Shown here piece by piece: positions 1 through 64,000 of a stretch of DNA of 64,000 nt. Position 1 is the first letter of the stretch; every line of letters begins with the position of its first letter. The stretch is from Desulfonauticus submarinus (GTDB lineage Bacteria; Desulfobacterota; Desulfovibrionia; Desulfovibrionales; Desulfonatronovibrionaceae). The notes below the pieces were generated by a model that saw nothing but the letters and a program-made list of their open reading frames with translations, searched no databases and was not told the DNA's origin. Position numbers and translations under genes: made by a program. The DNA is taken from positions 1 through 64,000 of the forward strand of contig NZ_FNIN01000003.1 of assembly GCF_900104045.1 (NCBI RefSeq), given 5' to 3'.

Positions 1-317
1 TAAGAAAATGCATTGAAAAGGTAGAGGCTAAAAAAGCAAAAGATATTATGATTACTGAGTTTGTTTATTTAAAACCTACTGATCATGTTATGGAAGCTGA
101 GGCCTTGATTGTAGAAAGAGGAATTAATTCTTTGCCAGTTTTAGATGAAAACAAAAGACTGGTGGGCGAGGTCAATCGCAGAGATATTTTAGCCTACTTT
201 TCTAGTATCTGCGAGTACTGTGCCTTAAAAAATTTCCAAGCTGTGGATGTTAGTACCATTGATTGTCCTGAAAAAATTCAAGAGTGCTATGCCAAGCTAA
301 TTGCAGAAGAACAATAA
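1..317 (+). CDS. CBS-domain protein, C-terminal part (truncated by window edge)
   Basis: The reading frame is open from the first bases of the window. The residues before the first Met (position 48) end in AKDIM, typical of the start of a CBS motif, so the gene begins outside the window and the ATG at 48 is internal. The visible part is about 105 residues with a CBS-like core (thr-hydrophobic-x-glu-ala, then NSLPVLDENKRLVGEVNRRDIL). CBS pairs usually bind adenosyl ligands and regulate attached or neighbouring proteins. It ends 12 nt before the antiporter gene, and the AAAGGAGG ribosome-binding site of that gene straddles its stop, so it is probably co-transcribed. A role in controlling the transporter is an inference from position only. 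Confidence 0.75.
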   Translation, partial: RKCIEKVEAKKAKDIMITEFVYLKPTDHVMEAEALIVERGINSLPVLDENKRLVGEVNRRDILAYFSSICEYCALKNFQAVDVSTIDCPEKIQECYAKLIAEEQ

Positions 318-329
318 AGGAGGACTTTA

Positions 330-1664
330 ATGTTTTGGACAGCTACACTCATTTTTATCATTGCTTATGCAGTGATTGTCTCGGAAAAGATACATAAAAC
401 AAAGGTGGCTCTTTTTGGCGCAGCCTTAATGTTAATCTTTAAAATCCTACTACAACATGAAGCCTTTCATGACATTGAACTAGGCGTGGATTGGAATGTT
501 ATCTTTTTACTTATTTCGATGATGATTATTATTAATGTCATGACTAAAACTGGCGTCTTTCAATATGTAGCTATTAAATCTGCTAAATTTGCCAAAGGAG
601 AACCCTTTAAAATTATGGCTATTTTCGCCATTATTACTGCCATTGGCTCGGCCTTTTTAGATAATGTCACTACTGTCTTACTCCTAGCTCCGGTTACTTT
701 ACTTATTGCTGAACAATTAGAGGTTGATCCTGTTCCTTATCTTATCACTGAGGCATTAGCATCTAATATTGGAGGTACTGCAACACTTATCGGAGATCCT
801 CCTAATATCATGATCGCATCTAAAGCAGGGCTCAATTTTATGGATTTTATTATCCATCTTACTCCTGCAATTATTATCATCTTTACTGCTTGGTTAATTG
901 TTTGGAAGTTTATCTTTGCCAAAAGACTGCATGTAAAAGAAGAAAATAAAAAGAAAATTATGGCTATGAATGAAAACGAACTTATCACTGATCCTCTTCT
1001 GCTCAAAAAATCTCTCGCAATCCTAGGTTTAACCATTGTAGGCTTTATCTTGCATGGCTTCTTTCACTATGAACCAGCTACTGTAGCCCTTATGGGTGCA
1101 GCTACTTTACTCCTCATCTCTGGAGAAAATCCACATGATATTCTCGCTGAAGTAGAATGGCCTACTATCTTCTTCTTTATCGGCCTTTTTATTATCATTG
1201 GCGGTATCGTAAAAGTAGGTCTTGTAGAACTCATGTCTAAAAAAATGATCGACTTAACTAACCCTCAACCCAATAATATGCTCACACTCTCTATGGTTAT
1301 GGTCTGGTTCTCTGGAATTGCCTCTGCCATTGTAGATAATATCCCCTTTGTCGCTACCATGAACCCTCTTCTCATTGACATGGTCCACCAAGTATATGGA
1401 TTAACCTCCCAAGCTACCATGGAACATATCCAACATGCCGCCATGATGCCTGTCTGGTGGTCTCTAGCTCTTGGCGCTTGCCTCGGCGGTAACGGCTCGC
1501 CTATCGGCGCTTCCGCTAACGTCATCGTCGTCGGAATGAGCGAAAAAGCAGGTCACCCCATCTCCTTCATCAGATTCCTTAAATATGGAGCTGCTGTTAC
1601 AGCTATGTCTCTTTTACTATCCACCATTTATATTTATATACGTTACTATGTTTTAGGAATATAA
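330..1664 (+). CDS. nhaD: NhaD/ArsB-family Na+/H+ antiporter
   Basis: A 444-residue integral membrane protein of the ion transporter superfamily that contains NhaD, ArsB and CitM. It has about eleven hydrophobic segments and the duplicated architecture of the family. The first half carries SAFLDNVTTVLLLAPV followed by ASNIGGTATLIGDPPNIMI; the second half carries the matching SAIVDNIPFVATMNPL and GGNGSPIGASANVI. Those paired D-N and G-x-P motifs are the family's ion-binding hairpins. The predicted job is Na+ or Li+/H+ exchange at the inner membrane. The start has a strong AAAGGAGG site. Neighbours are a CBS protein and the Kup potassium transporter, so this looks like a cation-homeostasis cluster. 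Substrate specificity cannot be read from sequence; an organic-acid transporter is possible. Confidence 0.8.
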   Translation: MFWTATLIFIIAYAVIVSEKIHKTKVALFGAALMLIFKILLQHEAFHDIELGVDWNVIFLLISMMIIINVMTKTGVFQYVAIKSAKFAKGEPFKIMAIFAIITAIGSAFLDNVTTVLLLAPVTLLIAEQLEVDPVPYLITEALASNIGGTATLIGDPPNIMIASKAGLNFMDFIIHLTPAIIIIFTAWLIVWKFIFAKRLHVKEENKKKIMAMNENELITDPLLLKKSLAILGLTIVGFILHGFFHYEPATVALMGAATLLLISGENPHDILAEVEWPTIFFFIGLFIIIGGIVKVGLVELMSKKMIDLTNPQPNNMLTLSMVMVWFSGIASAIVDNIPFVATMNPLLIDMVHQVYGLTSQATMEHIQHAAMMPVWWSLALGACLGGNGSPIGASANVIVVGMSEKAGHPISFIRFLKYGAAVTAMSLLLSTIYIYIRYYVLGI

Positions 1665-1671
1665 TATCTTT

Positions 1672-1704
1672 TCTCTTCAGGGGACAAAAGTCCCCTGAAA
1701 GAGA
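1672..1704 (+). other. Stem-loop between nhaD and kup
   Basis: A GC-rich inverted repeat, CAGGGGAC-AAAA-GTCCCCTG, extended outward by TCTCTT against AAAGAGA with one bulge. It is followed on this strand by an A-run rather than a T-run, so it is not a classical intrinsic terminator. It ends 16 nt before the kup start codon, right beside the kup ribosome-binding region. It could protect or separate the two cistrons, or tune kup translation. Confidence 0.6.
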
Positions 1705-1720
1705 AAAAAAGGAATCTAAT

Positions 1721-3643
1721 ATGGAATCAATATTAGAAGAAGAAAGCTCTAAACAAATAGGAACACTTTTTCTTGCTTATTTGGCTATCGGTGGAATCTT
1801 AGGAGATATTGGAACTTCTCCTTTATATGTTATTTCTTTAACTTTTAAAAACTTAACTATTTCTAAAGAAAATGTAATGGGAGTATTGTCCTTAATCTTT
1901 TGGTCTTTTATGTTTCTATCGGCTAAATATGCGGGACTAGCTCTTAATTTAGATAACGATGGAGAGGGTGGGACATTTACTCTTATGCATCTTATTCAAA
2001 CAGAGGCCAATAAATTAAAAAAATCTATTCTCAGATATAAATTTACTTTTATCATAGGGTTTGCATCTATTCTCTCCATGATTTGTGGTGCACTATTACT
2101 TAGCGATGGAGTTATTACACCTTCAATTTCTGTTTTAGCAGCTGTAGAAGGCATTGAGGTAATCTATCCCCATTTAGCAGAATTTATTTTACCCATTGCC
2201 ACAATAATTTTATGTGCCCTATTTTTCCTGCAAAAACGAGGTACAGAAAAAATAGCTAAACTCTTTTCACCTATTATTATTGTCTGGTTTGTATCCATTG
2301 GGCTTGTAGGATTAAAAAATTTGGTAGAGATGCCTTGTTTATTAAAATCCATTAACCCATATTATGCGCTTCATTTTATACTATCTCATCCTTTAAGTAT
2401 AGTGTTCCCTATTTTAGGCTATGTAGTATTATGTATCACAGGTGGAGAAGCACTTTATGCAGATGAAGCCCATTATTCCAAACCAGCTATTCGCATAGCA
2501 TGGGGAGTAGCTGCTATTTGTCTCTTAATCAATTACTTAGGGCAAGGAGCTTTTATCTTAAAACATCCTCAATCTCAAAATCCATTTTTTGATATGAGTC
2601 TTCCTTTTGGGCATGCATTTTATATATATCTTTTAATCTTAGCGACCTTAGCTGCTATCATAGCCAGCCAGGCTATGATTACAGGCTCGTTTTCTACTTA
2701 TAAACAAGCAATGGAGCTCCGTATGCTTCCACGTGTAGAAATCAGAAATACTTCTCATAAAACAGCAGGGCAGATATATATTCCTACTGTAAATCGCGCC
2801 ATGTTTTTAGCCTGTCTCACTACAGTATTTATATTTAAAAAATCAGACGCCTTAGGTGATGCGTATGGCCTTGCTGTGACAGGTGCCTTTATTGGAACAA
2901 CTTTAATGATGACCATGCTTTTATTTTTAAAAAACTATCAACAACAAAAAAAGTTCTTTATGATTTTACCACTGCTTTGCATTTTTTTGATGTTTGATTC
3001 TGCTTTTTTCTTTTCTAACCTTGGAAAAATTCCAACTGGAGGATGGTTTCCTCTAATTATAGCTACTTTCTTGGTTCTGACAATGCTTGCTTGGAAACAT
3101 GGATCTTTACTTCTATATTATGCCATACCCAAAATGCCTTTAAAAAAATTTGTAAATACAATAAAAGAAGAAAAACCTCTTGTTTTAAAAGGTACAAATA
3201 TATACATGACTTTAAACCCAAATGAGGTTCCTGGATGTCTTTTAGAAGAGGTAAAAGAAGGGTGGATAAAACAGACTGTACTTTTTGTTAGTGTGCAAAA
3301 CACCCATCTTCCTTGGGGCATTCATTATGAAAAAAAATTATTAATAAAAATGAAAGATATTGAAATATATCAAATTATAATAAATAAAGGTTATATGAGG
3401 CTTTTTGTAAATGTTCCTAATATTATAAAAACCCTTGGTTTTGAAACACAACCACGACGTTTTGTATTTAGCCTTTGGAATCCAATTATTACAGAAACTA
3501 GCTGGAAAAAATTACTGCTTCAATACTTTCGATTAATTTACAAAAATACCTCTTCTTTAACTACAAGATTTGCTATCCCCACTGAAGAATTATTATATAT
3601 AGGAAAAGATATTAAATTGTCTTTCCCTAAAAATAAGAGCTAA
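1721..3643 (+). CDS. kup: Kup/HAK/KT-family potassium uptake protein
   Basis: A 640-residue protein, a normal length for Kup, the K+/H+ symporter of the inner membrane. The family signature GDIGTSPLYV is at residues 28-37, followed by about twelve hydrophobic helices. GGEALYADEAHY matches the conserved Kup segment after the fifth or sixth helix. The last 130 or so residues are hydrophilic and cytoplasmic, as in other Kup proteins. The ribosome-binding site is weak (AAAGGA). The gene follows the antiporter gene after a stem-loop. Its last 17 bases overlap the end of the convergent NuoG-like gene, and no terminator separates the two. Confidence 0.93.
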   Translation: MESILEEESSKQIGTLFLAYLAIGGILGDIGTSPLYVISLTFKNLTISKENVMGVLSLIFWSFMFLSAKYAGLALNLDNDGEGGTFTLMHLIQTEANKLKKSILRYKFTFIIGFASILSMICGALLLSDGVITPSISVLAAVEGIEVIYPHLAEFILPIATIILCALFFLQKRGTEKIAKLFSPIIIVWFVSIGLVGLKNLVEMPCLLKSINPYYALHFILSHPLSIVFPILGYVVLCITGGEALYADEAHYSKPAIRIAWGVAAICLLINYLGQGAFILKHPQSQNPFFDMSLPFGHAFYIYLLILATLAAIIASQAMITGSFSTYKQAMELRMLPRVEIRNTSHKTAGQIYIPTVNRAMFLACLTTVFIFKKSDALGDAYGLAVTGAFIGTTLMMTMLLFLKNYQQQKKFFMILPLLCIFLMFDSAFFFSNLGKIPTGGWFPLIIATFLVLTMLAWKHGSLLLYYAIPKMPLKKFVNTIKEEKPLVLKGTNIYMTLNPNEVPGCLLEEVKEGWIKQTVLFVSVQNTHLPWGIHYEKKLLIKMKDIEIYQIIINKGYMRLFVNVPNIIKTLGFETQPRRFVFSLWNPIITETSWKKLLLQYFRLIYKNTSSLTTRFAIPTEELLYIGKDIKLSFPKNKS

Positions 3644-4454
3644 TTATATCTCCAGATTCTTCTCTATCCCAATCATCAAATGCAAAAAGGGCATCTTTTG
3701 CGCCATCTTCAAACTCAGATGCCATATTTTTACGTTTACATTGGGCACACAATTTAGGATATGCCAGAACCATTTTATGGCCAAATTTTCTACGACTAAA
3801 GGCAAGATTCTTTTTGGTAGTAATAGGTGCACCACATTCCTCGCAAAAAATCAACTCATGTTCAGCAATAAGTTTAGAACCCATTTTAATTTGGCGAATA
3901 TGTTTATTATCCAGTAATTTAATATGTCCTGTAGGACAGACAGAAGCACAAGCACCACATCCCACACATGTCTCTGAAAGTTCTTCAAAAGGAGTTGTCA
4001 TATGAAAATCATAGCTTCTATCAGCCATACACAAGGCTGATACTACATGTTCAGAACACACTCTCACACATAATCCGCATCTAATACAATTATCAGCTAC
4101 AAAACATTCATATTTATGCTTTATTCCATATTGGTCTGCTAATTTTAGCAATACATCAGAAGAAGGACATCTTGTTAAAAGAAGTTCTACAATAACTCTT
4201 CTACCTTCTCGGACCAGGTCTGTATCTGTATATACCTCTAAACCGCTTTTAATGGGAAAATTACAAGCAGTAACTAACTTACTCCTACCTCTATCCTTTA
4301 CTTCTACGGTGCAAATTCTACACATTCCTTTTGGATCTACTGCTGGATGATTACAAAGGGTAGGAATATATATGTTATACCTTTTAGCTACATCTAAAAT
4401 ATACTCTCCTTCTCTACCTTCAACTTCTATATTATCAATTTTAAAATTTATCAT
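3627..4454 (-). CDS. NuoG/HydA-N-like Fe-S subunit (2Fe-2S plus two 4Fe-4S) of an NADH-linked complex
   Basis: A 275-residue electron-transfer subunit. The N-terminal plant-type 2Fe-2S domain has Cys34, Cys45, Cys48 and Cys64. Two 4Fe-4S motifs follow at Cys123/126/129/133 and Cys163/166/169/173. The His-Cys3 site found between these domains in NuoG and HydA is not recognisable: only Cys96 remains. After the clusters, a CxxC pair at 204/207 and another at 236/239 form a probable zinc ribbon, which HoxU and NuoG normally lack. No H-cluster domain follows, so this is not a hydrogenase large subunit. It is the last gene of the four-gene redox operon and probably passes electrons between the NuoF-like subunit and a catalytic subunit encoded elsewhere. 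Confidence 0.8.
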   Translation of the reverse strand: MINFKIDNIEVEGREGEYILDVAKRYNIYIPTLCNHPAVDPKGMCRICTVEVKDRGRSKLVTACNFPIKSGLEVYTDTDLVREGRRVIVELLLTRCPSSDVLLKLADQYGIKHKYECFVADNCIRCGLCVRVCSEHVVSALCMADRSYDFHMTTPFEELSETCVGCGACASVCPTGHIKLLDNKHIRQIKMGSKLIAEHELIFCEECGAPITTKKNLAFSRRKFGHKMVLAYPKLCAQCKRKNMASEFEDGAKDALFAFDDWDREESGDIISSYF

Positions 4455-4467
4455 TTTAAACTCCTAC

Positions 4468-6333
4468 CTAATTGGAATTACCTGGCATTGGATGAATACT
4501 ATCAAAATTACAAGTACGATAACATTCCCCACATTTAATACACAAAGAAGTATCAAGTATATGTGGTTGTTTTTTTTCACCTTTAATTGCATCAACAGGA
4601 CACTTTCTAGCACATATACCACACCCAACACACTTAGTTTCATCAATTTTAAACTGAAAGAGTTCTTTACAAACCCCAGACCGACAAAATTTATTTTCTA
4701 TATGTTCTAAATATTCATCCTCAAAATACTTCAAAGTGCTCAGTACAGGGTTAGGAGCAGACTTTCCAAGACCACATAAAGAAAATCCTTGCATTACCTT
4801 TCCTAAACTTTTTAATTTTTCTATATCTTCTTTATTGCCTTTACCTTTAGTAATTCTATCCAAAATCTCTTCCATTTGCACTAATCCCTCTCGACAAGGT
4901 ACACATTGCCCACAGGACTCTTCCACTAGAAAATGAACAAAATACCTAGCAACATCTACCATACAATTAGTTTGATCCATTACTATCATTCCACCAGACC
5001 CCATAATAGAACCAAGTTCGCTTAAACGCTCAAAGTCCACAGGCTCTTCTAAATATTTAGCAGGGATACAACCTCCAGAAGGTCCACCTGTTTGTACTGC
5101 TTTAAGTTTTCTATTTTTAGGAGTACCTCCTCCTATCTCATAAATAATAGTCTTCAAAGAAGTTCCCATAGGAACTTCTACTAATCCTACATTATTAACA
5201 GAACCTGTTAAGGCAAAAACTTTTGTGCCCTTTGATTTTTCTGTACCTAAATTAGCAAACCATTCCCACCCATTTACTATAATATCTGGAACATTAGCAT
5301 AGGTCTCTACATTATTTAAATTAGAAGGAGAGTTACGAAATCCCTTTTCCACAGAACGAATATATTTGGCCCTTGGTCTTCCAACCCTTCCTTCTAAAGA
5401 AGCCATTAGAGCTGTTGATTCTCCGCAAACAAAAGCTCCTGCCCCTGTGGAAATTTTCAAATCAAAAGAAAATTCTGTACCTAAAATATTTTTGCCTAAT
5501 AAACCTAAGGATCTTGCTTGTTCTATAGCTCTAGTAAGAGTTTTCACAGCAAGAGGATATTCAAACCTCACATAAATATATCCTTGCTTTGCTCCTATAG
5601 CATAAGCAGCTATCAACATTCCTTCTAAAACTCTATGAGGATCTCCTTCTAAAATAGAACGATCCATAAACGCACCAGGATCTCCTTCATCAGCATTACA
5701 AATAACATATCTTTCACCTTCATAAGAAGCACAATATTGCCATTTTAATCCTGTTGGAAATCCTGCTCCACCAAGACCCCTCAGACCTGATTTTTTTACT
5801 TCTTCAATAACCTCTGCAGGAGTCAAAGAACTTAAAACTTTTACTAAACCTTGATAAGATCCATGCAAAATAGCTTCATCTATCTCAAAAGGATCAATCT
5901 CTCCAATATTTTTTAAAACGCGTCTTGTTTGCCTAGAATAAAAAGGTATTTCATGAGCTTTAGGAATTCTCTTTTTGCTCCTAGCATCTTTGTAAAGTAA
6001 AGAGGGAATAAGCTCTCCCTTTTTAATAGTTTTCTCTATAATTTCATCAACATCCTTTAATTTTACTCTTTGATAATAAATATCTTCTGGAAATAAAATA
6101 ACTAATGGCCCTCTCGAACAGAAACCATGACATCCTGTAGCCTTAATCTGAGGTTTCACCTTTATATCTAAACCACTTTGTTTAATTTTTTTCTTAAAAG
6201 CCTCTAATACTTCGACACTTCCACTAGCTTGACATCCCGTTCCACAACAAATGGTAATAAGTGAACTTGTATTATCATTCTCACTCTTTAATTTTTGATA
6301 ATATTCTTTAAACTTATCAATTGAACTTAACAT
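4468..6333 (-). CDS. NuoF/HydB/HndC-type NADH-binding flavoprotein subunit
   Basis: A 621-residue subunit with the long HydB-type layout. The N-terminal thioredoxin-like 2Fe-2S domain uses Cys29/30, Cys34, Cys68 and Cys72. The FMN/NADH-binding core has GLGGAGFPTGLKW around 187-199. A 4Fe-4S site is formed by Cys474/477/480 and Cys520. The C-terminal two-cluster ferredoxin domain has Cys568/571/574/578 and Cys598/601/604/608. Plain respiratory NuoF lacks both the first and the last domain. Their presence is typical of NAD(P)-reducing and electron-bifurcating hydrogenases and formate dehydrogenases (HydB, HndC, HylB). The function is NADH oxidation or NAD+ reduction through FMN. The ribosome-binding site AAGGGGA is good and the gap to the upstream gene is 2 nt. 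Whether the enzyme bifurcates electrons is inference. Confidence 0.9.
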   Translation of the reverse strand: MLSSIDKFKEYYQKLKSENDNTSSLITICCGTGCQASGSVEVLEAFKKKIKQSGLDIKVKPQIKATGCHGFCSRGPLVILFPEDIYYQRVKLKDVDEIIEKTIKKGELIPSLLYKDARSKKRIPKAHEIPFYSRQTRRVLKNIGEIDPFEIDEAILHGSYQGLVKVLSSLTPAEVIEEVKKSGLRGLGGAGFPTGLKWQYCASYEGERYVICNADEGDPGAFMDRSILEGDPHRVLEGMLIAAYAIGAKQGYIYVRFEYPLAVKTLTRAIEQARSLGLLGKNILGTEFSFDLKISTGAGAFVCGESTALMASLEGRVGRPRAKYIRSVEKGFRNSPSNLNNVETYANVPDIIVNGWEWFANLGTEKSKGTKVFALTGSVNNVGLVEVPMGTSLKTIIYEIGGGTPKNRKLKAVQTGGPSGGCIPAKYLEEPVDFERLSELGSIMGSGGMIVMDQTNCMVDVARYFVHFLVEESCGQCVPCREGLVQMEEILDRITKGKGNKEDIEKLKSLGKVMQGFSLCGLGKSAPNPVLSTLKYFEDEYLEHIENKFCRSGVCKELFQFKIDETKCVGCGICARKCPVDAIKGEKKQPHILDTSLCIKCGECYRTCNFDSIHPMPGNSN

Positions 6334-6335
6334 AA

Positions 6336-6830
6336 TTATTCCCCTTGGGACAATTCTTGTATCACTTTATTTAATTCATTTTGATTAGTATTTGGGTAAT
6401 ACTTTCCATCAACTACAGACACCATTGCTAAAGCACATGCTCCCACGCAATTAACCGTCTCAATTGTAAAATTTCCATCCTCTGTTGTTTCTCCTGGAGA
6501 AATATTCAAATCTTTACATATATTTTTTACTACCTTGTCACTACCTTTTAAATGACAAGCTGTTCCCGTACAAATTTGAATTATATGCTTTCCTCTTGGT
6601 TTTAAACTAAATGAAGAATAAAAAGTAACTACTTCATAAATATGAGAAATTGGTAAGTTTAATTTTTTAGAGACATAAAGCAATGCATCCTTTGGCAGGA
6701 AATTATATTCTTTTTGTATAGATTGTAAAATCATTATAAGATTTTCTACATTACATTTATATTCAACATCTATAATATTGTCTAGAATCTTAAAATCTAT
6801 TTCTATTTTTTTACATTTGCAATTGCCCAT
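6336..6830 (-). CDS. NuoE/HydC/HndA-type 2Fe-2S subunit
   Basis: A 164-residue thioredoxin-like 2Fe-2S protein, the usual partner of the NuoF-like subunit. The cluster ligands are CTGTACHLKG (C-x4-C) and CVGACALAM (C-x3-C). The helical N-terminal part (LQSIQKEYNFLPKDALLYVSKKLNLP) matches the conserved region of NuoE and HydC. It lies 1 nt after the ferredoxin gene and 2 nt before the NuoF-like gene, so translation is probably coupled. Its role is to extend the electron chain beside FMN in the NADH module. Confidence 0.9.
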   Translation of the reverse strand: MGNCKCKKIEIDFKILDNIIDVEYKCNVENLIMILQSIQKEYNFLPKDALLYVSKKLNLPISHIYEVVTFYSSFSLKPRGKHIIQICTGTACHLKGSDKVVKNICKDLNISPGETTEDGNFTIETVNCVGACALAMVSVVDGKYYPNTNQNELNKVIQELSQGE

Positions 6831-6831
6831 A

Positions 6832-7350
6832 CTATCTCCTTTCTAACATAGAAAGAGGTTCTTGAACAACCTGTAAATCATATAATTTGGTATTTATCTC
6901 TTCTAAAGTTCCAAAGTGTAAACAACCTGTGGTACAATTTTCTACACATACAGGCTGCAATCCCTGCTCCAGTCTATCCACACAAAAATCACATTTAACT
7001 ACAGTATTAGTAGTTGGATCCCATTGAGGCGCTCCAAAAGGACATGCAACTATACAACTCTTACACCCAATACACAGAGACCTATCCAAAGAGACTATGC
7101 CGTCCTTTTCTCTTCTAGCTAAAGCACCTGTAGGACATGCCTTTACACACCAAGGATTATCGCATTGAAAACAAGAAAGAAAAATATTTGCTACTTTTAC
7201 TTTTCCCTGAATTATTTTTGGTCCAAAAGTAAAAATCTGACAAGGCTTGGGAATAGGGCTAGTCAACTGTTTGTTTTGCTTACAATGAACCTGACAACTC
7301 AAACACCCTATACATTTAGAACGATCATGAAAAAGATAATACTTACTCAT
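6832..7350 (-). CDS. Four-cluster ferredoxin, HycB/CooF/FdhB-like
   Basis: A 172-residue protein with sixteen ligand cysteines for four 4Fe-4S clusters: 13/16/19/23, 60/63/68/72, 93/96/99/103 and 120/123/135/139. This pattern is that of electron-transfer subunits of formate dehydrogenases, hydrogenases and molybdopterin oxidoreductases (HycB, HydN, CooF, FdhB, DmsB). It is the first gene of the redox operon, downstream of a strong promoter, with GGTGGAGGGGAG as ribosome-binding site. It probably links a separately encoded catalytic subunit to the NuoEFG-like module. SelB lies just upstream, which makes a selenocysteine formate dehydrogenase a reasonable guess for that partner. Confidence 0.85.
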   Translation of the reverse strand: MSKYYLFHDRSKCIGCLSCQVHCKQNKQLTSPIPKPCQIFTFGPKIIQGKVKVANIFLSCFQCDNPWCVKACPTGALARREKDGIVSLDRSLCIGCKSCIVACPFGAPQWDPTTNTVVKCDFCVDRLEQGLQPVCVENCTTGCLHFGTLEEINTKLYDLQVVQEPLSMLERR

Positions 7351-7383
7351 CTCCCCTCCACCTTTTTTTGATTTTGGGGTAAT

Positions 7384-7411
7384 ATTATTCCATATTTTTT
7401 TTTGCTGTCAA
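7384..7411 (-). promoter_or_regulatory. Sigma-70-type promoter for the NADH-module operon
   Basis: Read on the minus strand, there is a perfect -35 TTGACA (7406-7411), a 16-nt spacer and a -10 AATAAT (7384-7389). Transcription would start near 7377, about 27 nt before the ferredoxin start codon. This makes the ferredoxin-nuoEFG unit separable from selB upstream. Confidence 0.65.
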
Positions 7412-7469
7412 TTAAAAGGAAAGATTTGTCAGGTTAACGTTATCTATTTTCCATAAACGGTTGTTAGAC

Positions 7470-9377
7470 TCAACTTTTTTTCCTAAGAACCCGTTTATCA
7501 CCTATTCTCATGGTTATTTTTTGGCGATCAAAATACTCTAAAAGGGGAATAGTATACTTCCGAGACAAGCCAGTAATAGATTTAAAATCAGCAAGAGTCA
7601 TTTCCTGTTGTTTGGCAAAAAAATCTAAAAGCAACTGCTTAAGTTTTTCTGCTATTGAAACTGCATAATAAAAGTTATTATTTATTTTAACTATTTTCTT
7701 TTCTTTCTCTAAAAGAGCTAAAATTTCATTTAATTCCTTAGTATCTAGCTTAAATTTATCCTTAATTTCTTTAAAATTGGGAGGATTAAAGCCAGATGTT
7801 TCTATTATCTTAAATATTCTCTCTAATAAATCTCTCTTTTCACCTTTTACTTTTACTTTATGTGAAAACAATTTAATAAATTTATTTTCTATCTTTATCT
7901 TATTTTCTTTTGTTAATTTATCTATCAGAAAATTAACTAATTTATCAGAATAATTTTTACCCCAACTTGAAAGAAGTTGACTCCTAGTTATACCTTCTAA
8001 CAATTCATTTTTACTATGAAATTGAGTTAAAAAATCTAATAAACTGTTGCTTAATTTTTCTACTACTCTTTTTCCTACATACAATTTTATATCTTTTTCC
8101 ACCAGAAAAACTTCCTGTTTAGAGCTTAAAATTTGTAGCTCCTTTTGCAAATCTTTACTTCTCAAATTAGTTAAAATTAAAAGTTGATCAAAATTAAGTC
8201 CTTTTATTCCCTGTCTATTTAAAACATTTAAAATGAGCTGACTAGCATTAAGATTAACTAGATTTTTAAAATATTTTATTTCTGGTGAACGTCTTTTTAA
8301 AGATACAGACATAGGATCTAAAACAATACCACCACCAATAGTTCGCAAAGGGGAAAATGAACGAATAACAAACCTATCTTGAAATACCCCCACCATTGGT
8401 TCAGGAAATCTGACTTGTGCAAGCGCTTTTTCTCCTGGCTTTAACTCATCTCTATCCAAAAGATAAATTCTAGCTAAAATTTCTTTTGAACCATGATGAA
8501 AATGAATTTCTGTTCTATGTTTAAGTGGTTTAGCCGCGGTGGAAAGACAATGCAATTCAATTGTCCACACTTTAGAAGGAAACAATGTTCCTGGTCTTGC
8601 TAAAACATTTCCTCTGTCTATCTTTTCTTTTTCTATACCTTGAAGATTTAAGGCTGTTCTTTCTCCTGCCTGAGCAACTTCTTTACTTTCAGAATGTACT
8701 TGAACACTTCTAACTTTTGCTAAAATACCTTTTGGATATATTTCTATATCTTCTCCTGTTTTAATTTTTCCTGAAATTGTAGTCCCAGTAATAACAGTTC
8801 CATGTCCATGTAAGGTGAATACTCTATCTACAGGCAACCTAAAAACATCAAAAATTCTATTTTTCCTTATCTTTTGAACCTGTTCTAAAATAACTTGTTG
8901 CAACTCTTGCAAACCTTTTCCAGTATGAGAAGAAACAGACACAATTGGAGCATCTCTTAAAAATGTATTCTTTAAATACTCTTGCACTTCTTCTTTAACT
9001 AAAGTTAACCATTCCTCATCTACCATATCCACTTTGGTTAATACGACCAGCCCTCTGTTAATTCCTAAAAGCGAACATATTTCTAAATGTTCCTCTGTTT
9101 GGGGCATAATTCCTTCATCTGCAGCTACCACCAAAAGAACAAAATCAATACCAGCCGCTCCTGCAACCATATTCTTAACAAACTTCTCATGTCCAGGAAC
9201 GTCTACAATACTAACCCTTGTTCCATCTGGTAAATCCAAGTACGCAAAACCCAATTCAATAGTTATTCCTCGCTTTTTTTCTTCTGCCAATCTATCACAA
9301 TCTATCCCTGTTAACGCCTTGATAAGGGTAGTTTTGCCATGATCAATATGACCAGCAGTTCCCATAACTATTGGCAT
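7470..9377 (-). CDS. selB: Selenocysteine-specific elongation factor SelB
   Basis: A 635-residue GTPase that brings Sec-tRNA to UGA codons marked by a SECIS hairpin. The EF-Tu-like part has P-loop [10 protein letters not shown] (residues 9-18), [15 protein letters not shown] and TKVD. Beta-barrel domains follow, then a lysine-rich C-terminal half with tandem winged helices that bind SECIS RNA in this family. The start has a clear AGGAG site. It is preceded by a small hypothetical gene (16-nt gap) and followed by the redox operon. No selA, selD or tRNA-Sec is in the window, and I found no gene here with an in-frame UGA, so the selenoprotein targets lie elsewhere. Confidence 0.93.
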
Positions 9378-9392
9378 AAAAAACTCCTTTTA

Positions 9393-9758
9393 TTATCCTT
9401 TATTTAATAATAAAATAATTTTTTCATACTTTTTAGGAATCAATACTTTATTGCCTAAAGCATATTTAGGAATAATAATATTTTTTACTAATTTATCAAT
9501 CCACAATTTAGAAACAGAAATCTCTCTAAAATAAAAAAAGTTTGTCTTGTCAGAGCAAATTATCTTATATCCTCTTACACAAATAAATATATTTTCCTTT
9601 TCACCTTTTAAATATAACTGTATATAAATACTCTTATTCTTAGAATCTAATCTTATCTCTTTTGCTTCTCCGTATTCTTTTATTTTTTCATTAATAAAAG
9701 TTAATATCAAAAAAGAAACTGCTCTATCTTTTCCAAAAGTTAAAATATCTTTTAACAT
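9393..9758 (-). CDS. Hypothetical protein, 121 residues
   Basis: I do not recognise a family. The protein is small, lysine- and isoleucine-rich, with no signal peptide and no cysteine motif. The middle looks like a beta-hairpin (RLDSKNKSIYIQLYLKGEKENIFICVRGYKII), flanked by amphipathic helices. It sits between the M23 peptidase gene (20-nt gap) and selB (15-nt gap) on the same strand, so it is likely co-transcribed. Its tight fit in the operon and lack of an alternative frame support it as a real gene. Confidence 0.6.
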   Translation of the reverse strand: MLKDILTFGKDRAVSFLILTFINEKIKEYGEAKEIRLDSKNKSIYIQLYLKGEKENIFICVRGYKIICSDKTNFFYFREISVSKLWIDKLVKNIIIPKYALGNKVLIPKKYEKIILLLNKG

Positions 9759-9778
9759 ATCTAATTCTCTTTAGAAAC

Positions 9779-10630
9779 CTAGTTACTCTTAAACAAAGGT
9801 ATTGGATTTACTGCTCTACCCAAAACAAATAAACCAAAATGTAAATGTGGTCCTGTGGCTCTGCCTGTTTTCCCAGCTAAACCAATAATCTGTCCTGCTT
9901 GCACTATCTGGCCCTTTTTAACTTTAAATCTATTTAAATGCATATATAAGGAGTATACTCCAAGACCATGATCTACAACAACTGTATTTCCACCAAAAAA
10001 CATTTCCTTAATCAGAACAACCTTTCCTTTAGAAAAGGATCTAATAGGCGTATTTAATTTTGCTCTAAAATCAACACCTCTATGATAAGAACGTATATTC
10101 CCATTTAACACTCTTTTTACCCCAAAAGGAGATATTACTTTCCCTTGAACTGGTCTGATAATTTTATTTAACAGTTGGTATGGTGTAATCCTGGTTAAAA
10201 TAAAATTTAATTCTTTTTTTTCTTTTTGTATTCTTTTTAAAGTATAAGAATCAAAATAAACCATTTTTTTAGGCAAAGTTAAATATTGCACAGCAAATCT
10301 TTTAATTATTGGACTAATTTCATATCTTTCTTTTTTTATTATATCTTTTTCTAAATAAAAAATTTTTAATACTTTTATTTTTTGCTCTCCAATATTCATG
10401 CCCAATAAAACTTTAGTCTGTCCTTTCTTATTAAGTGGAAGAGTTAAAACTTTTTTATCATATTCTATCCATAAAGCATCTACTGTATCTGAATAATCAA
10501 AAACAACCTCAAAAACATCTCCCTGAGATACCTGGGTAGGACAAGTTATTTTTACTTTTGCAAATGCTAATGAAATCCAACATAATAGTATAAACCATAT
10601 ACTAACAAATTTTAGCTTCTTTACTTCCAT
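9779..10630 (-). CDS. M23-family peptidoglycan endopeptidase, secreted
   Basis: A 283-residue protein with an N-terminal signal sequence (FVSIWFILLCWISLAFA), a beta-rich middle domain and a C-terminal LytM/M23 domain. The zinc ligands are visible as HRGVDFRA (H-x3-D) and HLHFGL (H-x-H), with HGLGVYSLYMHL as the other conserved segment. The set of metal ligands looks complete, so the enzyme should be active on cell-wall cross-links in the periplasm. The gene overlaps the end of xseA by 29 nt, an arrangement that implies translational coupling. Confidence 0.87.
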   Translation of the reverse strand: MEVKKLKFVSIWFILLCWISLAFAKVKITCPTQVSQGDVFEVVFDYSDTVDALWIEYDKKVLTLPLNKKGQTKVLLGMNIGEQKIKVLKIFYLEKDIIKKERYEISPIIKRFAVQYLTLPKKMVYFDSYTLKRIQKEKKELNFILTRITPYQLLNKIIRPVQGKVISPFGVKRVLNGNIRSYHRGVDFRAKLNTPIRSFSKGKVVLIKEMFFGGNTVVVDHGLGVYSLYMHLNRFKVKKGQIVQAGQIIGLAGKTGRATGPHLHFGLFVLGRAVNPIPLFKSN

Positions 10631-11951
10631 CTTTTACTCTAATCTCCACTTTTTCTCCTGTTTTTAATTGACGAATACTCTTTACAATCTCTCCACTACT
10701 TTTAATCTTAACTAGACTATAGCCTCTATTTAAGGGCAAAAACGGATCTAAGTTAGAAATTTGATTATTGAGAAGTTTTAACTGATTCTCTTTTTTAGTT
10801 AACAATTGTAAACAGTTTTGAATTAAATTCTCTTCCAACCCTCTGATCTTCTGAAAATATAGTTTAAAATATTCAGGACTAAAAAAAGATACTATTTTTT
10901 GTTCTAACGCACTGAAGTCCTTTATTTTTCTTGTTAAAAATAAGTTAAATTTATTTTCCAAAATTAATTGAAAGGAATTAAACTTATCTTCTAAAGACTC
11001 TATTTTTTTAAAGGGATTTAAAAAAGAAAATTCTCTTATTTTGTTACTCAAATTATGTTCCTTTTTATATAAAAAACCGTCAATAGCTTGCCATAAATTT
11101 TCCTCTAACTGCTGGACTTTAGAAAATAATTCTTGTTTTTTCATCCACAAAAGTTGAGGAACATGGCTAGGAGTAGATGCTCTTTTATCTGCAACCAAAT
11201 CAGCAATAGTTGTATCTATTTCATGCCCAATACCTGTAATAATAGGAATCTTAGAGGAAAAAATTGCCCGAGCTACTTCTTCTGTATTAAAAGACCATAA
11301 GTCTTCTAAAGATCCTCCCCCTCTAATTAAAACCAATACTTCAGCTTTTGCATGAATATTAGCAATTTCAATTGCTTTTACTATCTGAGAAATACTCTCT
11401 TCTCCTTGAACGCTTGTAGGATAAAGGATAAACCTCTTTTCAAGCCCATATTGACTACTTATAGTAAGAAAGTCTTGCAATGCCGCAGAGTTTGGAGCAG
11501 TAATAACTCCAACAATTGTAGGATTAAAAGGTATTTCTTTTTTAGTGTCAGGAGAAAACAAACCTTCTTGTGCTAATTTTTCTTTCAACTTTTCAAAAGC
11601 CAAAAACAAAGTACCAGTTCCTACTTCTTGGACAAACTCTATAATTAACTGATAACGTCCTCTAGGAGGATATACATTTAATCTACCCGCACAAAGTACT
11701 TCTTGCCCATCTTTAAGCAACGTTTTAAGCTTAGAAAATCCTAGCTGATTTCCTTTAAACCAAACTACATCTAAACATGCACCTTCATCTTTTAAAGTAA
11801 AATAAATGTGGCCAGATGAGGCAACAGTATAGTTAGAAATCTGTCCCTTAACCCACACAAAAGGAAACTTACTTTCTAAAATATCCTTAATACCTTGAGT
11901 AAGTTCAGAAACTGAAAAAATATATGGGGATGAATTTATTATCTTATCCAT
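10602..11951 (-). CDS. xseA: Exodeoxyribonuclease VII large subunit
   Basis: A 449-residue protein. The N-terminal OB fold (FPFVWVKGQISNYTVASSGHIYFTLKDEGACLDVVWF) matches XseA closely. The central nuclease domain has GVITAPNSAALQDFL, VLIRGGGSLEDLWSFNTEEVARAI and TGIGHEIDTTIADLVADKRASTPS. A long coiled coil with FLTRKIKDFSALEQKI follows, and the protein ends in the short C-terminal domain GYSLVKIKSSGEIVKSI. It degrades single-stranded DNA together with XseB. The small subunit is not adjacent: it is encoded on the other strand at 14668. No clear Shine-Dalgarno precedes the start. Confidence 0.95.
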   Translation of the reverse strand: MDKIINSSPYIFSVSELTQGIKDILESKFPFVWVKGQISNYTVASSGHIYFTLKDEGACLDVVWFKGNQLGFSKLKTLLKDGQEVLCAGRLNVYPPRGRYQLIIEFVQEVGTGTLFLAFEKLKEKLAQEGLFSPDTKKEIPFNPTIVGVITAPNSAALQDFLTISSQYGLEKRFILYPTSVQGEESISQIVKAIEIANIHAKAEVLVLIRGGGSLEDLWSFNTEEVARAIFSSKIPIITGIGHEIDTTIADLVADKRASTPSHVPQLLWMKKQELFSKVQQLEENLWQAIDGFLYKKEHNLSNKIREFSFLNPFKKIESLEDKFNSFQLILENKFNLFLTRKIKDFSALEQKIVSFFSPEYFKLYFQKIRGLEENLIQNCLQLLTKKENQLKLLNNQISNLDPFLPLNRGYSLVKIKSSGEIVKSIRQLKTGEKVEIRVKDGSKEAKIC

Positions 11952-12202
11952 ATTAAAACCATAAAGTTAATCTTCTAATTTAGCTTACAAGTTAACTAAA
12001 TAGATAGCAACCTTATCAAAAGGGTTATTCTACCTAATATTCTACTCGACCTTTAAACTTATTAACATATACACAGTTTTTTAGAAACCATGCTTTTTAG
12101 AAAGAAGTAATATCAATGGAATTTAAGGTATATATTAAAAAATAGAAAGGCTCTGTTCATTTACAAACAGAGCCTTTTCTTAATTAGATATTTTTGCAAA
12201 GT
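11952..12202. other. Intergenic region between xseA and the GGDEF gene
   Basis: About 250 bases without a gene. It contains the terminator described separately (12146-12177). The rest must hold the promoter of xseA on the minus strand, but I see no convincing -35/-10 pair. No RNA gene is evident. Confidence 0.5.
12136..12177 (-). terminator. Intrinsic terminator of the diguanylate cyclase gene
   Basis: A perfect 12-bp stem, AAAGGCTCTGTT against AACAGAGCCTTT, with an 8-nt loop. Read on the minus strand it is followed by CTATTTTTTAAT. It lies 26 nt past the stop codon of the GGDEF gene. A short T-run on the plus side means it may also work in the other direction. Confidence 0.8.
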
Positions 12203-13606
12203 CTAATTAGGTAATTCCTTACATTTTACCTCAGATGAAGTACAGACCATATTTCTCCCACTATTCTTAGCCAAATAAAGAGCCTGATCTGCTTCTAAAA
12301 TAAAGTTTTCTGCAGGAGTAAATGGACCAGGACGTAGACTAGTTACACCTATACTTACAGTTACCCTAAATTTTTTTCCATCTGCCGCAAAATAAGTTTT
12401 TTCTATCTTTTCTCTAATTCTTTGAGCCAATATCCAAGCACACTCTTCAGTAGTTTCTGGCAAAAGAACTACAAACTCCTCTCCTCCATACCGTGCTACT
12501 ATATCTGTCTCCCGCACACTAGTTTGAACAAGATTAGCTATCTTTTTTAAAACCATATCTCCAACTAAATGCCCATATTTATCATTAATAGACTTAAAAA
12601 AATCCACATCTAATAGCAAAAGTCCTAAACTTCTTCCATTTCTTTGATGTCTCTTTATTTCTAAACGTAAACTTTCTTCAAAATGTCGTCTATTGTATAA
12701 ACCTGTTAATCCATCATGATCTGCTCTTACTTTAATTTCCTCAAATCTAAGAGCATTTAAAATAGCCAGGCCTAAATGATTACAAGCACTGTGTAAAACT
12801 TGCACTTGATCCTTTCCCAATCTACCTCTTTCAGGACTTAAAACAACCAAACATCCATAGACACTTTTTTGACTTTTTAAAGGAACTAAAATTACCTTAT
12901 CGCGACTAAAATTTTTTATATCTTTTATCTTAAATAAGTTTAACTGAAATTCCTTAATCTTATGATGGAATCTCTCTGCCAAAGAAAGTAGAAATTCTTG
13001 CCAAGCCATGACATTTTCTTGATTACCTTGAGGTATAAAACATTGGACAGCGTCAGCATCACTGCCCCACCAAAATATCCCGCCCACACCTTCTGTAGGC
13101 AATACATTTTCTAATTCTTCTCTGGCTATCTGAAAAATCCTTTCCACATCTAGACATTCATTTGCTCTAGTCAAAATTCGGTTTAAAAAAGTAAGCAAAG
13201 CATTTTTACGCGCTAAAATTTCTCTCTCCAAACTAATTTCTTTAGTCATATGTAAAATATCTGTATATAACTCAAATAAATCTGTTGCCTTCTTAATTAA
13301 AGAAACAAGTTGAGTCTTTGTAATGGGGTGGGTTAAAACTCCTAGAAAATTACTTGGGAACTCATAAATATTATCTAAATCACTTTTCTGACTAACAATA
13401 AAAACAACTTGCCCTTCCTTTAAAGACAAAAAGTTTCTATTTTTAATTGTTGTTAAATCTATAAAATAAATAGGCCAAAAAGAAAATATAGAAGATTCAT
13501 TAGATAAATCATCTACCCATTTACGAGGTGCCTCTGGCAAAAAGGAATCTAATTTATTAAATACAGATTTTTCTTTTCCAACAAAAATAAAGCCTATTTC
13601 CTGCAT
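12203..13606 (-). CDS. Diguanylate cyclase with GAF-like sensor (GGDEF)
   Basis: A 467-residue protein. Residues 1-110 resemble a degenerate receiver-like domain without a clear phospho-acceptor site. A coiled segment at about 110-150 leads into a GAF-like domain at about 150-290. The GGDEF domain has DHDGLTGLYNRRHFEE (297-312), LLDVDFFKSINDKYGH and the active-site GGEEF at 374-378. The product-inhibition site R-x-x-D is present (Arg365, Asp368). It should make cyclic di-GMP from two GTP and be feedback-inhibited. No transmembrane segment is seen, so the signal is cytoplasmic. The start codon is embedded in a long RNA hairpin (see 13592-13643). It may be co-transcribed with the AIM24-type gene upstream. 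Confidence 0.9.
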   Translation of the reverse strand: MQEIGFIFVGKEKSVFNKLDSFLPEAPRKWVDDLSNESSIFSFWPIYFIDLTTIKNRNFLSLKEGQVVFIVSQKSDLDNIYEFPSNFLGVLTHPITKTQLVSLIKKATDLFELYTDILHMTKEISLEREILARKNALLTFLNRILTRANECLDVERIFQIAREELENVLPTEGVGGIFWWGSDADAVQCFIPQGNQENVMAWQEFLLSLAERFHHKIKEFQLNLFKIKDIKNFSRDKVILVPLKSQKSVYGCLVVLSPERGRLGKDQVQVLHSACNHLGLAILNALRFEEIKVRADHDGLTGLYNRRHFEESLRLEIKRHQRNGRSLGLLLLDVDFFKSINDKYGHLVGDMVLKKIANLVQTSVRETDIVARYGGEEFVVLLPETTEECAWILAQRIREKIEKTYFAADGKKFRVTVSIGVTSLRPGPFTPAENFILEADQALYLAKNSGRNMVCTSSEVKCKELPN

Positions 13607-13643
13607 TTTTTCCTCCTTAAAAAATAAAATGCAAGAAATAGGC
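13592..13643 (-). promoter_or_regulatory. Start-codon-sequestering hairpin of the GGDEF gene
   Basis: On the minus strand the arm GCCTATTTCTTGCATTTT (13626-13643) pairs over 18 positions, one of them G-U, with AAAATGCAGGAAATAGGC (13592-13609). The start codon (13604-13606) lies in the 3' arm. The 16-nt loop contains the Shine-Dalgarno AAGGAGG (13612-13618). The structure can therefore expose the ribosome-binding site in the loop while locking the AUG in the stem. Confidence 0.7.
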
Positions 13644-13655
13644 CTACACTTCTAA

Positions 13656-14459
13656 TTATTCATCATCAAAAGAATCATCAAAGCTATCTTCCATATCATA
13701 GGAAGAATTTTCTTCCCCACTTCCCCAAGTATTATTTTTTGCAAAACCAAATCTACTTCCCCCACTACCTCCAGAAGGAGTAGGAATAGGTATAAAAGGA
13801 AGTAACCATCTACCAAATTCTCCAGGATTTCTAGATTGAATATAAACTTCTCCAGGTCCACTAAATTCTAAAACTATGCCTTCACCGCTAAAAATAGAAG
13901 AAAGCCACCCACCAGCTTTAGTTATTTTATAATCAGTATCACTACTAAAAGCTACCAAATGGCCATTATCCACTATAAATTTCTCTCCTGAGGCAAGATT
14001 AATTTTTTCTAATCCCCCAAAACAGTTCAAAAATAAATTTCCTGTTCCCTCTACTTTTATTAAAAAAAATCCCTCTTTATTTAAAAAACCTTTAGCTAGT
14101 CCCTGAAATTTAACATCTAGATTAACATCTGGAGTAGCAGCCAAAAAAGCACCTTTTTCTAAAATAAATCCTTTAGAACCATCTAAAGTTAGCTCAGCAA
14201 TAGAACCAGGTGATTTTGGAGCTAAAAATAGATGGCCTGACTGTTCTTGAGCTTTAAAATATGTATTAAAAAAACTTTCTCCTCCCAAAAATTTAGCTTT
14301 CAGACTTTTAAAAAGCCCTCCTCCACTTTTTTTTACCTCCATTTTTATAGCTTCTGTCATTGCAACCATTGCTCCTGGTTCAGCTTTAATCTCCTCTCCT
14401 GGATCTAAATTTACCTTTAACAAAGCATAACTTCCTTGAAATAAAATCTTTGTCTTCAT
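13656..14459 (-). CDS. AIM24 / TIGR00266-family protein
   Basis: A 267-residue beta-rich protein of the AIM24 family. Visible hallmarks are GSYALLKVNLDPGEEIKAEPGAMVAM near the start, LGGESFFNTYFKAQ, LAPKSPGSIAELTLDG and KFIVDNGHLVAFSSDTDYKI. The family's biochemical role is unknown; it forms trimeric tryptophan-RNA-binding-attenuator-like barrels. The tail after residue 225 is low complexity: glycine/serine-rich, then strongly acidic (DMEDSFDDSFDDE). The ribosome-binding site is TAGGAGAATAAGG. It lies 49 nt upstream of the GGDEF gene on the same strand. Confidence 0.85.
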   Translation of the reverse strand: MKTKILFQGSYALLKVNLDPGEEIKAEPGAMVAMTEAIKMEVKKSGGGLFKSLKAKFLGGESFFNTYFKAQEQSGHLFLAPKSPGSIAELTLDGSKGFILEKGAFLAATPDVNLDVKFQGLAKGFLNKEGFFLIKVEGTGNLFLNCFGGLEKINLASGEKFIVDNGHLVAFSSDTDYKITKAGGWLSSIFSGEGIVLEFSGPGEVYIQSRNPGEFGRWLLPFIPIPTPSGGSGGSRFGFAKNNTWGSGEENSSYDMEDSFDDSFDDE

Positions 14460-14504
14460 CCTTATTCTCCTATTTAACTTTTATTAAAAAATTTACTTAA
14501 ATTT

Positions 14505-14533
14505 TAAATATCAGGTTATTTTTAAAAAGTTAA
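14505..14533 (-). promoter_or_regulatory. Possible promoter of the AIM24-family gene
   Basis: Minus-strand TTAACT (14528-14533), 17-nt spacer, TATTTA (14505-14510), about 45 nt before the start codon. Each box matches only four of six consensus bases in a very AT-rich stretch, so this is weak support. Confidence 0.3.
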
Positions 14534-14597
14534 CTTAAAATTTAATAAAAACGCAATTTTACCTTTATAAATCCCATTTTTAGTTTTGAAAAAAACC

Positions 14598-14626
14598 TTG
14601 AGAAAATAGCTATATTCGGCTAAATA
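14598..14626 (+). promoter_or_regulatory. Possible promoter of the xseB-ispA-ftsY operon
   Basis: TTGAGA (14598-14603), 17-nt spacer, TAAATA (14621-14626), with a start near 14633, about 35 nt before the xseB ATG. It lies in the divergent gap facing the AIM24-family gene. Confidence 0.45.
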
Positions 14627-14667
14627 AAAATATTCTATCCTAAAGGAAAGGATGCTTAGGAATTTAT

Positions 14668-14871
14668 ATGGCCACTACTAATTCATTTGACAACAATCTA
14701 AAAAAACTTGAAGAAATAGCCAATTTATTAAGCCAAGATGATCTGCCTTTAGAAAAAGGTATAAAACTTTTTAAAGAAGGGATGAAAATTATTGCCAAAT
14801 GTAAAACCCAACTTCAAAAAGCCAAAGATGAAGTAGAAACCTATCTTCAACCTAAAGAAAATGAAACCTAA
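14668..14871 (+). CDS. xseB: Exodeoxyribonuclease VII small subunit
   Basis: A 67-residue helical protein with the XseB pattern FDNNLKKLEEIANLLSQDDLPLEKGIKLFKEGMKIIAKCKTQLQKAKDEVE. It assembles in several copies on XseA to form exonuclease VII. The gene overlaps ispA by 11 nt, the common xseB-ispA arrangement of proteobacteria. The start follows TTAGGA. The partner gene xseA is 2.7 kb away on the opposite strand. Confidence 0.92.
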   Translation: MATTNSFDNNLKKLEEIANLLSQDDLPLEKGIKLFKEGMKIIAKCKTQLQKAKDEVETYLQPKENET

Positions 14872-15787
14872 TAAAACATGCGGAAATTGTTCAAATAATT
14901 TTTTTAAAAAAAATTTAGCGAGGTGGACAGATACTATAAATACTCACCTTACTAATATCTTAAAAAAATTATCATGTCCTACTGAACTCAAAAAAAGCGT
15001 TGACTATAGTTTAATGGCAGGAGGAAAACGAATTAGACCTATACTCTGCCTAGCATGGGCAGAAATGTTAGGACTGGAAAAAAATAAAATCCTCAATTTT
15101 GCTTGTGGATTAGAATTTATTCATACATATTCTTTAATTCACGATGACCTTCCATCTATGGACAACGACGATCTTAGAAGAGGAAAGCCTACAAATCATA
15201 AAGTTTTTGGCGAAGCCATGGCAATCTTAGCAGGAGATGCCCTTTTAACTCAGAGCTTTGAACTCATGGCCAATAATCCTATAAAACCTAACTATATCTT
15301 AGAAGCAATCTTGCAAGTAAGTATTGCTGCTGGTCCTCAAGGAATGGTAGGAGGACAAGTATTAGATTTGAGTTTAGAAAACCAACGTCAAACTTCTTTA
15401 TCTCAAATTCAAGAAATGCACCGACTAAAAACTGGGGCTTTACTAGAAGTAGCTTGTGTAAGTGGAGCTATTTTAGCCCAAGAAGTAGGTGCTAGTAAAA
15501 CAGATATTAAAAATGCCTCTATTTATGGCCGAAACATTGGCCTTGCCTTTCAAATAGTTGACGATATTTTAGATGTAATTGGTGACGAAAACGTATTAGG
15601 AAAACCCGTAGGGAGTGATATTAGACAAGGTAAATCAACATATCCCTCTCTTGTGGGTCTTGAAGAAAGTTATAATTTAGCTCAAAAAATTATTCAAAAT
15701 GCGTTAGAAAGCCTTCAAAATTATAAAGGAAATACAAAAATTTTTTTAGAAGATTTAGCTAATTATATTATAGAAAGAGCGCATTAA
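14861..15787 (+). CDS. ispA: Polyprenyl (farnesyl/geranylgeranyl) diphosphate synthase
   Basis: A 308-residue trans-prenyltransferase. It has GGKRIRPILCLAWAEMLG, the first aspartate-rich motif IHDDLPSMDNDD and the second FQIVDDILDV, plus GKPVGSDIRQGKSTYPSL. It condenses isopentenyl diphosphate with allylic diphosphates for quinones, undecaprenol or carotenoids. No better start exists in frame, so the protein begins with an unusual extension of about 20 residues containing CGNCSNNFFKK, a CxxC pair not typical of IspA. The dxs gene that often follows ispA is absent; ftsY follows instead. Confidence 0.92.
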   Translation: MKPNKTCGNCSNNFFKKNLARWTDTINTHLTNILKKLSCPTELKKSVDYSLMAGGKRIRPILCLAWAEMLGLEKNKILNFACGLEFIHTYSLIHDDLPSMDNDDLRRGKPTNHKVFGEAMAILAGDALLTQSFELMANNPIKPNYILEAILQVSIAAGPQGMVGGQVLDLSLENQRQTSLSQIQEMHRLKTGALLEVACVSGAILAQEVGASKTDIKNASIYGRNIGLAFQIVDDILDVIGDENVLGKPVGSDIRQGKSTYPSLVGLEESYNLAQKIIQNALESLQNYKGNTKIFLEDLANYIIERAH

Positions 15788-15823
15788 AATACTTTTAATT
15801 TTTAATTTGTAAGGAAAGGGAAA

Positions 15824-17146
15824 ATGGGATTTTTTAGTAAAATTAAAAAACTTTGGAAAAAAGATAAACAAGATCAAACACAAAAAATACAGATTGAAGA
15901 AAAAAAGGTTCCCACTCAAGAAACTCAGGAAATATCTTCTACTCCAAAAGAGGATTTAGAACAAAAAATATCTCTTGCTTTAGCCCAAGCTGAACCTAGA
16001 TTAAGTATTTGGTTAGACATTTTACTTCAAGATATAGAAACCAAGGGAGATGAGCTTTGGTCCCGACTTGAACTTTTTTTCAATAAACTAGAAGTACCCC
16101 AAAAAGAAGCCTCTGATTTTATTGCAAAGTTTAAAGACTGGCTTGATAAAATGGAATATGAACATATTAGCGAGTTCCGTTCAGAACTTCAGTATCGCCT
16201 TGCTTTAGCCCTTGACCTAGAAGATGAAGAAGATGAAAGAAGCAGGTTATTTATAAAACTATCCGAAGGTCTATCTAAAACCAAAGCTCAGCTTTCAAAA
16301 CAAATAAATAATCTCATTAGTTCTTCTTCTCATTTTGATACAAACTTTTGGGAACAACTAGAAGAAATTTTAATCATGGCCGATGTGGGGTTTAACCCTA
16401 CTTTAAAATTAATTGATAATTTAAAATTACGAGCCAAAGAAATCTCTCCTGGAGACCAAGAAGCCTTTAAAAAAATTTTTGCTCAAGAATTAGCTTCTTT
16501 ATTTCCAAAACCCAGTAAAAAGTTAATAGCTCTCAAACCAGAAGTGGTTTTACTAATAGGAGTAAATGGAGTTGGTAAAACAACCACAATTGCTAAGTTA
16601 GCTTATAGAGCTCAAATGCAAGGGAAAAAAGTATTAATGGTTGGAGCAGATACTTTTAGGGCTGCTGCTATTGAACAACTCAAAATATGGGCAGATAGAG
16701 TAGGAGTAGGATTTTATTCTAAAGAGCATGGCTCTGATCCTGCAGCAGTAGCCTATGAAGCTATGGACAAGGCTTTAAAAGAAAATTTTGACTTAGTACT
16801 TGTAGATACAGCAGGACGGCTTCACACCAAAGTAAATTTAATGGAAGAACTCTCAAAGATAAAAAGAGTGCTTAATAAAAAGCATCCAGGTTCTCCACAT
16901 CGAACCATCTTGGTTTTAGATGCTACTACTGGTCAAAATGCCCTTTCCCAAGTTGACTTGTTCTCAAAATCAGTTCCTATAGATGAAATAATCTTAACTA
17001 AATTAGATGGTACTGCAAAAGGTGGTGTAGTTGTAGGTATAGCCAGTGAATATAATATTCCTATTACTTTCATTGGTTTAGGTGAAAAGATGGAAGACTT
17101 AAGACCATTTGATGGTAAAAGCTTTGCCAAAGCTTTATTAGATTAA
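15824..17146 (+). CDS. ftsY: Signal recognition particle receptor FtsY
   Basis: A 440-residue SRP-receptor GTPase. The N-terminal 130 or so residues are charged and low in conservation, as in the membrane-targeting A domain. The N domain (from about 150) and G domain follow: GVNGVGKTTTIAKLAY (P-loop), DTFRAAAIEQL, VLVDTAGRLHT, TKLDGTAKGGVV and GLGEKMEDLRPFD. It docks ribosome-SRP complexes at the SecYEG translocon. The ribosome-binding site AAGGAAAGG is strong. It ends 2 nt before the TetR-type gene. Confidence 0.95.
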   Translation: MGFFSKIKKLWKKDKQDQTQKIQIEEKKVPTQETQEISSTPKEDLEQKISLALAQAEPRLSIWLDILLQDIETKGDELWSRLELFFNKLEVPQKEASDFIAKFKDWLDKMEYEHISEFRSELQYRLALALDLEDEEDERSRLFIKLSEGLSKTKAQLSKQINNLISSSSHFDTNFWEQLEEILIMADVGFNPTLKLIDNLKLRAKEISPGDQEAFKKIFAQELASLFPKPSKKLIALKPEVVLLIGVNGVGKTTTIAKLAYRAQMQGKKVLMVGADTFRAAAIEQLKIWADRVGVGFYSKEHGSDPAAVAYEAMDKALKENFDLVLVDTAGRLHTKVNLMEELSKIKRVLNKKHPGSPHRTILVLDATTGQNALSQVDLFSKSVPIDEIILTKLDGTAKGGVVVGIASEYNIPITFIGLGEKMEDLRPFDGKSFAKALLD

Positions 17147-17148
17147 AA

Positions 17149-17730
17149 ATGGGAAAAAATAAAAAACAACAAATTTTAAATACAGCGCTTAAACTCTTTG
17201 CTTTACAAGGATATGATGAAACAACAACAGTTCAAATATCCAAAGAAGCAGGAGTAACAGAACCTCTTCTTTACTATCACTTCAAAAATAAAGAAGAAAT
17301 TTTTACTCATATCCTAAAAGCCATATTTTCTGAATACAAAGAAATGATATCCAGACTTCCACAAAATACAAACTGCGAGTTTGAAAGGATTGAGAACCTA
17401 ATTCGACTCCATTTTAATATTGCAGAGGTAAGACCTTTAGAAGGAAGACTTATACTTGCTCATTGTCCTGCAAAATTAAAAGAAAATAATCACTTCTGTG
17501 CTAAAATAATAGAAGAACAAAAAGAACTTCTTTTAAATTATTTATGTGATTGTCTTCAAAAAGGAATCTCTAAAAAAGAATTTAAAAAAGTTCCTGTTAT
17601 AGAAACATCACTTGTACTTCTATGCTTTATAAATGGATTATTTCGCAAAAAACTTTTTGAAGCAGAAGAAAACCATGCTTATGAAGAAGTTGCCATCTCG
17701 TTTTGTCGTAATAGTCTTCTAAATACTTAA
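17149..17730 (+). CDS. TetR/AcrR-family transcriptional regulator
   Basis: A 193-residue regulator. The N-terminal helix-turn-helix is ILNTALKLFALQGYDETTTVQISKEAGVTEPLLYYHFKNKEEIF, with the typical YYHFKNKEE recognition end. The C-terminal ligand-binding part is all helical and not assignable. The gene starts 2 nt after ftsY and is probably co-transcribed with it. There is no divergent partner gene to name as a target. Its downstream neighbour thiDN is convergent. Confidence 0.88.
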   Translation: MGKNKKQQILNTALKLFALQGYDETTTVQISKEAGVTEPLLYYHFKNKEEIFTHILKAIFSEYKEMISRLPQNTNCEFERIENLIRLHFNIAEVRPLEGRLILAHCPAKLKENNHFCAKIIEEQKELLLNYLCDCLQKGISKKEFKKVPVIETSLVLLCFINGLFRKKLFEAEENHAYEEVAISFCRNSLLNT

Positions 17731-17804
17731 CCAACGCTTTTAAAATTCAAAATCAACTCCATCCTCTCTTACTAAAATAGCCATCTCCTTACTCTTAATT
17801 CAAA

Positions 17805-19157
17805 TTAATTCAAATAAAACAATATATCTTTTAAAAAAGCCAAAAGTTCTTTTTTGTTTGAAGCAAGAATTCTAACAATTGGTTCTTTACCTATATCTCC
17901 TGGATCGGCAATAAAGTTTATATTTGTTTGTGAATTTTCTCTAAAAACCTTAGCTACTCCCCAAACTAAAGTAGAGCCCTCTTGCTCTTTAACCTCTTTT
18001 GGCTCATCTTTCCTATTAAACCAAAAAATTGTATGACCAGATTTTTCAATAGCCTCTAAAATATTCTGGTTATAACGGATATTAATTGCCCACCTTAAGC
18101 TAGAATCAAATTTTAAAGCAGTTAAAACAACATTTGCCATATGAGAAGACGCTCCAAAAATTATTTCACCAAAAATAAGTTCTCCTGTATTCTTAACTGA
18201 AATCCTTCCATCAAATCCCAACACGTGTTGCTTATCTTCAGCAAATGGCAACGCACAGACTATATTTGTTCTTACCTCAGGGATAAGTTTGGGGAAACCT
18301 TTTAATTTCTGCAACTCTAAACGAAGAGCTCTAAAGTCTTCTATAAGTTCTTGTTTGGCTTGTTCTCTAAGCCAAGAGGCTAAATGGTTTACAGGACCGT
18401 GTCCTTGACCTAAAGAATAGGCTCCAGCCAAAGCAGTTAACAAAAATTTTCTCCCCAGTTCTACACTCTGTTTTAAAGTAAATCCATGTCCTAAAAATGT
18501 ACTAATAGCTGCAGATAAAGTACATCCTGTTCCATGATTATTTTTAGTTTCTATTTTACGAGATTTAAACTCAAACACTTCTCCTGAAGATAATGCCAAT
18601 CTATCACAAATAATCTTGTCTTCTAAATGCCCTCCTTTTAATAAAACAGCTTTTGCTCCTAAATCAAAAAATTTTTCAAAAATATAATCATAATCTTTTT
18701 CTCCCCTAAGAGGAATCCCAGTAAATAGCTCTGCTTCTGGAATATTGGGAGTTATAATAGTAGCTAAAGGGAAAAGATATTTTTTAAAGCTAAAAATTGC
18801 ACTTTCTTCTAAAAGTTTATGTCCACTTTGACTAACACAAACAGGATCAACCACTAAATTAAAATTATTCTTTTTTAATACAGAAGAAATACCTTCAATA
18901 ATATCAGCAGAAAACAACATACCTGTTTTTATACTCTGAACAGGCAAATCTTCCAAAACTACTTCTAATTGTTTTAAAACAAATTCAGTCTTTACTGGCT
19001 CTATGCCAAAAACTCCACAAGTATTTTGGGCAGTTAAGGCTGTAATAACACTTGCTCCATATCCTCCACACAGAGTAATAGTTTTAAGATCAGCTTGAAC
19101 ACCTGCCCCACCACTACAATCAGAACCAGCAATAGTTAAAATAACTGGAATATTCAT
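17805..19157 (-). CDS. thiDN: ThiD-ThiN fusion: HMP(-P) kinase / thiamine-phosphate synthase
   Basis: A 450-residue two-domain enzyme of thiamine synthesis. Residues 1 to about 260 are a ThiD kinase: LTIAGSDCSGGAGVQADLKT, ALTAQNTCGV, VDPVCVSQSGHKLL, LLKGGH and NNHGTGCTLSAAIS. The C-terminal 180 or so residues match ThiN, the archaeal-type thiamine-phosphate synthase: RTNIVCALP, FGASSHMANVVLTAL, RWAINIRY and a closing domain ending PIVRILASNKKELL. The second domain would replace ThiE. The gene follows glnS after 24 nt on the same strand. No TPP riboswitch is visible in front of it. This fusion is familiar in archaea and some thermophilic bacteria. Confidence 0.88.
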   Translation of the reverse strand: MNIPVILTIAGSDCSGGAGVQADLKTITLCGGYGASVITALTAQNTCGVFGIEPVKTEFVLKQLEVVLEDLPVQSIKTGMLFSADIIEGISSVLKKNNFNLVVDPVCVSQSGHKLLEESAIFSFKKYLFPLATIITPNIPEAELFTGIPLRGEKDYDYIFEKFFDLGAKAVLLKGGHLEDKIICDRLALSSGEVFEFKSRKIETKNNHGTGCTLSAAISTFLGHGFTLKQSVELGRKFLLTALAGAYSLGQGHGPVNHLASWLREQAKQELIEDFRALRLELQKLKGFPKLIPEVRTNIVCALPFAEDKQHVLGFDGRISVKNTGELIFGEIIFGASSHMANVVLTALKFDSSLRWAINIRYNQNILEAIEKSGHTIFWFNRKDEPKEVKEQEGSTLVWGVAKVFRENSQTNINFIADPGDIGKEPIVRILASNKKELLAFLKDILFYLN

Positions 19158-19181
19158 ACTAAAATATCTCTTTTTCTTTAT

Positions 19182-20870
19182 CTATTTTTTATTCAACTTT
19201 GCTTCTATTTTAGCCCAAGAATCCCTTAAAGTAACAGTTCTATTTACAATCATTTGGGTTGGTGTAGAATCTTTATCCACACAAAAATAACCAATTCTTT
19301 CAAACTGGAAGTGATCTCCTACTTTTAACTCAAACAAAGCAGGTTCAACAAGAGCCTTTACAACCTTTAAACTTTCAGGATTAAGTAATTCTTTAAAAGA
19401 TTTACCTTTTTTTTCCTCTAAACCTGGATTTTCTACTCTAAATAAACGATCATACAATCTAACGATAATTTGTCTAGCATGCCGAGCAGATACCCAATGA
19501 ATGGTTCCCTTTACCTTTCTCCCATCAGGAGAAAAGCCTCCTTTTGTAGCAGGATCATAAGTACAATGAAGCTCAACTACCTCACCATTTTCATCTTTAA
19601 TAACTTCCTGGCAAGTAATATAATAGGCATACCGCAACCTTACTTCTTTGCCAGGAGCTAAACGAAAAAATTTTCTAGGAGGATTTTCTCTAAAATCACT
19701 CCTTTCAATATATATTACTCGACTAAAAGGAACTTTCCTTGTTCCTGCAGATTCATCTTCTGGATTATTAATTGCTTCTAATTCCTCTTCTTTATCTTCT
19801 GGATAATTAGTAATAACCACCTTAAGAGGATCTAGCACGCCCATAAATCTTAAAGCTTTTTTGTTTAGATCTTCTCGTACACAGTGCTCTAGCAAAGCAT
19901 AATCCACTACACTATCACTTTTGGCTATTCCAATACGTTCACAAAAATCGCGAATAGAATCAGGAGTGAATCCCCTTCTACGCATACCAGAAATAGTAGG
20001 CATTCTAGGGTCATCCCAACCATCAACTATATTTTCCTGCACTAGCAAGTTTAATTTTCTCTTACTCATAATGGTGTAACTAAGATTTAAACGGGCAAAC
20101 TCTATTTGCCTAGGTCTAGCAGGCGTATTTAATACTTCCAAAAACCAATCATATAGAGGTCTATGATCTTCAAACTCTAAGGTACAGAGAGAATGGGTAA
20201 TACCTTCAATTGCATCTGACAAACAATGAGCAAAATCATAAGTTGGATAAATACACCATTTCTCTCCAGTGCGATGATGGGGAACTTTTTTTATTCTATA
20301 AATAACAGGATCACGCATATTTAAATTTGGAGAAGACATATCAATCTTTGCTCTTAAAACGCACTCTCCTTCTTTAAATTCTCCTTTTCTCATTTTTTCA
20401 AATAAGGTTAAATTTTCTTCAACACTACGATTTCTATACGGACTTTCCTTACCTGGTTCTGTTAATGTCCCCCGATATTCTCTAATTTCTTCTGGCGAAA
20501 GATGACAAACATAAGCCTTTCCCATTTTAATAAGAGAAACAGCATATTGATAAAATTTTTCAAAATAATCTGAGGCAAAATATAAATGTTCGTTCCAATC
20601 AAAACCAAGCCAACGTACATCTTCCTTAATGGATTCAACATATTCAGGACTTTCTTTTTCTGGGTTGGTATCATCAAATCGCAAATGACACCGGCCATTA
20701 TATTCTTGGGCTAAACCAAAATTAAGACAAATGGATTTAGCATGTCCAATATGCAAATATCCGTTTGGTTCTGGAGGAAATCTTGTAATAATTTTTTGAT
20801 GTTTACCAGAAGCTAAATCTTGCTCAATTATTTGCCTAATAAAATTACTTTTTTTAATTTTTTCTTCCAT
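19182..20870 (-). CDS. glnS: Glutaminyl-tRNA synthetase
   Basis: A 562-residue class I synthetase. The HIGH motif is at residues 40-43 within [15 protein letters not shown]. The second signature is MSKRK in [15 protein letters not shown]. The GlnRS-specific segments [11 protein letters not shown] and [35 protein letters not shown] are present, followed by the anticodon-binding beta-barrels. It charges tRNA-Gln directly, so at least part of Gln-tRNA synthesis here does not need GatCAB. It lies between birA and thiDN on the same strand. Confidence 0.96.
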
Positions 20871-20920
20871 AAAATTCTCCTTATCTTTTCCGATCTCTAA
20901 GAAAATCCAACATATATATT

Positions 20921-21664
20921 TTATTCTAATACCTTTATGATAGTTCCTGAACCTATTTGACTAATTTCTCTATCTTGAAATAATTCTAATTCACCTCGAA
21001 AGTTAACCCCAACAATTCTTCCCTCTATTTGCTCAGTTCCATTCCATACTAATACTTTTTTTCCACAAAAAGCTAAATATTTATTTAATTGCGCTTGAAA
21101 TTCTTCTCCAGCAAACAAATCAAGTTGAGAAATAAGATCCATACAACATGACTTTAACTTTATCCAGAACAAAAAAGGGTCTTGCTCTGATACAACTTCT
21201 CTTAAATTGCCAGGCGGAAATAAACCTTCTCGTTCAAGTTCATCCATCTTAGGACAAAAATTGAGATTTAGTCCAATTCCCACTAAAAAACAGTTATATC
21301 TCTCTTCTACTAAAATTCCTCCAACTTTTTTTTCTTTCAAAATTAAATCATTAGGCCATTTTATTTTTACAGGTACATTCAGCTGATTTAATGCCTTACA
21401 TAATAAAACTCCTATACCTAAAGAAATTAATCTTTCCTCCCAAGGAAAGGCCTTCCATAACCAAGAAACATAAATATTACCTTTCTTTGAAATCCACTTC
21501 CGTCTAAACTGCCCTCTTCCCTTTGTTTGCTCATAAGCAAAAACACTATCTCCTTCTTTTAATTCTCCTTCCTTAAAAAGCTTCCAACCAACATCCATTG
21601 TGGACGAACATTTATCAAATACAAATATCTTTTTTTTATTCTTAACTAAATAAATATTTTTCAA
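20921..21664 (-). CDS. birA: Biotin--[acetyl-CoA-carboxylase] ligase, single-domain BirA
   Basis: About 247 residues covering only the catalytic and C-terminal domains; the DNA-binding domain of E. coli BirA is missing, so it should not repress biotin genes. Motifs are [12 protein letters not shown] (biotinyl-AMP loop), YVSWLW, IKWPNDL and KVGGILVE. It activates biotin with ATP and attaches it to carboxylase lysines. I prefer the TTG at 21664, which has AAAGG upstream. A second TTG at 21685 adds seven residues but has no ribosome-binding site. Confidence 0.88.
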
Positions 21665-21731
21665 GAGTTTTAACCTTTCTCTCAATTTAATGAAAAAATT
21701 TTTTCAAAACTTCTAAATAGACAAAATAACT

Positions 21732-21760
21732 TTAACAAGCTTCCAGTTCTCGTATTTAAT
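21732..21760 (+). promoter_or_regulatory. Promoter of the ABC-class ATPase gene
   Basis: TTAACA (21732-21737), 17-nt spacer, TTTAAT (21755-21760); each box matches five of six consensus bases. A start near 21767 leaves a leader of about 32 nt to the ATG at 21799 and excludes the TTG at 21763 as start. Confidence 0.6.
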
Positions 21761-21798
21761 CCTTGCCAAGTCTTATAAAAATAAATACTTTTTTTAGT

Positions 21799-23493
21799 AT
21801 GAGCAGTTATCAAAATCTCAAAATTATCTTAAAACGCATTCATGGTAAAGGGTATAAAGCATACAAAGAAATAAAAGGTAATTATCTCTTTCCTGATTTT
21901 ATTCTGTTTATAGATCATGTGCAGGCCGACCCATTTGCATCTCCATCCAAAATTAGGATCAGAGTCTCACAAAAAAAAGCCCTCTTCCCTAAAAATACCT
22001 ATACGCCTAAAATTAGGGCTATAGCTCTAGCTGATTACTTAACTCGAAAATTTCATGATGAAGCAAGTAAAAGTTGTTCTAAAAAAGGAACAGGGAAAAG
22101 TGGATTAATTTTAATAGATAAATGTGGTCAAGAAGTTTTAGAAAGATCTAGCTGTAAAATTACTTCAGAATATGTAGAAGTAAGATTTTATATAGGTCTT
22201 CCAGCCAAAGGAAGAACTATATTAGGACAAGAAGCTGAATACATTTTCTATAATCTACTACCTAAATTAGTTCAAAAAACTCTACTTTATCCCAACCTAA
22301 ACTCAAAAGATCTTCAAGCTCACATCACCTGTATAGAAGACCAAAGTTGGCTTCGTTCTCAACTATCTAAAAATAACCTAGTGGCATTTATTGCCAATGG
22401 AGCTATTTTACCAAGAGAAAGCGGAATCAGCGATAAACCATTACCCACTGCCATCCCTTTTATGTCTCCTCCTTCTTTGGAGGTAGAATTTAACCTACCT
22501 AATAAGGGGAAAATAAAGGGAATGGGCATTAAAAAAGGTATCACCTTAATAGTGGGAGGTGGATTTCATGGTAAATCAACCCTATTAAAAGCCTTAGAAA
22601 AAGGTGTTTACAACCATATTCCAGGTGATGGAAGAGAATTTGTTATTACAACGGAAAGTGCTGTAAAAATAAGAGCTGAAGACGGCAGAAGTATAATTAA
22701 AACAGATATTTCTCCTTTTATTTCTAACCTACCCTTTAATCAAGATACTACTAATTTTAGTACCCAAAACGCAAGTGGAAGTACATCTCAAGCCGCAAAT
22801 ATTATTGAAGCCATTGAAAGCAAAACTTTTCTTTTACTTTTAGATGAAGATACTTGTGCTACAAACTTTATGCTTAGAGATACAAGAATGCAAGAACTTG
22901 TAGATAAAAAATTTGAACCAATAACACCATTTTTAGATAGAATTCAAGAATTATATAAAAATTTTTCTATCTCCACTATATTAGTTTTAGGTGGGTGTGG
23001 AGATTATTTTGATGTTGCAGATACTGTTATTATGCTTAGAAACTATCAAGTAGTTGATGTGACATTAAAGGCAAAAAAAGTAGCCAAGCAAATTCCTCTT
23101 CAACGAAAGTCAGAAAAAATAGTTCCATTTACTACTATAAGACCTAAAATACCTCAAAAAAATTGTTTACAAGAGTTCAAAAAAGGGAAAGTTAAAGTAA
23201 AAGATATATATACTATCCTAATTAACAGAGAAAAATTAGATCTAACAGCTTTAGAACAATTAGTAGCAAAAGAACAAACCAATGCCATTAGTTATATATT
23301 AAAAAAACTTGCTCACCAAATTTCATCAAATCAATCCCTTATTTCTCAAATAGAAAAAATTCTAGAAAAGATAAATAAAGAAGGATTAGATATTTTAAAT
23401 TTAGGGAATCAGCACCCAGGTAGTCTTGCTTTACCTAGAAAACAGGAAATATTTGCTGCTTTAAATAGGTATCGAAATCTAAAAATCAAATAA
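21799..23493 (+). CDS. Predicted ATPase of the ABC class (PF09818-type)
   Basis: A 564-residue soluble protein. RIHGKGYKAYKEIKG, FPDFILFIDHVQADPFASPSKIRIRV and GGGFHGKSTLLKALEKGVYNHIPGDGREFVIT (Walker A) are characteristic of this family. FLLLLDEDTCATNFMLRD is the Walker B region and ILVLGGCGDYFDVAD the switch. There are no membrane segments and no transporter partner. The family is widespread but functionally uncharacterised. I start it at ATG 21799 (MSSYQNL), because the family begins just before the RIHGKGY segment and the promoter overlaps the upstream frame. Confidence 0.85.
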   Translation: MSSYQNLKIILKRIHGKGYKAYKEIKGNYLFPDFILFIDHVQADPFASPSKIRIRVSQKKALFPKNTYTPKIRAIALADYLTRKFHDEASKSCSKKGTGKSGLILIDKCGQEVLERSSCKITSEYVEVRFYIGLPAKGRTILGQEAEYIFYNLLPKLVQKTLLYPNLNSKDLQAHITCIEDQSWLRSQLSKNNLVAFIANGAILPRESGISDKPLPTAIPFMSPPSLEVEFNLPNKGKIKGMGIKKGITLIVGGGFHGKSTLLKALEKGVYNHIPGDGREFVITTESAVKIRAEDGRSIIKTDISPFISNLPFNQDTTNFSTQNASGSTSQAANIIEAIESKTFLLLLDEDTCATNFMLRDTRMQELVDKKFEPITPFLDRIQELYKNFSISTILVLGGCGDYFDVADTVIMLRNYQVVDVTLKAKKVAKQIPLQRKSEKIVPFTTIRPKIPQKNCLQEFKKGKVKVKDIYTILINREKLDLTALEQLVAKEQTNAISYILKKLAHQISSNQSLISQIEKILEKINKEGLDILNLGNQHPGSLALPRKQEIFAALNRYRNLKIK

Positions 23494-23506
23494 TAAACAT
23501 ATATAC

Positions 23507-24166
23507 TTATTTAAAAATATCTTTTTGCCAGCATTTCTCTGCAATTATCTTATATTTATTTAGCAAAATCTCTACTTCTCTAGGAACCAAAAAATTAATA
23601 TTCCTTTTTGTTAAAAACTTTTTTCTAATTTCAGAAGAACTGATATAAATATTCAAACAATTTAATAAAAAAATTTTATTATCATTTTTACTCCAAGAGT
23701 AATTATCTATCCTCTTTGCTCTTAAATAGATTTCTGATGTTTCTTGAATTTGGCGAAGAGCAATTTCTTTTCTTCTAACCACTATTAAATTAGCATAATT
23801 AATGAGCATATTTCCCTGATACCACGAAGGTAAAGAAATAAAATCTATATCTCCTAAAATAAAATAAAAATCTCTATTAGAATACTCTGTTTTTAAATAT
23901 TTGAGAGTTCTTACTGTATAAGAAATTCCACCTAACTTTTGTTCAAGGTCTATCACTTCTAAATTTGAAGTATTTTTAGTTGCCTCTACAAGCAACTTAA
24001 ATCTTAATTCAAAAGGTAAAAGTCCTTCTCTTACTTTATGAGGAGGAATAAAAGCAGGCATAAACCACACTCGATCTAGATCAAATTGTTCTAAACACTC
24101 TATACCCAGTCTCAAATGACCAATATGAACAGGATTAAAAGATCCACCAAGAATGCCTATTTTCAT
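23507..24166 (-). CDS. nadD: Nicotinate-nucleotide adenylyltransferase
   Basis: A 219-residue nucleotidyltransferase with GGSFNPVHIGHLRL near the start and SSSEIRKKF near the C-terminus, the two active-site signatures of NadD. It converts nicotinate mononucleotide to deamido-NAD in NAD synthesis. Its start overlaps the stop of fetB by 4 nt (ATGA), so it is the last gene of a minus-strand operon. Confidence 0.92.
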   Translation of the reverse strand: MKIGILGGSFNPVHIGHLRLGIECLEQFDLDRVWFMPAFIPPHKVREGLLPFELRFKLLVEATKNTSNLEVIDLEQKLGGISYTVRTLKYLKTEYSNRDFYFILGDIDFISLPSWYQGNMLINYANLIVVRRKEIALRQIQETSEIYLRAKRIDNYSWSKNDNKIFLLNCLNIYISSSEIRKKFLTKRNINFLVPREVEILLNKYKIIAEKCWQKDIFK

Positions 24167-24957
24167 TTTCTTTCTTTAAAAACTTCTAATTTTAAACATC
24201 CAAAGGAATCAAAACAGACCTTCACTGTAAAAAGAATTCCCAAAACAACTCCCAAAAAACCTGTGCTTAGAATAGCTAACATTATCATAATTTGATACTT
24301 TATTGCTATCTCAGGACTTGCTCCACCTAAAATAACTCCTGTCATCATTCCAGGTAAAGCCACTATGCCCATCGTAGCAATGGTAGCAATAAAAGGTTTT
24401 AAAGCTATTTTAACCCCTTCTCTTAAATAAGGTAAAATAGCTTCATAAGTAGAAGCACCCAATCCCAAGAGATAAAAATAACTCTTTTGATTTTCTTTAA
24501 TTTGACCATATAAATAAGACAAACCAATAATATTCCCCCTTAAACAATTTCCCAAAAGCATTCCTCCTAAAATAATAAAATATCTTGCTTCAAAAATATT
24601 AGGTAGTCTTAATACGAAATGATTTAAATATAAAACTAGAAGAAAGGTAGGAATAGAAAATGCAATCAAAAGAGGAAAAAATACTTTTGATACTTTTAAA
24701 GGAGTATTTTTAACAACTGAAAAAACAGCCGTAACGATCATAACACAAAACCATACAATATTTATAAAAACATTATTCCACAAAAATAAATATTTTAAAA
24801 AAATACCAATTAAAAATAGTTGTATTGTCATCCTGACAACAGAATTAGCAATATTTTTAAAAAGACCAAATTTATACACATAATCTAAACAAAATGGTAT
24901 AAAAATAAGTAAAAATACAAAAAATAAAGAAGAAAGTCCTATATCTATAGTATCCAC
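24163..24957 (-). CDS. fetB: FetB-type ABC permease (iron export family)
   Basis: A 264-residue membrane protein with six to seven hydrophobic segments and the family motif ALPGMMTGVILGGASPEIAIKYQI. The family (FetB/YbbM/UPF0014) pairs with a FetA-type ATPase; in E. coli the pair exports iron and protects against oxidative stress. It overlaps fetA by 13 nt and nadD by 4 nt. The substrate is inferred from family only; metals other than iron are possible. Confidence 0.87.
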   Translation of the reverse strand: MDTIDIGLSSLFFVFLLIFIPFCLDYVYKFGLFKNIANSVVRMTIQLFLIGIFLKYLFLWNNVFINIVWFCVMIVTAVFSVVKNTPLKVSKVFFPLLIAFSIPTFLLVLYLNHFVLRLPNIFEARYFIILGGMLLGNCLRGNIIGLSYLYGQIKENQKSYFYLLGLGASTYEAILPYLREGVKIALKPFIATIATMGIVALPGMMTGVILGGASPEIAIKYQIMIMLAILSTGFLGVVLGILFTVKVCFDSFGCLKLEVFKERK

Positions 24958-25583
24958 TCTTTTTTCTCCACATCAAAAATTTTTGCTTTTAAATGTTTTT
25001 GCCACTCTATATCATGAGAAATACTTATAACGGTAATATCTTGTGTATTGAAAAAATACTCAACTACTTTTTGTTTTAATTTTACATCTAAGGAAGAAGT
25101 TACTTCATCTAAAAAAAATATTTTTCTTTTTAGTAAAACAGCAATAGCTAAGGTTAGACGCTGTTTTTCTCCTCCAGAAAGATCATCTATCTGTTTTTGA
25201 AATATATCTTCATTCAGTTCAAATAATCTTAAACAATGAATGATTTCTGTATTTTTTGGCTTTAGACATGAATTGTGTTTTAATGAAAACACAAAGTCAA
25301 TAAAATGACTTACTTTTTGATTAGGAAGAGATACTCTTTGGTCAACATAAGCTATTTTTTTTCTAATTTTCCAAATGGAATTAGAAGTAACTGGTTCTCC
25401 ATAAAAAATAATCTTCCCTTTATCAGGCTGCTTAAATCCAAGTGCTAATTCAAATAACGTACTTTTCCCACAACCAGACTTTCCAATCAAAACAATTTTT
25501 TCATTAGAAGAAACTTTAAAATTAAAATTAGAAAATATTATTTTATCTTTAAATTTTAAATCAATGTTTTTAAATTCTAACAT
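24945..25583 (-). CDS. fetA: FetA-type ABC transporter ATPase
   Basis: A 212-residue ATPase with Walker A GKSGCGKST, signature LSGGEKQRL, Walker B KIFFLDEVTSSLD and switch histidine in ISHDIEW. The length and the adjacent fetB (13-nt overlap) fit the FetAB exporter. It follows the CoA-binding protein gene by 11 nt. Confidence 0.87.
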   Translation of the reverse strand: MLEFKNIDLKFKDKIIFSNFNFKVSSNEKIVLIGKSGCGKSTLFELALGFKQPDKGKIIFYGEPVTSNSIWKIRKKIAYVDQRVSLPNQKVSHFIDFVFSLKHNSCLKPKNTEIIHCLRLFELNEDIFQKQIDDLSGGEKQRLTLAIAVLLKRKIFFLDEVTSSLDVKLKQKVVEYFFNTQDITVISISHDIEWQKHLKAKIFDVEKKEWIL

Positions 25584-25594
25584 CTATTTATCCA

Positions 25595-26032
25595 TTATCT
25601 TGTCTTTAAAAGTATATGAACTTTTTTAAAACAAAAATTCATTACTACATTAAGTCCCTTTTCTTTTGCCAAATTATAAGCATCTTGACTAATAATCCCT
25701 TCTTGCATCCAAATATTAGAAACACCTTTTTGCAAAGCTTGATAAATAATTTCCTTAACAGCCTCTGGCTTTCTAAAAATTACAGCCGTATCTATAGAAA
25801 AAGGAATATCCAAAAGAGAGGGATAACATTTTTGTCCTAGAATTTCTGTCTGTCCTGGGTTTACAGGCACAACTTTAAACTCTTGTTTTAAAAGATAAGC
25901 AAAGACTTGATGACTAGGACGCTCTTTTTTAGGACTAGCACCAATTATAGCTAAACTTTTTGTCGCTTTGACAATATCAAATGCTTCTTGTGGCACTTGA
26001 CTATAATCAGGTAAAACACATTCTTGAACCAT
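25595..26032 (-). CDS. CoA-binding domain protein (YccU-like)
   Basis: A 145-residue single Rossmann domain. The pattern KSLAIIGASPKKERPSHQVFAYLLKQEFKVVPVNPG, PSLLDIPFSIDTAVIFRKPEAV, IWMQEGI and VMNFCFKKVH matches small CoA-binding proteins such as YccU. No catalytic function is established. It has a good AAAGGAG site and heads the CoA-binding - fetA - fetB - nadD operon. Confidence 0.87.
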   Translation of the reverse strand: MVQECVLPDYSQVPQEAFDIVKATKSLAIIGASPKKERPSHQVFAYLLKQEFKVVPVNPGQTEILGQKCYPSLLDIPFSIDTAVIFRKPEAVKEIIYQALQKGVSNIWMQEGIISQDAYNLAKEKGLNVVMNFCFKKVHILLKTR

Positions 26033-26099
26033 GATTCTACTCCTTTGTTAAAATCCAATTTTAATCTTTTTTTTCTCTATAAATCAACTAAATACTTTC

Positions 26100-26128
26100 T
26101 TGTCTCATTTTTAAAAAGCCAATATAAT
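26100..26128 (+). promoter_or_regulatory. Promoter directing a likely leaderless transcript
   Basis: TTGTCT (26100-26105), 17-nt spacer, perfect TATAAT (26123-26128). The expected first transcribed base, 6-8 nt past the -10 box, falls on or beside the ATG at 26135. Confidence 0.65.
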
Positions 26129-26134
26129 AAGTTT

Positions 26135-26542
26135 ATGAAAGAATTTATTTTTGTTTATGGTACATTAATGGCTAAAATCAACCACAAAATGCACTTTAAA
26201 TTTCGCCAATACACATCCTTTGTAGGACAAGGATTTACCTATGGAAAACTTTATCTTGTTTCCTATTACCCTGCTTTAATCTTAGATAATTCTCAAAAAA
26301 ATATAGTAAAAGGAGAAGTTTACCAAATAGAAAACCACAATCTTTTCAAATGGTTAGACAAATATGAAGGATTATTTGACAAACCTCCTCTCTATTTTAA
26401 ACAAAAGATAAAAGTCTTTTTATATCCTAAACAAGTCTCTCTTTTAGCCTGGTGTTATATTTATGCTCGCTCTAGTAAAAAACTAATATTTCTTGAAAAA
26501 GGAGATTTTTATTTTTTTTGGCAAAATAGTCATGCTAGTTAA
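26135..26542 (+). CDS. Gamma-glutamylcyclotransferase (GGCT/AIG2)-like protein
   Basis: A 135-residue protein starting MKEFIFVYGTLM, the YGTL signature of the GGCT fold, followed by GQGFTYGKLYLVSYYPALILDN, GEVYQIENHNLFKWLDKYEG and a closing WCYIYAR. The family cleaves gamma-glutamylamines, but many bacterial members are uncharacterised. A longer frame opens at 26024, but that part overlaps the divergent gene and the promoter, so the ATG at 26135 is chosen. There is no Shine-Dalgarno in front of it. Confidence 0.8.
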   Translation: MKEFIFVYGTLMAKINHKMHFKFRQYTSFVGQGFTYGKLYLVSYYPALILDNSQKNIVKGEVYQIENHNLFKWLDKYEGLFDKPPLYFKQKIKVFLYPKQVSLLAWCYIYARSSKKLIFLEKGDFYFFWQNSHAS

Positions 26543-26564
26543 AAACAAAATAAATTCAAATACC

Positions 26565-26595
26565 TTGACTAATAAAAATTTAGAACCAATATTTA
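26565..26595 (+). promoter_or_regulatory. Possible promoter of the inositol-phosphate synthase gene
   Basis: A good -35 TTGACT (26565-26570) with AT-rich -10 candidates, AATATT at 17 nt or TATTTA at 19 nt. The -10 assignment is uncertain. Confidence 0.35.
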
Positions 26596-26644
26596 ATATT
26601 TAAACACCAAACCTAGAAACTCAGGTGAGGGGGGAGGAAAACAT

Positions 26645-27739
26645 ATGGCTCAAAAAATCAAAATAGGCATTGTTGGAGTTGGCAACTGTGCCAGTGCGCT
26701 GATCCAGGGAATTTATTACTATAAAAATAAACAGCCTGAAGATGCTATTGGTTTAATGCATTGGGAAATAGGAGGATATAAGCCGTTTGATATCGAAATA
26801 AGAGCAGCCTTTGATATTGATGCAAGAAAAGTAGGAAAAGATGTTAGTGAGGCAATATTTAGTCCTCCAAACTGTACAACAATCTTTTGTCCCAACATAC
26901 CGCTTATAGGGACAAAGGTCCAAATGGGACAAATCTTAGATGGATTTTCAGAACACATGAAAAATTATGATGCCAAATACACATTTGTTCTTTCTGATGC
27001 GCCTCAGTTATCTCAAGAAGAAGTAGTAAATATTTTAAAAGAAAACCAAGTTGAAGTTCTTTTAAATTATCTGCCTGTTGGTTCTGAAGAAGCCACAAAA
27101 TTCTATGCTGACTGCGCTCTAAAAGCTGGGTGTGCATTTGTAAATAATATTCCAGTATTTATTGCCAGCAACCCTAAATGGGCTTCTAAATTTAAAAATG
27201 CAGGCTTGCCAATTATTGGAGACGATATCAAATCCCAAGTAGGAGCAACTATTGTCCATAGAATTTTGGTTGATCTATTTAAAAAACGAGGAGTAAAATT
27301 AGAAAAGACATATCAATTAAATACAGGCGGAAACACTGACTTTTTAAACATGTTAAACAGAACTAGATTAGCTTCAAAAAAAGAATCAAAAACAGAAGCT
27401 GTACAAGCAGTTACTGCTAAACGCCTAGTAGATGAAAATATACATGTAGGGCCAAGCGATTATGTTGCTTGGCAAAAAGACAATAAGATAGCGTTTATCA
27501 GATTGGAGGGAAAATTGTTTGGAGATGTACCTATGAATCTAGAACTCAGATTGTCAGTAGAAGATTCACCTAATTCTGCAGGCGTGGCTATAGATGCAAT
27601 TAGATGCGCAAAACTAGCTCTAGATAGGAAGCAAGGAGGAGCTCTTGTAGAGCCTTCTGCTTATTTCTGTAAACATCCACCGATACAATTTACTGATGAC
27701 CAAGCCAGAAAACTAGTAGAAGACTTTATAAATGCGTAA
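26645..27739 (+). CDS. ino1: Inositol-3-phosphate synthase
   Basis: A 364-residue NAD-dependent enzyme of the shorter, actinobacterial/archaeal type. The Rossmann start is IGIVGVGNCASALIQGIYYY. Later segments are LLNYLPVGSEEA, FVNNIPVFIASNPKW, PIIGDDIKSQVGATIVHR (catalytic lysine region), TGGNTDFLNM and EDSPNSAGVAIDAIRCAKLALD. It converts glucose-6-phosphate to inositol-3-phosphate, for inositol lipids or inositol-based solutes. A very strong purine-rich ribosome-binding site (GGGGGAGG) precedes it. No gene for di-inositol-phosphate or phosphatidylinositol synthesis is nearby, so the end product is open. Confidence 0.92.
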   Translation: MAQKIKIGIVGVGNCASALIQGIYYYKNKQPEDAIGLMHWEIGGYKPFDIEIRAAFDIDARKVGKDVSEAIFSPPNCTTIFCPNIPLIGTKVQMGQILDGFSEHMKNYDAKYTFVLSDAPQLSQEEVVNILKENQVEVLLNYLPVGSEEATKFYADCALKAGCAFVNNIPVFIASNPKWASKFKNAGLPIIGDDIKSQVGATIVHRILVDLFKKRGVKLEKTYQLNTGGNTDFLNMLNRTRLASKKESKTEAVQAVTAKRLVDENIHVGPSDYVAWQKDNKIAFIRLEGKLFGDVPMNLELRLSVEDSPNSAGVAIDAIRCAKLALDRKQGGALVEPSAYFCKHPPIQFTDDQARKLVEDFINA

Positions 27740-27799
27740 ATAAAGTTGATAAAGCTATTATATTAACTTAGGATTAAAAATAAAATCAAGGATATTTTT

Positions 27800-28516
27800 A
27801 TGATTCCATTAAAAGACTCTATTCCTCATAGAGAAACCCCTTTTGTAAATTACTTTATTATTGCGTTAAATTGTTTAGTGTTTTTATATGAAACTTCTCT
27901 TTCCCCTGCGGAACTAGAAACACTTTTCCACAACTTTGGACTTGTTCCTGCAAGATATACTCATCCTGTATGGGCAATGTTTACAGGATTATCCCCTCAT
28001 AATTACTTGCCTTTTTTTACCAACATTTTTCTTCACGGCGGTTGGTTCCATCTTATTTCTAATATGTGGGCCTTGTTTATATTTGGAGACAATGTAGAAG
28101 ATAGATTAGGCCATAAACGCTATTTATTATTTTATTTATTATGTGGAATAGGAGCTAATTTATGCCATTTTATGCTCAATGCAGATTCTACTCTCCCAAC
28201 TGTAGGGGCATCTGGTGCAATTTCTGGAATAATGGGAGCCTACCTCATTCTTTTTCCATTTTCTAGAATTATTACTTTAATTCCTATTTTTTTCTTGCCT
28301 TATTTTATTGAAATACCTGCATTTTTCTATTTAATTGCCTGGTTTTTTATGCAAGTATTTTCTGGTGTATTTAGCCTAGCTAATCCTTATGCATCTTCAA
28401 ATATTGCATTCTTTGCCCACATAGGAGGTTTTATTATTGGAATAGTGTTATTACCTTTATTTAAAAACAAAAATTATAGAACATGGTATCCAGATGAGAT
28501 TTATTTTAATGTTTAA
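27800..28516 (+). CDS. Rhomboid-family intramembrane serine protease
   Basis: A 238-residue membrane protein with the rhomboid layout: N-terminal FVNYFIIALNCLVFL, then FLHGGWFHLISNMWALFIFGDNVE, the catalytic GASG (Ser138) in the fourth helix and the catalytic His207 in NIAFFAHIGGFIIG. Both residues of the dyad are present, so it should be active. It cuts membrane proteins within the bilayer. The gene is 23 nt upstream of an SDH-type membrane serine protease, suggesting a joint role in membrane-protein turnover. Confidence 0.92.
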   Translation: MIPLKDSIPHRETPFVNYFIIALNCLVFLYETSLSPAELETLFHNFGLVPARYTHPVWAMFTGLSPHNYLPFFTNIFLHGGWFHLISNMWALFIFGDNVEDRLGHKRYLLFYLLCGIGANLCHFMLNADSTLPTVGASGAISGIMGAYLILFPFSRIITLIPIFFLPYFIEIPAFFYLIAWFFMQVFSGVFSLANPYASSNIAFFAHIGGFIIGIVLLPLFKNKNYRTWYPDEIYFNV

Positions 28517-28539
28517 AAATAAAAAATAAGGAGAAAATT

Positions 28540-29364
28540 ATGCATTACATGGATTTATTTTGGCTATTTTTTATTTTATCAGCCCTTCAACCCATTTTAA
28601 AACAAAAAATGCTAGAAGCAGCCAGACAAAGACTTATTGCCAAAATTGAAAAACAACGAAAATCAAGAGTTATTCTTTTAATTCATAGGCAAGAAACCAT
28701 GAGTTTACTCGGGTTTCCTGTATTTCGTTATATTGATATTCAAGACTCAGAAGAAGTTTTACGGGCAATTCATTTAACAGATCCAACAGTTCCTCTAGAC
28801 ATAGTTTTACATACTCCTGGAGGATTGGTCTTAGCCTCCCTTCAAATTGCAAGAGCCTTAAAAAAACATAAAGGAAAAGTAACTGTATTCGTTCCTCATT
28901 ATGCAATGAGCGGAGGCACAATGATAGCTTTAGCTGCCGATGAAATTGTAATGACAAACTCTTCTGTTTTAGGGCCTATTGATCCTCAACTCGGCCAATA
29001 TCCTGCAGCATCTTTGCTTAGAACAACTGAAAAAAAGCCTGTAGATAAATTAGAAGATCAAACTCTCATCATGGCTGACATGGCCAAAATGGCAATTAAA
29101 CAAGTAGAAGAAGCTGCTTATGACTTACTTATCAAAAATTATCCTCAAGAAAAGGCTAAAGAACTAGCTAAAATTTTATCTGAGGGGAGATGGACACATG
29201 ATTATGCTATTACATTTGAAGAAGCTCAAAAATTAGGTTTAAAAGTTAATAACAATATGCCCCAGGAAATTTTGCAACTTTTAAGTCTTTATCCCCAACC
29301 AGTGAAAAAAGTTCCCAGCGTGGAATATCTTCCAATACCTAAAAAAGACATTTCTTCAAAATAA
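28540..29364 (+). CDS. SDH/ClpP-class membrane-anchored serine protease (DUF114-like)
   Basis: A 274-residue protein with one N-terminal membrane helix (LFWLFFILSALQP) and a ClpP/SppA-type crotonase fold. LDIVLHTPGGLVLASLQIARAL and FVPHYAMSGGTMIALAADEIVM are the conserved blocks, with Ser124 the likely nucleophile, followed by LGPIDPQLGQYPA. The family (PF01972) was once called serine dehydrogenase proteinase. It has a good AAGGAG site and follows the rhomboid gene in the same operon. Confidence 0.85.
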   Translation: MHYMDLFWLFFILSALQPILKQKMLEAARQRLIAKIEKQRKSRVILLIHRQETMSLLGFPVFRYIDIQDSEEVLRAIHLTDPTVPLDIVLHTPGGLVLASLQIARALKKHKGKVTVFVPHYAMSGGTMIALAADEIVMTNSSVLGPIDPQLGQYPAASLLRTTEKKPVDKLEDQTLIMADMAKMAIKQVEEAAYDLLIKNYPQEKAKELAKILSEGRWTHDYAITFEEAQKLGLKVNNNMPQEILQLLSLYPQPVKKVPSVEYLPIPKKDISSK

Positions 29365-29392
29365 CAAAATTAAATGTACTCTTTATTAAAAC

Positions 29393-29426
29393 TTGTTAGG
29401 AAAGGGGTAGTCCCCTTTCCTAACAA
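29393..29426 (+). terminator. Strong hairpin after the SDH protease gene, terminator-like
   Basis: A perfect 15-bp stem, TTGTTAGGAAAGGGG against CCCCTTTCCTAACAA, with the 4-nt loop TAGT. It begins 28 nt after the stop. It lacks a U-tract: the next bases are AACAAATAAC. It probably ends or stabilises the upstream mRNA, but it does not meet the classical terminator rule. Confidence 0.55.
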
Positions 29427-29502
29427 AACAAATAACAAATATGATATTTTCCTATCAATAATTTTGTGAATAAATTATTCAAAAAAACTAAAATAAAAAA
29501 AC

Positions 29503-29617
29503 TATCTAAAAAACTACAACTTTTAAATTTTTATCAATTTATACTCTATAATTATCACCTATATCCTTAAAAAAAATCAAAGAAAAAATTCAAAATTATC
29601 TAAAAAACTTACAACTT
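29503..29617. repeat. Pair of near-identical direct repeats
   Basis: TATCTAAAAAACTACAACTT at 29503-29522 recurs at 29597-29617 with one inserted T. The copies start 94 nt apart, upstream of the pdxJ promoter. They could be binding sites or a remnant duplication; base composition alone makes chance similarity less improbable than usual. Confidence 0.45.
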
Positions 29618-29645
29618 AATTTAAGCAACCAACTTCTTTCTTTCC

Positions 29646-29672
29646 TTGACCTCTATAATAATTCGGTATAAA
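29646..29672 (+). promoter_or_regulatory. Promoter of the pdxJ operon
   Basis: TTGACC (29646-29651) and TATAAA (29667-29672) with a 15-nt spacer, about 38 nt before the pdxJ start. The spacer is shorter than ideal, but both boxes are good. Confidence 0.5.
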
Positions 29673-29709
29673 AAATTATATTTATTAAAATTTTAATCTG
29701 GGGGATATA

Positions 29710-30435
29710 ATGCCAAGACTCTGTGTAAATGTAGATCATGTCGCAACTTTAAGGCAAGCTCGATTGGGTATAGAGCCAGATCCTCTTACTGCAGCTCATA
29801 TGGCAGAAATTGCAGGAGCAAGTGGAATTATAGTCCATTTACGAGAAGATAGGCGCCATATCCAAGATCAAGATGTTTACAACCTTAAACAAAGTTTAAA
29901 GACTCATCTCCATTTAGAAATGGCTGCTACTCCAGAAATGCAACAAATAGCTTTACGCATAGAACCATATATGATTTGCTTAGTTCCTGAAAAAAGGCAG
30001 GAACTAACCACCGAAGGTGGCCTAAACTGTCTTGCTCAAACAGAACACCTAAAAAAATATCTTTTACCTTTTAAAGAAAAAAAAATTTTGACCAGTCTTT
30101 TTATTGACGCTGATATAGAACAAATTAAGGCAGCACAACAAATAGGAGCAGATTATATAGAAATACACACTGGTCATTATGCTGATGCAAGTTGTTATAC
30201 AGAACAAAAAAAAGAATTTGACAGAATATTAAAAGCTATTGAATACGCTCAATCTCTAGGCCTAAAAGTAAATTTAGGACATGGGTTAAATTATCACAAT
30301 ATTTTAGCTTTTGCTAAAGTAAGAGGAATCGAAGAATATTCTATTGGACATAGCATTATTTCCAGAGCAATATATGTAGGTATTTCTAAGGCTGTGGAAC
30401 AGATGGTTCAAATAATAAATAAATTTTTAGATTAA
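29710..30435 (+). CDS. pdxJ: Pyridoxine 5'-phosphate synthase
   Basis: A 241-residue TIM-barrel enzyme beginning [24 protein letters not shown], the PdxJ signature. It continues with [49 protein letters not shown] and [10 protein letters not shown]. It joins deoxyxylulose-5-phosphate and 3-amino-2-oxopropyl phosphate to make pyridoxine phosphate. It is the first gene of a seven-gene plus-strand run and is followed by acpS after 1 nt, the usual pdxJ-acpS pair. Confidence 0.96.
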
Positions 30436-30436
30436 A

Positions 30437-30808
30437 ATGATCTTAGGGATTGGATTAGATGTAGTTGAAGTAACAAGAATAGAAAAAATCTATTCTCGTT
30501 ATAAAGCTCACTTTATCAAAAAAATATTAACTCCAAAAGAAAAAGAAAAAATAAGCAAACCAGAGGTTCTATATTTAGCATCAAGATTTGCTGTTAAAGA
30601 AGCTGTAGTAAAAGCTATTGGAACAGGATTTAGAGCAGGAATAGGCTTTCAAGATATTGAAGTAGTAAATTCCTCTGATGGTAAGCCAAATATAATTTTA
30701 AAAAACAAGGCCCTTGAGGCCTTTAAAAATATGGGAGGCAAATTCATTCATGTTTCTATTACTCATACCAAATTAATAGCATCAGCAGTAGTAATTATTG
30801 AAAATTAA
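30437..30808 (+). CDS. acpS: Holo-[acyl-carrier-protein] synthase
   Basis: A 123-residue phosphopantetheinyl transferase with GIGLDVVEVTRIEKI and FAVKEAVVKAIGTGF, the Mg2+- and CoA-binding signatures. It loads the 4'-phosphopantetheine arm of CoA onto acyl carrier protein. It lies 1 nt after pdxJ. Confidence 0.95.
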   Translation: MILGIGLDVVEVTRIEKIYSRYKAHFIKKILTPKEKEKISKPEVLYLASRFAVKEAVVKAIGTGFRAGIGFQDIEVVNSSDGKPNIILKNKALEAFKNMGGKFIHVSITHTKLIASAVVIIEN

Positions 30809-30872
30809 ATATTTAGAAATGAGATGTCCAAAAGCGAATAATAATAGTCGCTAAAAAAGAGAGGTTATTTAT

Positions 30873-32435
30873 ATGTTTCAACCATTACCTACCCCCAAAG
30901 AAATGGCAATGTGGGATAAGATGGCAATAGAAGATTTCAACATCTTACCAGAAATCTTAATGGAAAATGCCAGTCAAGAAGCTCTTTATATTTTAAGAGA
31001 ACAATTCCCTTCCTTAAAAGGAAAAACTGCTCTTATCTTTGCAGGCTCTGGGAATAATGGTGGTGATGGTTTTGCTTTGGCCAGACATTTGGTCAACCAT
31101 GAAGTAAAAGTCATGATTTTACACTCCAAAAGACAAAAAGAATATCGAGGGACTACTGCAGGATACCACCTAAAACTAGCCAAAAAAATGGATATTCCAT
31201 TAATGCACTTACCTGAATATAATATGGATTTCTTACCTCAGGTAGATATTGTAGTAGATGGGTTATTAGGCACTGGCTTTAAAGGACATTTAAGATCTGA
31301 ATATGAAAAATGGATAAAAAAAATCAACAAAATTGGAGAAAAGGCTTTTGTCTTATCCTTAGATATTCCTTCTGGACTAAATGGGGAAACAGGAAATCCT
31401 TCTCCTTTAGCTGTAAAAGCTGATGTAACAATCACATTTGAAGAAGCAAAATTGGGTCTTTTTTTACCACCAGCCAAACCCTATGTAGGAACATTAAAAA
31501 TAGGAAAAATCGGTATACCCAAAAAAATAAAAATAGAAAATCCGTGCACCCATTATGCACTAACCCATAAAATCTTAAATTTACTTTCCCTTCCTCCAAG
31601 TACTTTACATAAAGGTAAAGCAGGACATGTCTTAATAATAGGCGGATCTCCAGGACTTTGCGGAGCCCCTCAGCTAGCTGCCCTAGGAGCCTTAAGAAGT
31701 GGGGCTGGACTGGTTACAGTAGCATGTCCTCAATCTTTAAAGACTGAAGTAAAAGGATGTTTCCCAGAAATAATGACTTTATTTGTTAACAATTCAGACT
31801 CTTATCTTGGACCGGAAACATTAGAAATTATTAAAGAAAATCTCTTTAAGTTTAAAGCTGTTGTATTTGGACCAGGGCTGGGAAGAAATAAATCTTGTCT
31901 TGAATTATTAAAATCATATCTTTGCTTAGAAAACTACCCTCTTACTGTATTTGATGCTGATTCGCTATATTTTTTCGCATCTTATCCTGAATTATTTGAT
32001 ATGATAAAAAACAAAAATGAAGTCATTTTTACCCCCCATCCTGGAGAAATGGCTAGATTCTTTGGAAATAAAGCAGAAGATATCAATCAACAACGCGCAA
32101 AATATGCTTATGAATTTGTAAATAAGTATAAAGTTAATCTTATCCTAAAAGGCGCAGCAACCATTGTAGCTGTGCCAGGAAAACCACTTTATATTTCCCC
32201 TTTTGCTACTCCTAACTTAGCTTTAGGAGGCTCTGGCGATATTTTAGCAGGTATTTTAGGCTCTCTTTTGGCACAAGGTTATTCTCCTTTAAATGCTGCC
32301 TGTTTAGGTGTGTATATGCATGGTCTAACAGGACAATATTTAGGAGAAAAGTATCCATATCGCGGCAATTTAGCGCAAGATATTGCCAATTCTCTTCCTC
32401 TTGTATTGGCCAAAGTAATTAAGCAAAGTAATTAA
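30873..32435 (+). CDS. nnr: Bifunctional NAD(P)H-hydrate epimerase / dehydratase
   Basis: A 520-residue fusion that repairs hydrated NADH and NADPH. Residues 1 to about 220 are the epimerase (YjeF_N): ILMENASQEA, FAGSGNNGGDGFALARHL, DGLLGTGFKG and LDIPSGLNGETG. From about 230 the ribokinase-like dehydratase follows: GKAGHVLIIGGSPGLCGAPQLAALGALRSGAGLVTVA, FGPGLG, TPHPGEMARF and LALGGSGDILAGILG. The start has GAGAGG upstream. It sits between acpS and tsaE, a common order in Desulfovibrio relatives. Confidence 0.95.
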   Translation: MFQPLPTPKEMAMWDKMAIEDFNILPEILMENASQEALYILREQFPSLKGKTALIFAGSGNNGGDGFALARHLVNHEVKVMILHSKRQKEYRGTTAGYHLKLAKKMDIPLMHLPEYNMDFLPQVDIVVDGLLGTGFKGHLRSEYEKWIKKINKIGEKAFVLSLDIPSGLNGETGNPSPLAVKADVTITFEEAKLGLFLPPAKPYVGTLKIGKIGIPKKIKIENPCTHYALTHKILNLLSLPPSTLHKGKAGHVLIIGGSPGLCGAPQLAALGALRSGAGLVTVACPQSLKTEVKGCFPEIMTLFVNNSDSYLGPETLEIIKENLFKFKAVVFGPGLGRNKSCLELLKSYLCLENYPLTVFDADSLYFFASYPELFDMIKNKNEVIFTPHPGEMARFFGNKAEDINQQRAKYAYEFVNKYKVNLILKGAATIVAVPGKPLYISPFATPNLALGGSGDILAGILGSLLAQGYSPLNAACLGVYMHGLTGQYLGEKYPYRGNLAQDIANSLPLVLAKVIKQSN

Positions 32436-32445
32436 TTATAAAAAT

Positions 32446-32907
32446 ATGAAAATAAACAATCTTAATCTAAACAAAACACAAAAACTTGCTCACCTTTTAG
32501 GAAATATATTTTCTTTAACAAATAAATGGCCTATTATTCTCTTAGAAGGAACCTTAGGGGCTGGAAAAACAACCTTTGTACGTTTTTTTGTAGAAAATTT
32601 CCCTCAAGGAGAATTGGCAGAGGTCGGCAGCCCTAGTTTTAATATTTTAAATCTCTATCCCACTATTCCAGAAATAGCTCATCTAGATCTATATCGTCTT
32701 TCATCGCTGGGATGGGATGATTTTTTGGAGGAAATTATTTTTGATCCATTTAAAATTAAATTGATTGAATGGAGTAATTTTTTACCTAAATCTATTCAAT
32801 TAGAAGACTATCTAAAAATCTCTATTCAAATAGAAAAAAATTTACGCACTTTTAGCTTTACGGCCAAAGGAAGTGGACGTAAAATACTTTCTCAACTCAA
32901 TGTTTAG
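32446..32907 (+). CDS. tsaE: tRNA threonylcarbamoyladenosine biosynthesis ATPase TsaE
   Basis: A 153-residue P-loop protein with LEGTLGAGKTTFVRFF, VGSPSFNILNLYP, AHLDLYRL and LIEWSNFLP, the TsaE set. With TsaB, TsaC and TsaD it makes t6A37 in ANN-decoding tRNAs. The gene lies 10 nt after nnr. Confidence 0.93.
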   Translation: MKINNLNLNKTQKLAHLLGNIFSLTNKWPIILLEGTLGAGKTTFVRFFVENFPQGELAEVGSPSFNILNLYPTIPEIAHLDLYRLSSLGWDDFLEEIIFDPFKIKLIEWSNFLPKSIQLEDYLKISIQIEKNLRTFSFTAKGSGRKILSQLNV

Positions 32908-32925
32908 GGAAGAGGTAAAAAACTA

Positions 32926-34146
32926 ATGGAAATTATAGTTCAAAAATTTGGAGGAACTTCTGTAGCCAACCTAGAGTGCATGCAAAAAGTTAAAGAAAAG
33001 GTTTTAAAACCTTTAAAAGAAGGGAAAAAAGTAGCCATTGTATTGTCTGCCATGGCCGGAGAGACAAATCGTCTTATAGAAATGGCTAAAAAATGGTCAA
33101 AATATCCTGACCCAGCTGAAATGGATGTACTTGTATCTACAGGGGAACAAGTTTCTATAGCTCTTTTTACCATGTTATTAAAAGATGCAGGGATTAAAGC
33201 ACGCTCATTACTAGGATATCAAATTCCTATTCGTACTGATAGGGATTTTGGAAGAGCAAGAATCTTAGATATTGATGAAGAAAAATTAAGAAATTACTTC
33301 AAAAATTATGATGTATTAGTAGTAGCTGGGTTTCAAGGATGTGACTGTGAGAACAGAATAACTACTTTAGGAAGAGGCGGATCTGATACAAGCGCTGTAG
33401 CTTTAGCAGCTGCTTTAAAGGCAAAAGTGTGTGAAATCTACACAGATGTGGATGGCGTGTATACAACAGATCCAAACATTTGTTCTTCTGCTCGCAGAAT
33501 TGACAAAATTGCTTATGATGAAATGCTTGAAATGGCGAGTATGGGAGCCAAGGTGCTTCAAATTCGCTCTGTAGAGTTTGCAAAAAAATATAATGTGCCT
33601 ATTCTAGTCCGCTCTACTTTTAAAGATGGCCCTGGCACATTAGTAACTAAGGAGGATCCAAATATGGAAGCTGCTATGGTCTCTGGTATTGCCTATGATA
33701 AAGACCAAGCCAGAGTAACGTTAGTAGATGTTTATGATCGACCAGGTGTGGCGGCAAATATATTTGAGCCAATTGCTGCTGCAGGAATAGTAGTAGATAT
33801 GATTGTCCAAAATCCAAGTAGAAATGGCTCTACAGACATGACATTTACTGTTCCAAGAGGAAATGTTGAAGAAACTGTTAAAATTCTTGAAAAAATAAAA
33901 GATAAATTAGGAGCTAAAGAGATTCTAACAGACACCAATGTATCAAAGGTCTCTGTAATCGGCGTTGGCATGAGAAACCATGCTGGAGTAGCAGCCATAG
34001 CTTTTTCTGCTCTTAAAAATGAAAATATAAACATTATGATTATCAGTACATCTGAGATTAAAATTAGTTGTTTAATTGAAGAAAAATATACAGAATTAGC
34101 TGTAAGAACTTTACATGAGGCTTTTGGATTAGAAAAAGAAGAATAA
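32926..34146 (+). CDS. lysC: Aspartate kinase
   Basis: A 406-residue aspartokinase. The catalytic domain has VQKFGGTSVA, STGEQVSIALF, GFQGCDCENRITTLGRGGSDTSAVALAAAL and YTDVDGVYTTDP. Two C-terminal ACT domains (from about residue 265) contain GVAANIFEPIAAAGIVVDMIVQNPS and VGMRNHAGVAAIAFSALKNENINIMIISTSEIKIS, so feedback by lysine and/or threonine is expected. It starts the aspartate-family pathway. The ribosome-binding site is GGGAAGAGG, and cimA follows after 24 nt. Confidence 0.95.
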   Translation: MEIIVQKFGGTSVANLECMQKVKEKVLKPLKEGKKVAIVLSAMAGETNRLIEMAKKWSKYPDPAEMDVLVSTGEQVSIALFTMLLKDAGIKARSLLGYQIPIRTDRDFGRARILDIDEEKLRNYFKNYDVLVVAGFQGCDCENRITTLGRGGSDTSAVALAAALKAKVCEIYTDVDGVYTTDPNICSSARRIDKIAYDEMLEMASMGAKVLQIRSVEFAKKYNVPILVRSTFKDGPGTLVTKEDPNMEAAMVSGIAYDKDQARVTLVDVYDRPGVAANIFEPIAAAGIVVDMIVQNPSRNGSTDMTFTVPRGNVEETVKILEKIKDKLGAKEILTDTNVSKVSVIGVGMRNHAGVAAIAFSALKNENINIMIISTSEIKISCLIEEKYTELAVRTLHEAFGLEKEE

Positions 34147-34170
34147 TTAAAGACAAATAAAAAAAGAAAA

Positions 34171-35793
34171 ATGAAAACAGTTAAAATATATGACACCACT
34201 CTAAGAGATGGTACACAGGCAGAAGATGTTAACTTCTCTGTAGAAGATAAGATCAGAGTAGCTCAAAAATTAGATGAGCTTGGGGTTCACTATATTGAGG
34301 GAGGCTGGCCAGCTTCTAATCCCACTGATGAACGTTTTTTTAAAGAAATTCATCATTATGCCCTAAAAAATGCCAAAATTACTGCCTTTGGAAGTACTCA
34401 TGCAGTCAGTAAAAATGCAGACAATGATCCAAATTTAAAATCTCTCATTGCATCAGGAGTAGATGTAATTACTATATTTGGCAAAACATGGGATATACAT
34501 GTTAAAGAAGCCTTAAAAACCACTCTAGAAAAAAATTTAGAACTCATTAAAAATAGTCTGTTATTCTTGAGACCAAAAGTAAAAGAACTTTTTTTTGATG
34601 CAGAACATTTTTTTGATGGCTTTAAGGAAAATAAAGAATACACCCTAGCCTGTCTGAAAAAAGCATTGGAAGGCAAAGCAGATGTTTTAGTACTTTGTGA
34701 TACTAATGGAGGGACCACTCCTAGCGAAATTAGACAAATCATCCGAGAAGTAAAAAAAGAACTTCCTCATGCAAACCTTGGTATTCATGCCCATAATGAC
34801 TCTGAATTAGCTGTTGCCAACAGTATCATTGCTGTTGAAGAAGGGGCAATTCAAGTTCAAGGCACAATAAATGGATATGGAGAACGTTGTGGCAATGCAA
34901 ATTTATGTTCTATTATACCTAATCTTCAATTAAAATTAGGATATGCTTGTTTACCAGAAGACAATTTAAGATTACTCACTTCAACTTCTTTATTTGTATC
35001 TGAAGTTGCCAACTTACCATCTTTTCATAGACAGCCATTTGTAGGCAAATCTGCATTTGCTCATAAAGGCGGAGTACATGTGAGTGCTGTCAGAAAAAAT
35101 CCTCGTACTTACGAGCATATAAAGCCTGAATTGGTGGGCAATAAACAAAGAATCCTACTTTCTGATTTAGCAGGACAATCCAATATTCTTTTTAAAGCTA
35201 GACAATACGGATTTCATCTGGATAAAAATGATCCTTTTGTTTTAGAACTTTTAGCCAAATTAAAAGAACTTGAAAGTCAAGGATATGAATACACAGCTGC
35301 AGAGGCTTCTTTTGAGCTATTATTAAATCGAGTGTTAGGAAGAGCTCGCACTTATTTTACTTTAGAAAATTATAGAGTATTAGAGACAAAACGCAAAAAA
35401 GAAGAACCTATATCTGAGGCCACTGTAATGGTTAGAGTAGGAGGCATGTTAGAACATACTGCAGCAACAGGCAAAGGTCCTGTAAATGCTTTAGATAATG
35501 CCCTTAGAAAAGCCTTAGAAAAATTTTACCCTTGTTTAAAAGAAATGCACTTAATAGATTTCAAGGTAAGAGTATTTTCTTCTTTAAATCGAGATTTGGC
35601 AGGAACAGCCTCAAAAGTAAGAGTTCTTATTGAATCTGGAGATCCTAAACATAGGTGGATTACTGTGGGTGTTTCTTTTAACATCATTGAAGCAAGTAGA
35701 CAGGCTCTAGAAGATTCTCTTAACTATAAATTATTTAAATCTGACCAAGAAAAATTAACCAAAGCTTTAAAGGAAGCCAGTGAGGGCTTTTAG
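34171..35793 (+). CDS. cimA: Citramalate synthase
   Basis: A 540-residue member of the isopropylmalate-synthase superfamily of the citramalate type. It opens YDTTLRDGTQAEDVNFSVEDKIRVAQKLDELG and continues with IEGGWPASNPTDERFF, LVLCDTNGGTTP, GIHAHNDSELAVANSI, NGYGERCGNANLC and FAHKGGVHVSAVRKNP. The C-terminal regulatory domain contains ATGKGPVNALDNALRKAL. It condenses pyruvate and acetyl-CoA to (R)-citramalate, giving 2-oxobutyrate for isoleucine without threonine deaminase. It is paired with lysC and its stop overlaps the rarA start by 1 nt. Confidence 0.92.
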   Translation: MKTVKIYDTTLRDGTQAEDVNFSVEDKIRVAQKLDELGVHYIEGGWPASNPTDERFFKEIHHYALKNAKITAFGSTHAVSKNADNDPNLKSLIASGVDVITIFGKTWDIHVKEALKTTLEKNLELIKNSLLFLRPKVKELFFDAEHFFDGFKENKEYTLACLKKALEGKADVLVLCDTNGGTTPSEIRQIIREVKKELPHANLGIHAHNDSELAVANSIIAVEEGAIQVQGTINGYGERCGNANLCSIIPNLQLKLGYACLPEDNLRLLTSTSLFVSEVANLPSFHRQPFVGKSAFAHKGGVHVSAVRKNPRTYEHIKPELVGNKQRILLSDLAGQSNILFKARQYGFHLDKNDPFVLELLAKLKELESQGYEYTAAEASFELLLNRVLGRARTYFTLENYRVLETKRKKEEPISEATVMVRVGGMLEHTAATGKGPVNALDNALRKALEKFYPCLKEMHLIDFKVRVFSSLNRDLAGTASKVRVLIESGDPKHRWITVGVSFNIIEASRQALEDSLNYKLFKSDQEKLTKALKEASEGF

Positions 35794-37022
35794 TGAGTGT
35801 ACACACTCCATTAGCTGAAAAGCTAAGACCAAACACCTTAGAAGAATTTGTAGGCCAAAGTCATTTAAAAAATAGAATTAAAGCTATTATTCAGGCCAAA
35901 AGGCTCCAAAGTTTACTTTTTTTTGGACCGCCTGGATGTGGAAAATCTACCCTTGCTATTCTTTTAGCAAAATCTTGGAATAAAAAATATCTTAGAGTAA
36001 GTGCCCCAGAAATTGGGCTATCTGGGTTAAGACAGAAAATTAAAAATATTGACATCCTCATTCTAGACGAAATTCATAGATTCTCAAAAGCTCAACAAGA
36101 CTTTTTTTTACCTCTTTTAGAAACAGGAGAAATAACTCTACTTGCCACTACTACAGAAAATCCATCTTTTAGCATTACAAGACAACTATTATCTCGCCTC
36201 CATGTACTAAAATTAGCTTCCCTAACTCATCAAGAATTACTCTCTTTAGCCCAAAAAGCAGTCTCCTACCTAAACATCTCCATACCTAAAGAAAGTTTAG
36301 AAATATTAATCTCCCTTAGCGGAGGAGATGCTAGAACTCTCTTAAATTTAATAGAATATCTTTCTAACCTAAAACCAAATGATTTATCCCCTGCTAATCT
36401 AAAAACTATTTTACCTGAAATTGTAATAAAAGGAGATAGACAAGGAGATAGTCATTATGAATTAATTTCTGCTCTAATTAAATCTATTAGAGGAAGCGAT
36501 CCTGATGCTTCATTATACTATTTAGCCTGCTTATTAGAAGGAGGAGAAGATCCTCGATTTATTTGTAGAAGACTCATTTTATCTGCCTCAGAAGATATTG
36601 GATTAGCAGATCCTATGGCTTTACCTTTGGCAGTTTCCTGTGCCGAAGCTATTGACCTTATAGGTATGCCTGAAGGTTTTATTCCTCTGGCAGAAACTGT
36701 AGTTTATTTAGCTCTAGCCCCAAAATCCAATTCCACCTATGCCGCCTATCTCTCAGCTCAAAAAGAAGTTCGTTTAAATGGACCTAAACCAGTACCCTTA
36801 CACCTAAGAAACCCATCTACACGCCTCCATAAAGAATGGGGATATGGCCAAGGATATAAATATCCTCATGCTTATCCTGGCTCATATGTAGCTCAAGATT
36901 ACCTCCCCGAAGGATTAAAAAATAGACAGTTCTATTTTCCAAAATCAGAAGGCATGGAAACTCGCTTAAACCTTTGGTTAAAACAGAAAAAAAAACAAAT
37001 TAATATTAAAAAAAGTAAATAA
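35793..37022 (+). CDS. rarA: Replication-associated recombination protein RarA/MgsA
   Basis: A 409-residue AAA+ clamp-loader-like ATPase. It has PLAEKLRPNTLEEFVGQSHL, Walker A FFGPPGCGKST, Walker B ILILDEIHRFSKAQQDFFLP, sensor TTTENPSF and the C-terminal tetramerisation region with EDPRFICRRLILSASEDIGLADPMAL. It acts at stalled replication forks. It starts at a GTG overlapping the cimA stop by 1 nt and ends 55 nt before a convergent gene. Confidence 0.94.
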   Translation: MSVHTPLAEKLRPNTLEEFVGQSHLKNRIKAIIQAKRLQSLLFFGPPGCGKSTLAILLAKSWNKKYLRVSAPEIGLSGLRQKIKNIDILILDEIHRFSKAQQDFFLPLLETGEITLLATTTENPSFSITRQLLSRLHVLKLASLTHQELLSLAQKAVSYLNISIPKESLEILISLSGGDARTLLNLIEYLSNLKPNDLSPANLKTILPEIVIKGDRQGDSHYELISALIKSIRGSDPDASLYYLACLLEGGEDPRFICRRLILSASEDIGLADPMALPLAVSCAEAIDLIGMPEGFIPLAETVVYLALAPKSNSTYAAYLSAQKEVRLNGPKPVPLHLRNPSTRLHKEWGYGQGYKYPHAYPGSYVAQDYLPEGLKNRQFYFPKSEGMETRLNLWLKQKKKQINIKKSK

Positions 37023-37077
37023 TAAATGTAATACCTATTTTTTCATACTTTTTTATTATTTCTAACTTCATAAAACA

Positions 37078-37932
37078 CTACCGTAAAAGCAAAATAGAAG
37101 AAGGGGTATTATTAATCAGATTATTTATTCTATCATTGGGAATTAATTTCTTTAAAAATGATTGCTGGCCTACCCATAAAGCTATAATATCTTTTTGAGC
37201 AACTTGATTTAAAAAAGAAGGTAAAACACTCTTGTCCACTACTTCTAACCAAACAGAAATATCTTGTTTTAAATAATACATAAGAAGATCTTTCATTGTT
37301 TTTTCCACTTTAACCTTCATGGTATTGTTCTCTGCTATACCCACAATCTTTATATCTGCTCTATATAAAGTAGAAAGCTGGTTTATTAATTCTAAAGACT
37401 CCTGAGTAATGTGACTATTATCTAAACAGCAAACAATTTCTTCTGGAGTTTTATTTTCCTTTACAATCAAAACAGAACAGGAAACTTTATTTGCTATAAG
37501 CGCAGGAATATCTTTTCCTCGCCATTTACAATTAGTATTTTTGTCACATCCTATTACTAATAAAGACGGCTTAACCTCTCTCACCTGATTTAAAATTCCA
37601 TCTATATAATCCCCAGTACAAATAACTGCTTTTAATTTTTTTCTCCCCTTTTTGCTTTGAAAAATAAAAGAATTTTTGTCTTTAGGGCTAAATTCTATTT
37701 TTTCTGGTAAATTATATGGACAAAAGTTACCATCATAATAAGAAATTATTGTCTGTAAGTAATCAATTGTTGTCTTTACTATAGAGCTATTTCTTATATC
37801 AAAAGATTCATCTCTTTTTTCTGGAAAACCAAGTAAAGTAATATCACACCACGTATTCAAAGCTATTTTTGAAATCTCGTGAATAACATAGGAACTATAG
37901 GGATAATTATCTATAACTACTAAAATATTCAT
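37078..37932 (-). CDS. Universal-stress-type protein, two tandem Usp domains
   Basis: A 284-residue protein with two Usp-like alpha/beta domains. The first (1 to about 157) starts MNILVVIDNYPYSSYVIHEI and ends VREVKPSLLVIGCDKNTNCKWRGKDIPALIANKVSCSVLIVK, the best match to the family's nucleotide-binding end. The second (about 163-284) is more diverged and ends SSILLLR. The ATP-binding G-x2-G-x9-G(S/T) motif is not clean in either. It is the last gene of the sigma-54-type operon, 23 nt after another Usp-like gene. Confidence 0.75.
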   Translation of the reverse strand: MNILVVIDNYPYSSYVIHEISKIALNTWCDITLLGFPEKRDESFDIRNSSIVKTTIDYLQTIISYYDGNFCPYNLPEKIEFSPKDKNSFIFQSKKGRKKLKAVICTGDYIDGILNQVREVKPSLLVIGCDKNTNCKWRGKDIPALIANKVSCSVLIVKENKTPEEIVCCLDNSHITQESLELINQLSTLYRADIKIVGIAENNTMKVKVEKTMKDLLMYYLKQDISVWLEVVDKSVLPSFLNQVAQKDIIALWVGQQSFLKKLIPNDRINNLINNTPSSILLLR

Positions 37933-37955
37933 CTTCCATCTCCTTTTTTAATTAA

Positions 37956-38741
37956 TTACTTCCAGAAAATAAGACTAGATATGGGACTATGAACTAAAAT
38001 ATCTGTAATAGCTGTTTTGGGTCCTTTTTTATCAATCAAAGAAACAACCATATCTCCTTCTCTAAGCATGTGGCCAATATCTTGACTTGTACCCTCTACT
38101 TCTAAAACATCTGGTGAATCTAATCCATAAGCATTAAATATATCTTTTACTTTATTAATCGGAAAATCATTATTTTTTTGTTCAAAACATCCATATTTAT
38201 AACAAAGTAAAGTAAGCTTATATGGAAGATGTTTATATAAATTAGCATAATTAGAAACAAGCAACTCTACATCAGAATATTTATCTATCAAAAAATAAAC
38301 ATTTTTATATTGAGTTATATTCTTCACTAATAACACAGGAACCATTACATTTTGCACTAATTCACTTTTCAAAAAATCATAAAAACTATGAAATCCAAAA
38401 GAAGCAAGCATTCCTATTGCAAAAAGATCATATATACCTCTTTTAATCTCTTTAATAATCTCTGTTTCAACATTTCCAACTACTACTTTCACTGCAGATA
38501 ATCCCCTGCAGTTATTAATTTCTGTCTTAATAAATCCTTCAATAATACTTCTACTTGTATCTTGAATAGTTCTTTCCCATGTTTTCCTCACCCAACCTAC
38601 GCCCACAGGATAATGATCTTGTTCTTTTGCTTCTACATGAAAAGGCTGGATAGACATTGGAACTAAAAGAGAATGTTTACAAATATAACGCAAACTTATA
38701 CTTGAAGCTAAATTATCATCTAAATATATTAATACATTCAT
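37956..38741 (-). CDS. Universal-stress-like protein, diverged tandem domains
   Basis: A 261-residue protein that starts MNVLIYLDDNLASSISLRYICKHSLLVPMSIQPF like a Usp domain and contains EIIKEIKRGIYDLFAIGMLASFGFHSFYDFLKSELVQNVMVPVLLVK, the domain-one end. The second half is a degenerate repeat ending SPISSLIFWK. It looks like a paralogue of the downstream gene. Family assignment rests on fold-like pattern, not on an intact nucleotide motif. It lies 31 nt after the receiver gene. Confidence 0.65.
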   Translation of the reverse strand: MNVLIYLDDNLASSISLRYICKHSLLVPMSIQPFHVEAKEQDHYPVGVGWVRKTWERTIQDTSRSIIEGFIKTEINNCRGLSAVKVVVGNVETEIIKEIKRGIYDLFAIGMLASFGFHSFYDFLKSELVQNVMVPVLLVKNITQYKNVYFLIDKYSDVELLVSNYANLYKHLPYKLTLLCYKYGCFEQKNNDFPINKVKDIFNAYGLDSPDVLEVEGTSQDIGHMLREGDMVVSLIDKKGPKTAITDILVHSPISSLIFWK

Positions 38742-38772
38742 CTTACGCTACTCCTCTTTTTAAAATCCTGAT

Positions 38773-39159
38773 TTAATTTTGTGTTTTTATTTTTTCTGCA
38801 GCTTTATTTAAGACTTCTTTTAATTCACTTAATCTAAAAGGTTTAGCCAAAAAATCAAAAACTCCTCGTTTAAATGACTCTTTAGCTGTATCCATAGTTG
38901 CAAATCCTGTAATTACAATAACCTCTGTTTTAGGATTTAGTTCTTTAACTTCTGTTAAAAATTCTATTCCATCTATACCTTCCATTTTTAAATCTGTAAC
39001 GACTATATCAAAAGGATGTTTTCTAAACCTCTCTAATGCATCAATACTTCTTGTAAAAGTCTCTACTTTATACCCAGCCTTTTCTAAAGAAGGTTTTAGT
39101 CTCTTAGTAACAATAGGCTCATCATCTAAAACTAAAACACTTATCTCATCTTTTGACAT
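38773..39159 (-). CDS. Stand-alone response-regulator receiver
   Basis: A 128-residue CheY-like receiver with no output domain. It has the acidic pair in VLDDEP, the phospho-acceptor Asp in IVVTDLKMEGIDGIEFL, the Thr in VIVITGFATMD and the Lys in FLAKPFRLSEL, so it is competent for phosphorylation. It would work by protein contact. It is encoded between the PPDK-like enzyme and the Usp proteins, which are the obvious partner candidates. The ribosome-binding site is AGGAGG. Confidence 0.9.
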   Translation of the reverse strand: MSKDEISVLVLDDEPIVTKRLKPSLEKAGYKVETFTRSIDALERFRKHPFDIVVTDLKMEGIDGIEFLTEVKELNPKTEVIVITGFATMDTAKESFKRGVFDFLAKPFRLSELKEVLNKAAEKIKTQN

Positions 39160-39193
39160 AATAAAAAACCTCCTATAAATATATAAAAATATT

Positions 39194-41743
39194 TTACTCT
39201 ACATTTTTAATAATACTACTAAAATCTTCTAAAAAATAATCTATTTTCTTTTCATCTATTAATTTTACATCTAATTGTCTGGTATAAGATACTAAAACAC
39301 CTAAAATAAAAATTTTCTTTAAAATATATTCTTTCATCATACCTTTTAACCTTCCTATTACTAAATCACCTTTTACTGTAGTAAGAAAATCATTCTGTAA
39401 TAGTATCTTTTCAATTAATCTTGCTCTTCTGCTTCTTCTTTCATTCTCTGTAACTCCTCCAAAAAATCGAAAATAAATATAATTATCAGAAGCATTCTCT
39501 CTAACCAACGTATCCAACATGGTAAAATGATAACCTAACCGCAAACTTATATTTGCATACTCCTTTGATACTACAGCTAAATTTTGACCTACAAATTTAG
39601 GATCAGCTAAATGGGGAGAAAATGTTCTACTCAAACTAGACATAAATCCTCTAAAATCAACACCTATAGGTTCTCTTGACCAAATATTAGAATAAGAAGC
39701 TCCTTTTATAAAAGTCTTCAAAGGCAAAGAAGATACATCTTTTATATCAACCTCTTTCAGGTCTGGAGGGAATTCCTGATCAAGGTCTATAATAATTAAG
39801 TCCAAAGGAATTGCTGTTTTTAATTTTTTAGCAGAGCTATCTCCGTTTACATTAGCATAATAATTTTTTTCTATTAACTCTTGCACAGCCTTTTCATGAA
39901 TAAAACGAATAATATCATGAAGAGTTCTACAATTTTCTGCCTTAAAATTTTTATCTCCTGCTTCTATCAAGTTTAAGGGAGATACTTTTTGAAAAATACG
40001 CTTTAAAATTCTATATTCTCTAGTTTCTTCAAACTTATCTTCCACAAAATCATAATAACACATATGTTTCAAAAGACCTTTATAAACTATATTATCAGTA
40101 GCATTTAAAGTAATCTCTTCACCATCTTGAAGGACTTTAGTAGCAATTTTTGTATTTACAACCATAGGAACTCTAAATTCTCTTGCAATTGTAGCCAGAT
40201 GTCCTACTGGAGATCCCCTATCAGTAATAATTCCATTTACATATTTTATAAATCTGGCCAAACGAGGAGAAGGATATTCTGCTACCAAAATTTTGTCATG
40301 TAGTGCCTGTGAATCTATATCTAAATCTTTAGAAACTTTAAGGACTTCCCCAAAACAAATTCCTTGCTGAACAATATTACCTTTTTGAGCAAAAATTATT
40401 TCCAAGTTATCTTGTTTCTCTTTTAAATCACAATGTAATACCACATCCCCTAAATTTAAATGACGAGATTGCAAAATAATAAGATTATCATTTTGATCAA
40501 AACAAAATTCTATATCTTGCGGATGCTTAAAGTAACGTTCAAGTTTGCATGCAGTACAAGCAAGTGTCTTAATTTTATCTTCATCTAGACACGCTTTATC
40601 TACATATTTTTCTTCTACCTCGCTTTCTATTAATCTTTTTGTATTAGTATCAAAAATAGTAGTATGTTGTTTTATTCCTATATTCATCCCCAAAATATCA
40701 TAAGGAAAAGTTCTTTGGACATAAAATACGTCTCCCTCTCTTCTTCCTCCTACAATATCAACTGCCAAGCCATAAATAGCTGCAATAACCATCCTATCTA
40801 GTTTATTCTCACTGACATCTAAAGTATAAACTACTCCACTCACTTTAGGATTTAACATCACCTGACATCCAACTGCCATAGCAATCTCTCTTTCTCCAAA
40901 ATCTTTATCTCGTCTATATTCCATAGCTCTTCTAGAGTAAGTACTAGCTAATACTTTTTTATAAGCTTCTATCAAACCTTTCTCATCTACTCCTAAAAAA
41001 CTAGAATATAAACCAGCAAAAGAATGTTCGCTGTCTTCTCCAATACAACTACTGCGAACTGCAAAATATAATTCATCTACATTTAGTTTATTTTTTAACT
41101 CTTGAATTGATTGTTTTATTTCTGCTTCAAAATCATCAGTAAGCTCAACCTGTAAAATTTCCTCTTGTAAAAGTTTTGAAGCATCATTAAGATCAATTTT
41201 TTTGTTTCTCCATAATTCTAATATCTCTTGTATTCTCTCAGAGCGTTTACTTGCATGTACAAAAAACTTATATCCTTGAGTAGTAATCACAAATCCTTCT
41301 GGTGTAGGTAAACCCAAAACATTTTTAATTCGTGCCAAACAAGCATTTTTTCCTCCCACAACATCATCCATTCCTTCTTCTATATCCTCATAAAATATAG
41401 TATAATTGTAATCAGGAATATATACATTTCCTTTTAACTCTTCTTGCAAGCCATCCTTTATTTCAGCATATTTATCAAATAATTCTCTATATTTTCCAGG
41501 GGAAATAAAGTCTAAGTTTGAAATCATTTTATATACATTATCTAAAAGTTCCAAAGTCCTATCAGAAATAAATTTACTATCAAAAATATACTCTCCACTT
41601 AAGACTTCTCCCATTTCTGACATAATCTCCAAAGCTCTATTATTCGCTCGAATAAGACGTTGAAAGTGAATAAAAAGCTTTCTTAAAGGAGGACCCTTAG
41701 GCCCTCCTTTTTTAGAAAAAAAACTCAAAATATTTTTAAACAT
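39194..41743 (-). CDS. PPDK/PEP-synthase-like phosphotransferase with unknown C-terminal domain
   Basis: An 849-residue protein. Residues 1-115 form a helical N-terminal region. The ATP-grasp PEP/pyruvate-kinase domain runs from about 115 to 430: DDVVGGKNACLARIKNVLGLPTPEGFVITT (127-155), AVRSSCIGEDSEHSFAGLYSSFLGV (228-252) and KHPQDIEFCFDQNDNLIILQSR (406-427). The swivelling phospho-histidine domain spans about 450-555, with His515 in TDRGSPVGHLATIAREFRVPMVV. The PEP/pyruvate TIM barrel that should follow is absent. Instead there is a 290-residue region I cannot assign, with SLRLGYHFTMLDTLVRENASDNYIYFRFFGGV. It should take phosphate from ATP onto His515 and pass it to an unknown acceptor. Confidence 0.8.
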   Translation of the reverse strand: MFKNILSFFSKKGGPKGPPLRKLFIHFQRLIRANNRALEIMSEMGEVLSGEYIFDSKFISDRTLELLDNVYKMISNLDFISPGKYRELFDKYAEIKDGLQEELKGNVYIPDYNYTIFYEDIEEGMDDVVGGKNACLARIKNVLGLPTPEGFVITTQGYKFFVHASKRSERIQEILELWRNKKIDLNDASKLLQEEILQVELTDDFEAEIKQSIQELKNKLNVDELYFAVRSSCIGEDSEHSFAGLYSSFLGVDEKGLIEAYKKVLASTYSRRAMEYRRDKDFGEREIAMAVGCQVMLNPKVSGVVYTLDVSENKLDRMVIAAIYGLAVDIVGGRREGDVFYVQRTFPYDILGMNIGIKQHTTIFDTNTKRLIESEVEEKYVDKACLDEDKIKTLACTACKLERYFKHPQDIEFCFDQNDNLIILQSRHLNLGDVVLHCDLKEKQDNLEIIFAQKGNIVQQGICFGEVLKVSKDLDIDSQALHDKILVAEYPSPRLARFIKYVNGIITDRGSPVGHLATIAREFRVPMVVNTKIATKVLQDGEEITLNATDNIVYKGLLKHMCYYDFVEDKFEETREYRILKRIFQKVSPLNLIEAGDKNFKAENCRTLHDIIRFIHEKAVQELIEKNYYANVNGDSSAKKLKTAIPLDLIIIDLDQEFPPDLKEVDIKDVSSLPLKTFIKGASYSNIWSREPIGVDFRGFMSSLSRTFSPHLADPKFVGQNLAVVSKEYANISLRLGYHFTMLDTLVRENASDNYIYFRFFGGVTENERRSRRARLIEKILLQNDFLTTVKGDLVIGRLKGMMKEYILKKIFILGVLVSYTRQLDVKLIDEKKIDYFLEDFSSIIKNVE

Positions 41744-41816
41744 GAATCCCCCGGAAAATTATGTAAAATCTATTTTTTAAAACAAAAATTAAAACTCAAT
41801 AAAGACTTTTTAAAAA

Positions 41817-42584
41817 TTAATGAGCTCCTCCCTTATCTTTAAATAAAAATCCCATAAAAATACCTGCAAAAATTGCTATTATTACAGATAGTATACCATA
41901 GATTAAACTATGATTAAAGGCCATATTACTTATAAATGCGGGAAATCCTGTTAATTTAATCTGAAAATTATCAGACTCTGTTTTTACAATCTTTAAGTCA
42001 GGGGTCACCTCATAAACCTTAATAGTGTAAACACCAGGGACAATACGAGAAGGGAGATGAACCTCAACATGATATTTTTTCTTTTCAGCCGTGATATTAC
42101 TATAAGTCACTTGATCTTGATATATACCATATAATTTATCTCTTTGTTTTAATTTTAAAAATTCATTAAAAAGACTTTTTTTATCTTTTGGAATAGGATT
42201 AATCTCTAGTCTAGAATAAACTTCCTTATAACCAAGATTTAATTCATCAAACTTCTCTTGAGATAGATGGGAAAGAGATTTTGGCAAATACATTAAGTAA
42301 ATGGAAGGAACTCCCTTAAAGGCATAATGACCAACAGTCATCCAAAAAATACCCCATACTTTACCTTTTTGTTTAAATTTTTCTTCCTTATCGCTTCCTA
42401 ACACCTCTACTACTACATTATTATTGCTATTTACTTCTCCACTAACATAGAGCTTAGCTCCATTAAATGTTGTATTGATATTTATTTCTCTTGGATTATG
42501 CAAAAAAGCATGTGCAGCAATAGAGTAAAAATTAAAAATAAAAAGAGATAAAACTAATATTATATTAAATCTAAATCTTAACAT
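41817..42584 (-). CDS. TIGR02186-like membrane protein, partner of TauE/SafE
   Basis: A 255-residue protein with an N-terminal signal or membrane helix (FNIILVLSLFIFNFYSIAAHAF), a periplasmic beta-rich domain (REININTTFNGAKLYVSGEV, FWMTVGHYAFKGVPSIYLMY) and a C-terminal helix (ILSVIIAIFAGIFMGFLF). This matches the conserved hypothetical family TIGR02186 (Alph_Pro_TM), commonly encoded next to a TauE/SafE exporter. It starts 2 nt after the tauE-type gene. Function is unknown. Confidence 0.75.
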   Translation of the reverse strand: MLRFRFNIILVLSLFIFNFYSIAAHAFLHNPREININTTFNGAKLYVSGEVNSNNNVVVEVLGSDKEEKFKQKGKVWGIFWMTVGHYAFKGVPSIYLMYLPKSLSHLSQEKFDELNLGYKEVYSRLEINPIPKDKKSLFNEFLKLKQRDKLYGIYQDQVTYSNITAEKKKYHVEVHLPSRIVPGVYTIKVYEVTPDLKIVKTESDNFQIKLTGFPAFISNMAFNHSLIYGILSVIIAIFAGIFMGFLFKDKGGAH

Positions 42585-42586
42585 TT

Positions 42587-43513
42587 CTAGTGTCCTCCTG
42601 CATAAGCTAAAAGAATTTCTGGTCTACTCAAAAGGCCATATAGCATCTTCAACATTACTAAAATAACAATACTAGCCAAAATTATCTTTAATTGATCGCC
42701 TTTTAAATTCTTGCTAATTCTAGTCCCAAATTGAGCACCAATAGTAGAGCCTAAAAGAAGTAAAACAGCTAATACAAAATCAACAGTATGGTTAGAATAT
42801 GCTTGCATAACCGTAACATTAATACAGGTAAAAAGGATCTGAAACAGACTTGTACCAACTACTACATGCATGGGCATTCTAAGCAAATAAACCATTACAG
42901 GAACCATTATAAATCCTCCTCCAACTCCCATAATAGCAGCCAAAATGCCTACAAACACGCCTAATCCAAGAGGAATTAAAGCAGACATTTTAATCCCAGA
43001 TTTTTGAAAGTTTGTTTGAAAAGGCAAGGTTTTCATTAACTTGGCATACAAAGATTCTTTTGGTTCCTTAGAGGTAGCAATAGAATTGCTCCCACCTTTA
43101 AGAGACTGTAAACTCTCTACAAACATATATCCACCAACAACACCGAGCATTATCACATAAGTAATATTGATTAAAAAATCTGCATTCCCAAGGGCTTTTA
43201 AGACTTTAATAATATGTACCCCTATATCTCCACCAACAACACCTCCTATTAATAATAACATACCCATTTTAACATCTACATTACCCAACCTATAATGTGC
43301 AATGGTTCCAGAAGTTGATGCACCTACAATCTGATTAGAATCTGAAGCTGCAGCAACAGTTGGAGGAATACCAAACATAATAAGTAAAGGTGTCATTAAA
43401 AAACCACCACCAACTCCAAAAATTCCTGAAAGTAAACCTACTAATCCTCCTAATCCAAAAACTATTAAAATATTTACGCTGTTACCTGCTATTGGCAAAT
43501 ACATATGTAACAT
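42587..43513 (-). CDS. TauE/SafE-family sulfite/sulfonate exporter
   Basis: A 308-residue membrane protein with about eight helices and the internal repeat of the family: GGLVGLLSGIFGVGGGFLMTPLLIMFGIPPTVAAASDSNQ in the first half and GVFVGILAAIMGVGGGFIMVPVMVYLLRMPMHVVVGTSLFQ in the second. Members export sulfite, sulfoacetate or related organosulfur anions. In a sulfate reducer, sulfite protection is plausible. The gene lies between a small Usp-like gene (3-nt gap) and the TIGR02186 gene. Confidence 0.9.
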   Translation of the reverse strand: MLHMYLPIAGNSVNILIVFGLGGLVGLLSGIFGVGGGFLMTPLLIMFGIPPTVAAASDSNQIVGASTSGTIAHYRLGNVDVKMGMLLLIGGVVGGDIGVHIIKVLKALGNADFLINITYVIMLGVVGGYMFVESLQSLKGGSNSIATSKEPKESLYAKLMKTLPFQTNFQKSGIKMSALIPLGLGVFVGILAAIMGVGGGFIMVPVMVYLLRMPMHVVVGTSLFQILFTCINVTVMQAYSNHTVDFVLAVLLLLGSTIGAQFGTRISKNLKGDQLKIILASIVILVMLKMLYGLLSRPEILLAYAGGH

Positions 43514-43516
43514 ATT

Positions 43517-43906
43517 TTATTCTCTCCTTTCATATTTTTTTACAATTTCTAACTCACATCCATATTTATACCTCAATTCTTTTGCTATTTTTACAACTTC
43601 AGTATTATCTTCATTAGTAAAACTTAAAATAACAATATCTATAGATTTCTGCTTTACAAAATTCACAATCTCTTCTTTGAAATTACCACTACTTTTACAG
43701 TAAACACTTCTCACCTCCTTTACTTTTTTATTTAACATTTTTTTAATTTTTCCCTGATAGGTAGAAACACCTACCTTTATATTCTCTTTAGGAACAATAT
43801 CTAAAAAATAAATTTGTCCTTGCGTACGTTCTGCCACCTGCATGCCATGAAAAATAAGCCACAAATCAATCTTACCATTTAAAAAAGGGATTAATATTTT
43901 TGTCAT
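43517..43906 (-). CDS. Small Usp-like protein, first gene of the sigma-54-type operon
   Basis: A 129-residue alpha/beta protein (MTKILIPFLNGKIDLWLIFHGMQVAERTQGQIYFLDIV, then KEEIVNFVKQKSIDIVILSFTNEDNTEVVKIAKEL). The arrangement is that of a Usp domain, but the C-terminal ATP motif is missing. A GTG at 43939 would add 11 residues, but that stretch is the promoter itself. The ATG at 43906 has AAGG four bases upstream. The predicted sigma-54 transcription start is only a few bases upstream of this ATG, so the message may be almost leaderless. Confidence 0.65.
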   Translation of the reverse strand: MTKILIPFLNGKIDLWLIFHGMQVAERTQGQIYFLDIVPKENIKVGVSTYQGKIKKMLNKKVKEVRSVYCKSSGNFKEEIVNFVKQKSIDIVILSFTNEDNTEVVKIAKELRYKYGCELEIVKKYERRE

Positions 43907-43918
43907 GGACCTTACGAT

Positions 43919-43935
43919 GGCATATATTGTGCCAA
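43919..43935 (-). promoter_or_regulatory. Sigma-54 (-24/-12) promoter of the Usp-TauE-PPDK-like operon
   Basis: Minus-strand TTGGCACAATATATGCC matches YTGGCACGRNNNTTGCW with the invariant GG (43932-43933) and GC (43920-43921) at the correct 10-nt separation. Transcription should start near 43908. The NtrC-type gene immediately upstream makes it credible. Confidence 0.75.
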
Positions 43936-43985
43936 ACACAACATATTAAAATAATTACACTTTTTTAAAAAAGAAAAATAAAGAA

Positions 43986-44103
43986 AATTTCAAAATGAAA
44001 CCCTAAAAAATAAAAAGGGGAATAAGAAAAGAAAAAAAGGCAATGAATCCCTATAACAATTTAGGATTGTTTCATTTCTAAGGCTTAATTTCAAAATGAA
44101 ACC
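43986..44103. promoter_or_regulatory. Putative enhancer sites: two exact 17-bp palindromic repeats
   Basis: AATTTCAAAATGAAACC occurs at 43986-44002 and again, exactly, at 44087-44103. Each contains the palindrome TTTCA-N3-TGAAA. An inverted partial copy, GTTTCATTT, lies at 44069-44077. The centres are about 85 and 185 nt upstream of the sigma-54 start, normal for binding sites of an NtrC-family activator. Confidence 0.6.
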
Positions 44104-44116
44104 GCAAACGCGGTTT
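44099..44116 (-). terminator. Possible terminator of the kinase-regulator operon
   Basis: A perfect 7-bp stem, AAACCGC against GCGGTTT, with a 4-nt loop, followed on the minus strand by CATTTTG. It lies about 90 nt after the regulator's stop codon. The U-run is short, and the hairpin partly overlaps the second palindromic repeat. Confidence 0.45.
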
Positions 44117-44206
44117 AAGATAAAAACTCTTTTAATTAAAAGATAAAAATAGAACTATTAGCTATATTATATTCAAAAGAAAGAGAATCAGATAGGCTTA
44201 TCTAAC

Positions 44207-45556
44207 TTAAGAAGATTTGAGATTAAATTTTTTTATTCTTCTCCATAAAGTAGTTTTAGGTAATCCTAAAATTGCAGCAGCAGTCTTTTTATCATATCCT
44301 GTAAATTCAAGAACCTTTTTAATATGTTTTTTTTCAACTTCTTCTAAAGACAATAACACATCACTATCTATTTTATCTAAATTAACAAGAGTTAAATCTG
44401 AGGGTAAATGTTTTGCTTTTATCTCATCTCCATCTGCAAGAGCCACAGCACGTTGGATAATATTTTCCAGTTCTCTAACATTTCCAGGAAAATCGTAATT
44501 GAGCAAGATTGTATATGCTTCTTCTGAAAGTCGTTTTATATTCTTGCCAAACTTTGTATTGTATTTAGTAATAAAATGAAAAATAAGGGGTTTTAAATCT
44601 TCCTTTCTTTCAGAAAGTCTAGGTAAATGTAAGGTAACAACATTTAGGCGAAAAAATAAATCCTCTCTAAATCTATTATCGTCTACTAACTTTCTTAAGT
44701 CTTTATTTGTAGCAGCAATAATTCTGATATCTAAATCAATTGGTTTGGTAGAACCTAATCTATAGATTCTTCTTTCTTCTATAACTTTTAATAACTTTAC
44801 TTGGAGTTTAAGAGGCATATCCCCTATTTCATCTAAAAAAACTGTTCCTTTATGAGCAGCCTCTAATAATCCTTTCTTACTAGAACTTGCTCCTGTAAAT
44901 GCTTCTTTATCGTGTCCAAAAAGCTCATTGGCAATCAGATCTTCTGTAAACGCTCCACAATTTATAGCGACAAAAGGACCTTTTTCCCTTGTACTCAACT
45001 CATGAATCATATGAGCAATCATTTCTTTACCAGTGCCAGTCTCACCTTGTAGCAAAACATTACAATTTAAAGGTGCTATTTTTTTAACCATATCTAAAAT
45101 TTCAACCATCTTAGGACATGTAGCAATAAAATTATTCTGAGATCTATTTGCAACAATTTGTTTTAAAAAAGCATTTTCCTGTTTTAATTTTATTTTTTCT
45201 AAAAGAGAACCCACAGTTAATTCTAATCTATTTTTAGACACAGGTTTTACTAAATAATCACACGCGCCTTGTTTTATTGCTTTTACAGCATTATCTATTG
45301 TAGAATCTCCTGTAACAATAACAATTTCTATAGATTTTTGAAGACGAGTAAGATATTCTAAAATTTTAAAACCATTTATATCAGGTAGCCCTAAATCTAA
45401 AAACAATAAATCATAATCTCGTTTTTCTAATTTAGCTAAAAAATCAGCACCATTATAAAAAACATCAGTTTGAATTGAAAATTTACTCTGAATAATTTTT
45501 GTTACCCGCTTACAAAAAATTTTATCATCATCTAAAATAGCTATTTTAGGCAACAT
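44207..45556 (-). CDS. NtrC-family sigma-54-dependent response regulator
   Basis: A 449-residue regulator with receiver, AAA+ and Fis-type domains. The receiver has ILDDDK and the phospho-acceptor in LLFLDLGLPDING. The AAA+ domain has Walker A GETGTGKE, Walker B GTVFLDEIGDMPL, the arginine-finger region FREDLFFRLNVV and PGNVRELENIIQRAV. The C-terminal HTH is GYDKKTAAAILGLPKTTLWRRIKKF. The sigma-54-contacting GAFTGA loop reads EAFTGA, a Glu in place of the first Gly. I start at ATG 45556, which has a purine-rich AGAAAGAGAGA upstream; a GTG at 45577 has no such site. It lies 35 nt after the kinase gene. Confidence 0.93.
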   Translation of the reverse strand: MLPKIAILDDDKIFCKRVTKIIQSKFSIQTDVFYNGADFLAKLEKRDYDLLFLDLGLPDINGFKILEYLTRLQKSIEIVIVTGDSTIDNAVKAIKQGACDYLVKPVSKNRLELTVGSLLEKIKLKQENAFLKQIVANRSQNNFIATCPKMVEILDMVKKIAPLNCNVLLQGETGTGKEMIAHMIHELSTREKGPFVAINCGAFTEDLIANELFGHDKEAFTGASSSKKGLLEAAHKGTVFLDEIGDMPLKLQVKLLKVIEERRIYRLGSTKPIDLDIRIIAATNKDLRKLVDDNRFREDLFFRLNVVTLHLPRLSERKEDLKPLIFHFITKYNTKFGKNIKRLSEEAYTILLNYDFPGNVRELENIIQRAVALADGDEIKAKHLPSDLTLVNLDKIDSDVLLSLEEVEKKHIKKVLEFTGYDKKTAAAILGLPKTTLWRRIKKFNLKSS

Positions 45557-45591
45557 ATAAAAATCTCTCTTTCTCACATAACATCATTAAA

Positions 45592-46998
45592 TTACGCGTC
45601 TTCTTCACAAGGAAAATAGACAAAAAAAGTAGTTCCTTTATTTTTTTCTGTCTCTACTCTTATCTTTCCGCCATGCTTTTTTACTATTCCATAAACAATA
45701 GAAAGCCCTAATCCAGTACCCTTACCCACTGGTTTGGTAGAAAAAAATGGATCAAATATTCTATCTAAAACATCAGGTGGCATACCTACTCCACTATCTT
45801 CCACAGCTACTTCAACATATCGCTTTCCATTTAATTCTGTTTCCTTTGTACTAATCTTTAAATAACCACCCTCGGGCATTGCCTGAATTGCATTCAAAAA
45901 CAAATTTATAAAAACTTGTTTTAAATTATCATAATTACCCTTTATCTTAGGAATATCCTTTTTGAATTCAGTAATTAATTGAATATTAGAAATCATAAGT
46001 TGATTTCTGACCAATTTTAAAGAAGATTTAACCACCTCTTGAATGTCTAAACTTTCATCTGCATCTTTTAACTTACTTCTTGAAAAATCTAACAAATTTT
46101 TTACCACCGTACTAGCTCGTCTTGCCTCTTCTATTATATCTGAAAGCATTTCTTCTCGTTCTTCTACAGACAAATCCTTCCATTCGTCTACAAGCATCTC
46201 AGCAGTAAGAGAAATATTGTTTAATGGGTTATTTAATTCATGAGCCACTCCAGAAACCAATGTACCTACTGATGCTAATTTTTTGGCCTGAAGTAGATCT
46301 TTTTCTCTTGCTTCAAGCTCTTTTATCATCAAGTTAAAAGCCTCTATAATTGGCGCAAATGAAGACACTCTATCTTTTACTGTAGGAATATAACTAAAAT
46401 CACCATTAGCAATTCTAATGGTTGTTTCTTGAATAAATTTTATCTGTTTTAATAAAGTATAAGTTATGAAAATTAAAAAAATTATTAATAAAGTACCAAA
46501 TAAAAACATCAAAACAGAAGGTATTAATAACAGCCTATTTAAAGATTTATTGACATATACCTTATTTACAGAAAGTATTTTTTTTGCAATAGTTAATATT
46601 TCGTGACCAAGTTCTCTTATTTTATTCACATTAGGTTTTTTCTTATTCTTTACTTCAGTGATAATTTTTTTATATTCAGCAAGTTTTTCTTTTAAATCAA
46701 CAATGCATTTTTTACATTCTGGAAATTTCTGTTTTAGCATAAATTCATTTGAATCTTTTTCTATTTTACTAATATAAAGCAAAACTTCACTTAAATCATT
46801 TACATCTATACCAAAAGCAAAATTCTTTTCATATCTTCTAAGTTCAAGAACATCTTCCATAAAATCATGAGCCCGTTCTAAAGAATTTAATTCTTCTTTA
46901 AACACATTCATATTATAGATATAAGCAATTAAATGAAAAATAAGGAAAATAGCAGAGGCCGCTGTAATTAAAATAATCCGAAGCTTAAGGTCTTTCAT
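45592..46998 (-). CDS. Membrane sensor histidine kinase (NtrB-like partner)
   Basis: A 468-residue kinase. Two membrane helices (residues about 8-28 and 158-180) enclose an extracytoplasmic helical sensor of about 130 residues with CKKC in its middle. A HAMP-like linker follows ([15 protein letters not shown]). The HisKA motif is [21 protein letters not shown], and the ATPase boxes are [62 protein letters not shown]. It should phosphorylate the adjacent sigma-54 regulator. The CxxC in the sensor could report redox or metals, which is a guess. It starts 26 nt after radA with AAGAGGT as binding site. Confidence 0.93.
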
Positions 46999-47024
46999 CT
47001 GTTACCTCTTATCTTAAATTTCTA

Positions 47025-48353
47025 TTAAGCAAATAATATTTTATGCATATCTTCCAAAGACTTTAAAGCCTTACTAGGGGCAAAAATAGGGGCATATCCA
47101 AGTCGTTTAGCCTGGCGCATTCTAAGATCATGTCCTAAAACATTTCTAATTTGACCATTTAAATCTATCTCTCCCCAAAATACACTCCCTTTGGGAAGAG
47201 AAGTATCATAAAAAGAAGAAAGCACTGCTGCGCATAAAGCCAAATCCAGGCCAGGTTCCTTTATTTGCAATCCTCCACCAATCTTAACATATACATCTTT
47301 ATCTTTAAGGTTTATCCTAATTTTTTTCTCTATTACAGCCAGAAGTAAGTTTAAACGGTTTTGGTCTATTCCCTGAGAGACCCTGCGAGGCATAGCTAAA
47401 AAAGAATTATTAACAAGAGCCTGTACTTCTACTGCTAAAACCTTTTGACCTTCTAAGGTAAGGGTAAGGGCCTGGCCACTAAATGATTTCTCTCCATCTT
47501 GGAGAAAAAATGTTGCTGGATCTTTAACAACTTCTAACCCATTTGTTTTCATTTCTAAAATAAGCACTTCATCAGCAGGCCCATATCTATTTTTCACTAC
47601 TCTTAAAATTCTAAAAAGATGCTCTCTATCTCCCTCTAGGTACAATACACAATCAACCATATGTTCTAAAAGCTTAGGTCCAGCAATAGTACCGTCTTTA
47701 GTTACATGGCCTACTAAAAATAAACATAAAGCACTAGATTTTGCTAAAGAAATCAATTCTAATGTCACTTCCCTAACTTGAGAAGGACTACCTGCAACAG
47801 ATTCTAAATTAGAACTAGTAATAGTTTGAACAGAATCAACTACAGCAAAATCATAGCCTTGTTTTAAAATAGACATTATTTCTTCTAAACTAAGACTATA
47901 AAAAAAATATAAATTTTCTGATTCAATGCCTAAGCGATTAGCTCTACTTTTAACCTGAGCCAAAGATTCTTCGCCACTTATATAAATTGTTTTTAACCCT
48001 TTTCTAGCTAAAAAACCTGCAAGTTGTAAAAGCCAAGTAGACTTGCCAATTCCAGGCTCTCCTCCTAATAAATACACTCCTCCTCTTACCAGACCTTTTC
48101 CTAAAAAGGTATCTATCTCTTTTATTTTTGTAGAAAAATATACTTCCTCTTGAGGTAAATTTTTATCAAGAGAACAAATAGGAGTAGAAATTTTTAAATC
48201 ATTTAAACGATTACTCTGAATAGAAGAATGTTTTTTAGAAAAAAAGATTTGTTGAAGAGAATTCCACTCCCCACAATTAGGACATTGTCCATACCAGGTT
48301 AAAAACTTACTACCACATTTTTTGCAAATATATTGCTTTTTTTCTTTTGCCAA
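47025..48353 (-). CDS. radA: DNA repair protein RadA
   Basis: A 442-residue branch-migration ATPase. It has an N-terminal zinc finger (Cys10, Cys13, Cys24, Cys27), Walker A GGEPGIGKSTWLLQ, the RadA-specific KNRYGPADEV and a C-terminal Lon-like domain with KIGGGLQIKEPGLDLALCAAVLSS and GEIDLNGQIRNV. It processes recombination intermediates. It lies 2 nt after the zinc-ribbon gene and is followed by the sensor-kinase gene. Confidence 0.96.
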   Translation of the reverse strand: MAKEKKQYICKKCGSKFLTWYGQCPNCGEWNSLQQIFFSKKHSSIQSNRLNDLKISTPICSLDKNLPQEEVYFSTKIKEIDTFLGKGLVRGGVYLLGGEPGIGKSTWLLQLAGFLARKGLKTIYISGEESLAQVKSRANRLGIESENLYFFYSLSLEEIMSILKQGYDFAVVDSVQTITSSNLESVAGSPSQVREVTLELISLAKSSALCLFLVGHVTKDGTIAGPKLLEHMVDCVLYLEGDREHLFRILRVVKNRYGPADEVLILEMKTNGLEVVKDPATFFLQDGEKSFSGQALTLTLEGQKVLAVEVQALVNNSFLAMPRRVSQGIDQNRLNLLLAVIEKKIRINLKDKDVYVKIGGGLQIKEPGLDLALCAAVLSSFYDTSLPKGSVFWGEIDLNGQIRNVLGHDLRMRQAKRLGYAPIFAPSKALKSLEDMHKILFA

Positions 48354-48355
48354 GG

Positions 48356-49186
48356 CTATTTCTTTTTAGGTGGATTTTTTACATCTATAACTTCTAAACC
48401 AAATTCTTGTACATTTTCAGGAGGATTATAAAAAACAACCATAAACGGAACTCTTCCACCTGGTTTAACAAAGGTATTATTAGTCAAGATGCCAATTTTT
48501 GAGTTTAAAACTCCTTCTAATTCATCTTTACTCATCATTTGTAATTGAAACAAAGAAGCACTATTGCCAGCTAAAAATTCTTTTTTTTCTATTATATTCC
48601 CTTTATCATCACTAATAGTTGCTCTAATTTTTATTAATTCTTTTGTTTGATTAAAATTATTAACTGCCTCTCCCTCTATAACAAATAACTCTCCAATCTT
48701 TTCATTTTTTACAAAATATTGTTTTACATTTTCTAAAGCAATATTTTTAACCTTTTCTTCTAATTGCTTCTTATTGAGCTTACTTTCTACTTTTCCTGAA
48801 GTAGGAAAAATCCATGACTTGATTTGAGGATAAAATAAGTATCCAGCAATACCTATCAAAATCAAAACAACAGTAAGAAAAACAATGATAAATACTTTTT
48901 TCTTATTTATCTTCTTATCTTTTTTTACCTCTTCGGCTTCCTCTATATTTACTCTATATTTTTTATCAGACTGGACAGTCAAACCAGAAGAAACTGATTC
49001 CTCTTCAGGGATAGCAGTATCATCTATTTCATCAAGCTCTAGTTTATCATCAACAGGCTCATCAGGCTTATCTGGCTTATATGGAAAAATATGACCACAT
49101 TTAGAACACTTTAACTTTACTCCTTCCTTTACCTTATCATCTGGCAAATTATATTTAACTTTACACTCGGGGCATTCAACTATCAT
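48356..49186 (-). CDS. Zinc-ribbon (MJ0042-type) membrane protein with DUF3426-like domain
   Basis: A 276-residue protein. The N-terminal zinc ribbon is MIVECPECKVKYNLPDDKVKEGVKLKCSKCGHIFPY. An acidic linker leads to one membrane helix (about 97-117, KVFIIVFLTVVLILIGIAGYLFY). The C-terminal domain (about 145-276) resembles DUF3426, with FVIEGEAVNNFNQTKELIKIRATISDDKGNIIEKKEFLAGN. Function is unknown. Similar proteins are common in deltaproteobacteria, often beside hpt. It lies between hpt and radA in the operon. Confidence 0.85.
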   Translation of the reverse strand: MIVECPECKVKYNLPDDKVKEGVKLKCSKCGHIFPYKPDKPDEPVDDKLELDEIDDTAIPEEESVSSGLTVQSDKKYRVNIEEAEEVKKDKKINKKKVFIIVFLTVVLILIGIAGYLFYPQIKSWIFPTSGKVESKLNKKQLEEKVKNIALENVKQYFVKNEKIGELFVIEGEAVNNFNQTKELIKIRATISDDKGNIIEKKEFLAGNSASLFQLQMMSKDELEGVLNSKIGILTNNTFVKPGGRVPFMVVFYNPPENVQEFGLEVIDVKNPPKKK

Positions 49187-49200
49187 CTAACTTCCCCCTT

Positions 49201-49719
49201 TTAATTAAACTTAAGTTCAAACACTCCAGAAAGATTTCTATATTGTTCTGCATAATCAAGCCCATAACCAACAATAAATCCTTTTTCCAGCGAAAATCCC
49301 ACATAATCTACCTGAACATCTATTTCCCTACGTTCTCTTTTATCAATTAAGGCACAAATTTTCACACTTTTTGCCTTCCGAGCTGTCAAAACTTTTTTTA
49401 AATAAGCCATGGAATGGCCTGTATCAACAATGTCTTCTACCAAAAGTAAATGTTTTCCTTCTACTGAAATCTCTATATCTTTGGAAAACACCACTTTTCC
49501 AGAACTACTAGTCTTATTTGCATAACTTGAAAGACGAACAAAATCTACTTCTAAATCTAACTTGATCTCCCTCACTAAGTCAGCAAAAAACATAAAAGCT
49601 CCTTTTAAAACACAAACAACAATTAAATCCTTCTCTTTATAATCTTGAGTAATTTGTTCTCCTAATTCTTTTACGCGTTTAGAAATTGCTTCAGAAGTAA
49701 ACACAGGCATAAGCTTCAT
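49201..49719 (-). CDS. hpt: Hypoxanthine phosphoribosyltransferase
   Basis: A 172-residue purine-salvage enzyme with VCVLKGAFMFFADLVREI, EVDFVRLSSY and the PRPP-binding loop LLLVEDIVDTGHSMAYL, ending ALIDKRERREIDVQVDYVGFSLEKGFIVGYGLDY. I start at ATG 49719 because GGAGGAG lies six bases upstream. The earlier ATG at 49731 would use those same bases as codons. Confidence 0.94.
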   Translation of the reverse strand: MKLMPVFTSEAISKRVKELGEQITQDYKEKDLIVVCVLKGAFMFFADLVREIKLDLEVDFVRLSSYANKTSSSGKVVFSKDIEISVEGKHLLLVEDIVDTGHSMAYLKKVLTARKAKSVKICALIDKRERREIDVQVDYVGFSLEKGFIVGYGLDYAEQYRNLSGVFELKFN

Positions 49720-49741
49720 AGTCTCCTCCATGTAAAAAATA

Positions 49742-50209
49742 TTACATCTCTATTAACATTGCAATTTCATCACATTCTGGGAACTTTGGGCATTTAAGAC
49801 AATCTGCCCATACTTTTTGAGGTAAAACATTTTTATCCACTACCTTAAAACCAAGGTGAGCAAAAAAATTCTTTTGATAAGTTAACACAAAAACCTTATA
49901 AATACCTAAAGTAATTGCTTCACTAAGACACATCTCAACTAATTTTCTTCCCCAACCAGACCCTTGCTTATCTCTGCGCACAGCCAAAGACCTAACCTCT
50001 GCCAAATTATCCCAAACAATAGTCAAAGCACAACATCCATAAATATCTTCTGTGGTTCTCTCTGCCAAAACTAAATAATCTCTTAATTGAGAATACAACT
50101 CACTATAGGATCTTGGCAAAAGTAAACCCTCATTAGCATAATCCATAAGCAAACCATGAATTGCCTTAACATCTTTTATCCTAGCTTTGCGAATATAAAG
50201 GGAATTCAC
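49742..50209 (-). CDS. argA: Short N-acetylglutamate-synthase-type GNAT acetyltransferase
   Basis: A 155-residue GNAT protein. IRKARIKDVKAIHGLLMDYANEGLLLPRSYSELYSQLRDYLV and VRSLAVRRDKQGSGWGRKLVEMCL (acetyl-CoA loop), with a C-terminal CLKCPKFPECDEIAMLIEM, match the short ArgA type used for arginine synthesis in several deltaproteobacteria. It acetylates glutamate; substrate is inferred. The GTG start overlaps the tlpA stop (GTGA). Confidence 0.82.
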   Translation of the reverse strand: MNSLYIRKARIKDVKAIHGLLMDYANEGLLLPRSYSELYSQLRDYLVLAERTTEDIYGCCALTIVWDNLAEVRSLAVRRDKQGSGWGRKLVEMCLSEAITLGIYKVFVLTYQKNFFAHLGFKVVDKNVLPQKVWADCLKCPKFPECDEIAMLIEM

Positions 50210-50670
50210 TGTAAAAGCTCTCCTATTTTTCTATTTAACTCATCAAAAGAAATATATCCCTCATGAACATAAAGCTTTTGTCCATTTTGATTATAAATTA
50301 TTAATTTAGGTAAACCACTAACCTCGAAAACACGAACGACATCACCTCTTCCTAAAAAAACAGGATAATTAAAATTTACTTTATTTATAAAGTTCAAATA
50401 CATAGCTGGACTTTCATCCAAAGAAACTCCAAGTATTGAAAGCTCTGCCTGGTCATATACTGTTCTAAGTTTTATTAAACCTGGTATTTCCATTCTGCAA
50501 GGTGGACACCAACTTGCCCAAAAACTAACTAAAACAAGTTGGCTTCTGGCTGTGGCAATCATTGAAATCACATCACCTGACTTCACAATTTTAATCTCTT
50601 TAGCTTTAAGGGTTACACTAGAACTCAAGATAAAACTTATTATCACACAAAATATAAAAAATCTTCTCAT
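50206..50670 (-). CDS. TlpA/ResA-like periplasmic thioredoxin
   Basis: About 154 residues: a signal peptide (RRFFIFCVIISFILSSSVTLKA) followed by a thioredoxin fold with the active site ASWCPPCRMEIPGLIKL and ESPAMYLNFINKVNFNYPVFLG. It should reduce or shuffle disulfides in the periplasm, for example for cytochrome c maturation, where DsbD at 58461 could supply electrons. The ATG at 50670 has AGGAGG seven bases upstream and opens a signal peptide. A longer frame to 50724 would overlap metH and is not preferred. Confidence 0.85.
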   Translation of the reverse strand: MRRFFIFCVIISFILSSSVTLKAKEIKIVKSGDVISMIATARSQLVLVSFWASWCPPCRMEIPGLIKLRTVYDQAELSILGVSLDESPAMYLNFINKVNFNYPVFLGRGDVVRVFEVSGLPKLIIYNQNGQKLYVHEGYISFDELNRKIGELLQ

Positions 50671-50698
50671 ATATCCTCCTAAACTAAAACAAACTTCC

Positions 50699-53104
50699 TC
50701 AATTAAAAGCTTCCTCCTTGGCATTAGTAATAAGCTCTTTAACTAATTTAACTGCTGCTACAGCATCCTCTGAGTAACCATCTGCACCTATTTTTTTAGC
50801 AAATGCCTGAGTTACTACAGCTCCTCCCACAATAACTTTACAGTCCAAATTCTGTTCCTTAACTAACTTAATTGTGTCTTCCATTCTAACCATAGTGGTA
50901 GTCATAAGAGCAGAAAGCCCAATAATCTTTGCTTTCTCCCTTTTAGCAACCTCTACTATTTTAGTGGCTGGCACATCCTTCCCCAAATCAATAACCTCAA
51001 ACCCATGATTTTTTAACATTAAACACACAATGTTCTTACCTATATCGTGAATATCACCTTCAACTGTAGCCATTACGATTTTAGGCCCTCTTCTCCCACT
51101 TTCTTTTTTTAACCAAGGTTCTAAAAAGGCCACTCCTTCTTGCATAGCCTCTGCACTTAAAAGAAGTTGAGGAAGGAAATATTCTCTTTTCTCATATTTC
51201 TCTCCCACTTCTGTAATTCCAGGAATCAATTCCTCATTTAATAATGCAAAACCACTTTTATGTTCTATTTCTCTTTTTAAAATCTCAATTAATTTCTCTT
51301 TATCTCCTGCAATAACTGCATCTTTTGCATTTGAAATTATTCTTTGTTTGGAAATTTTTTTTTCTACTCTAGACTCTCCAACTTGCCAATTTGAAAACAC
51401 ATTTACAAACTCTTTGGCTTGTTTATCTTTATTTAACAATAGATTAGTAGTATAAAATATCTCTAAAATCTTAGACGAATTAGGATTAACAATACAGCTA
51501 CTAAGACCATTTGCGATAGCCATAGCCAAAAATGTTGAATTTATTAATTCCCTGGCAGGCAGACCAAAAGAGATATTAGAAAGGCCTAAAGTTGTTGGGA
51601 ATCCTTGTCTAGTACAGTACTTTATTACCTCTAAGCAGGCTTTTGCTGCTTCTGGTTTAGAAGATACAGTTAAAGCCAAGGCATCTATCAAAATAAGACG
51701 TTTAGAAATACCTAAATCTAGGCATTTCTTTATCATCTTTTCTATTATAGCTATACGTTCTTTAGAAGTAACAGGGAGTTTTTTCCCCTCTAAAGGCAAC
51801 AAAATAAAAGGGGCTCCATAATCTCTACATAAAGGCCCAAGTTTTTCTAGTCTTCCTTTTTCTCCACTAATAGAATTTATCAATGGAGAACCAGGGTAAA
51901 TCTGTAAACTTTTCTCAATAGCCAAAAAATTTGTTGAATCAAAACAAAGAATAGGATCAAATCGTTTAACAAGTTCAAAACCTAACCTTGGTAATATTTT
52001 ATCTTCTTTAACTAAGGGAGCACCAACATTTACATCTAATACCTTAGCTCCTGCCTCTAACTGCTCTTCTCCAAGTTCAAGAGCATAGTGCAAGTTCCCG
52101 CTTTGCAACTCCTCTGTAAGAATTTTCTTGCCTGTAGGATTTATTCTTTCTCCAATCAACACTGGTTTATGTTCAAAACCAAAAAATACATATTTTGACC
52201 TTGAAGTAAGAGCAAACGAAGTATGCGCAGAATTCTTTTGAAATTTAAGAGAACTCAGTAATTCTCTTAAAGAGGCAATATGTTGAGGAGTCGTCCCACA
52301 GCATCCACCAAGACATTTCACCCCCATTTTAGCAAATTCAAGCATTTGAAAGGCAAAAGGCTCTGGTTCCAGTTTAAAAACAGTTTTCCCATCCTCCAAA
52401 ACAGGTAATCCTGCATTTGGTTCCACTAAAATAGGCGTAGAAGATACTTCTAACATTTCCTGAACAATAGGGAGCAGTTCCTTAGGCCCAAGGCTACAAT
52501 TAATAGCAATAAAATCGACATTCATGTTCAACATTGTTAAGACAAAACCAGTAGGTGTTGTGCCTGTAAGAGAAGTATTTCCCTCAAAGGTCATAGAAAT
52601 ACCAATAGGAAAAGAAGCATCAACCCGTCTTGCAGCCACAACTACAGCCCTAGCCTCAGCTAAATCAAAATGAGTTTCTCCTAAAATCAAATCTACTCCA
52701 CCTGCGACAAGCCCTCTTATTTGTTCTTCAAAAGCATCGACTAATTCTTCAAAGTCCACATCTCCTAGAGGTCTAAGCATTTTCCCTGTAGGCCCTACAC
52801 TTCCTGCAACTAAAGCTTTCCCTTGAACTGCCTTTTTAGCTAACAATGCCATTTTTTTATTTACTTCAAACACATTGTACTTAGAGGGAAGTTTAAATCT
52901 ATTAGCTCCAAAGGTATTAGTAGTAATCACCTTTGAGCCTGCTTGAACATAAGCTAAATGAGCATTTACAATGACTTCTGGTTTACAAAGAGCAAAAATT
53001 TCTGGCATTTCTCCCGGAGGAAGTCCTTGACCCTGTAAAAGAGTACCCATCCCGCCATCAAAAAGAATAAACTCATCTGAATTTAAAATTTCTCTAAACT
53101 TCAT
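50699..53104 (-). CDS. metH: Methionine synthase, cobalamin-dependent, lacking the reactivation domain
   Basis: An 801-residue MetH. The homocysteine domain (1 to about 290) has LFDGGMGTLLQ and zinc ligands Cys203, Cys268 and Cys269. The methyltetrahydrofolate (pterin) domain (about 310-570) has VLIGERINPTGKK and VLDVNVGAP. The cobalamin cap and Rossmann domains follow, with DIHDIGKN at 684-691 (His686 is the cobalt ligand). The 330-residue AdoMet-dependent reactivation domain of E. coli MetH is absent, so reactivation must come from a separate protein, as in other short MetH organisms. No cobalamin riboswitch is seen upstream. It heads the metH-tlpA-argA-hpt-radA run. Confidence 0.94.
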   Translation of the reverse strand: MKFREILNSDEFILFDGGMGTLLQGQGLPPGEMPEIFALCKPEVIVNAHLAYVQAGSKVITTNTFGANRFKLPSKYNVFEVNKKMALLAKKAVQGKALVAGSVGPTGKMLRPLGDVDFEELVDAFEEQIRGLVAGGVDLILGETHFDLAEARAVVVAARRVDASFPIGISMTFEGNTSLTGTTPTGFVLTMLNMNVDFIAINCSLGPKELLPIVQEMLEVSSTPILVEPNAGLPVLEDGKTVFKLEPEPFAFQMLEFAKMGVKCLGGCCGTTPQHIASLRELLSSLKFQKNSAHTSFALTSRSKYVFFGFEHKPVLIGERINPTGKKILTEELQSGNLHYALELGEEQLEAGAKVLDVNVGAPLVKEDKILPRLGFELVKRFDPILCFDSTNFLAIEKSLQIYPGSPLINSISGEKGRLEKLGPLCRDYGAPFILLPLEGKKLPVTSKERIAIIEKMIKKCLDLGISKRLILIDALALTVSSKPEAAKACLEVIKYCTRQGFPTTLGLSNISFGLPARELINSTFLAMAIANGLSSCIVNPNSSKILEIFYTTNLLLNKDKQAKEFVNVFSNWQVGESRVEKKISKQRIISNAKDAVIAGDKEKLIEILKREIEHKSGFALLNEELIPGITEVGEKYEKREYFLPQLLLSAEAMQEGVAFLEPWLKKESGRRGPKIVMATVEGDIHDIGKNIVCLMLKNHGFEVIDLGKDVPATKIVEVAKREKAKIIGLSALMTTTMVRMEDTIKLVKEQNLDCKVIVGGAVVTQAFAKKIGADGYSEDAVAAVKLVKELITNAKEEAFN

Positions 53105-53237
53105 AAATCTTACCTATTTAAAAATACTTAACTTTCTTACATTAAGCCTAGACAAATCCCATTTTTGTTTTAACAACAATAAATCTTAGTTTATTATATT
53201 AAACCAACATGTATTTGGGTTTTCATAGTGTAAAACC

Positions 53238-53264
53238 TTGCAAAGGACAAATAAAAAATATACT
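53238..53264 (+). promoter_or_regulatory. Possible promoter of rpoH
   Basis: TTGCAA (53238-53243) and TATACT (53259-53264), 15-nt spacer, about 30 nt before the start codon. The short spacer lowers confidence. Confidence 0.4.
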
Positions 53265-53299
53265 CTCCCTATTAACAAACAACTTAGGATAAATTTTTT

Positions 53300-54238
53300 A
53301 TGAACTTTTCTCGCCAAAAATTACCCCAAACTCTTCCTGAAAAATCATTAAAACTAAAAACGAACAAAGGTGGCTATCCTCAAATAAAAGATAGCCTTAG
53401 CTTATATTTAAAAGAAATTAATAATTTTCCTATACTCTCTCCAGAAGAAGAAATAGAACTAGCCAAAAGATATCATGAAAAAAATGACCAAGAAGCTGCC
53501 TTTAAGCTTATTACATCTAATCTTCGTCTAGTAGTAAAAATTGCTATGGATTTTCAAAGAAGATGGATGCAAAATATCTTAGACCTCATTCAAGAAGGCA
53601 ATATTGGGCTTATGAAAGCAGTCCAAAAATTTGATCCAGATAAAGGAATTAAATTCTCATACTATGCATCCTTTTGGATAAAGGCCTACATTTTGAAATT
53701 TATTATGGATAACTGGCGGATGGTAAAAATCGGAACAACCCAAGCCCAAAGAAAGCTCTTTTATAACCTAAACAAAGAAAAACAACGCCTAGAAGCAATG
53801 GGTATTGTGCCTGACGCGGAAACCATTTCTTCAAACTTAAATGTCTCAGAAAAAGAAGTCATAGAAATGGGAAAACGAATGGGACAACAAGACCTCTCTC
53901 TGGATATGCCGTTAAATGATGATGAAGAATTTACTCCTCTGCATGTCATTCCCGCATTAGAAGGAACTATTGAAGAAAAACTTTTTCAAGAAGAAACCGC
54001 CAATATTCTTCAAGAAAAATTAAAAACACTCTTGCCTAAGTTAAATGAAAAAGAAAAAGACATTCTAGAATTAAGACTACTTGCAGAAAATCCTTTAACC
54101 CTAAGAGAAATTGGAGAAAAATACGGAATTACTAGAGAAAGAGTACGCCAAATTGAAGCTAGATTACTCCAAAAAATCAAAAAACACTTAAAAGAAGAAA
54201 TTTCTGACTTTTCTAAGGATTGGATTTTAGATGCATAA
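53300..54238 (+). CDS. rpoH: RpoH-type (sigma-32) heat-shock sigma factor
   Basis: A 312-residue group 3 sigma-70 protein. Region 2 is ASFWIKAYILKFIMDNWRMVKIGTTQAQRKLFYNLNKEKQRLE; the QRKLFxNL segment is the RpoH box. Region 4 is LTLREIGEKYGITRERVRQIEARLLQKIKKHL. RpoH directs transcription of chaperone and protease genes. It overlaps the HD-domain gene by 8 nt. Another alternative sigma is possible, but the RpoH box argues for this assignment. Confidence 0.88.
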   Translation: MNFSRQKLPQTLPEKSLKLKTNKGGYPQIKDSLSLYLKEINNFPILSPEEEIELAKRYHEKNDQEAAFKLITSNLRLVVKIAMDFQRRWMQNILDLIQEGNIGLMKAVQKFDPDKGIKFSYYASFWIKAYILKFIMDNWRMVKIGTTQAQRKLFYNLNKEKQRLEAMGIVPDAETISSNLNVSEKEVIEMGKRMGQQDLSLDMPLNDDEEFTPLHVIPALEGTIEEKLFQEETANILQEKLKTLLPKLNEKEKDILELRLLAENPLTLREIGEKYGITRERVRQIEARLLQKIKKHLKEEISDFSKDWILDA

Positions 54239-54977
54239 GATATTTGAACAGTTAAAAATAGAGGCTAAAAAAATAGCAAGCCAAAATATGCCTAAATTTT
54301 ATACTCTTTTTGTAAAAGAGCAAAGACAATCTCATGCATTTTTCTTTGATAATCCTTTAATATATAGATTGCGAGAAGATGTTTTACCTTTTTTGCTAGA
54401 CAAAACAGGTCATGGCATTGACCATGCTAAAAAAGTAGCTATTGATGCAAGCACGCTCATCCTACTAGAATGTAAAAAACTACCTCAAAAAACAGTAAAA
54501 AGACTGTTTCTTTTAGCTCAAATAGCAGGCCTACTCCATGATATTTGCAGATATGAACCCAATCATGCTCAAAAAGGAGCAGAACTAAGTTTAAAAATAC
54601 TTGAAGAATATCCTTTGGATACAGTGGAAAAGCAAAGTATTGCCTTTGCTATTCAAGAACATGAGGCATTCTCTTCTCAAAAACAACCAAAGGATGAATA
54701 TCAAGAAATAATTAGTGCTGTATTATACGATGCAGATAAATTTCGCTGGGGGCCAGATAACTTCACAACAACTTTATGGGAAATCTCTACTACAAAAGAA
54801 TGGTCTCCACTAGACTTAAAAAACAAACTTCCTCAGGCATTAGACTTTATTTCTAAAATAAACACTACTTTTCGCACCAATACTGGCATGCACTTTGGTC
54901 CAGAAATAATTGAGTGTGGTCTCAATATTGGGAAATATATGTATCAAACTCTCAACCAACTGGAGAATTATGCGTAA
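54231..54977 (+). CDS. HD-domain phosphohydrolase
   Basis: A 248-residue soluble protein with the HD metal site: GHGIDHAKKV, then LLHDICRYEPNHAQKGAELSLKIL (the HD pair), AIQEHEAFSS and LYDADKFRWGPDN. These motifs place it among HD hydrolases acting on nucleotides or phosphate esters; the substrate is not predictable. It is coupled to rpoH (8-nt overlap) and to the TPR lipoprotein gene (8-nt overlap). Confidence 0.85.
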   Translation: MHKIFEQLKIEAKKIASQNMPKFYTLFVKEQRQSHAFFFDNPLIYRLREDVLPFLLDKTGHGIDHAKKVAIDASTLILLECKKLPQKTVKRLFLLAQIAGLLHDICRYEPNHAQKGAELSLKILEEYPLDTVEKQSIAFAIQEHEAFSSQKQPKDEYQEIISAVLYDADKFRWGPDNFTTTLWEISTTKEWSPLDLKNKLPQALDFISKINTTFRTNTGMHFGPEIIECGLNIGKYMYQTLNQLENYA

Positions 54978-56631
54978 ATTAATACTTTTTATTCTAACTA
55001 TATCCTTATGTTTCTCCTGTGCTAAACAGGTAAATAAAGCTACCTCCTCTTCCCAACCTCTAACACCAAAAGCGCAAAAAATATATACATTTCTTAAATT
55101 TTGGAGGCTAGAGGAAAAAGGTTTATTTGAAGAAGCAAAAAAACAAGCTGATAAATTACTATCTCTTGCACCATGTCCCTATGTTTACTTAGAAGTAGCC
55201 AACTTTTATTGGAGAAATTTAAAATTTGAAAAAGCCCGCAACATCTTAAAACAAGGGATTCAAAAATGGCCAAAAGAAAAGAATCTTTACCTCTCTCTTG
55301 CTAAATCATATTTAGCAGAAAAACGTTTTCAATCAGCCCAGACCACTCTTGAAACTTATTTGCAACTCTGCCCCAAAGACTATTCTATTTATCCTGAAAT
55401 TGCTGCTATTTATATAGAAACAGAAAACTATACCAAGGTAATAGATTTACTTCAAAAACTTCCTGCTTCTCAACACACTAAAATAACTCTCTATTATTTA
55501 GGACGAGCTAACTTTGAACTAGGAATGGCTTTAAAAGCTGAAAATTATCTAAAAAAAGCCTTAAAAAAGGATGAAAACTTTTTTCAAGCATGGGCAGAGT
55601 TAGCTTATATTTATGAAAGTACAAAAAGATATGCAGAAGCAGAAGAAGTATACTCAAAACTTCTTCAAGAAGAAAACAATAATGAACAATTAATTTTAAG
55701 ACTTATAAAGTTAAATCTAAAGTTAAACAATTCTAAAAGAGCACTTAACTTCATCAAAAAATATAATTTATCTTTAGATAATAAATTAAATGCTGTTTTA
55801 GATTTCATAGATTATAAATATTACAACATAGCAAATAAATTATTGGATGATATTGTAAAACAAAATGGATATTCAGATAGGATATACTTTTTCTATGCTT
55901 TATTATACTATGAAAAAGATAAAAATATAGATAAAAGCATTTATTGGCTAAACAAAATAGATAAAAAAAGTAAATATTATAATAGAGCTCTGAAATTTAA
56001 AATCCAAATGCTACTAGATAGTAATAAAATTAAAAAAGCTAAAGAAATTCTCTCTAAAGCTTTATCTTTTTTCCCTAAAGACAAAGAGTTTGTTATTCTT
56101 GAAATAAATCTTTTTGAACAAACCAACCAATATAAAACAGCCTTAAAAAAAATCAACAAATATCTTCAGATATGGCCTAAAGAAAAAGAATTACTATATC
56201 GCAAGGCTTTAATTCTAGAACACTTAAAAAAACGGGAGCAAGCTCTTAGGTTAATGCAGAAGGTAATCTCTCTTTATCCAGATTATGATCCAGCTCTAAA
56301 TTTTGTAGGCTATATTTTAGCAGAAGAAGGTAAAGACTTGGATAGAGCAAAAGTCTTAATAGAAGAAGCTCTAAAACTTGATCCTGAAAATGGATATTAT
56401 CTTGACTCCTTAGCATGGGTTTATTTTAAACAACAAAAATATCAAAAAGCATGGAAAATAATCCAACAAGCGGTAGACAAAGTAAAAGATGATCCTACCA
56501 TTTGGGAACATTATGGGGATATAGCCTTTAATCTAAGGCTATTTAACAAAGCCAAACAAGGATACGTTAAGGCCTTAAAATTAAAACCAAATAATCTAAA
56601 ACTTAAACAAAAATTAAAACAATTAAAATAA
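54970..56631 (+). CDS. TPR-repeat lipoprotein
   Basis: A 553-residue protein. MRKLILFILTISLCFSCAKQ is a lipoprotein-type signal with the lipidated Cys at about residue 17; the lipobox is not ideal. The rest is a string of tetratricopeptide repeats, with clear examples in YLGRANFELGMALKAENYLKKALKKD, WAELAYIYESTKRYAEAEEVYSKLL and YLDSLAWVYFKQQKYQKAWKIIQQAVDKVKDDPTIWEHYGDIAF. It is probably an outer-membrane assembly or scaffold protein. I start at ATG 54970, which opens the signal peptide and has GGAG upstream, rather than at 54910 inside the HD gene. A LolB-like gene follows. Confidence 0.85.
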   Translation: MRKLILFILTISLCFSCAKQVNKATSSSQPLTPKAQKIYTFLKFWRLEEKGLFEEAKKQADKLLSLAPCPYVYLEVANFYWRNLKFEKARNILKQGIQKWPKEKNLYLSLAKSYLAEKRFQSAQTTLETYLQLCPKDYSIYPEIAAIYIETENYTKVIDLLQKLPASQHTKITLYYLGRANFELGMALKAENYLKKALKKDENFFQAWAELAYIYESTKRYAEAEEVYSKLLQEENNNEQLILRLIKLNLKLNNSKRALNFIKKYNLSLDNKLNAVLDFIDYKYYNIANKLLDDIVKQNGYSDRIYFFYALLYYEKDKNIDKSIYWLNKIDKKSKYYNRALKFKIQMLLDSNKIKKAKEILSKALSFFPKDKEFVILEINLFEQTNQYKTALKKINKYLQIWPKEKELLYRKALILEHLKKREQALRLMQKVISLYPDYDPALNFVGYILAEEGKDLDRAKVLIEEALKLDPENGYYLDSLAWVYFKQQKYQKAWKIIQQAVDKVKDDPTIWEHYGDIAFNLRLFNKAKQGYVKALKLKPNNLKLKQKLKQLK

Positions 56632-56640
56632 AATAAATCT

Positions 56641-57381
56641 GTGAAGATAAAATTTTTAATAATTCTGTTTACCTGCTTTTTATTATCTTTTTCTTGTACG
56701 GTTAAAAAAGTAAGAAAAATTTCTACGTTAAGCGTATGGGAAAATTTTATATCTCATCAAAAACAGCTTAACACTATTAATTCGTTTCTTTTAAAAGGAG
56801 CTGTACATATACGCGATAAAAATAAAAAACATCGTCTTATATATACTTGCTTTGGGAAGTTCAATAAAATTATTCGTTTTGATATATCATCTTCATTAGG
56901 GCAAACTCTTTCTATGTGGCAAGTTACTCCTCATAATTTTTTAGTATTCTTTCCTTATGAGAAAATAGCTTATACTTCTAACAATCCTAATTTAGAACTA
57001 ATAAAACTTGGATATCCACTGCCCTTTAATTTAAACAAAACTGTTGAGTTATTATTAGGAAAAATAAGTATCATTACAAAACCAAGGTCAATATTAATTG
57101 AAAATAACACAATTAAGTATATTTTTAACGACAATAATATCAACTCTCTAACTATAAATCACAACGGCACAATAAAAGAGTTGGTTTTACAAAATTATAA
57201 GATTAATTTTTTAAAATACAAAAAAATAAGTTCTTTCTATTTACCAAGTAAAATATATATATATGGTCCTAAAGACTTTTTTCTTAAAATATATCAAAAA
57301 AAAATAAAACCTACATTCAAACTTGACAAAATTGAACTAACTCTTCCAAAAGAAGTACAAGTTTATCAAGTCGTAAACTGA
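56641..57381 (+). CDS. LolB/DUF4292-like outer-membrane lipoprotein
   Basis: A 246-residue protein starting at GTG with signal FLIILFTCFLLSFSCTVKK (lipidated Cys at about 19). The remainder is beta-rich and fits the LolB/LppX half-barrel: SFLLKGAVHIRDKNKKHRLIYTCFGKFNKIIRFDISSSLGQTLSMWQVTPHNFLVFFPYEKIAYT, then LPFNLNKTVELLLGKI. LolB-type proteins accept lipoproteins at the outer membrane. Identity is by pattern only. It lies 9 nt after the TPR lipoprotein gene. Confidence 0.65.
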   Translation: MKIKFLIILFTCFLLSFSCTVKKVRKISTLSVWENFISHQKQLNTINSFLLKGAVHIRDKNKKHRLIYTCFGKFNKIIRFDISSSLGQTLSMWQVTPHNFLVFFPYEKIAYTSNNPNLELIKLGYPLPFNLNKTVELLLGKISIITKPRSILIENNTIKYIFNDNNINSLTINHNGTIKELVLQNYKINFLKYKKISSFYLPSKIYIYGPKDFFLKIYQKKIKPTFKLDKIELTLPKEVQVYQVVN

Positions 57382-57388
57382 GGTTAAT

Positions 57389-57721
57389 ATGTTAAAAAAA
57401 GTAAAAAATTTATTCATAATTTATTATGTAGGCGTGCGTATTTGCTTTAGTGAAATTGCTTTAAGTATCCTAAAATGGTTAAAAAAAATCGAACTAACAC
57501 AGCTACAAAAAAGGCTAAACATAGAATATACTCTCTTGGGTAAAGAGATAAGTGAGCTTAACACCTTAAATAACCCAATTATAACCCTACATCTTGAACA
57601 AATAAAATTTTTAAAAAAAGAAATAGAATTTTTAAAAAAAGAACATGAAGCGCACATTAGCCATCTTTTAACTGCCAGAAAAACAAAAATAAGTTATTTT
57701 ATAGATTCAAATTCTAAATAA
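57389..57721 (+). CDS. Small helical coiled-coil protein, unknown function
   Basis: A 110-residue protein with a hydrophobic first third (LFIIYYVGVRICFSEIALSILKWL), possibly membrane-associated, and a heptad-like coiled coil after it (LQKRLNIEYTLLGKEISELNTL, LEQIKFLKKEIEFLKKEHEAHISHLL). I do not recognise a family. It sits 7 nt after the LolB-like gene and 15 nt before rpiB, so it is likely real and co-transcribed. Confidence 0.6.
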   Translation: MLKKVKNLFIIYYVGVRICFSEIALSILKWLKKIELTQLQKRLNIEYTLLGKEISELNTLNNPIITLHLEQIKFLKKEIEFLKKEHEAHISHLLTARKTKISYFIDSNSK

Positions 57722-57736
57722 GGAAAGGAGAATACC

Positions 57737-58177
57737 ATGGAAAACAAAAAAATTCTTGTCTTTGGATCAGACCATGCTGGAATAAACCTAAAAAGAACCC
57801 TAATGGACTTCTTTCATCCAGAATTTGAAATACTTGATGTTGGGACAAAAGAAACAAGCAGCTGTGACTATCCTGTATATGCCAGAAACCTATGTGTAAA
57901 AGTGCTAGAACACCAAACACTAGGAATACTGATCTGTGGAACAGGTATTGGAATGAGTATCACAGCCAATAGGTTCAAAGGGATTCGCGCAGCTCTATGT
58001 ATTAATGAATATATGGCCATTAAAGCAAGAGAACATAATGATGCTAATGTTCTTTGCTTAGGAGAAAGAGTTGTAGGCGTAGATCTAGCTAAACACATTG
58101 CCTCTGCTTTTATAAAAACTAAATTTGCTGGGGAAAGACATCTTAAAAGAATCGAGTTAATAGAAAAGCTAATTTAA
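57737..58177 (+). CDS. rpiB: Ribose-5-phosphate isomerase B
   Basis: A 146-residue RpiB/LacA-type isomerase. GSDHAGINLKRTL near the start, CGTGIGMSITANRFKGIRAAL with catalytic Cys67, and EHNDANVLCLGERVVG are diagnostic. It interconverts ribose-5-phosphate and ribulose-5-phosphate. The binding site AAGGAAAGGAG is strong. Confidence 0.95.
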   Translation: MENKKILVFGSDHAGINLKRTLMDFFHPEFEILDVGTKETSSCDYPVYARNLCVKVLEHQTLGILICGTGIGMSITANRFKGIRAALCINEYMAIKAREHNDANVLCLGERVVGVDLAKHIASAFIKTKFAGERHLKRIELIEKLI

Positions 58178-58240
58178 ATACTCAGGAACACTATCTTAAG
58201 GTGCAAGGAGAAAAAAGAAATTAAAAGAGGGGATAAAAAA

Positions 58241-58316
58241 TGGTGGGCTACCAAGGACTCGAACCTTGAACCAACGGATTAAGAGTCCGCTGCTCTACCA
58301 ATTGAGCTAGTAGCCC
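58241..58316 (-). tRNA. tRNA-Lys(CTT)
   Basis: A 76-nt cloverleaf including encoded CCA. The acceptor stem is GGGCTAC against GTAGCCC. The anticodon loop CTCTTAA lies at 58279-58285 with anticodon CTT (58281-58283), and the T arm GGTTCGAGTCC is standard. It stands alone, convergent to rpiB. The 3' end is followed directly by a T-run (TTTTTTATC), which may end transcription. Confidence 0.97.
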
Positions 58317-58334
58317 AACCAACGAGCTAAGTTT

Positions 58335-58361
58335 TTTATAGCTTATAAAAACTATTGTCAA
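58335..58361 (-). promoter_or_regulatory. Promoter of tRNA-Lys
   Basis: Minus-strand perfect TTGACA (58356-58361), 15-nt spacer, TATAAA (58335-58340). Transcription would begin about 12 nt before the tRNA 5' end. The spacer is short, but both boxes are strong and correctly placed. Confidence 0.65.
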
Positions 58362-58460
58362 CCAAAAAATAAATTTTTAATATAAAATAGAAATGCAAAA
58401 GGATTAAAAGATATTTATCGTTAGGATATTATTTAAAAAATCAAAACTAACAAAAATCTT

Positions 58461-60254
58461 ATGCAACTATCTAAATACTCCAATCTTAATAAAAATAAAA
58501 AAATTTTAAGTCTATGTATTCTTTTTTTAATTTTTTTCTTACAGGTTCAAAATATTTTTCCTCAAAAACTTAAACCTTATAAATTTAAATCATCTATTTA
58601 TTTTTCAACACAATCCAAAAACAACATTTTTGTTTTTTGGATAACGCCTAAAAAAAACTGGCATTTTTATGCCCCTAGTAAAGGGGATCATCAGCAGTCT
58701 ACGCGTATAACTGCTTATATAGATAATATACAACTACCTGTTTACTATCCACCTGCCTCCTATATTCCTAATCCTATAGATCCTCGTGAATCAATTGCGG
58801 TGTACAAAAATGCAACTCCTTTTTTTATTATAATACCTTCTTCTCTTTTATCAAAAAAACTATACCTCCATCTAAAATTACTATTATGCTCTGCAACCAA
58901 ATGCTTTCCCCTAGAACAAAATATTGAATTTACTTTAAAATATCCTAAAAAAAAGATTCCTTCCTCTCTTCAAAGTATTCTCTCTAGGTCTAAGCCCAAG
59001 ATGTTCTTCAAAGCACAACCTTCTCTCCAAGTTTATAAGCAACTTCCTAAATTTTCTCCTCAACCTATTTTTCCTCACTTAGAAACCAAAAGCCTAACTC
59101 AAGCAATTCTATTTGGTTTTTTAGCAGGACTTATTTTAAACCTAATGCCTTGTATACTACCTGTAATAGGTCTCAAATTAAGAGCTTTTCAAAGCATTTT
59201 AACTCAACAAAAACAAATAAAAATATTTAAAACCCATAACTTCTTTTTTATTTTAGGTATCTTAACCTATTTTTCTATATTAGCCCTATTCTTGGCTTGG
59301 ACCAAAGTCTCGTGGGGAGAAATTTTTCAAACTCCTAAGTTTATACTGGGAATCTTATTTTTTATCTTTATTTTAGCTCTTTCGATGTTTGAATTATGTC
59401 AGCTACCTATGCTAAATCTTAGCAAACCAAGCCCACACTTAAAAACAGAAGCTTTCTTAACAGGACTTTTTATAACCCTTTTAGCAACGCCATGCAGTGG
59501 CCCTCTACTTGGCGGGGTATTAGCTTGGACACTTAACAATTCTCCTTTAATAACGTTTATTGTCTTTATAAGCATAGGAATTGGTTTGTCTTTCCCATAT
59601 ATTATTATAACTTTTTATCCTAACCTTATCATCTTTTTTCCAAAAACTGGAAAATGGAATCTTTTGTTAGAAAAAATAATTGGATTTTTACTTCTAGCTA
59701 CTTGTATATATTTACTATATCTACTTCCATCATTATTTTTATTTAAAACATTGATAGTTTTATTAACTATATCATTTCTTTTATGGATATACAAAAATTT
59801 CTTAATTAATAATAGTAACCATATTATCAAATTTTTATATAAAATATTATTTGTAATTTATTTGATGACATCTATATTATGGATATCTAACATAAATAAA
59901 AATGATAATATTTGGACAACTTACAAAACTAATACCTTTCTAAATATCATCGGTAAAAAACATATATTAGTAGATTTTACAGCAAACTGGTGTCCAACAT
60001 GTAAGGTATTAGAAAAAACTGTTCTAACAAAAAAATTTATAAGAAAATTACATAAACAATATGATATTATCACAATTAAGGTGGATTTAACTACTAATAA
60101 CATTGAAGGAAAGCAGCTTTTAAATGCTCTAAATAGCCAAAGCATTCCATTGGTGGCTTTTTTCCCTAAACAAAATCCCTTACGACCTATAATATTTAGG
60201 GATGTATTTACTCAAAAATTGATAGAAAAAACTCTTAGCAAATATTTCAAATAA
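58461..60254 (+). CDS. dsbD: Thiol:disulfide interchange protein DsbD
   Basis: A 597-residue protein with all three DsbD domains. After a signal helix, the periplasmic alpha domain (about 35-190) has VFWITPKKNWHFYAPSKGDHQQSTRI. The membrane domain of about eight helices carries the redox cysteines in LAGLILNLMPCILPVIGLKLRAF and LLATPCSGPLLGGVLAW. The C-terminal thioredoxin domain has DFTANWCPTCKVLEKTV (Cys511, Cys514). It carries electrons from cytoplasmic thioredoxin to periplasmic thiol proteins, possibly including the TlpA-like protein at 50206. Confidence 0.93.
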   Translation: MQLSKYSNLNKNKKILSLCILFLIFFLQVQNIFPQKLKPYKFKSSIYFSTQSKNNIFVFWITPKKNWHFYAPSKGDHQQSTRITAYIDNIQLPVYYPPASYIPNPIDPRESIAVYKNATPFFIIIPSSLLSKKLYLHLKLLLCSATKCFPLEQNIEFTLKYPKKKIPSSLQSILSRSKPKMFFKAQPSLQVYKQLPKFSPQPIFPHLETKSLTQAILFGFLAGLILNLMPCILPVIGLKLRAFQSILTQQKQIKIFKTHNFFFILGILTYFSILALFLAWTKVSWGEIFQTPKFILGILFFIFILALSMFELCQLPMLNLSKPSPHLKTEAFLTGLFITLLATPCSGPLLGGVLAWTLNNSPLITFIVFISIGIGLSFPYIIITFYPNLIIFFPKTGKWNLLLEKIIGFLLLATCIYLLYLLPSLFLFKTLIVLLTISFLLWIYKNFLINNSNHIIKFLYKILFVIYLMTSILWISNINKNDNIWTTYKTNTFLNIIGKKHILVDFTANWCPTCKVLEKTVLTKKFIRKLHKQYDIITIKVDLTTNNIEGKQLLNALNSQSIPLVAFFPKQNPLRPIIFRDVFTQKLIEKTLSKYFK

Positions 60255-60349
60255 ACTTTTTATAATGTGTTGATTTTACATGCTTTTTAAAAAACTTGAT
60301 TTATGTCCTTCAACTATCTACACCAACGCAAAAACCAGGTAATATCCTT

Positions 60350-61888
60350 GTGAATATTCAAAAGAAACATAACGTATCTCTAGCTAAAAATACTTTTATT
60401 GTAGCTTCTATAACCTTATTGAGCCGTATTTTAGGCTTTCTTAGAGATTTATGTCTTGCTATAATTTTAGGAGCTGGGCCTGAAGCAGATGCTTTCTTTG
60501 TTGCCTTTAGAATACCTAATTTATTGAGAAGGTTATTTGCTGAAGGCTCTCTTAGTATGGCCTTTATTCCTGTCTTTACCAAAACTAACTCTAAATATGG
60601 TAAGGAAAAAGCCTTTTTAGTTGCTCGCTCTCTTCAACTCTGGCTTCTTATTATTTTAGGTTTTATTGTAACAATTGGCATTATATGGGCATCTCCTCTC
60701 GTAGGAGTCATTGCTCCTGGGTTTAAAGATAAACCAGAAATTTTTAATTTAACCGTAAATCTTACTAGAATCTGCTTACCCTATATTATTTTTATTTCTT
60801 CAGTGGCCCTTTATATGGGGATACTAAACTCTTTTGAACACTTTTTTTTCCCAGCCTTAGCTCCTTGTGTATTGAACATTACTTTAATTGGAGCTGCTCT
60901 TATTGGCTATTCTTTTAAATTTCCCATAAGTTATTCTTTAGCTATAGGCGTATTTTTTGCGGGAGTACTGCAAGCTCTTAGCCAATTTCCTATTCTTAAA
61001 AAACATGGATTTTCACTTAAAGGACCTATCAATCTGTTTTCTGAAGAATTAAAGAAAATATTTTTTCTTATTCTTCCCACTATTTTTGGAGCCGCAATAT
61101 ATCAAATCAACATTCTTTTAACTACTCTATTGGCCTCATTTCTGCCTCAAGGTTCTATTTCTTATCTCTATTATGCTGATAGATTAGTCCAATTTCCCTT
61201 AGGAATATTTGGAATTGCGATAGGTACAGTTGCCTTACCGTCTTTTAGTCTTTTGTTAGCTCAAAAGAAATGGAGAGAAGTTGAAAAATCGCTTTCTTTG
61301 GCTATTAATTTAAATTTATTTATTATTTTGCCTGCAGTAGCAGGTTTAATTGGATTTTCTAATCCTATAATAAAATTACTCTTTGGTCATGGATCTTTTA
61401 CTGACCAGGCTGTAACTTCTACAGCTTATGCTTTAATAGCCTATGCTGTAGGACTACCAGCATTTTCTCTTACTAAAACCCTAGTTTCAACTTTTTATGC
61501 TTTTGAAGATACTAAAACCCCTGTATATTCAGCTTTTTTAAGCCTAATTTTAAATATTAGTTTAGGTTTTTTACTGATGCAATACATTCAACATATTGGC
61601 CTTGCCTTAGCTGTATCTATTGCTTCTTGGGCAAACATTGTTTTTTTAATCTATAAACTCCGTCAAAAATTAAATTTCTCATTTGATTTAAAAGAAATAT
61701 CTATCTCTTTTTTTCTAAGTCTTACTATTTTATTGATTGCACACTGGTTAAGAAAGTTTAGTCTATGGTCACTAACAACAATTCCCTTGATTGCTATAAA
61801 TTATTTAATTATATCCTACTTTTTTAAAGCTAATTCTGCGAAATTAATTGTCTCCACTTTTATTCAAAATATATCTAGGAAGAGGTAG
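60350..61888 (+). CDS. murJ: Lipid II flippase MurJ
   Basis: A roughly 512-residue protein of the MviN/MurJ family with about fourteen membrane helices. The start LAKNTFIVASITLLSRILGFLRDLCLAIILGAGPEADAFFVAFRIPNLLRRLFAEGSLSMAFIPVF is diagnostic. It moves lipid II across the inner membrane for wall synthesis. I choose GTG 60350, which begins just before the family's first conserved block and has AGG upstream. A TTG at 60296 would add 18 residues that do not look like the family. Confidence 0.93.
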   Translation: MNIQKKHNVSLAKNTFIVASITLLSRILGFLRDLCLAIILGAGPEADAFFVAFRIPNLLRRLFAEGSLSMAFIPVFTKTNSKYGKEKAFLVARSLQLWLLIILGFIVTIGIIWASPLVGVIAPGFKDKPEIFNLTVNLTRICLPYIIFISSVALYMGILNSFEHFFFPALAPCVLNITLIGAALIGYSFKFPISYSLAIGVFFAGVLQALSQFPILKKHGFSLKGPINLFSEELKKIFFLILPTIFGAAIYQINILLTTLLASFLPQGSISYLYYADRLVQFPLGIFGIAIGTVALPSFSLLLAQKKWREVEKSLSLAINLNLFIILPAVAGLIGFSNPIIKLLFGHGSFTDQAVTSTAYALIAYAVGLPAFSLTKTLVSTFYAFEDTKTPVYSAFLSLILNISLGFLLMQYIQHIGLALAVSIASWANIVFLIYKLRQKLNFSFDLKEISISFFLSLTILLIAHWLRKFSLWSLTTIPLIAINYLIISYFFKANSAKLIVSTFIQNISRKR

Positions 61889-61890
61889 AA

Positions 61891-63090
61891 ATGGATACAT
61901 TTATTCCTTTAAAATTTTTTACTTATAACTGGGAAAAAGGGCTTAATCCAGATTCGATAATCACACCACCTTATGATGTCTATGGACAAAAACAAAAAGA
62001 AATATTTGCCCAAAAAAGCTCATATAATTTTGTTCACTTAGATCTTCCTCAAAGCTATTTAGAAGCTAAAAACTTACTTTTAAACTGGATTCAAAATGAA
62101 ATTCTTATTCAAAGTCCTGCTCCTTGTTTTTATTTAATGAAAACAAACTATAAAATAGGACAAAAAAAGCTAACACGTTGGGGAATATTTGGAGGATTAA
62201 AACTATCTCCATTAGGAGAAAAAAATATTTTTCCTCATGAAAAAACATATCCCAAAGCAAAGCAAGATCGTCTAAATTTAATGGAAAAAACCTCTTCTCA
62301 ACTCAGTCCAATCTTTGGAGTTTATGCAGATAAAACTCTCTTTTTAACACACTTAGGAGAAACAATAGAGGAAATATCTCCTATATTAACCTATAAAGAA
62401 AATGAACAAATAGAACATATCTTATGGAAAATACCAAAAAAATATAACCAAGAAATTAAACTTTTTTTCCAAAAACAAAAGTTTTTTATAGCAGATGGAC
62501 ATCATCGATATGAGACAGCTCTGGCTTATAAACAAAAAAAAGCCAAGCCAGGGCCATGGGATTATATCTTTATCTATTTAAGTAATATTACCTCTCCTGG
62601 CGTTGAGATACTTCCCTATCATAGGATGTTAACTTGGGAAGAAAAATTTAATTTTCAAAAAGTCATTCATTCTGCTCAAGAACTATTTGAAGTTAAAGAC
62701 TTAACAGAAACAGGTAGCAATCCTATTGCAAACAATTTTGACTTTATTTTAAAGCAAAAAACAAATCAATTTGGCTTTAAATTCAAAAAACCTAGAACAA
62801 ATTATTTTTATAATTTAAGTACTTATCTTTTAGATGAATTTATTTTAAAAAAAGAACTTAATTTAAATGAAGAAAAAATAAAAACAGGTAATTATATAAA
62901 ATACACACCTTTTTTAGAGGAAATTGAAGAGAAATTATCTCAAAATAAAATCCAAACAGCCTTTTTAGTAAAAAAAGTTGATCCAGAACTATTTCAATCA
63001 ATTGCACTTAGCAATAAACTTATGCCAAGAAAATCTACTTATTTTTACCCAAAAGTACCTAGTGGATTATTATTTTACTCATGGATTTAA
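61891..63090 (+). CDS. DUF1015-family protein
   Basis: A 399-residue cytoplasmic protein of the DUF1015 (PF06245) family. It has FIPLKFFTYNWEKGLNPDSIITPPYDVYG at the start, then NFVHLDLPQSY, TRWGIFGGLKL, PHEKTYPKAKQDRLNLM, the strongest family block FFIADGHHRYETALAYKQKK, LPYHRML, and MPRKSTYFYPKVPSGLLFY at the end. Function is not established. It starts 2 nt after murJ with AGGAAGAGG and overlaps the methyltransferase gene by 10 nt. Confidence 0.88.
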   Translation: MDTFIPLKFFTYNWEKGLNPDSIITPPYDVYGQKQKEIFAQKSSYNFVHLDLPQSYLEAKNLLLNWIQNEILIQSPAPCFYLMKTNYKIGQKKLTRWGIFGGLKLSPLGEKNIFPHEKTYPKAKQDRLNLMEKTSSQLSPIFGVYADKTLFLTHLGETIEEISPILTYKENEQIEHILWKIPKKYNQEIKLFFQKQKFFIADGHHRYETALAYKQKKAKPGPWDYIFIYLSNITSPGVEILPYHRMLTWEEKFNFQKVIHSAQELFEVKDLTETGSNPIANNFDFILKQKTNQFGFKFKKPRTNYFYNLSTYLLDEFILKKELNLNEEKIKTGNYIKYTPFLEEIEEKLSQNKIQTAFLVKKVDPELFQSIALSNKLMPRKSTYFYPKVPSGLLFYSWI

Positions 63091-63812
63091 TAGAATTTCC
63101 AAAAATTTTAAAACAACCTAAAACACAACAAGGATTTCGTTTTGCTATTGATTCTCTTCTTTTGAGTTGCTTTGCAAAACCCAAAAAAAAATGGAAAATT
63201 TTAGATCTTGGATGTGGATGTGGAGTGATAGGTTTAGGAACTTTATTACTTAATCCTAACTTAAATTTAAAAGTTTTTGGATTAGAAAAAGAAATTTTTA
63301 TGGGTATCTTAGCTTATAAAAATGCCTCATTATTAAACTTAAATGACCATTATAAAATAATTATAGGTAACATAAAAGACACTAAAAAACTTTTTAAAGT
63401 GAATGACTTTTTTGATCAAATTATCTTAAATCCACCATATAGACCTATCGGAAAAGGAAAACTATCGCCAGTTTCTGCTAAAAATAAAGCCAAGTTTGAA
63501 TACGAAACTTCTCTAAAAGACTTTATAAAAGGATGTAAAATACTACTTAAAAATAAAGGAGAGCTGGTTTTATCTTACCTTTCTGAAAATATTTCCTACC
63601 TTATAACCACATTAAATTGCTATAATTTTGTAATAAAAGAAATGCTTTTTATTCATCCCAGAAGCAATCAAAATGCTAAAATTGTACTCATAAAAGCCAT
63701 CAAAAACGGAAATCCTGGAACAAAAATTCTTCCACCTTTAATTCTTTATCAAAAAAATAAAAACAATATTTTTACACCTCAAGTAAAATCTTTTTGTCCT
63801 TTCTTAAAATAA
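63081..63812 (+). CDS. TrmN6-type tRNA1(Val) adenine-N6 methyltransferase
   Basis: A 243-residue class I SAM-dependent methyltransferase. It has FRFAIDSLLLSCFAKP, motif I ILDLGCGCGVIGLGTLLL, an acidic end of strand two (VFGLEKE) and the catalytic ILNPPYRP typical of amino-group (N6-adenine) methylation. The layout matches YfiC/TrmN6, which modifies A37 of tRNA-Val. Another N6 or N5 methyltransferase substrate is possible. It overlaps the DUF1015 gene by 10 nt. Confidence 0.82.
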   Translation: MDLIEFPKILKQPKTQQGFRFAIDSLLLSCFAKPKKKWKILDLGCGCGVIGLGTLLLNPNLNLKVFGLEKEIFMGILAYKNASLLNLNDHYKIIIGNIKDTKKLFKVNDFFDQIILNPPYRPIGKGKLSPVSAKNKAKFEYETSLKDFIKGCKILLKNKGELVLSYLSENISYLITTLNCYNFVIKEMLFIHPRSNQNAKIVLIKAIKNGNPGTKILPPLILYQKNKNNIFTPQVKSFCPFLK

Positions 63813-63869
63813 AAATCATTTTCTGAGCTAAAACACACAGTTAAAAATTTAATTTTAACAAAACATTAT

Positions 63870-63972
63870 CAGGGCAAACACTCTAAAAAATTGTTAAAGA
63901 ACCACTTCCTAATAATATAAAAAATTTTAAAAATACAACTTAACCTATCTAAAATTTAATGTGTTTGCCCTG
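63870..63972. repeat. 12-bp perfect inverted repeat flanking 79 nt
   Basis: CAGGGCAAACAC (63870-63881) and its exact reverse complement GTGTTTGCCCTG (63961-63972) enclose a very AT-rich 79-nt stretch. The arms are GC-richer than everything around them. This could be the closing stem of a small RNA, a pair of operators, or the ends of a tiny non-coding mobile element. No gene is seen in 63813-64000. Confidence 0.5.
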
Positions 63973-64000
63973 CAGTAGATTAAAAATTTTAGTTCATTTT

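Follow-up and report, generated by a model that had tools for sequence, protein, structure and literature searches.

The 849-aa protein P0001, encoded at 39194-41743 of the window (the whole 64,000-nucleotide stretch of Desulfonauticus submarinus DNA analysed here), combines the ATP-grasp and phosphohistidine domains of PEP synthase with an undescribed C-terminal domain (CTD), which, judged from its sequence, is a distinct, strongly conserved unit that stands where the PEP/pyruvate barrel would be. Its conserved residues form a set like that of an enzyme. Beyond the original prediction, the CTD family proved to be spread through the phylum, with linkage to TauE/TSUP transporter genes and published mutant phenotypes for a matching gene. 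The phylum-wide gene order, combined with the published mutants of a matching operon, ties the CTD to anion uptake in sulfate-reducing bacteria. The choice that these bacteria make between sulfate, thiosulfate and inhibitory analogues like nitrate is relevant to the control of oil-field souring, and, now that the domain is assigned, point mutants can test the roles of the nitrate-cluster genes, which were left open in 2014.

Domain layout of P0001

The open reading frame was recovered at the coordinates originally given for it and lies on the minus strand, as do the other genes and the domains of the window given with coordinates below. The nucleotide domain that had been claimed for residues 115-430 corresponds to a Pfam PPDK_N ATP-grasp domain at residues 127-428 (40460-41365; E 3e-76), and the nucleotide-binding residues, checked for loss, are still there at all eight ATP-site positions (K132, R230, E236, D237, D410, E412, Q425 and R427). 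The placement of His515 in a swivelling-domain motif was likewise borne out by a Pfam PEP-utilizers phosphohistidine domain at residues 483-549 (40097-40297; E 1.4e-16). This histidine (codon at 40199-40201) sits within GSPVGHLATIAR and is found in 133 of the 135 family members. The N-terminal extension (residues 1-112; 41408-41743) has no Pfam match and carries the family-conserved residues F27, N34 and L88, with F27 found in 48/48 homologs and N34 in 97% of them.

The CTD, of 294 residues, follows the phosphohistidine domain (residues 556-849; 39197-40078). The proposal that the last ~290 residues contain no TIM barrel agrees with all the searches: no Pfam, NCBIfam or PDB sequence match was found, the Pfam search of residues 557-849 giving zero matches, the alignment of the NCBIfam PEP synthase models to P0001 ending at residue 561, and the PDB relatives covering only the ATP-grasp and phosphohistidine parts. 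PEP-utilizers_C was found in none of the 48 CTD-family members scanned by Pfam, the CTD lay outside Pfam in all 48, and the 48-member CTD alignment had no match among PDB sequences. The domain search for a barrel (PF02896) across the whole genome did not match P0001 and matched two other genes, at C6 and C7. In addition to a canonical 1214-aa barrel-bearing enzyme, this genome encodes a 601-aa barrel protein (C6) about as long as an Enzyme I, which, from its size, is probably PtsI. In profile-profile comparison, the CTD profile matched two sets of true barrels at a probability of 0.1%, whereas the two barrel sets, which were shallow (5 and 8 sequences) yet readily matched, found each other at 100%. 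A hidden PEP barrel in the CTD is contradicted at the sequence level by the PF02896 search and the profile comparison. The well-structured block pointed out earlier in this region (SLRLGYHF...NYIYFRFFGG) proved real and conserved, with H739, G762 and G763 invariant among 48 homologs. AlphaFold with two-sequence input gave a pLDDT of 36 for the CTD (window plus relative L006) and of 30 for full-length P0001, for which even the ATP-grasp was not recovered. We found the CTD described nowhere in the open-licence papers searched.

Spread and conservation of the CTD family

By profile search, the CTD family was found in 146/395 sampled genomes of the phylum, with up to 8 matches per genome and frames of mostly 800-950 codons. 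With the CTD alone (293 aa) as query, relatives were found in 233/297 genomes of the class. One genome-contig scan yielded a single relative, L006, and the viral contigs and plasmids searched contained no additional sequences. The present genome also encodes a full-length CTD paralog (L074, 789 aa). D610, H616, R773 and D793 of the CTD are invariant in 135/135 full-length members, and H609, H739 and D825 are found in 134/135; P0001 itself carries all of them. The ATP-site residues are more variable than those of the CTD, being kept in 118-127 of the 135 members.

Twelve copies have a degenerate ATP-grasp with His515 and the CTD kept, and all of them lie beside intact copies in operons of the window type. 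Window-type operons with three CTD-family genes were observed for L053, L055, L056, L050, L052, L054, L044, L046, L047, L051, L171 and L180, where one of the three genes has a degenerate ATP-grasp and an intact His515 and CTD. L098 and L114 have lost the ATP site, carry Arg in place of His515 and keep the CTD residues; both adjoin a histidine kinase, a receiver and an intact family copy. That copies with a dead ATP site, some of them also without His515, keep the CTD indicates selection on this domain in its own right. By analogy with the split dikinase HpeHI, a precedent for phosphorylation of a His domain in trans (PMC12167813), the dead-ATP-site copies may be phosphorylated in trans by their neighbours.

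Operon context, transporters and the nitrate cluster

In the gene order of the window operon, first come a sensor histidine kinase (45592-46998; assigned from its homology cluster and sequence, and conserved beside the operon) and a sigma-54-dependent response regulator (44207-45577; Pfam), followed by a small universal stress protein (Usp)-like protein (43517-43906), whose orthologs match Usp and for which the ATG at 43906 is a likelier start than the end of the listed frame at 43939. Then come a 308-aa TauE/SafE (TSUP) transporter (42587-43513; Pfam), a 255-aa TIGR02186/Alph_Pro_TM membrane protein (41817-42584), P0001, and a 128-aa stand-alone receiver (38773-39159) with intact phosphorylation residues D12, D13, D56, T84 and K106. 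The last two genes encode a 261-aa operon-conserved protein without a Pfam match (37956-38741) and a 284-aa Usp family protein (37078-37932), the orthologs of which pass the Pfam cut-off. This order recurs in further families and, outside Desulfovibrionia, in additional classes of the phylum, and all 40 members of the P0001 clade (support 1.0) lie in operons of this type. An inverted repeat, TGGCA-N7-TGCCA (43919-43935), lies a short way upstream of where the ribosome-binding site of the first Usp-like gene is likely to be, and is possibly an operator. A sigma-54 promoter ahead of the Usp gene is not claimed, because the top-ranked site coincides in part with the likely start and chance matches of this kind are common. 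The search for anti-phage defence gave no match.

Across ten complete or near-complete genomes, a TauE/TSUP gene was located within 10 kb of 19 of the 35 family loci, compared with 1.46 expected, and 19 linked loci were reached in 0 of 20,000 random placements. Among the 135 members, a non-random sample, TauE lies within 6 kb of 87, and 12 have an SLC13 sodium:sulfate symporter no more than 8 kb away. Neither transporter nor receiver is near 18 of the 135, so that transporter control need not lie at the core of the chemistry. The receivers that lie within 300 bases of a family gene and in the same orientation keep their five phosphorylation residues in 48/48 cases. L071, L109, L120, L132 and L135 lie near SLC13 sodium:sulfate symporter and CBS-domain genes, and a transporter-free group (L057, L058 and L060) adjoins a gene for a PreP-type M16 peptidase. 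Genome G000 contains three TauE-family copies with identical scores (C5:146-1051, C6:111476-112381 and C18:117-1022), two of them at contig ends, possibly an assembly-breaking repeat.

A second clade of 13 members (support 1.0) includes the paralog L074. Its gene order is TauE, small protein, PtxB-like, histidine kinase, receiver, PPDK-like and dual-specificity phosphatase, its members being labelled by their phosphatase neighbour and their clusters not all complete; that of L074 is without TauE. This order equals the gene list of the nitrate cluster of D. vulgaris (DVU0251-0245) and D. alaskensis, and it is found in members of this separate clade and not around P0001. In both of these model sulfate reducers, loss of the gene that seems to correspond confers nitrate resistance. 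Insertions in DVU0246 (PPDK-like), DVU0247 (receiver), DVU0250 and DVU0251 (TauE) of D. vulgaris gave equal growth with and without 100 mM nitrate, whereas mutants in DVU0245 (phosphatase), unlike the other cluster mutants, were still inhibited by nitrate (PMC4001038). The D. alaskensis cluster mutants were mildly sick on thiosulfate, and the authors proposed a leaky thiosulfate transporter, leaving the gene roles open (PMC4001038). The nitrate-cluster genes are needed for nitrate sensitivity, with the reservation that insertions could be polar. DVU0246 is probably a CTD-family member, as suggested by gene order and domain annotation rather than by alignment of its sequence. The genetic support for P0001 is qualified, because the mutants concern a paralogous operon, the gene match is by annotation and order, and the insertions are possibly polar.

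Proposed mechanism and relation to known systems

With an intact ATP site and His motif, no barrel and a conserved CTD, the natural reading of P0001 is an ATP-dependent phosphotransferase with a different acceptor. The original prediction had proposed just this; its architectural part stands, and the activity and the acceptor are still predictions. We propose that P0001 may be a dikinase of the PEP synthase type that has taken on a signalling role, acting as an ATP-driven phosphohistidine regulator on which anion uptake depends; this tentative model falls a little short of probable. ATP would phosphorylate His515 via the swivelling-domain chemistry of PEP synthase, and the His domain would then swing onto a putative CTD active site (HD..R..HE helix, GYHF, RR.RR, GD and R..D). 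The CTD would relay the phosphate, most likely to a partner encoded in the operon (the receiver, a Usp or a transporter-associated protein), and this phosphorylation would turn on uptake through the TauE/TSUP transporter encoded with them. The paralog operon, which corresponds to the nitrate cluster, would play the same role for a transporter presumed to move thiosulfate and to be leaky for nitrate. We favour a protein acceptor, since receivers, kinases and the phosphatase recur in CTD-family operons; no biochemistry of any CTD-family member was found in the open-licence literature.

A small-molecule acceptor has to be taken seriously as an alternative, since every characterised dikinase that we found with an exchanged acceptor domain acts on small molecules (rifampin phosphotransferase, HpeHI and phenylphosphate synthase serve as models). 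The CTD would then phosphorylate a metabolite or a compound derived from the imported anion, and the transporter would import or clear that compound. Conserved His, Asp and Arg abound in the CTD, as is typical of enzyme pockets that bind charged ligands, and these residues stay the same beside different transporters and without any, which points to one shared chemistry. However, the domain order differs from that of the small-molecule dikinases, and the neighbours are not metabolic enzymes but receivers and histidine kinases, joined in the nitrate-type cluster by a phosphatase; on balance, we consider this explanation somewhat unlikely. Distinctly less credible is a CTD that senses a ligand or has a regulatory function and carries out no phosphotransfer itself, the phosphorylation state of the histidine being set by energy charge and read by the receiver or transporter. 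The close association with two-component genes would fit, and L098 and L114, retaining the CTD residues without ATP site or His515, indicate that the CTD can be maintained without phosphotransfer; on the other hand, His515 is kept in all 12 dead-ATP-site copies of the window-type operons, which suggests phosphorylation in trans. An ordinary PEP synthase or PPDK with a barrel diverged past recognition would suit the PEP synthase domain order and similar C-terminal length of P0001, but is highly improbable given the PF02896 matches to two true barrels and not to P0001, the profile comparison and the canonical enzyme already in the genome.

A broader reading is a phylum-wide ATP-driven phosphohistidine relay that would control or energise TSUP and SLC13 anion uptake via the undescribed acceptor domain, with dedicated dead-ATP-site subunits phosphorylated in trans by their neighbours. 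We regard this reading as speculative and rather unlikely; if true, the relay would amount to an ATP-powered equivalent of the PTS.

Compared with known systems, P0001 shares with PEP synthase (TIGR01418, PRK06464) an ATP-grasp followed by a phosphohistidine domain, with catalytic residues intact, and differs from it in the CTD, the missing PEP/pyruvate barrel and the extra N-terminal extension. By its profile matches it is homologous to PEP synthase in these two domains, yet it gave no barrel match and scored below the cut-offs of both models (269.8 vs 739.75 bits for TIGR01418; 286.2 vs 598 bits for PRK06464). DVU0246/Dde_0604, annotated with ATP-grasp and mobile domains, lies beside receiver and TauE genes, as P0001 does (PMC4001038), and L074, in the DVU0246-type gene order, carries the same CTD; P0001, however, falls in a different clade, and its type of operon has Usp and TIGR02186 genes but neither a PtxB nor a phosphatase gene. 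The combination of ATP-grasp, swivelling His domain and non-barrel acceptor domain is also found in rifampin phosphotransferase (RPH), HpeHI, CreHI and PpsAB. The analogy with RPH drawn in the original prediction holds for the swapped acceptor part and not for the domain order: RPH runs ATP-grasp, acceptor domain, His domain (PMC4844700), whereas the new domain of P0001 follows the His domain, at the position of the PEP synthase barrel, which makes the analogy only partial. Against the RPH model NF041857, P0001 scored 178.2 bits (cut-off 999). Finally, Enzyme I of the PTS (PtsI) has a homologous phosphohistidine domain and a phosphate relay tied to transport, but it uses PEP and a barrel where P0001 has an ATP-grasp.
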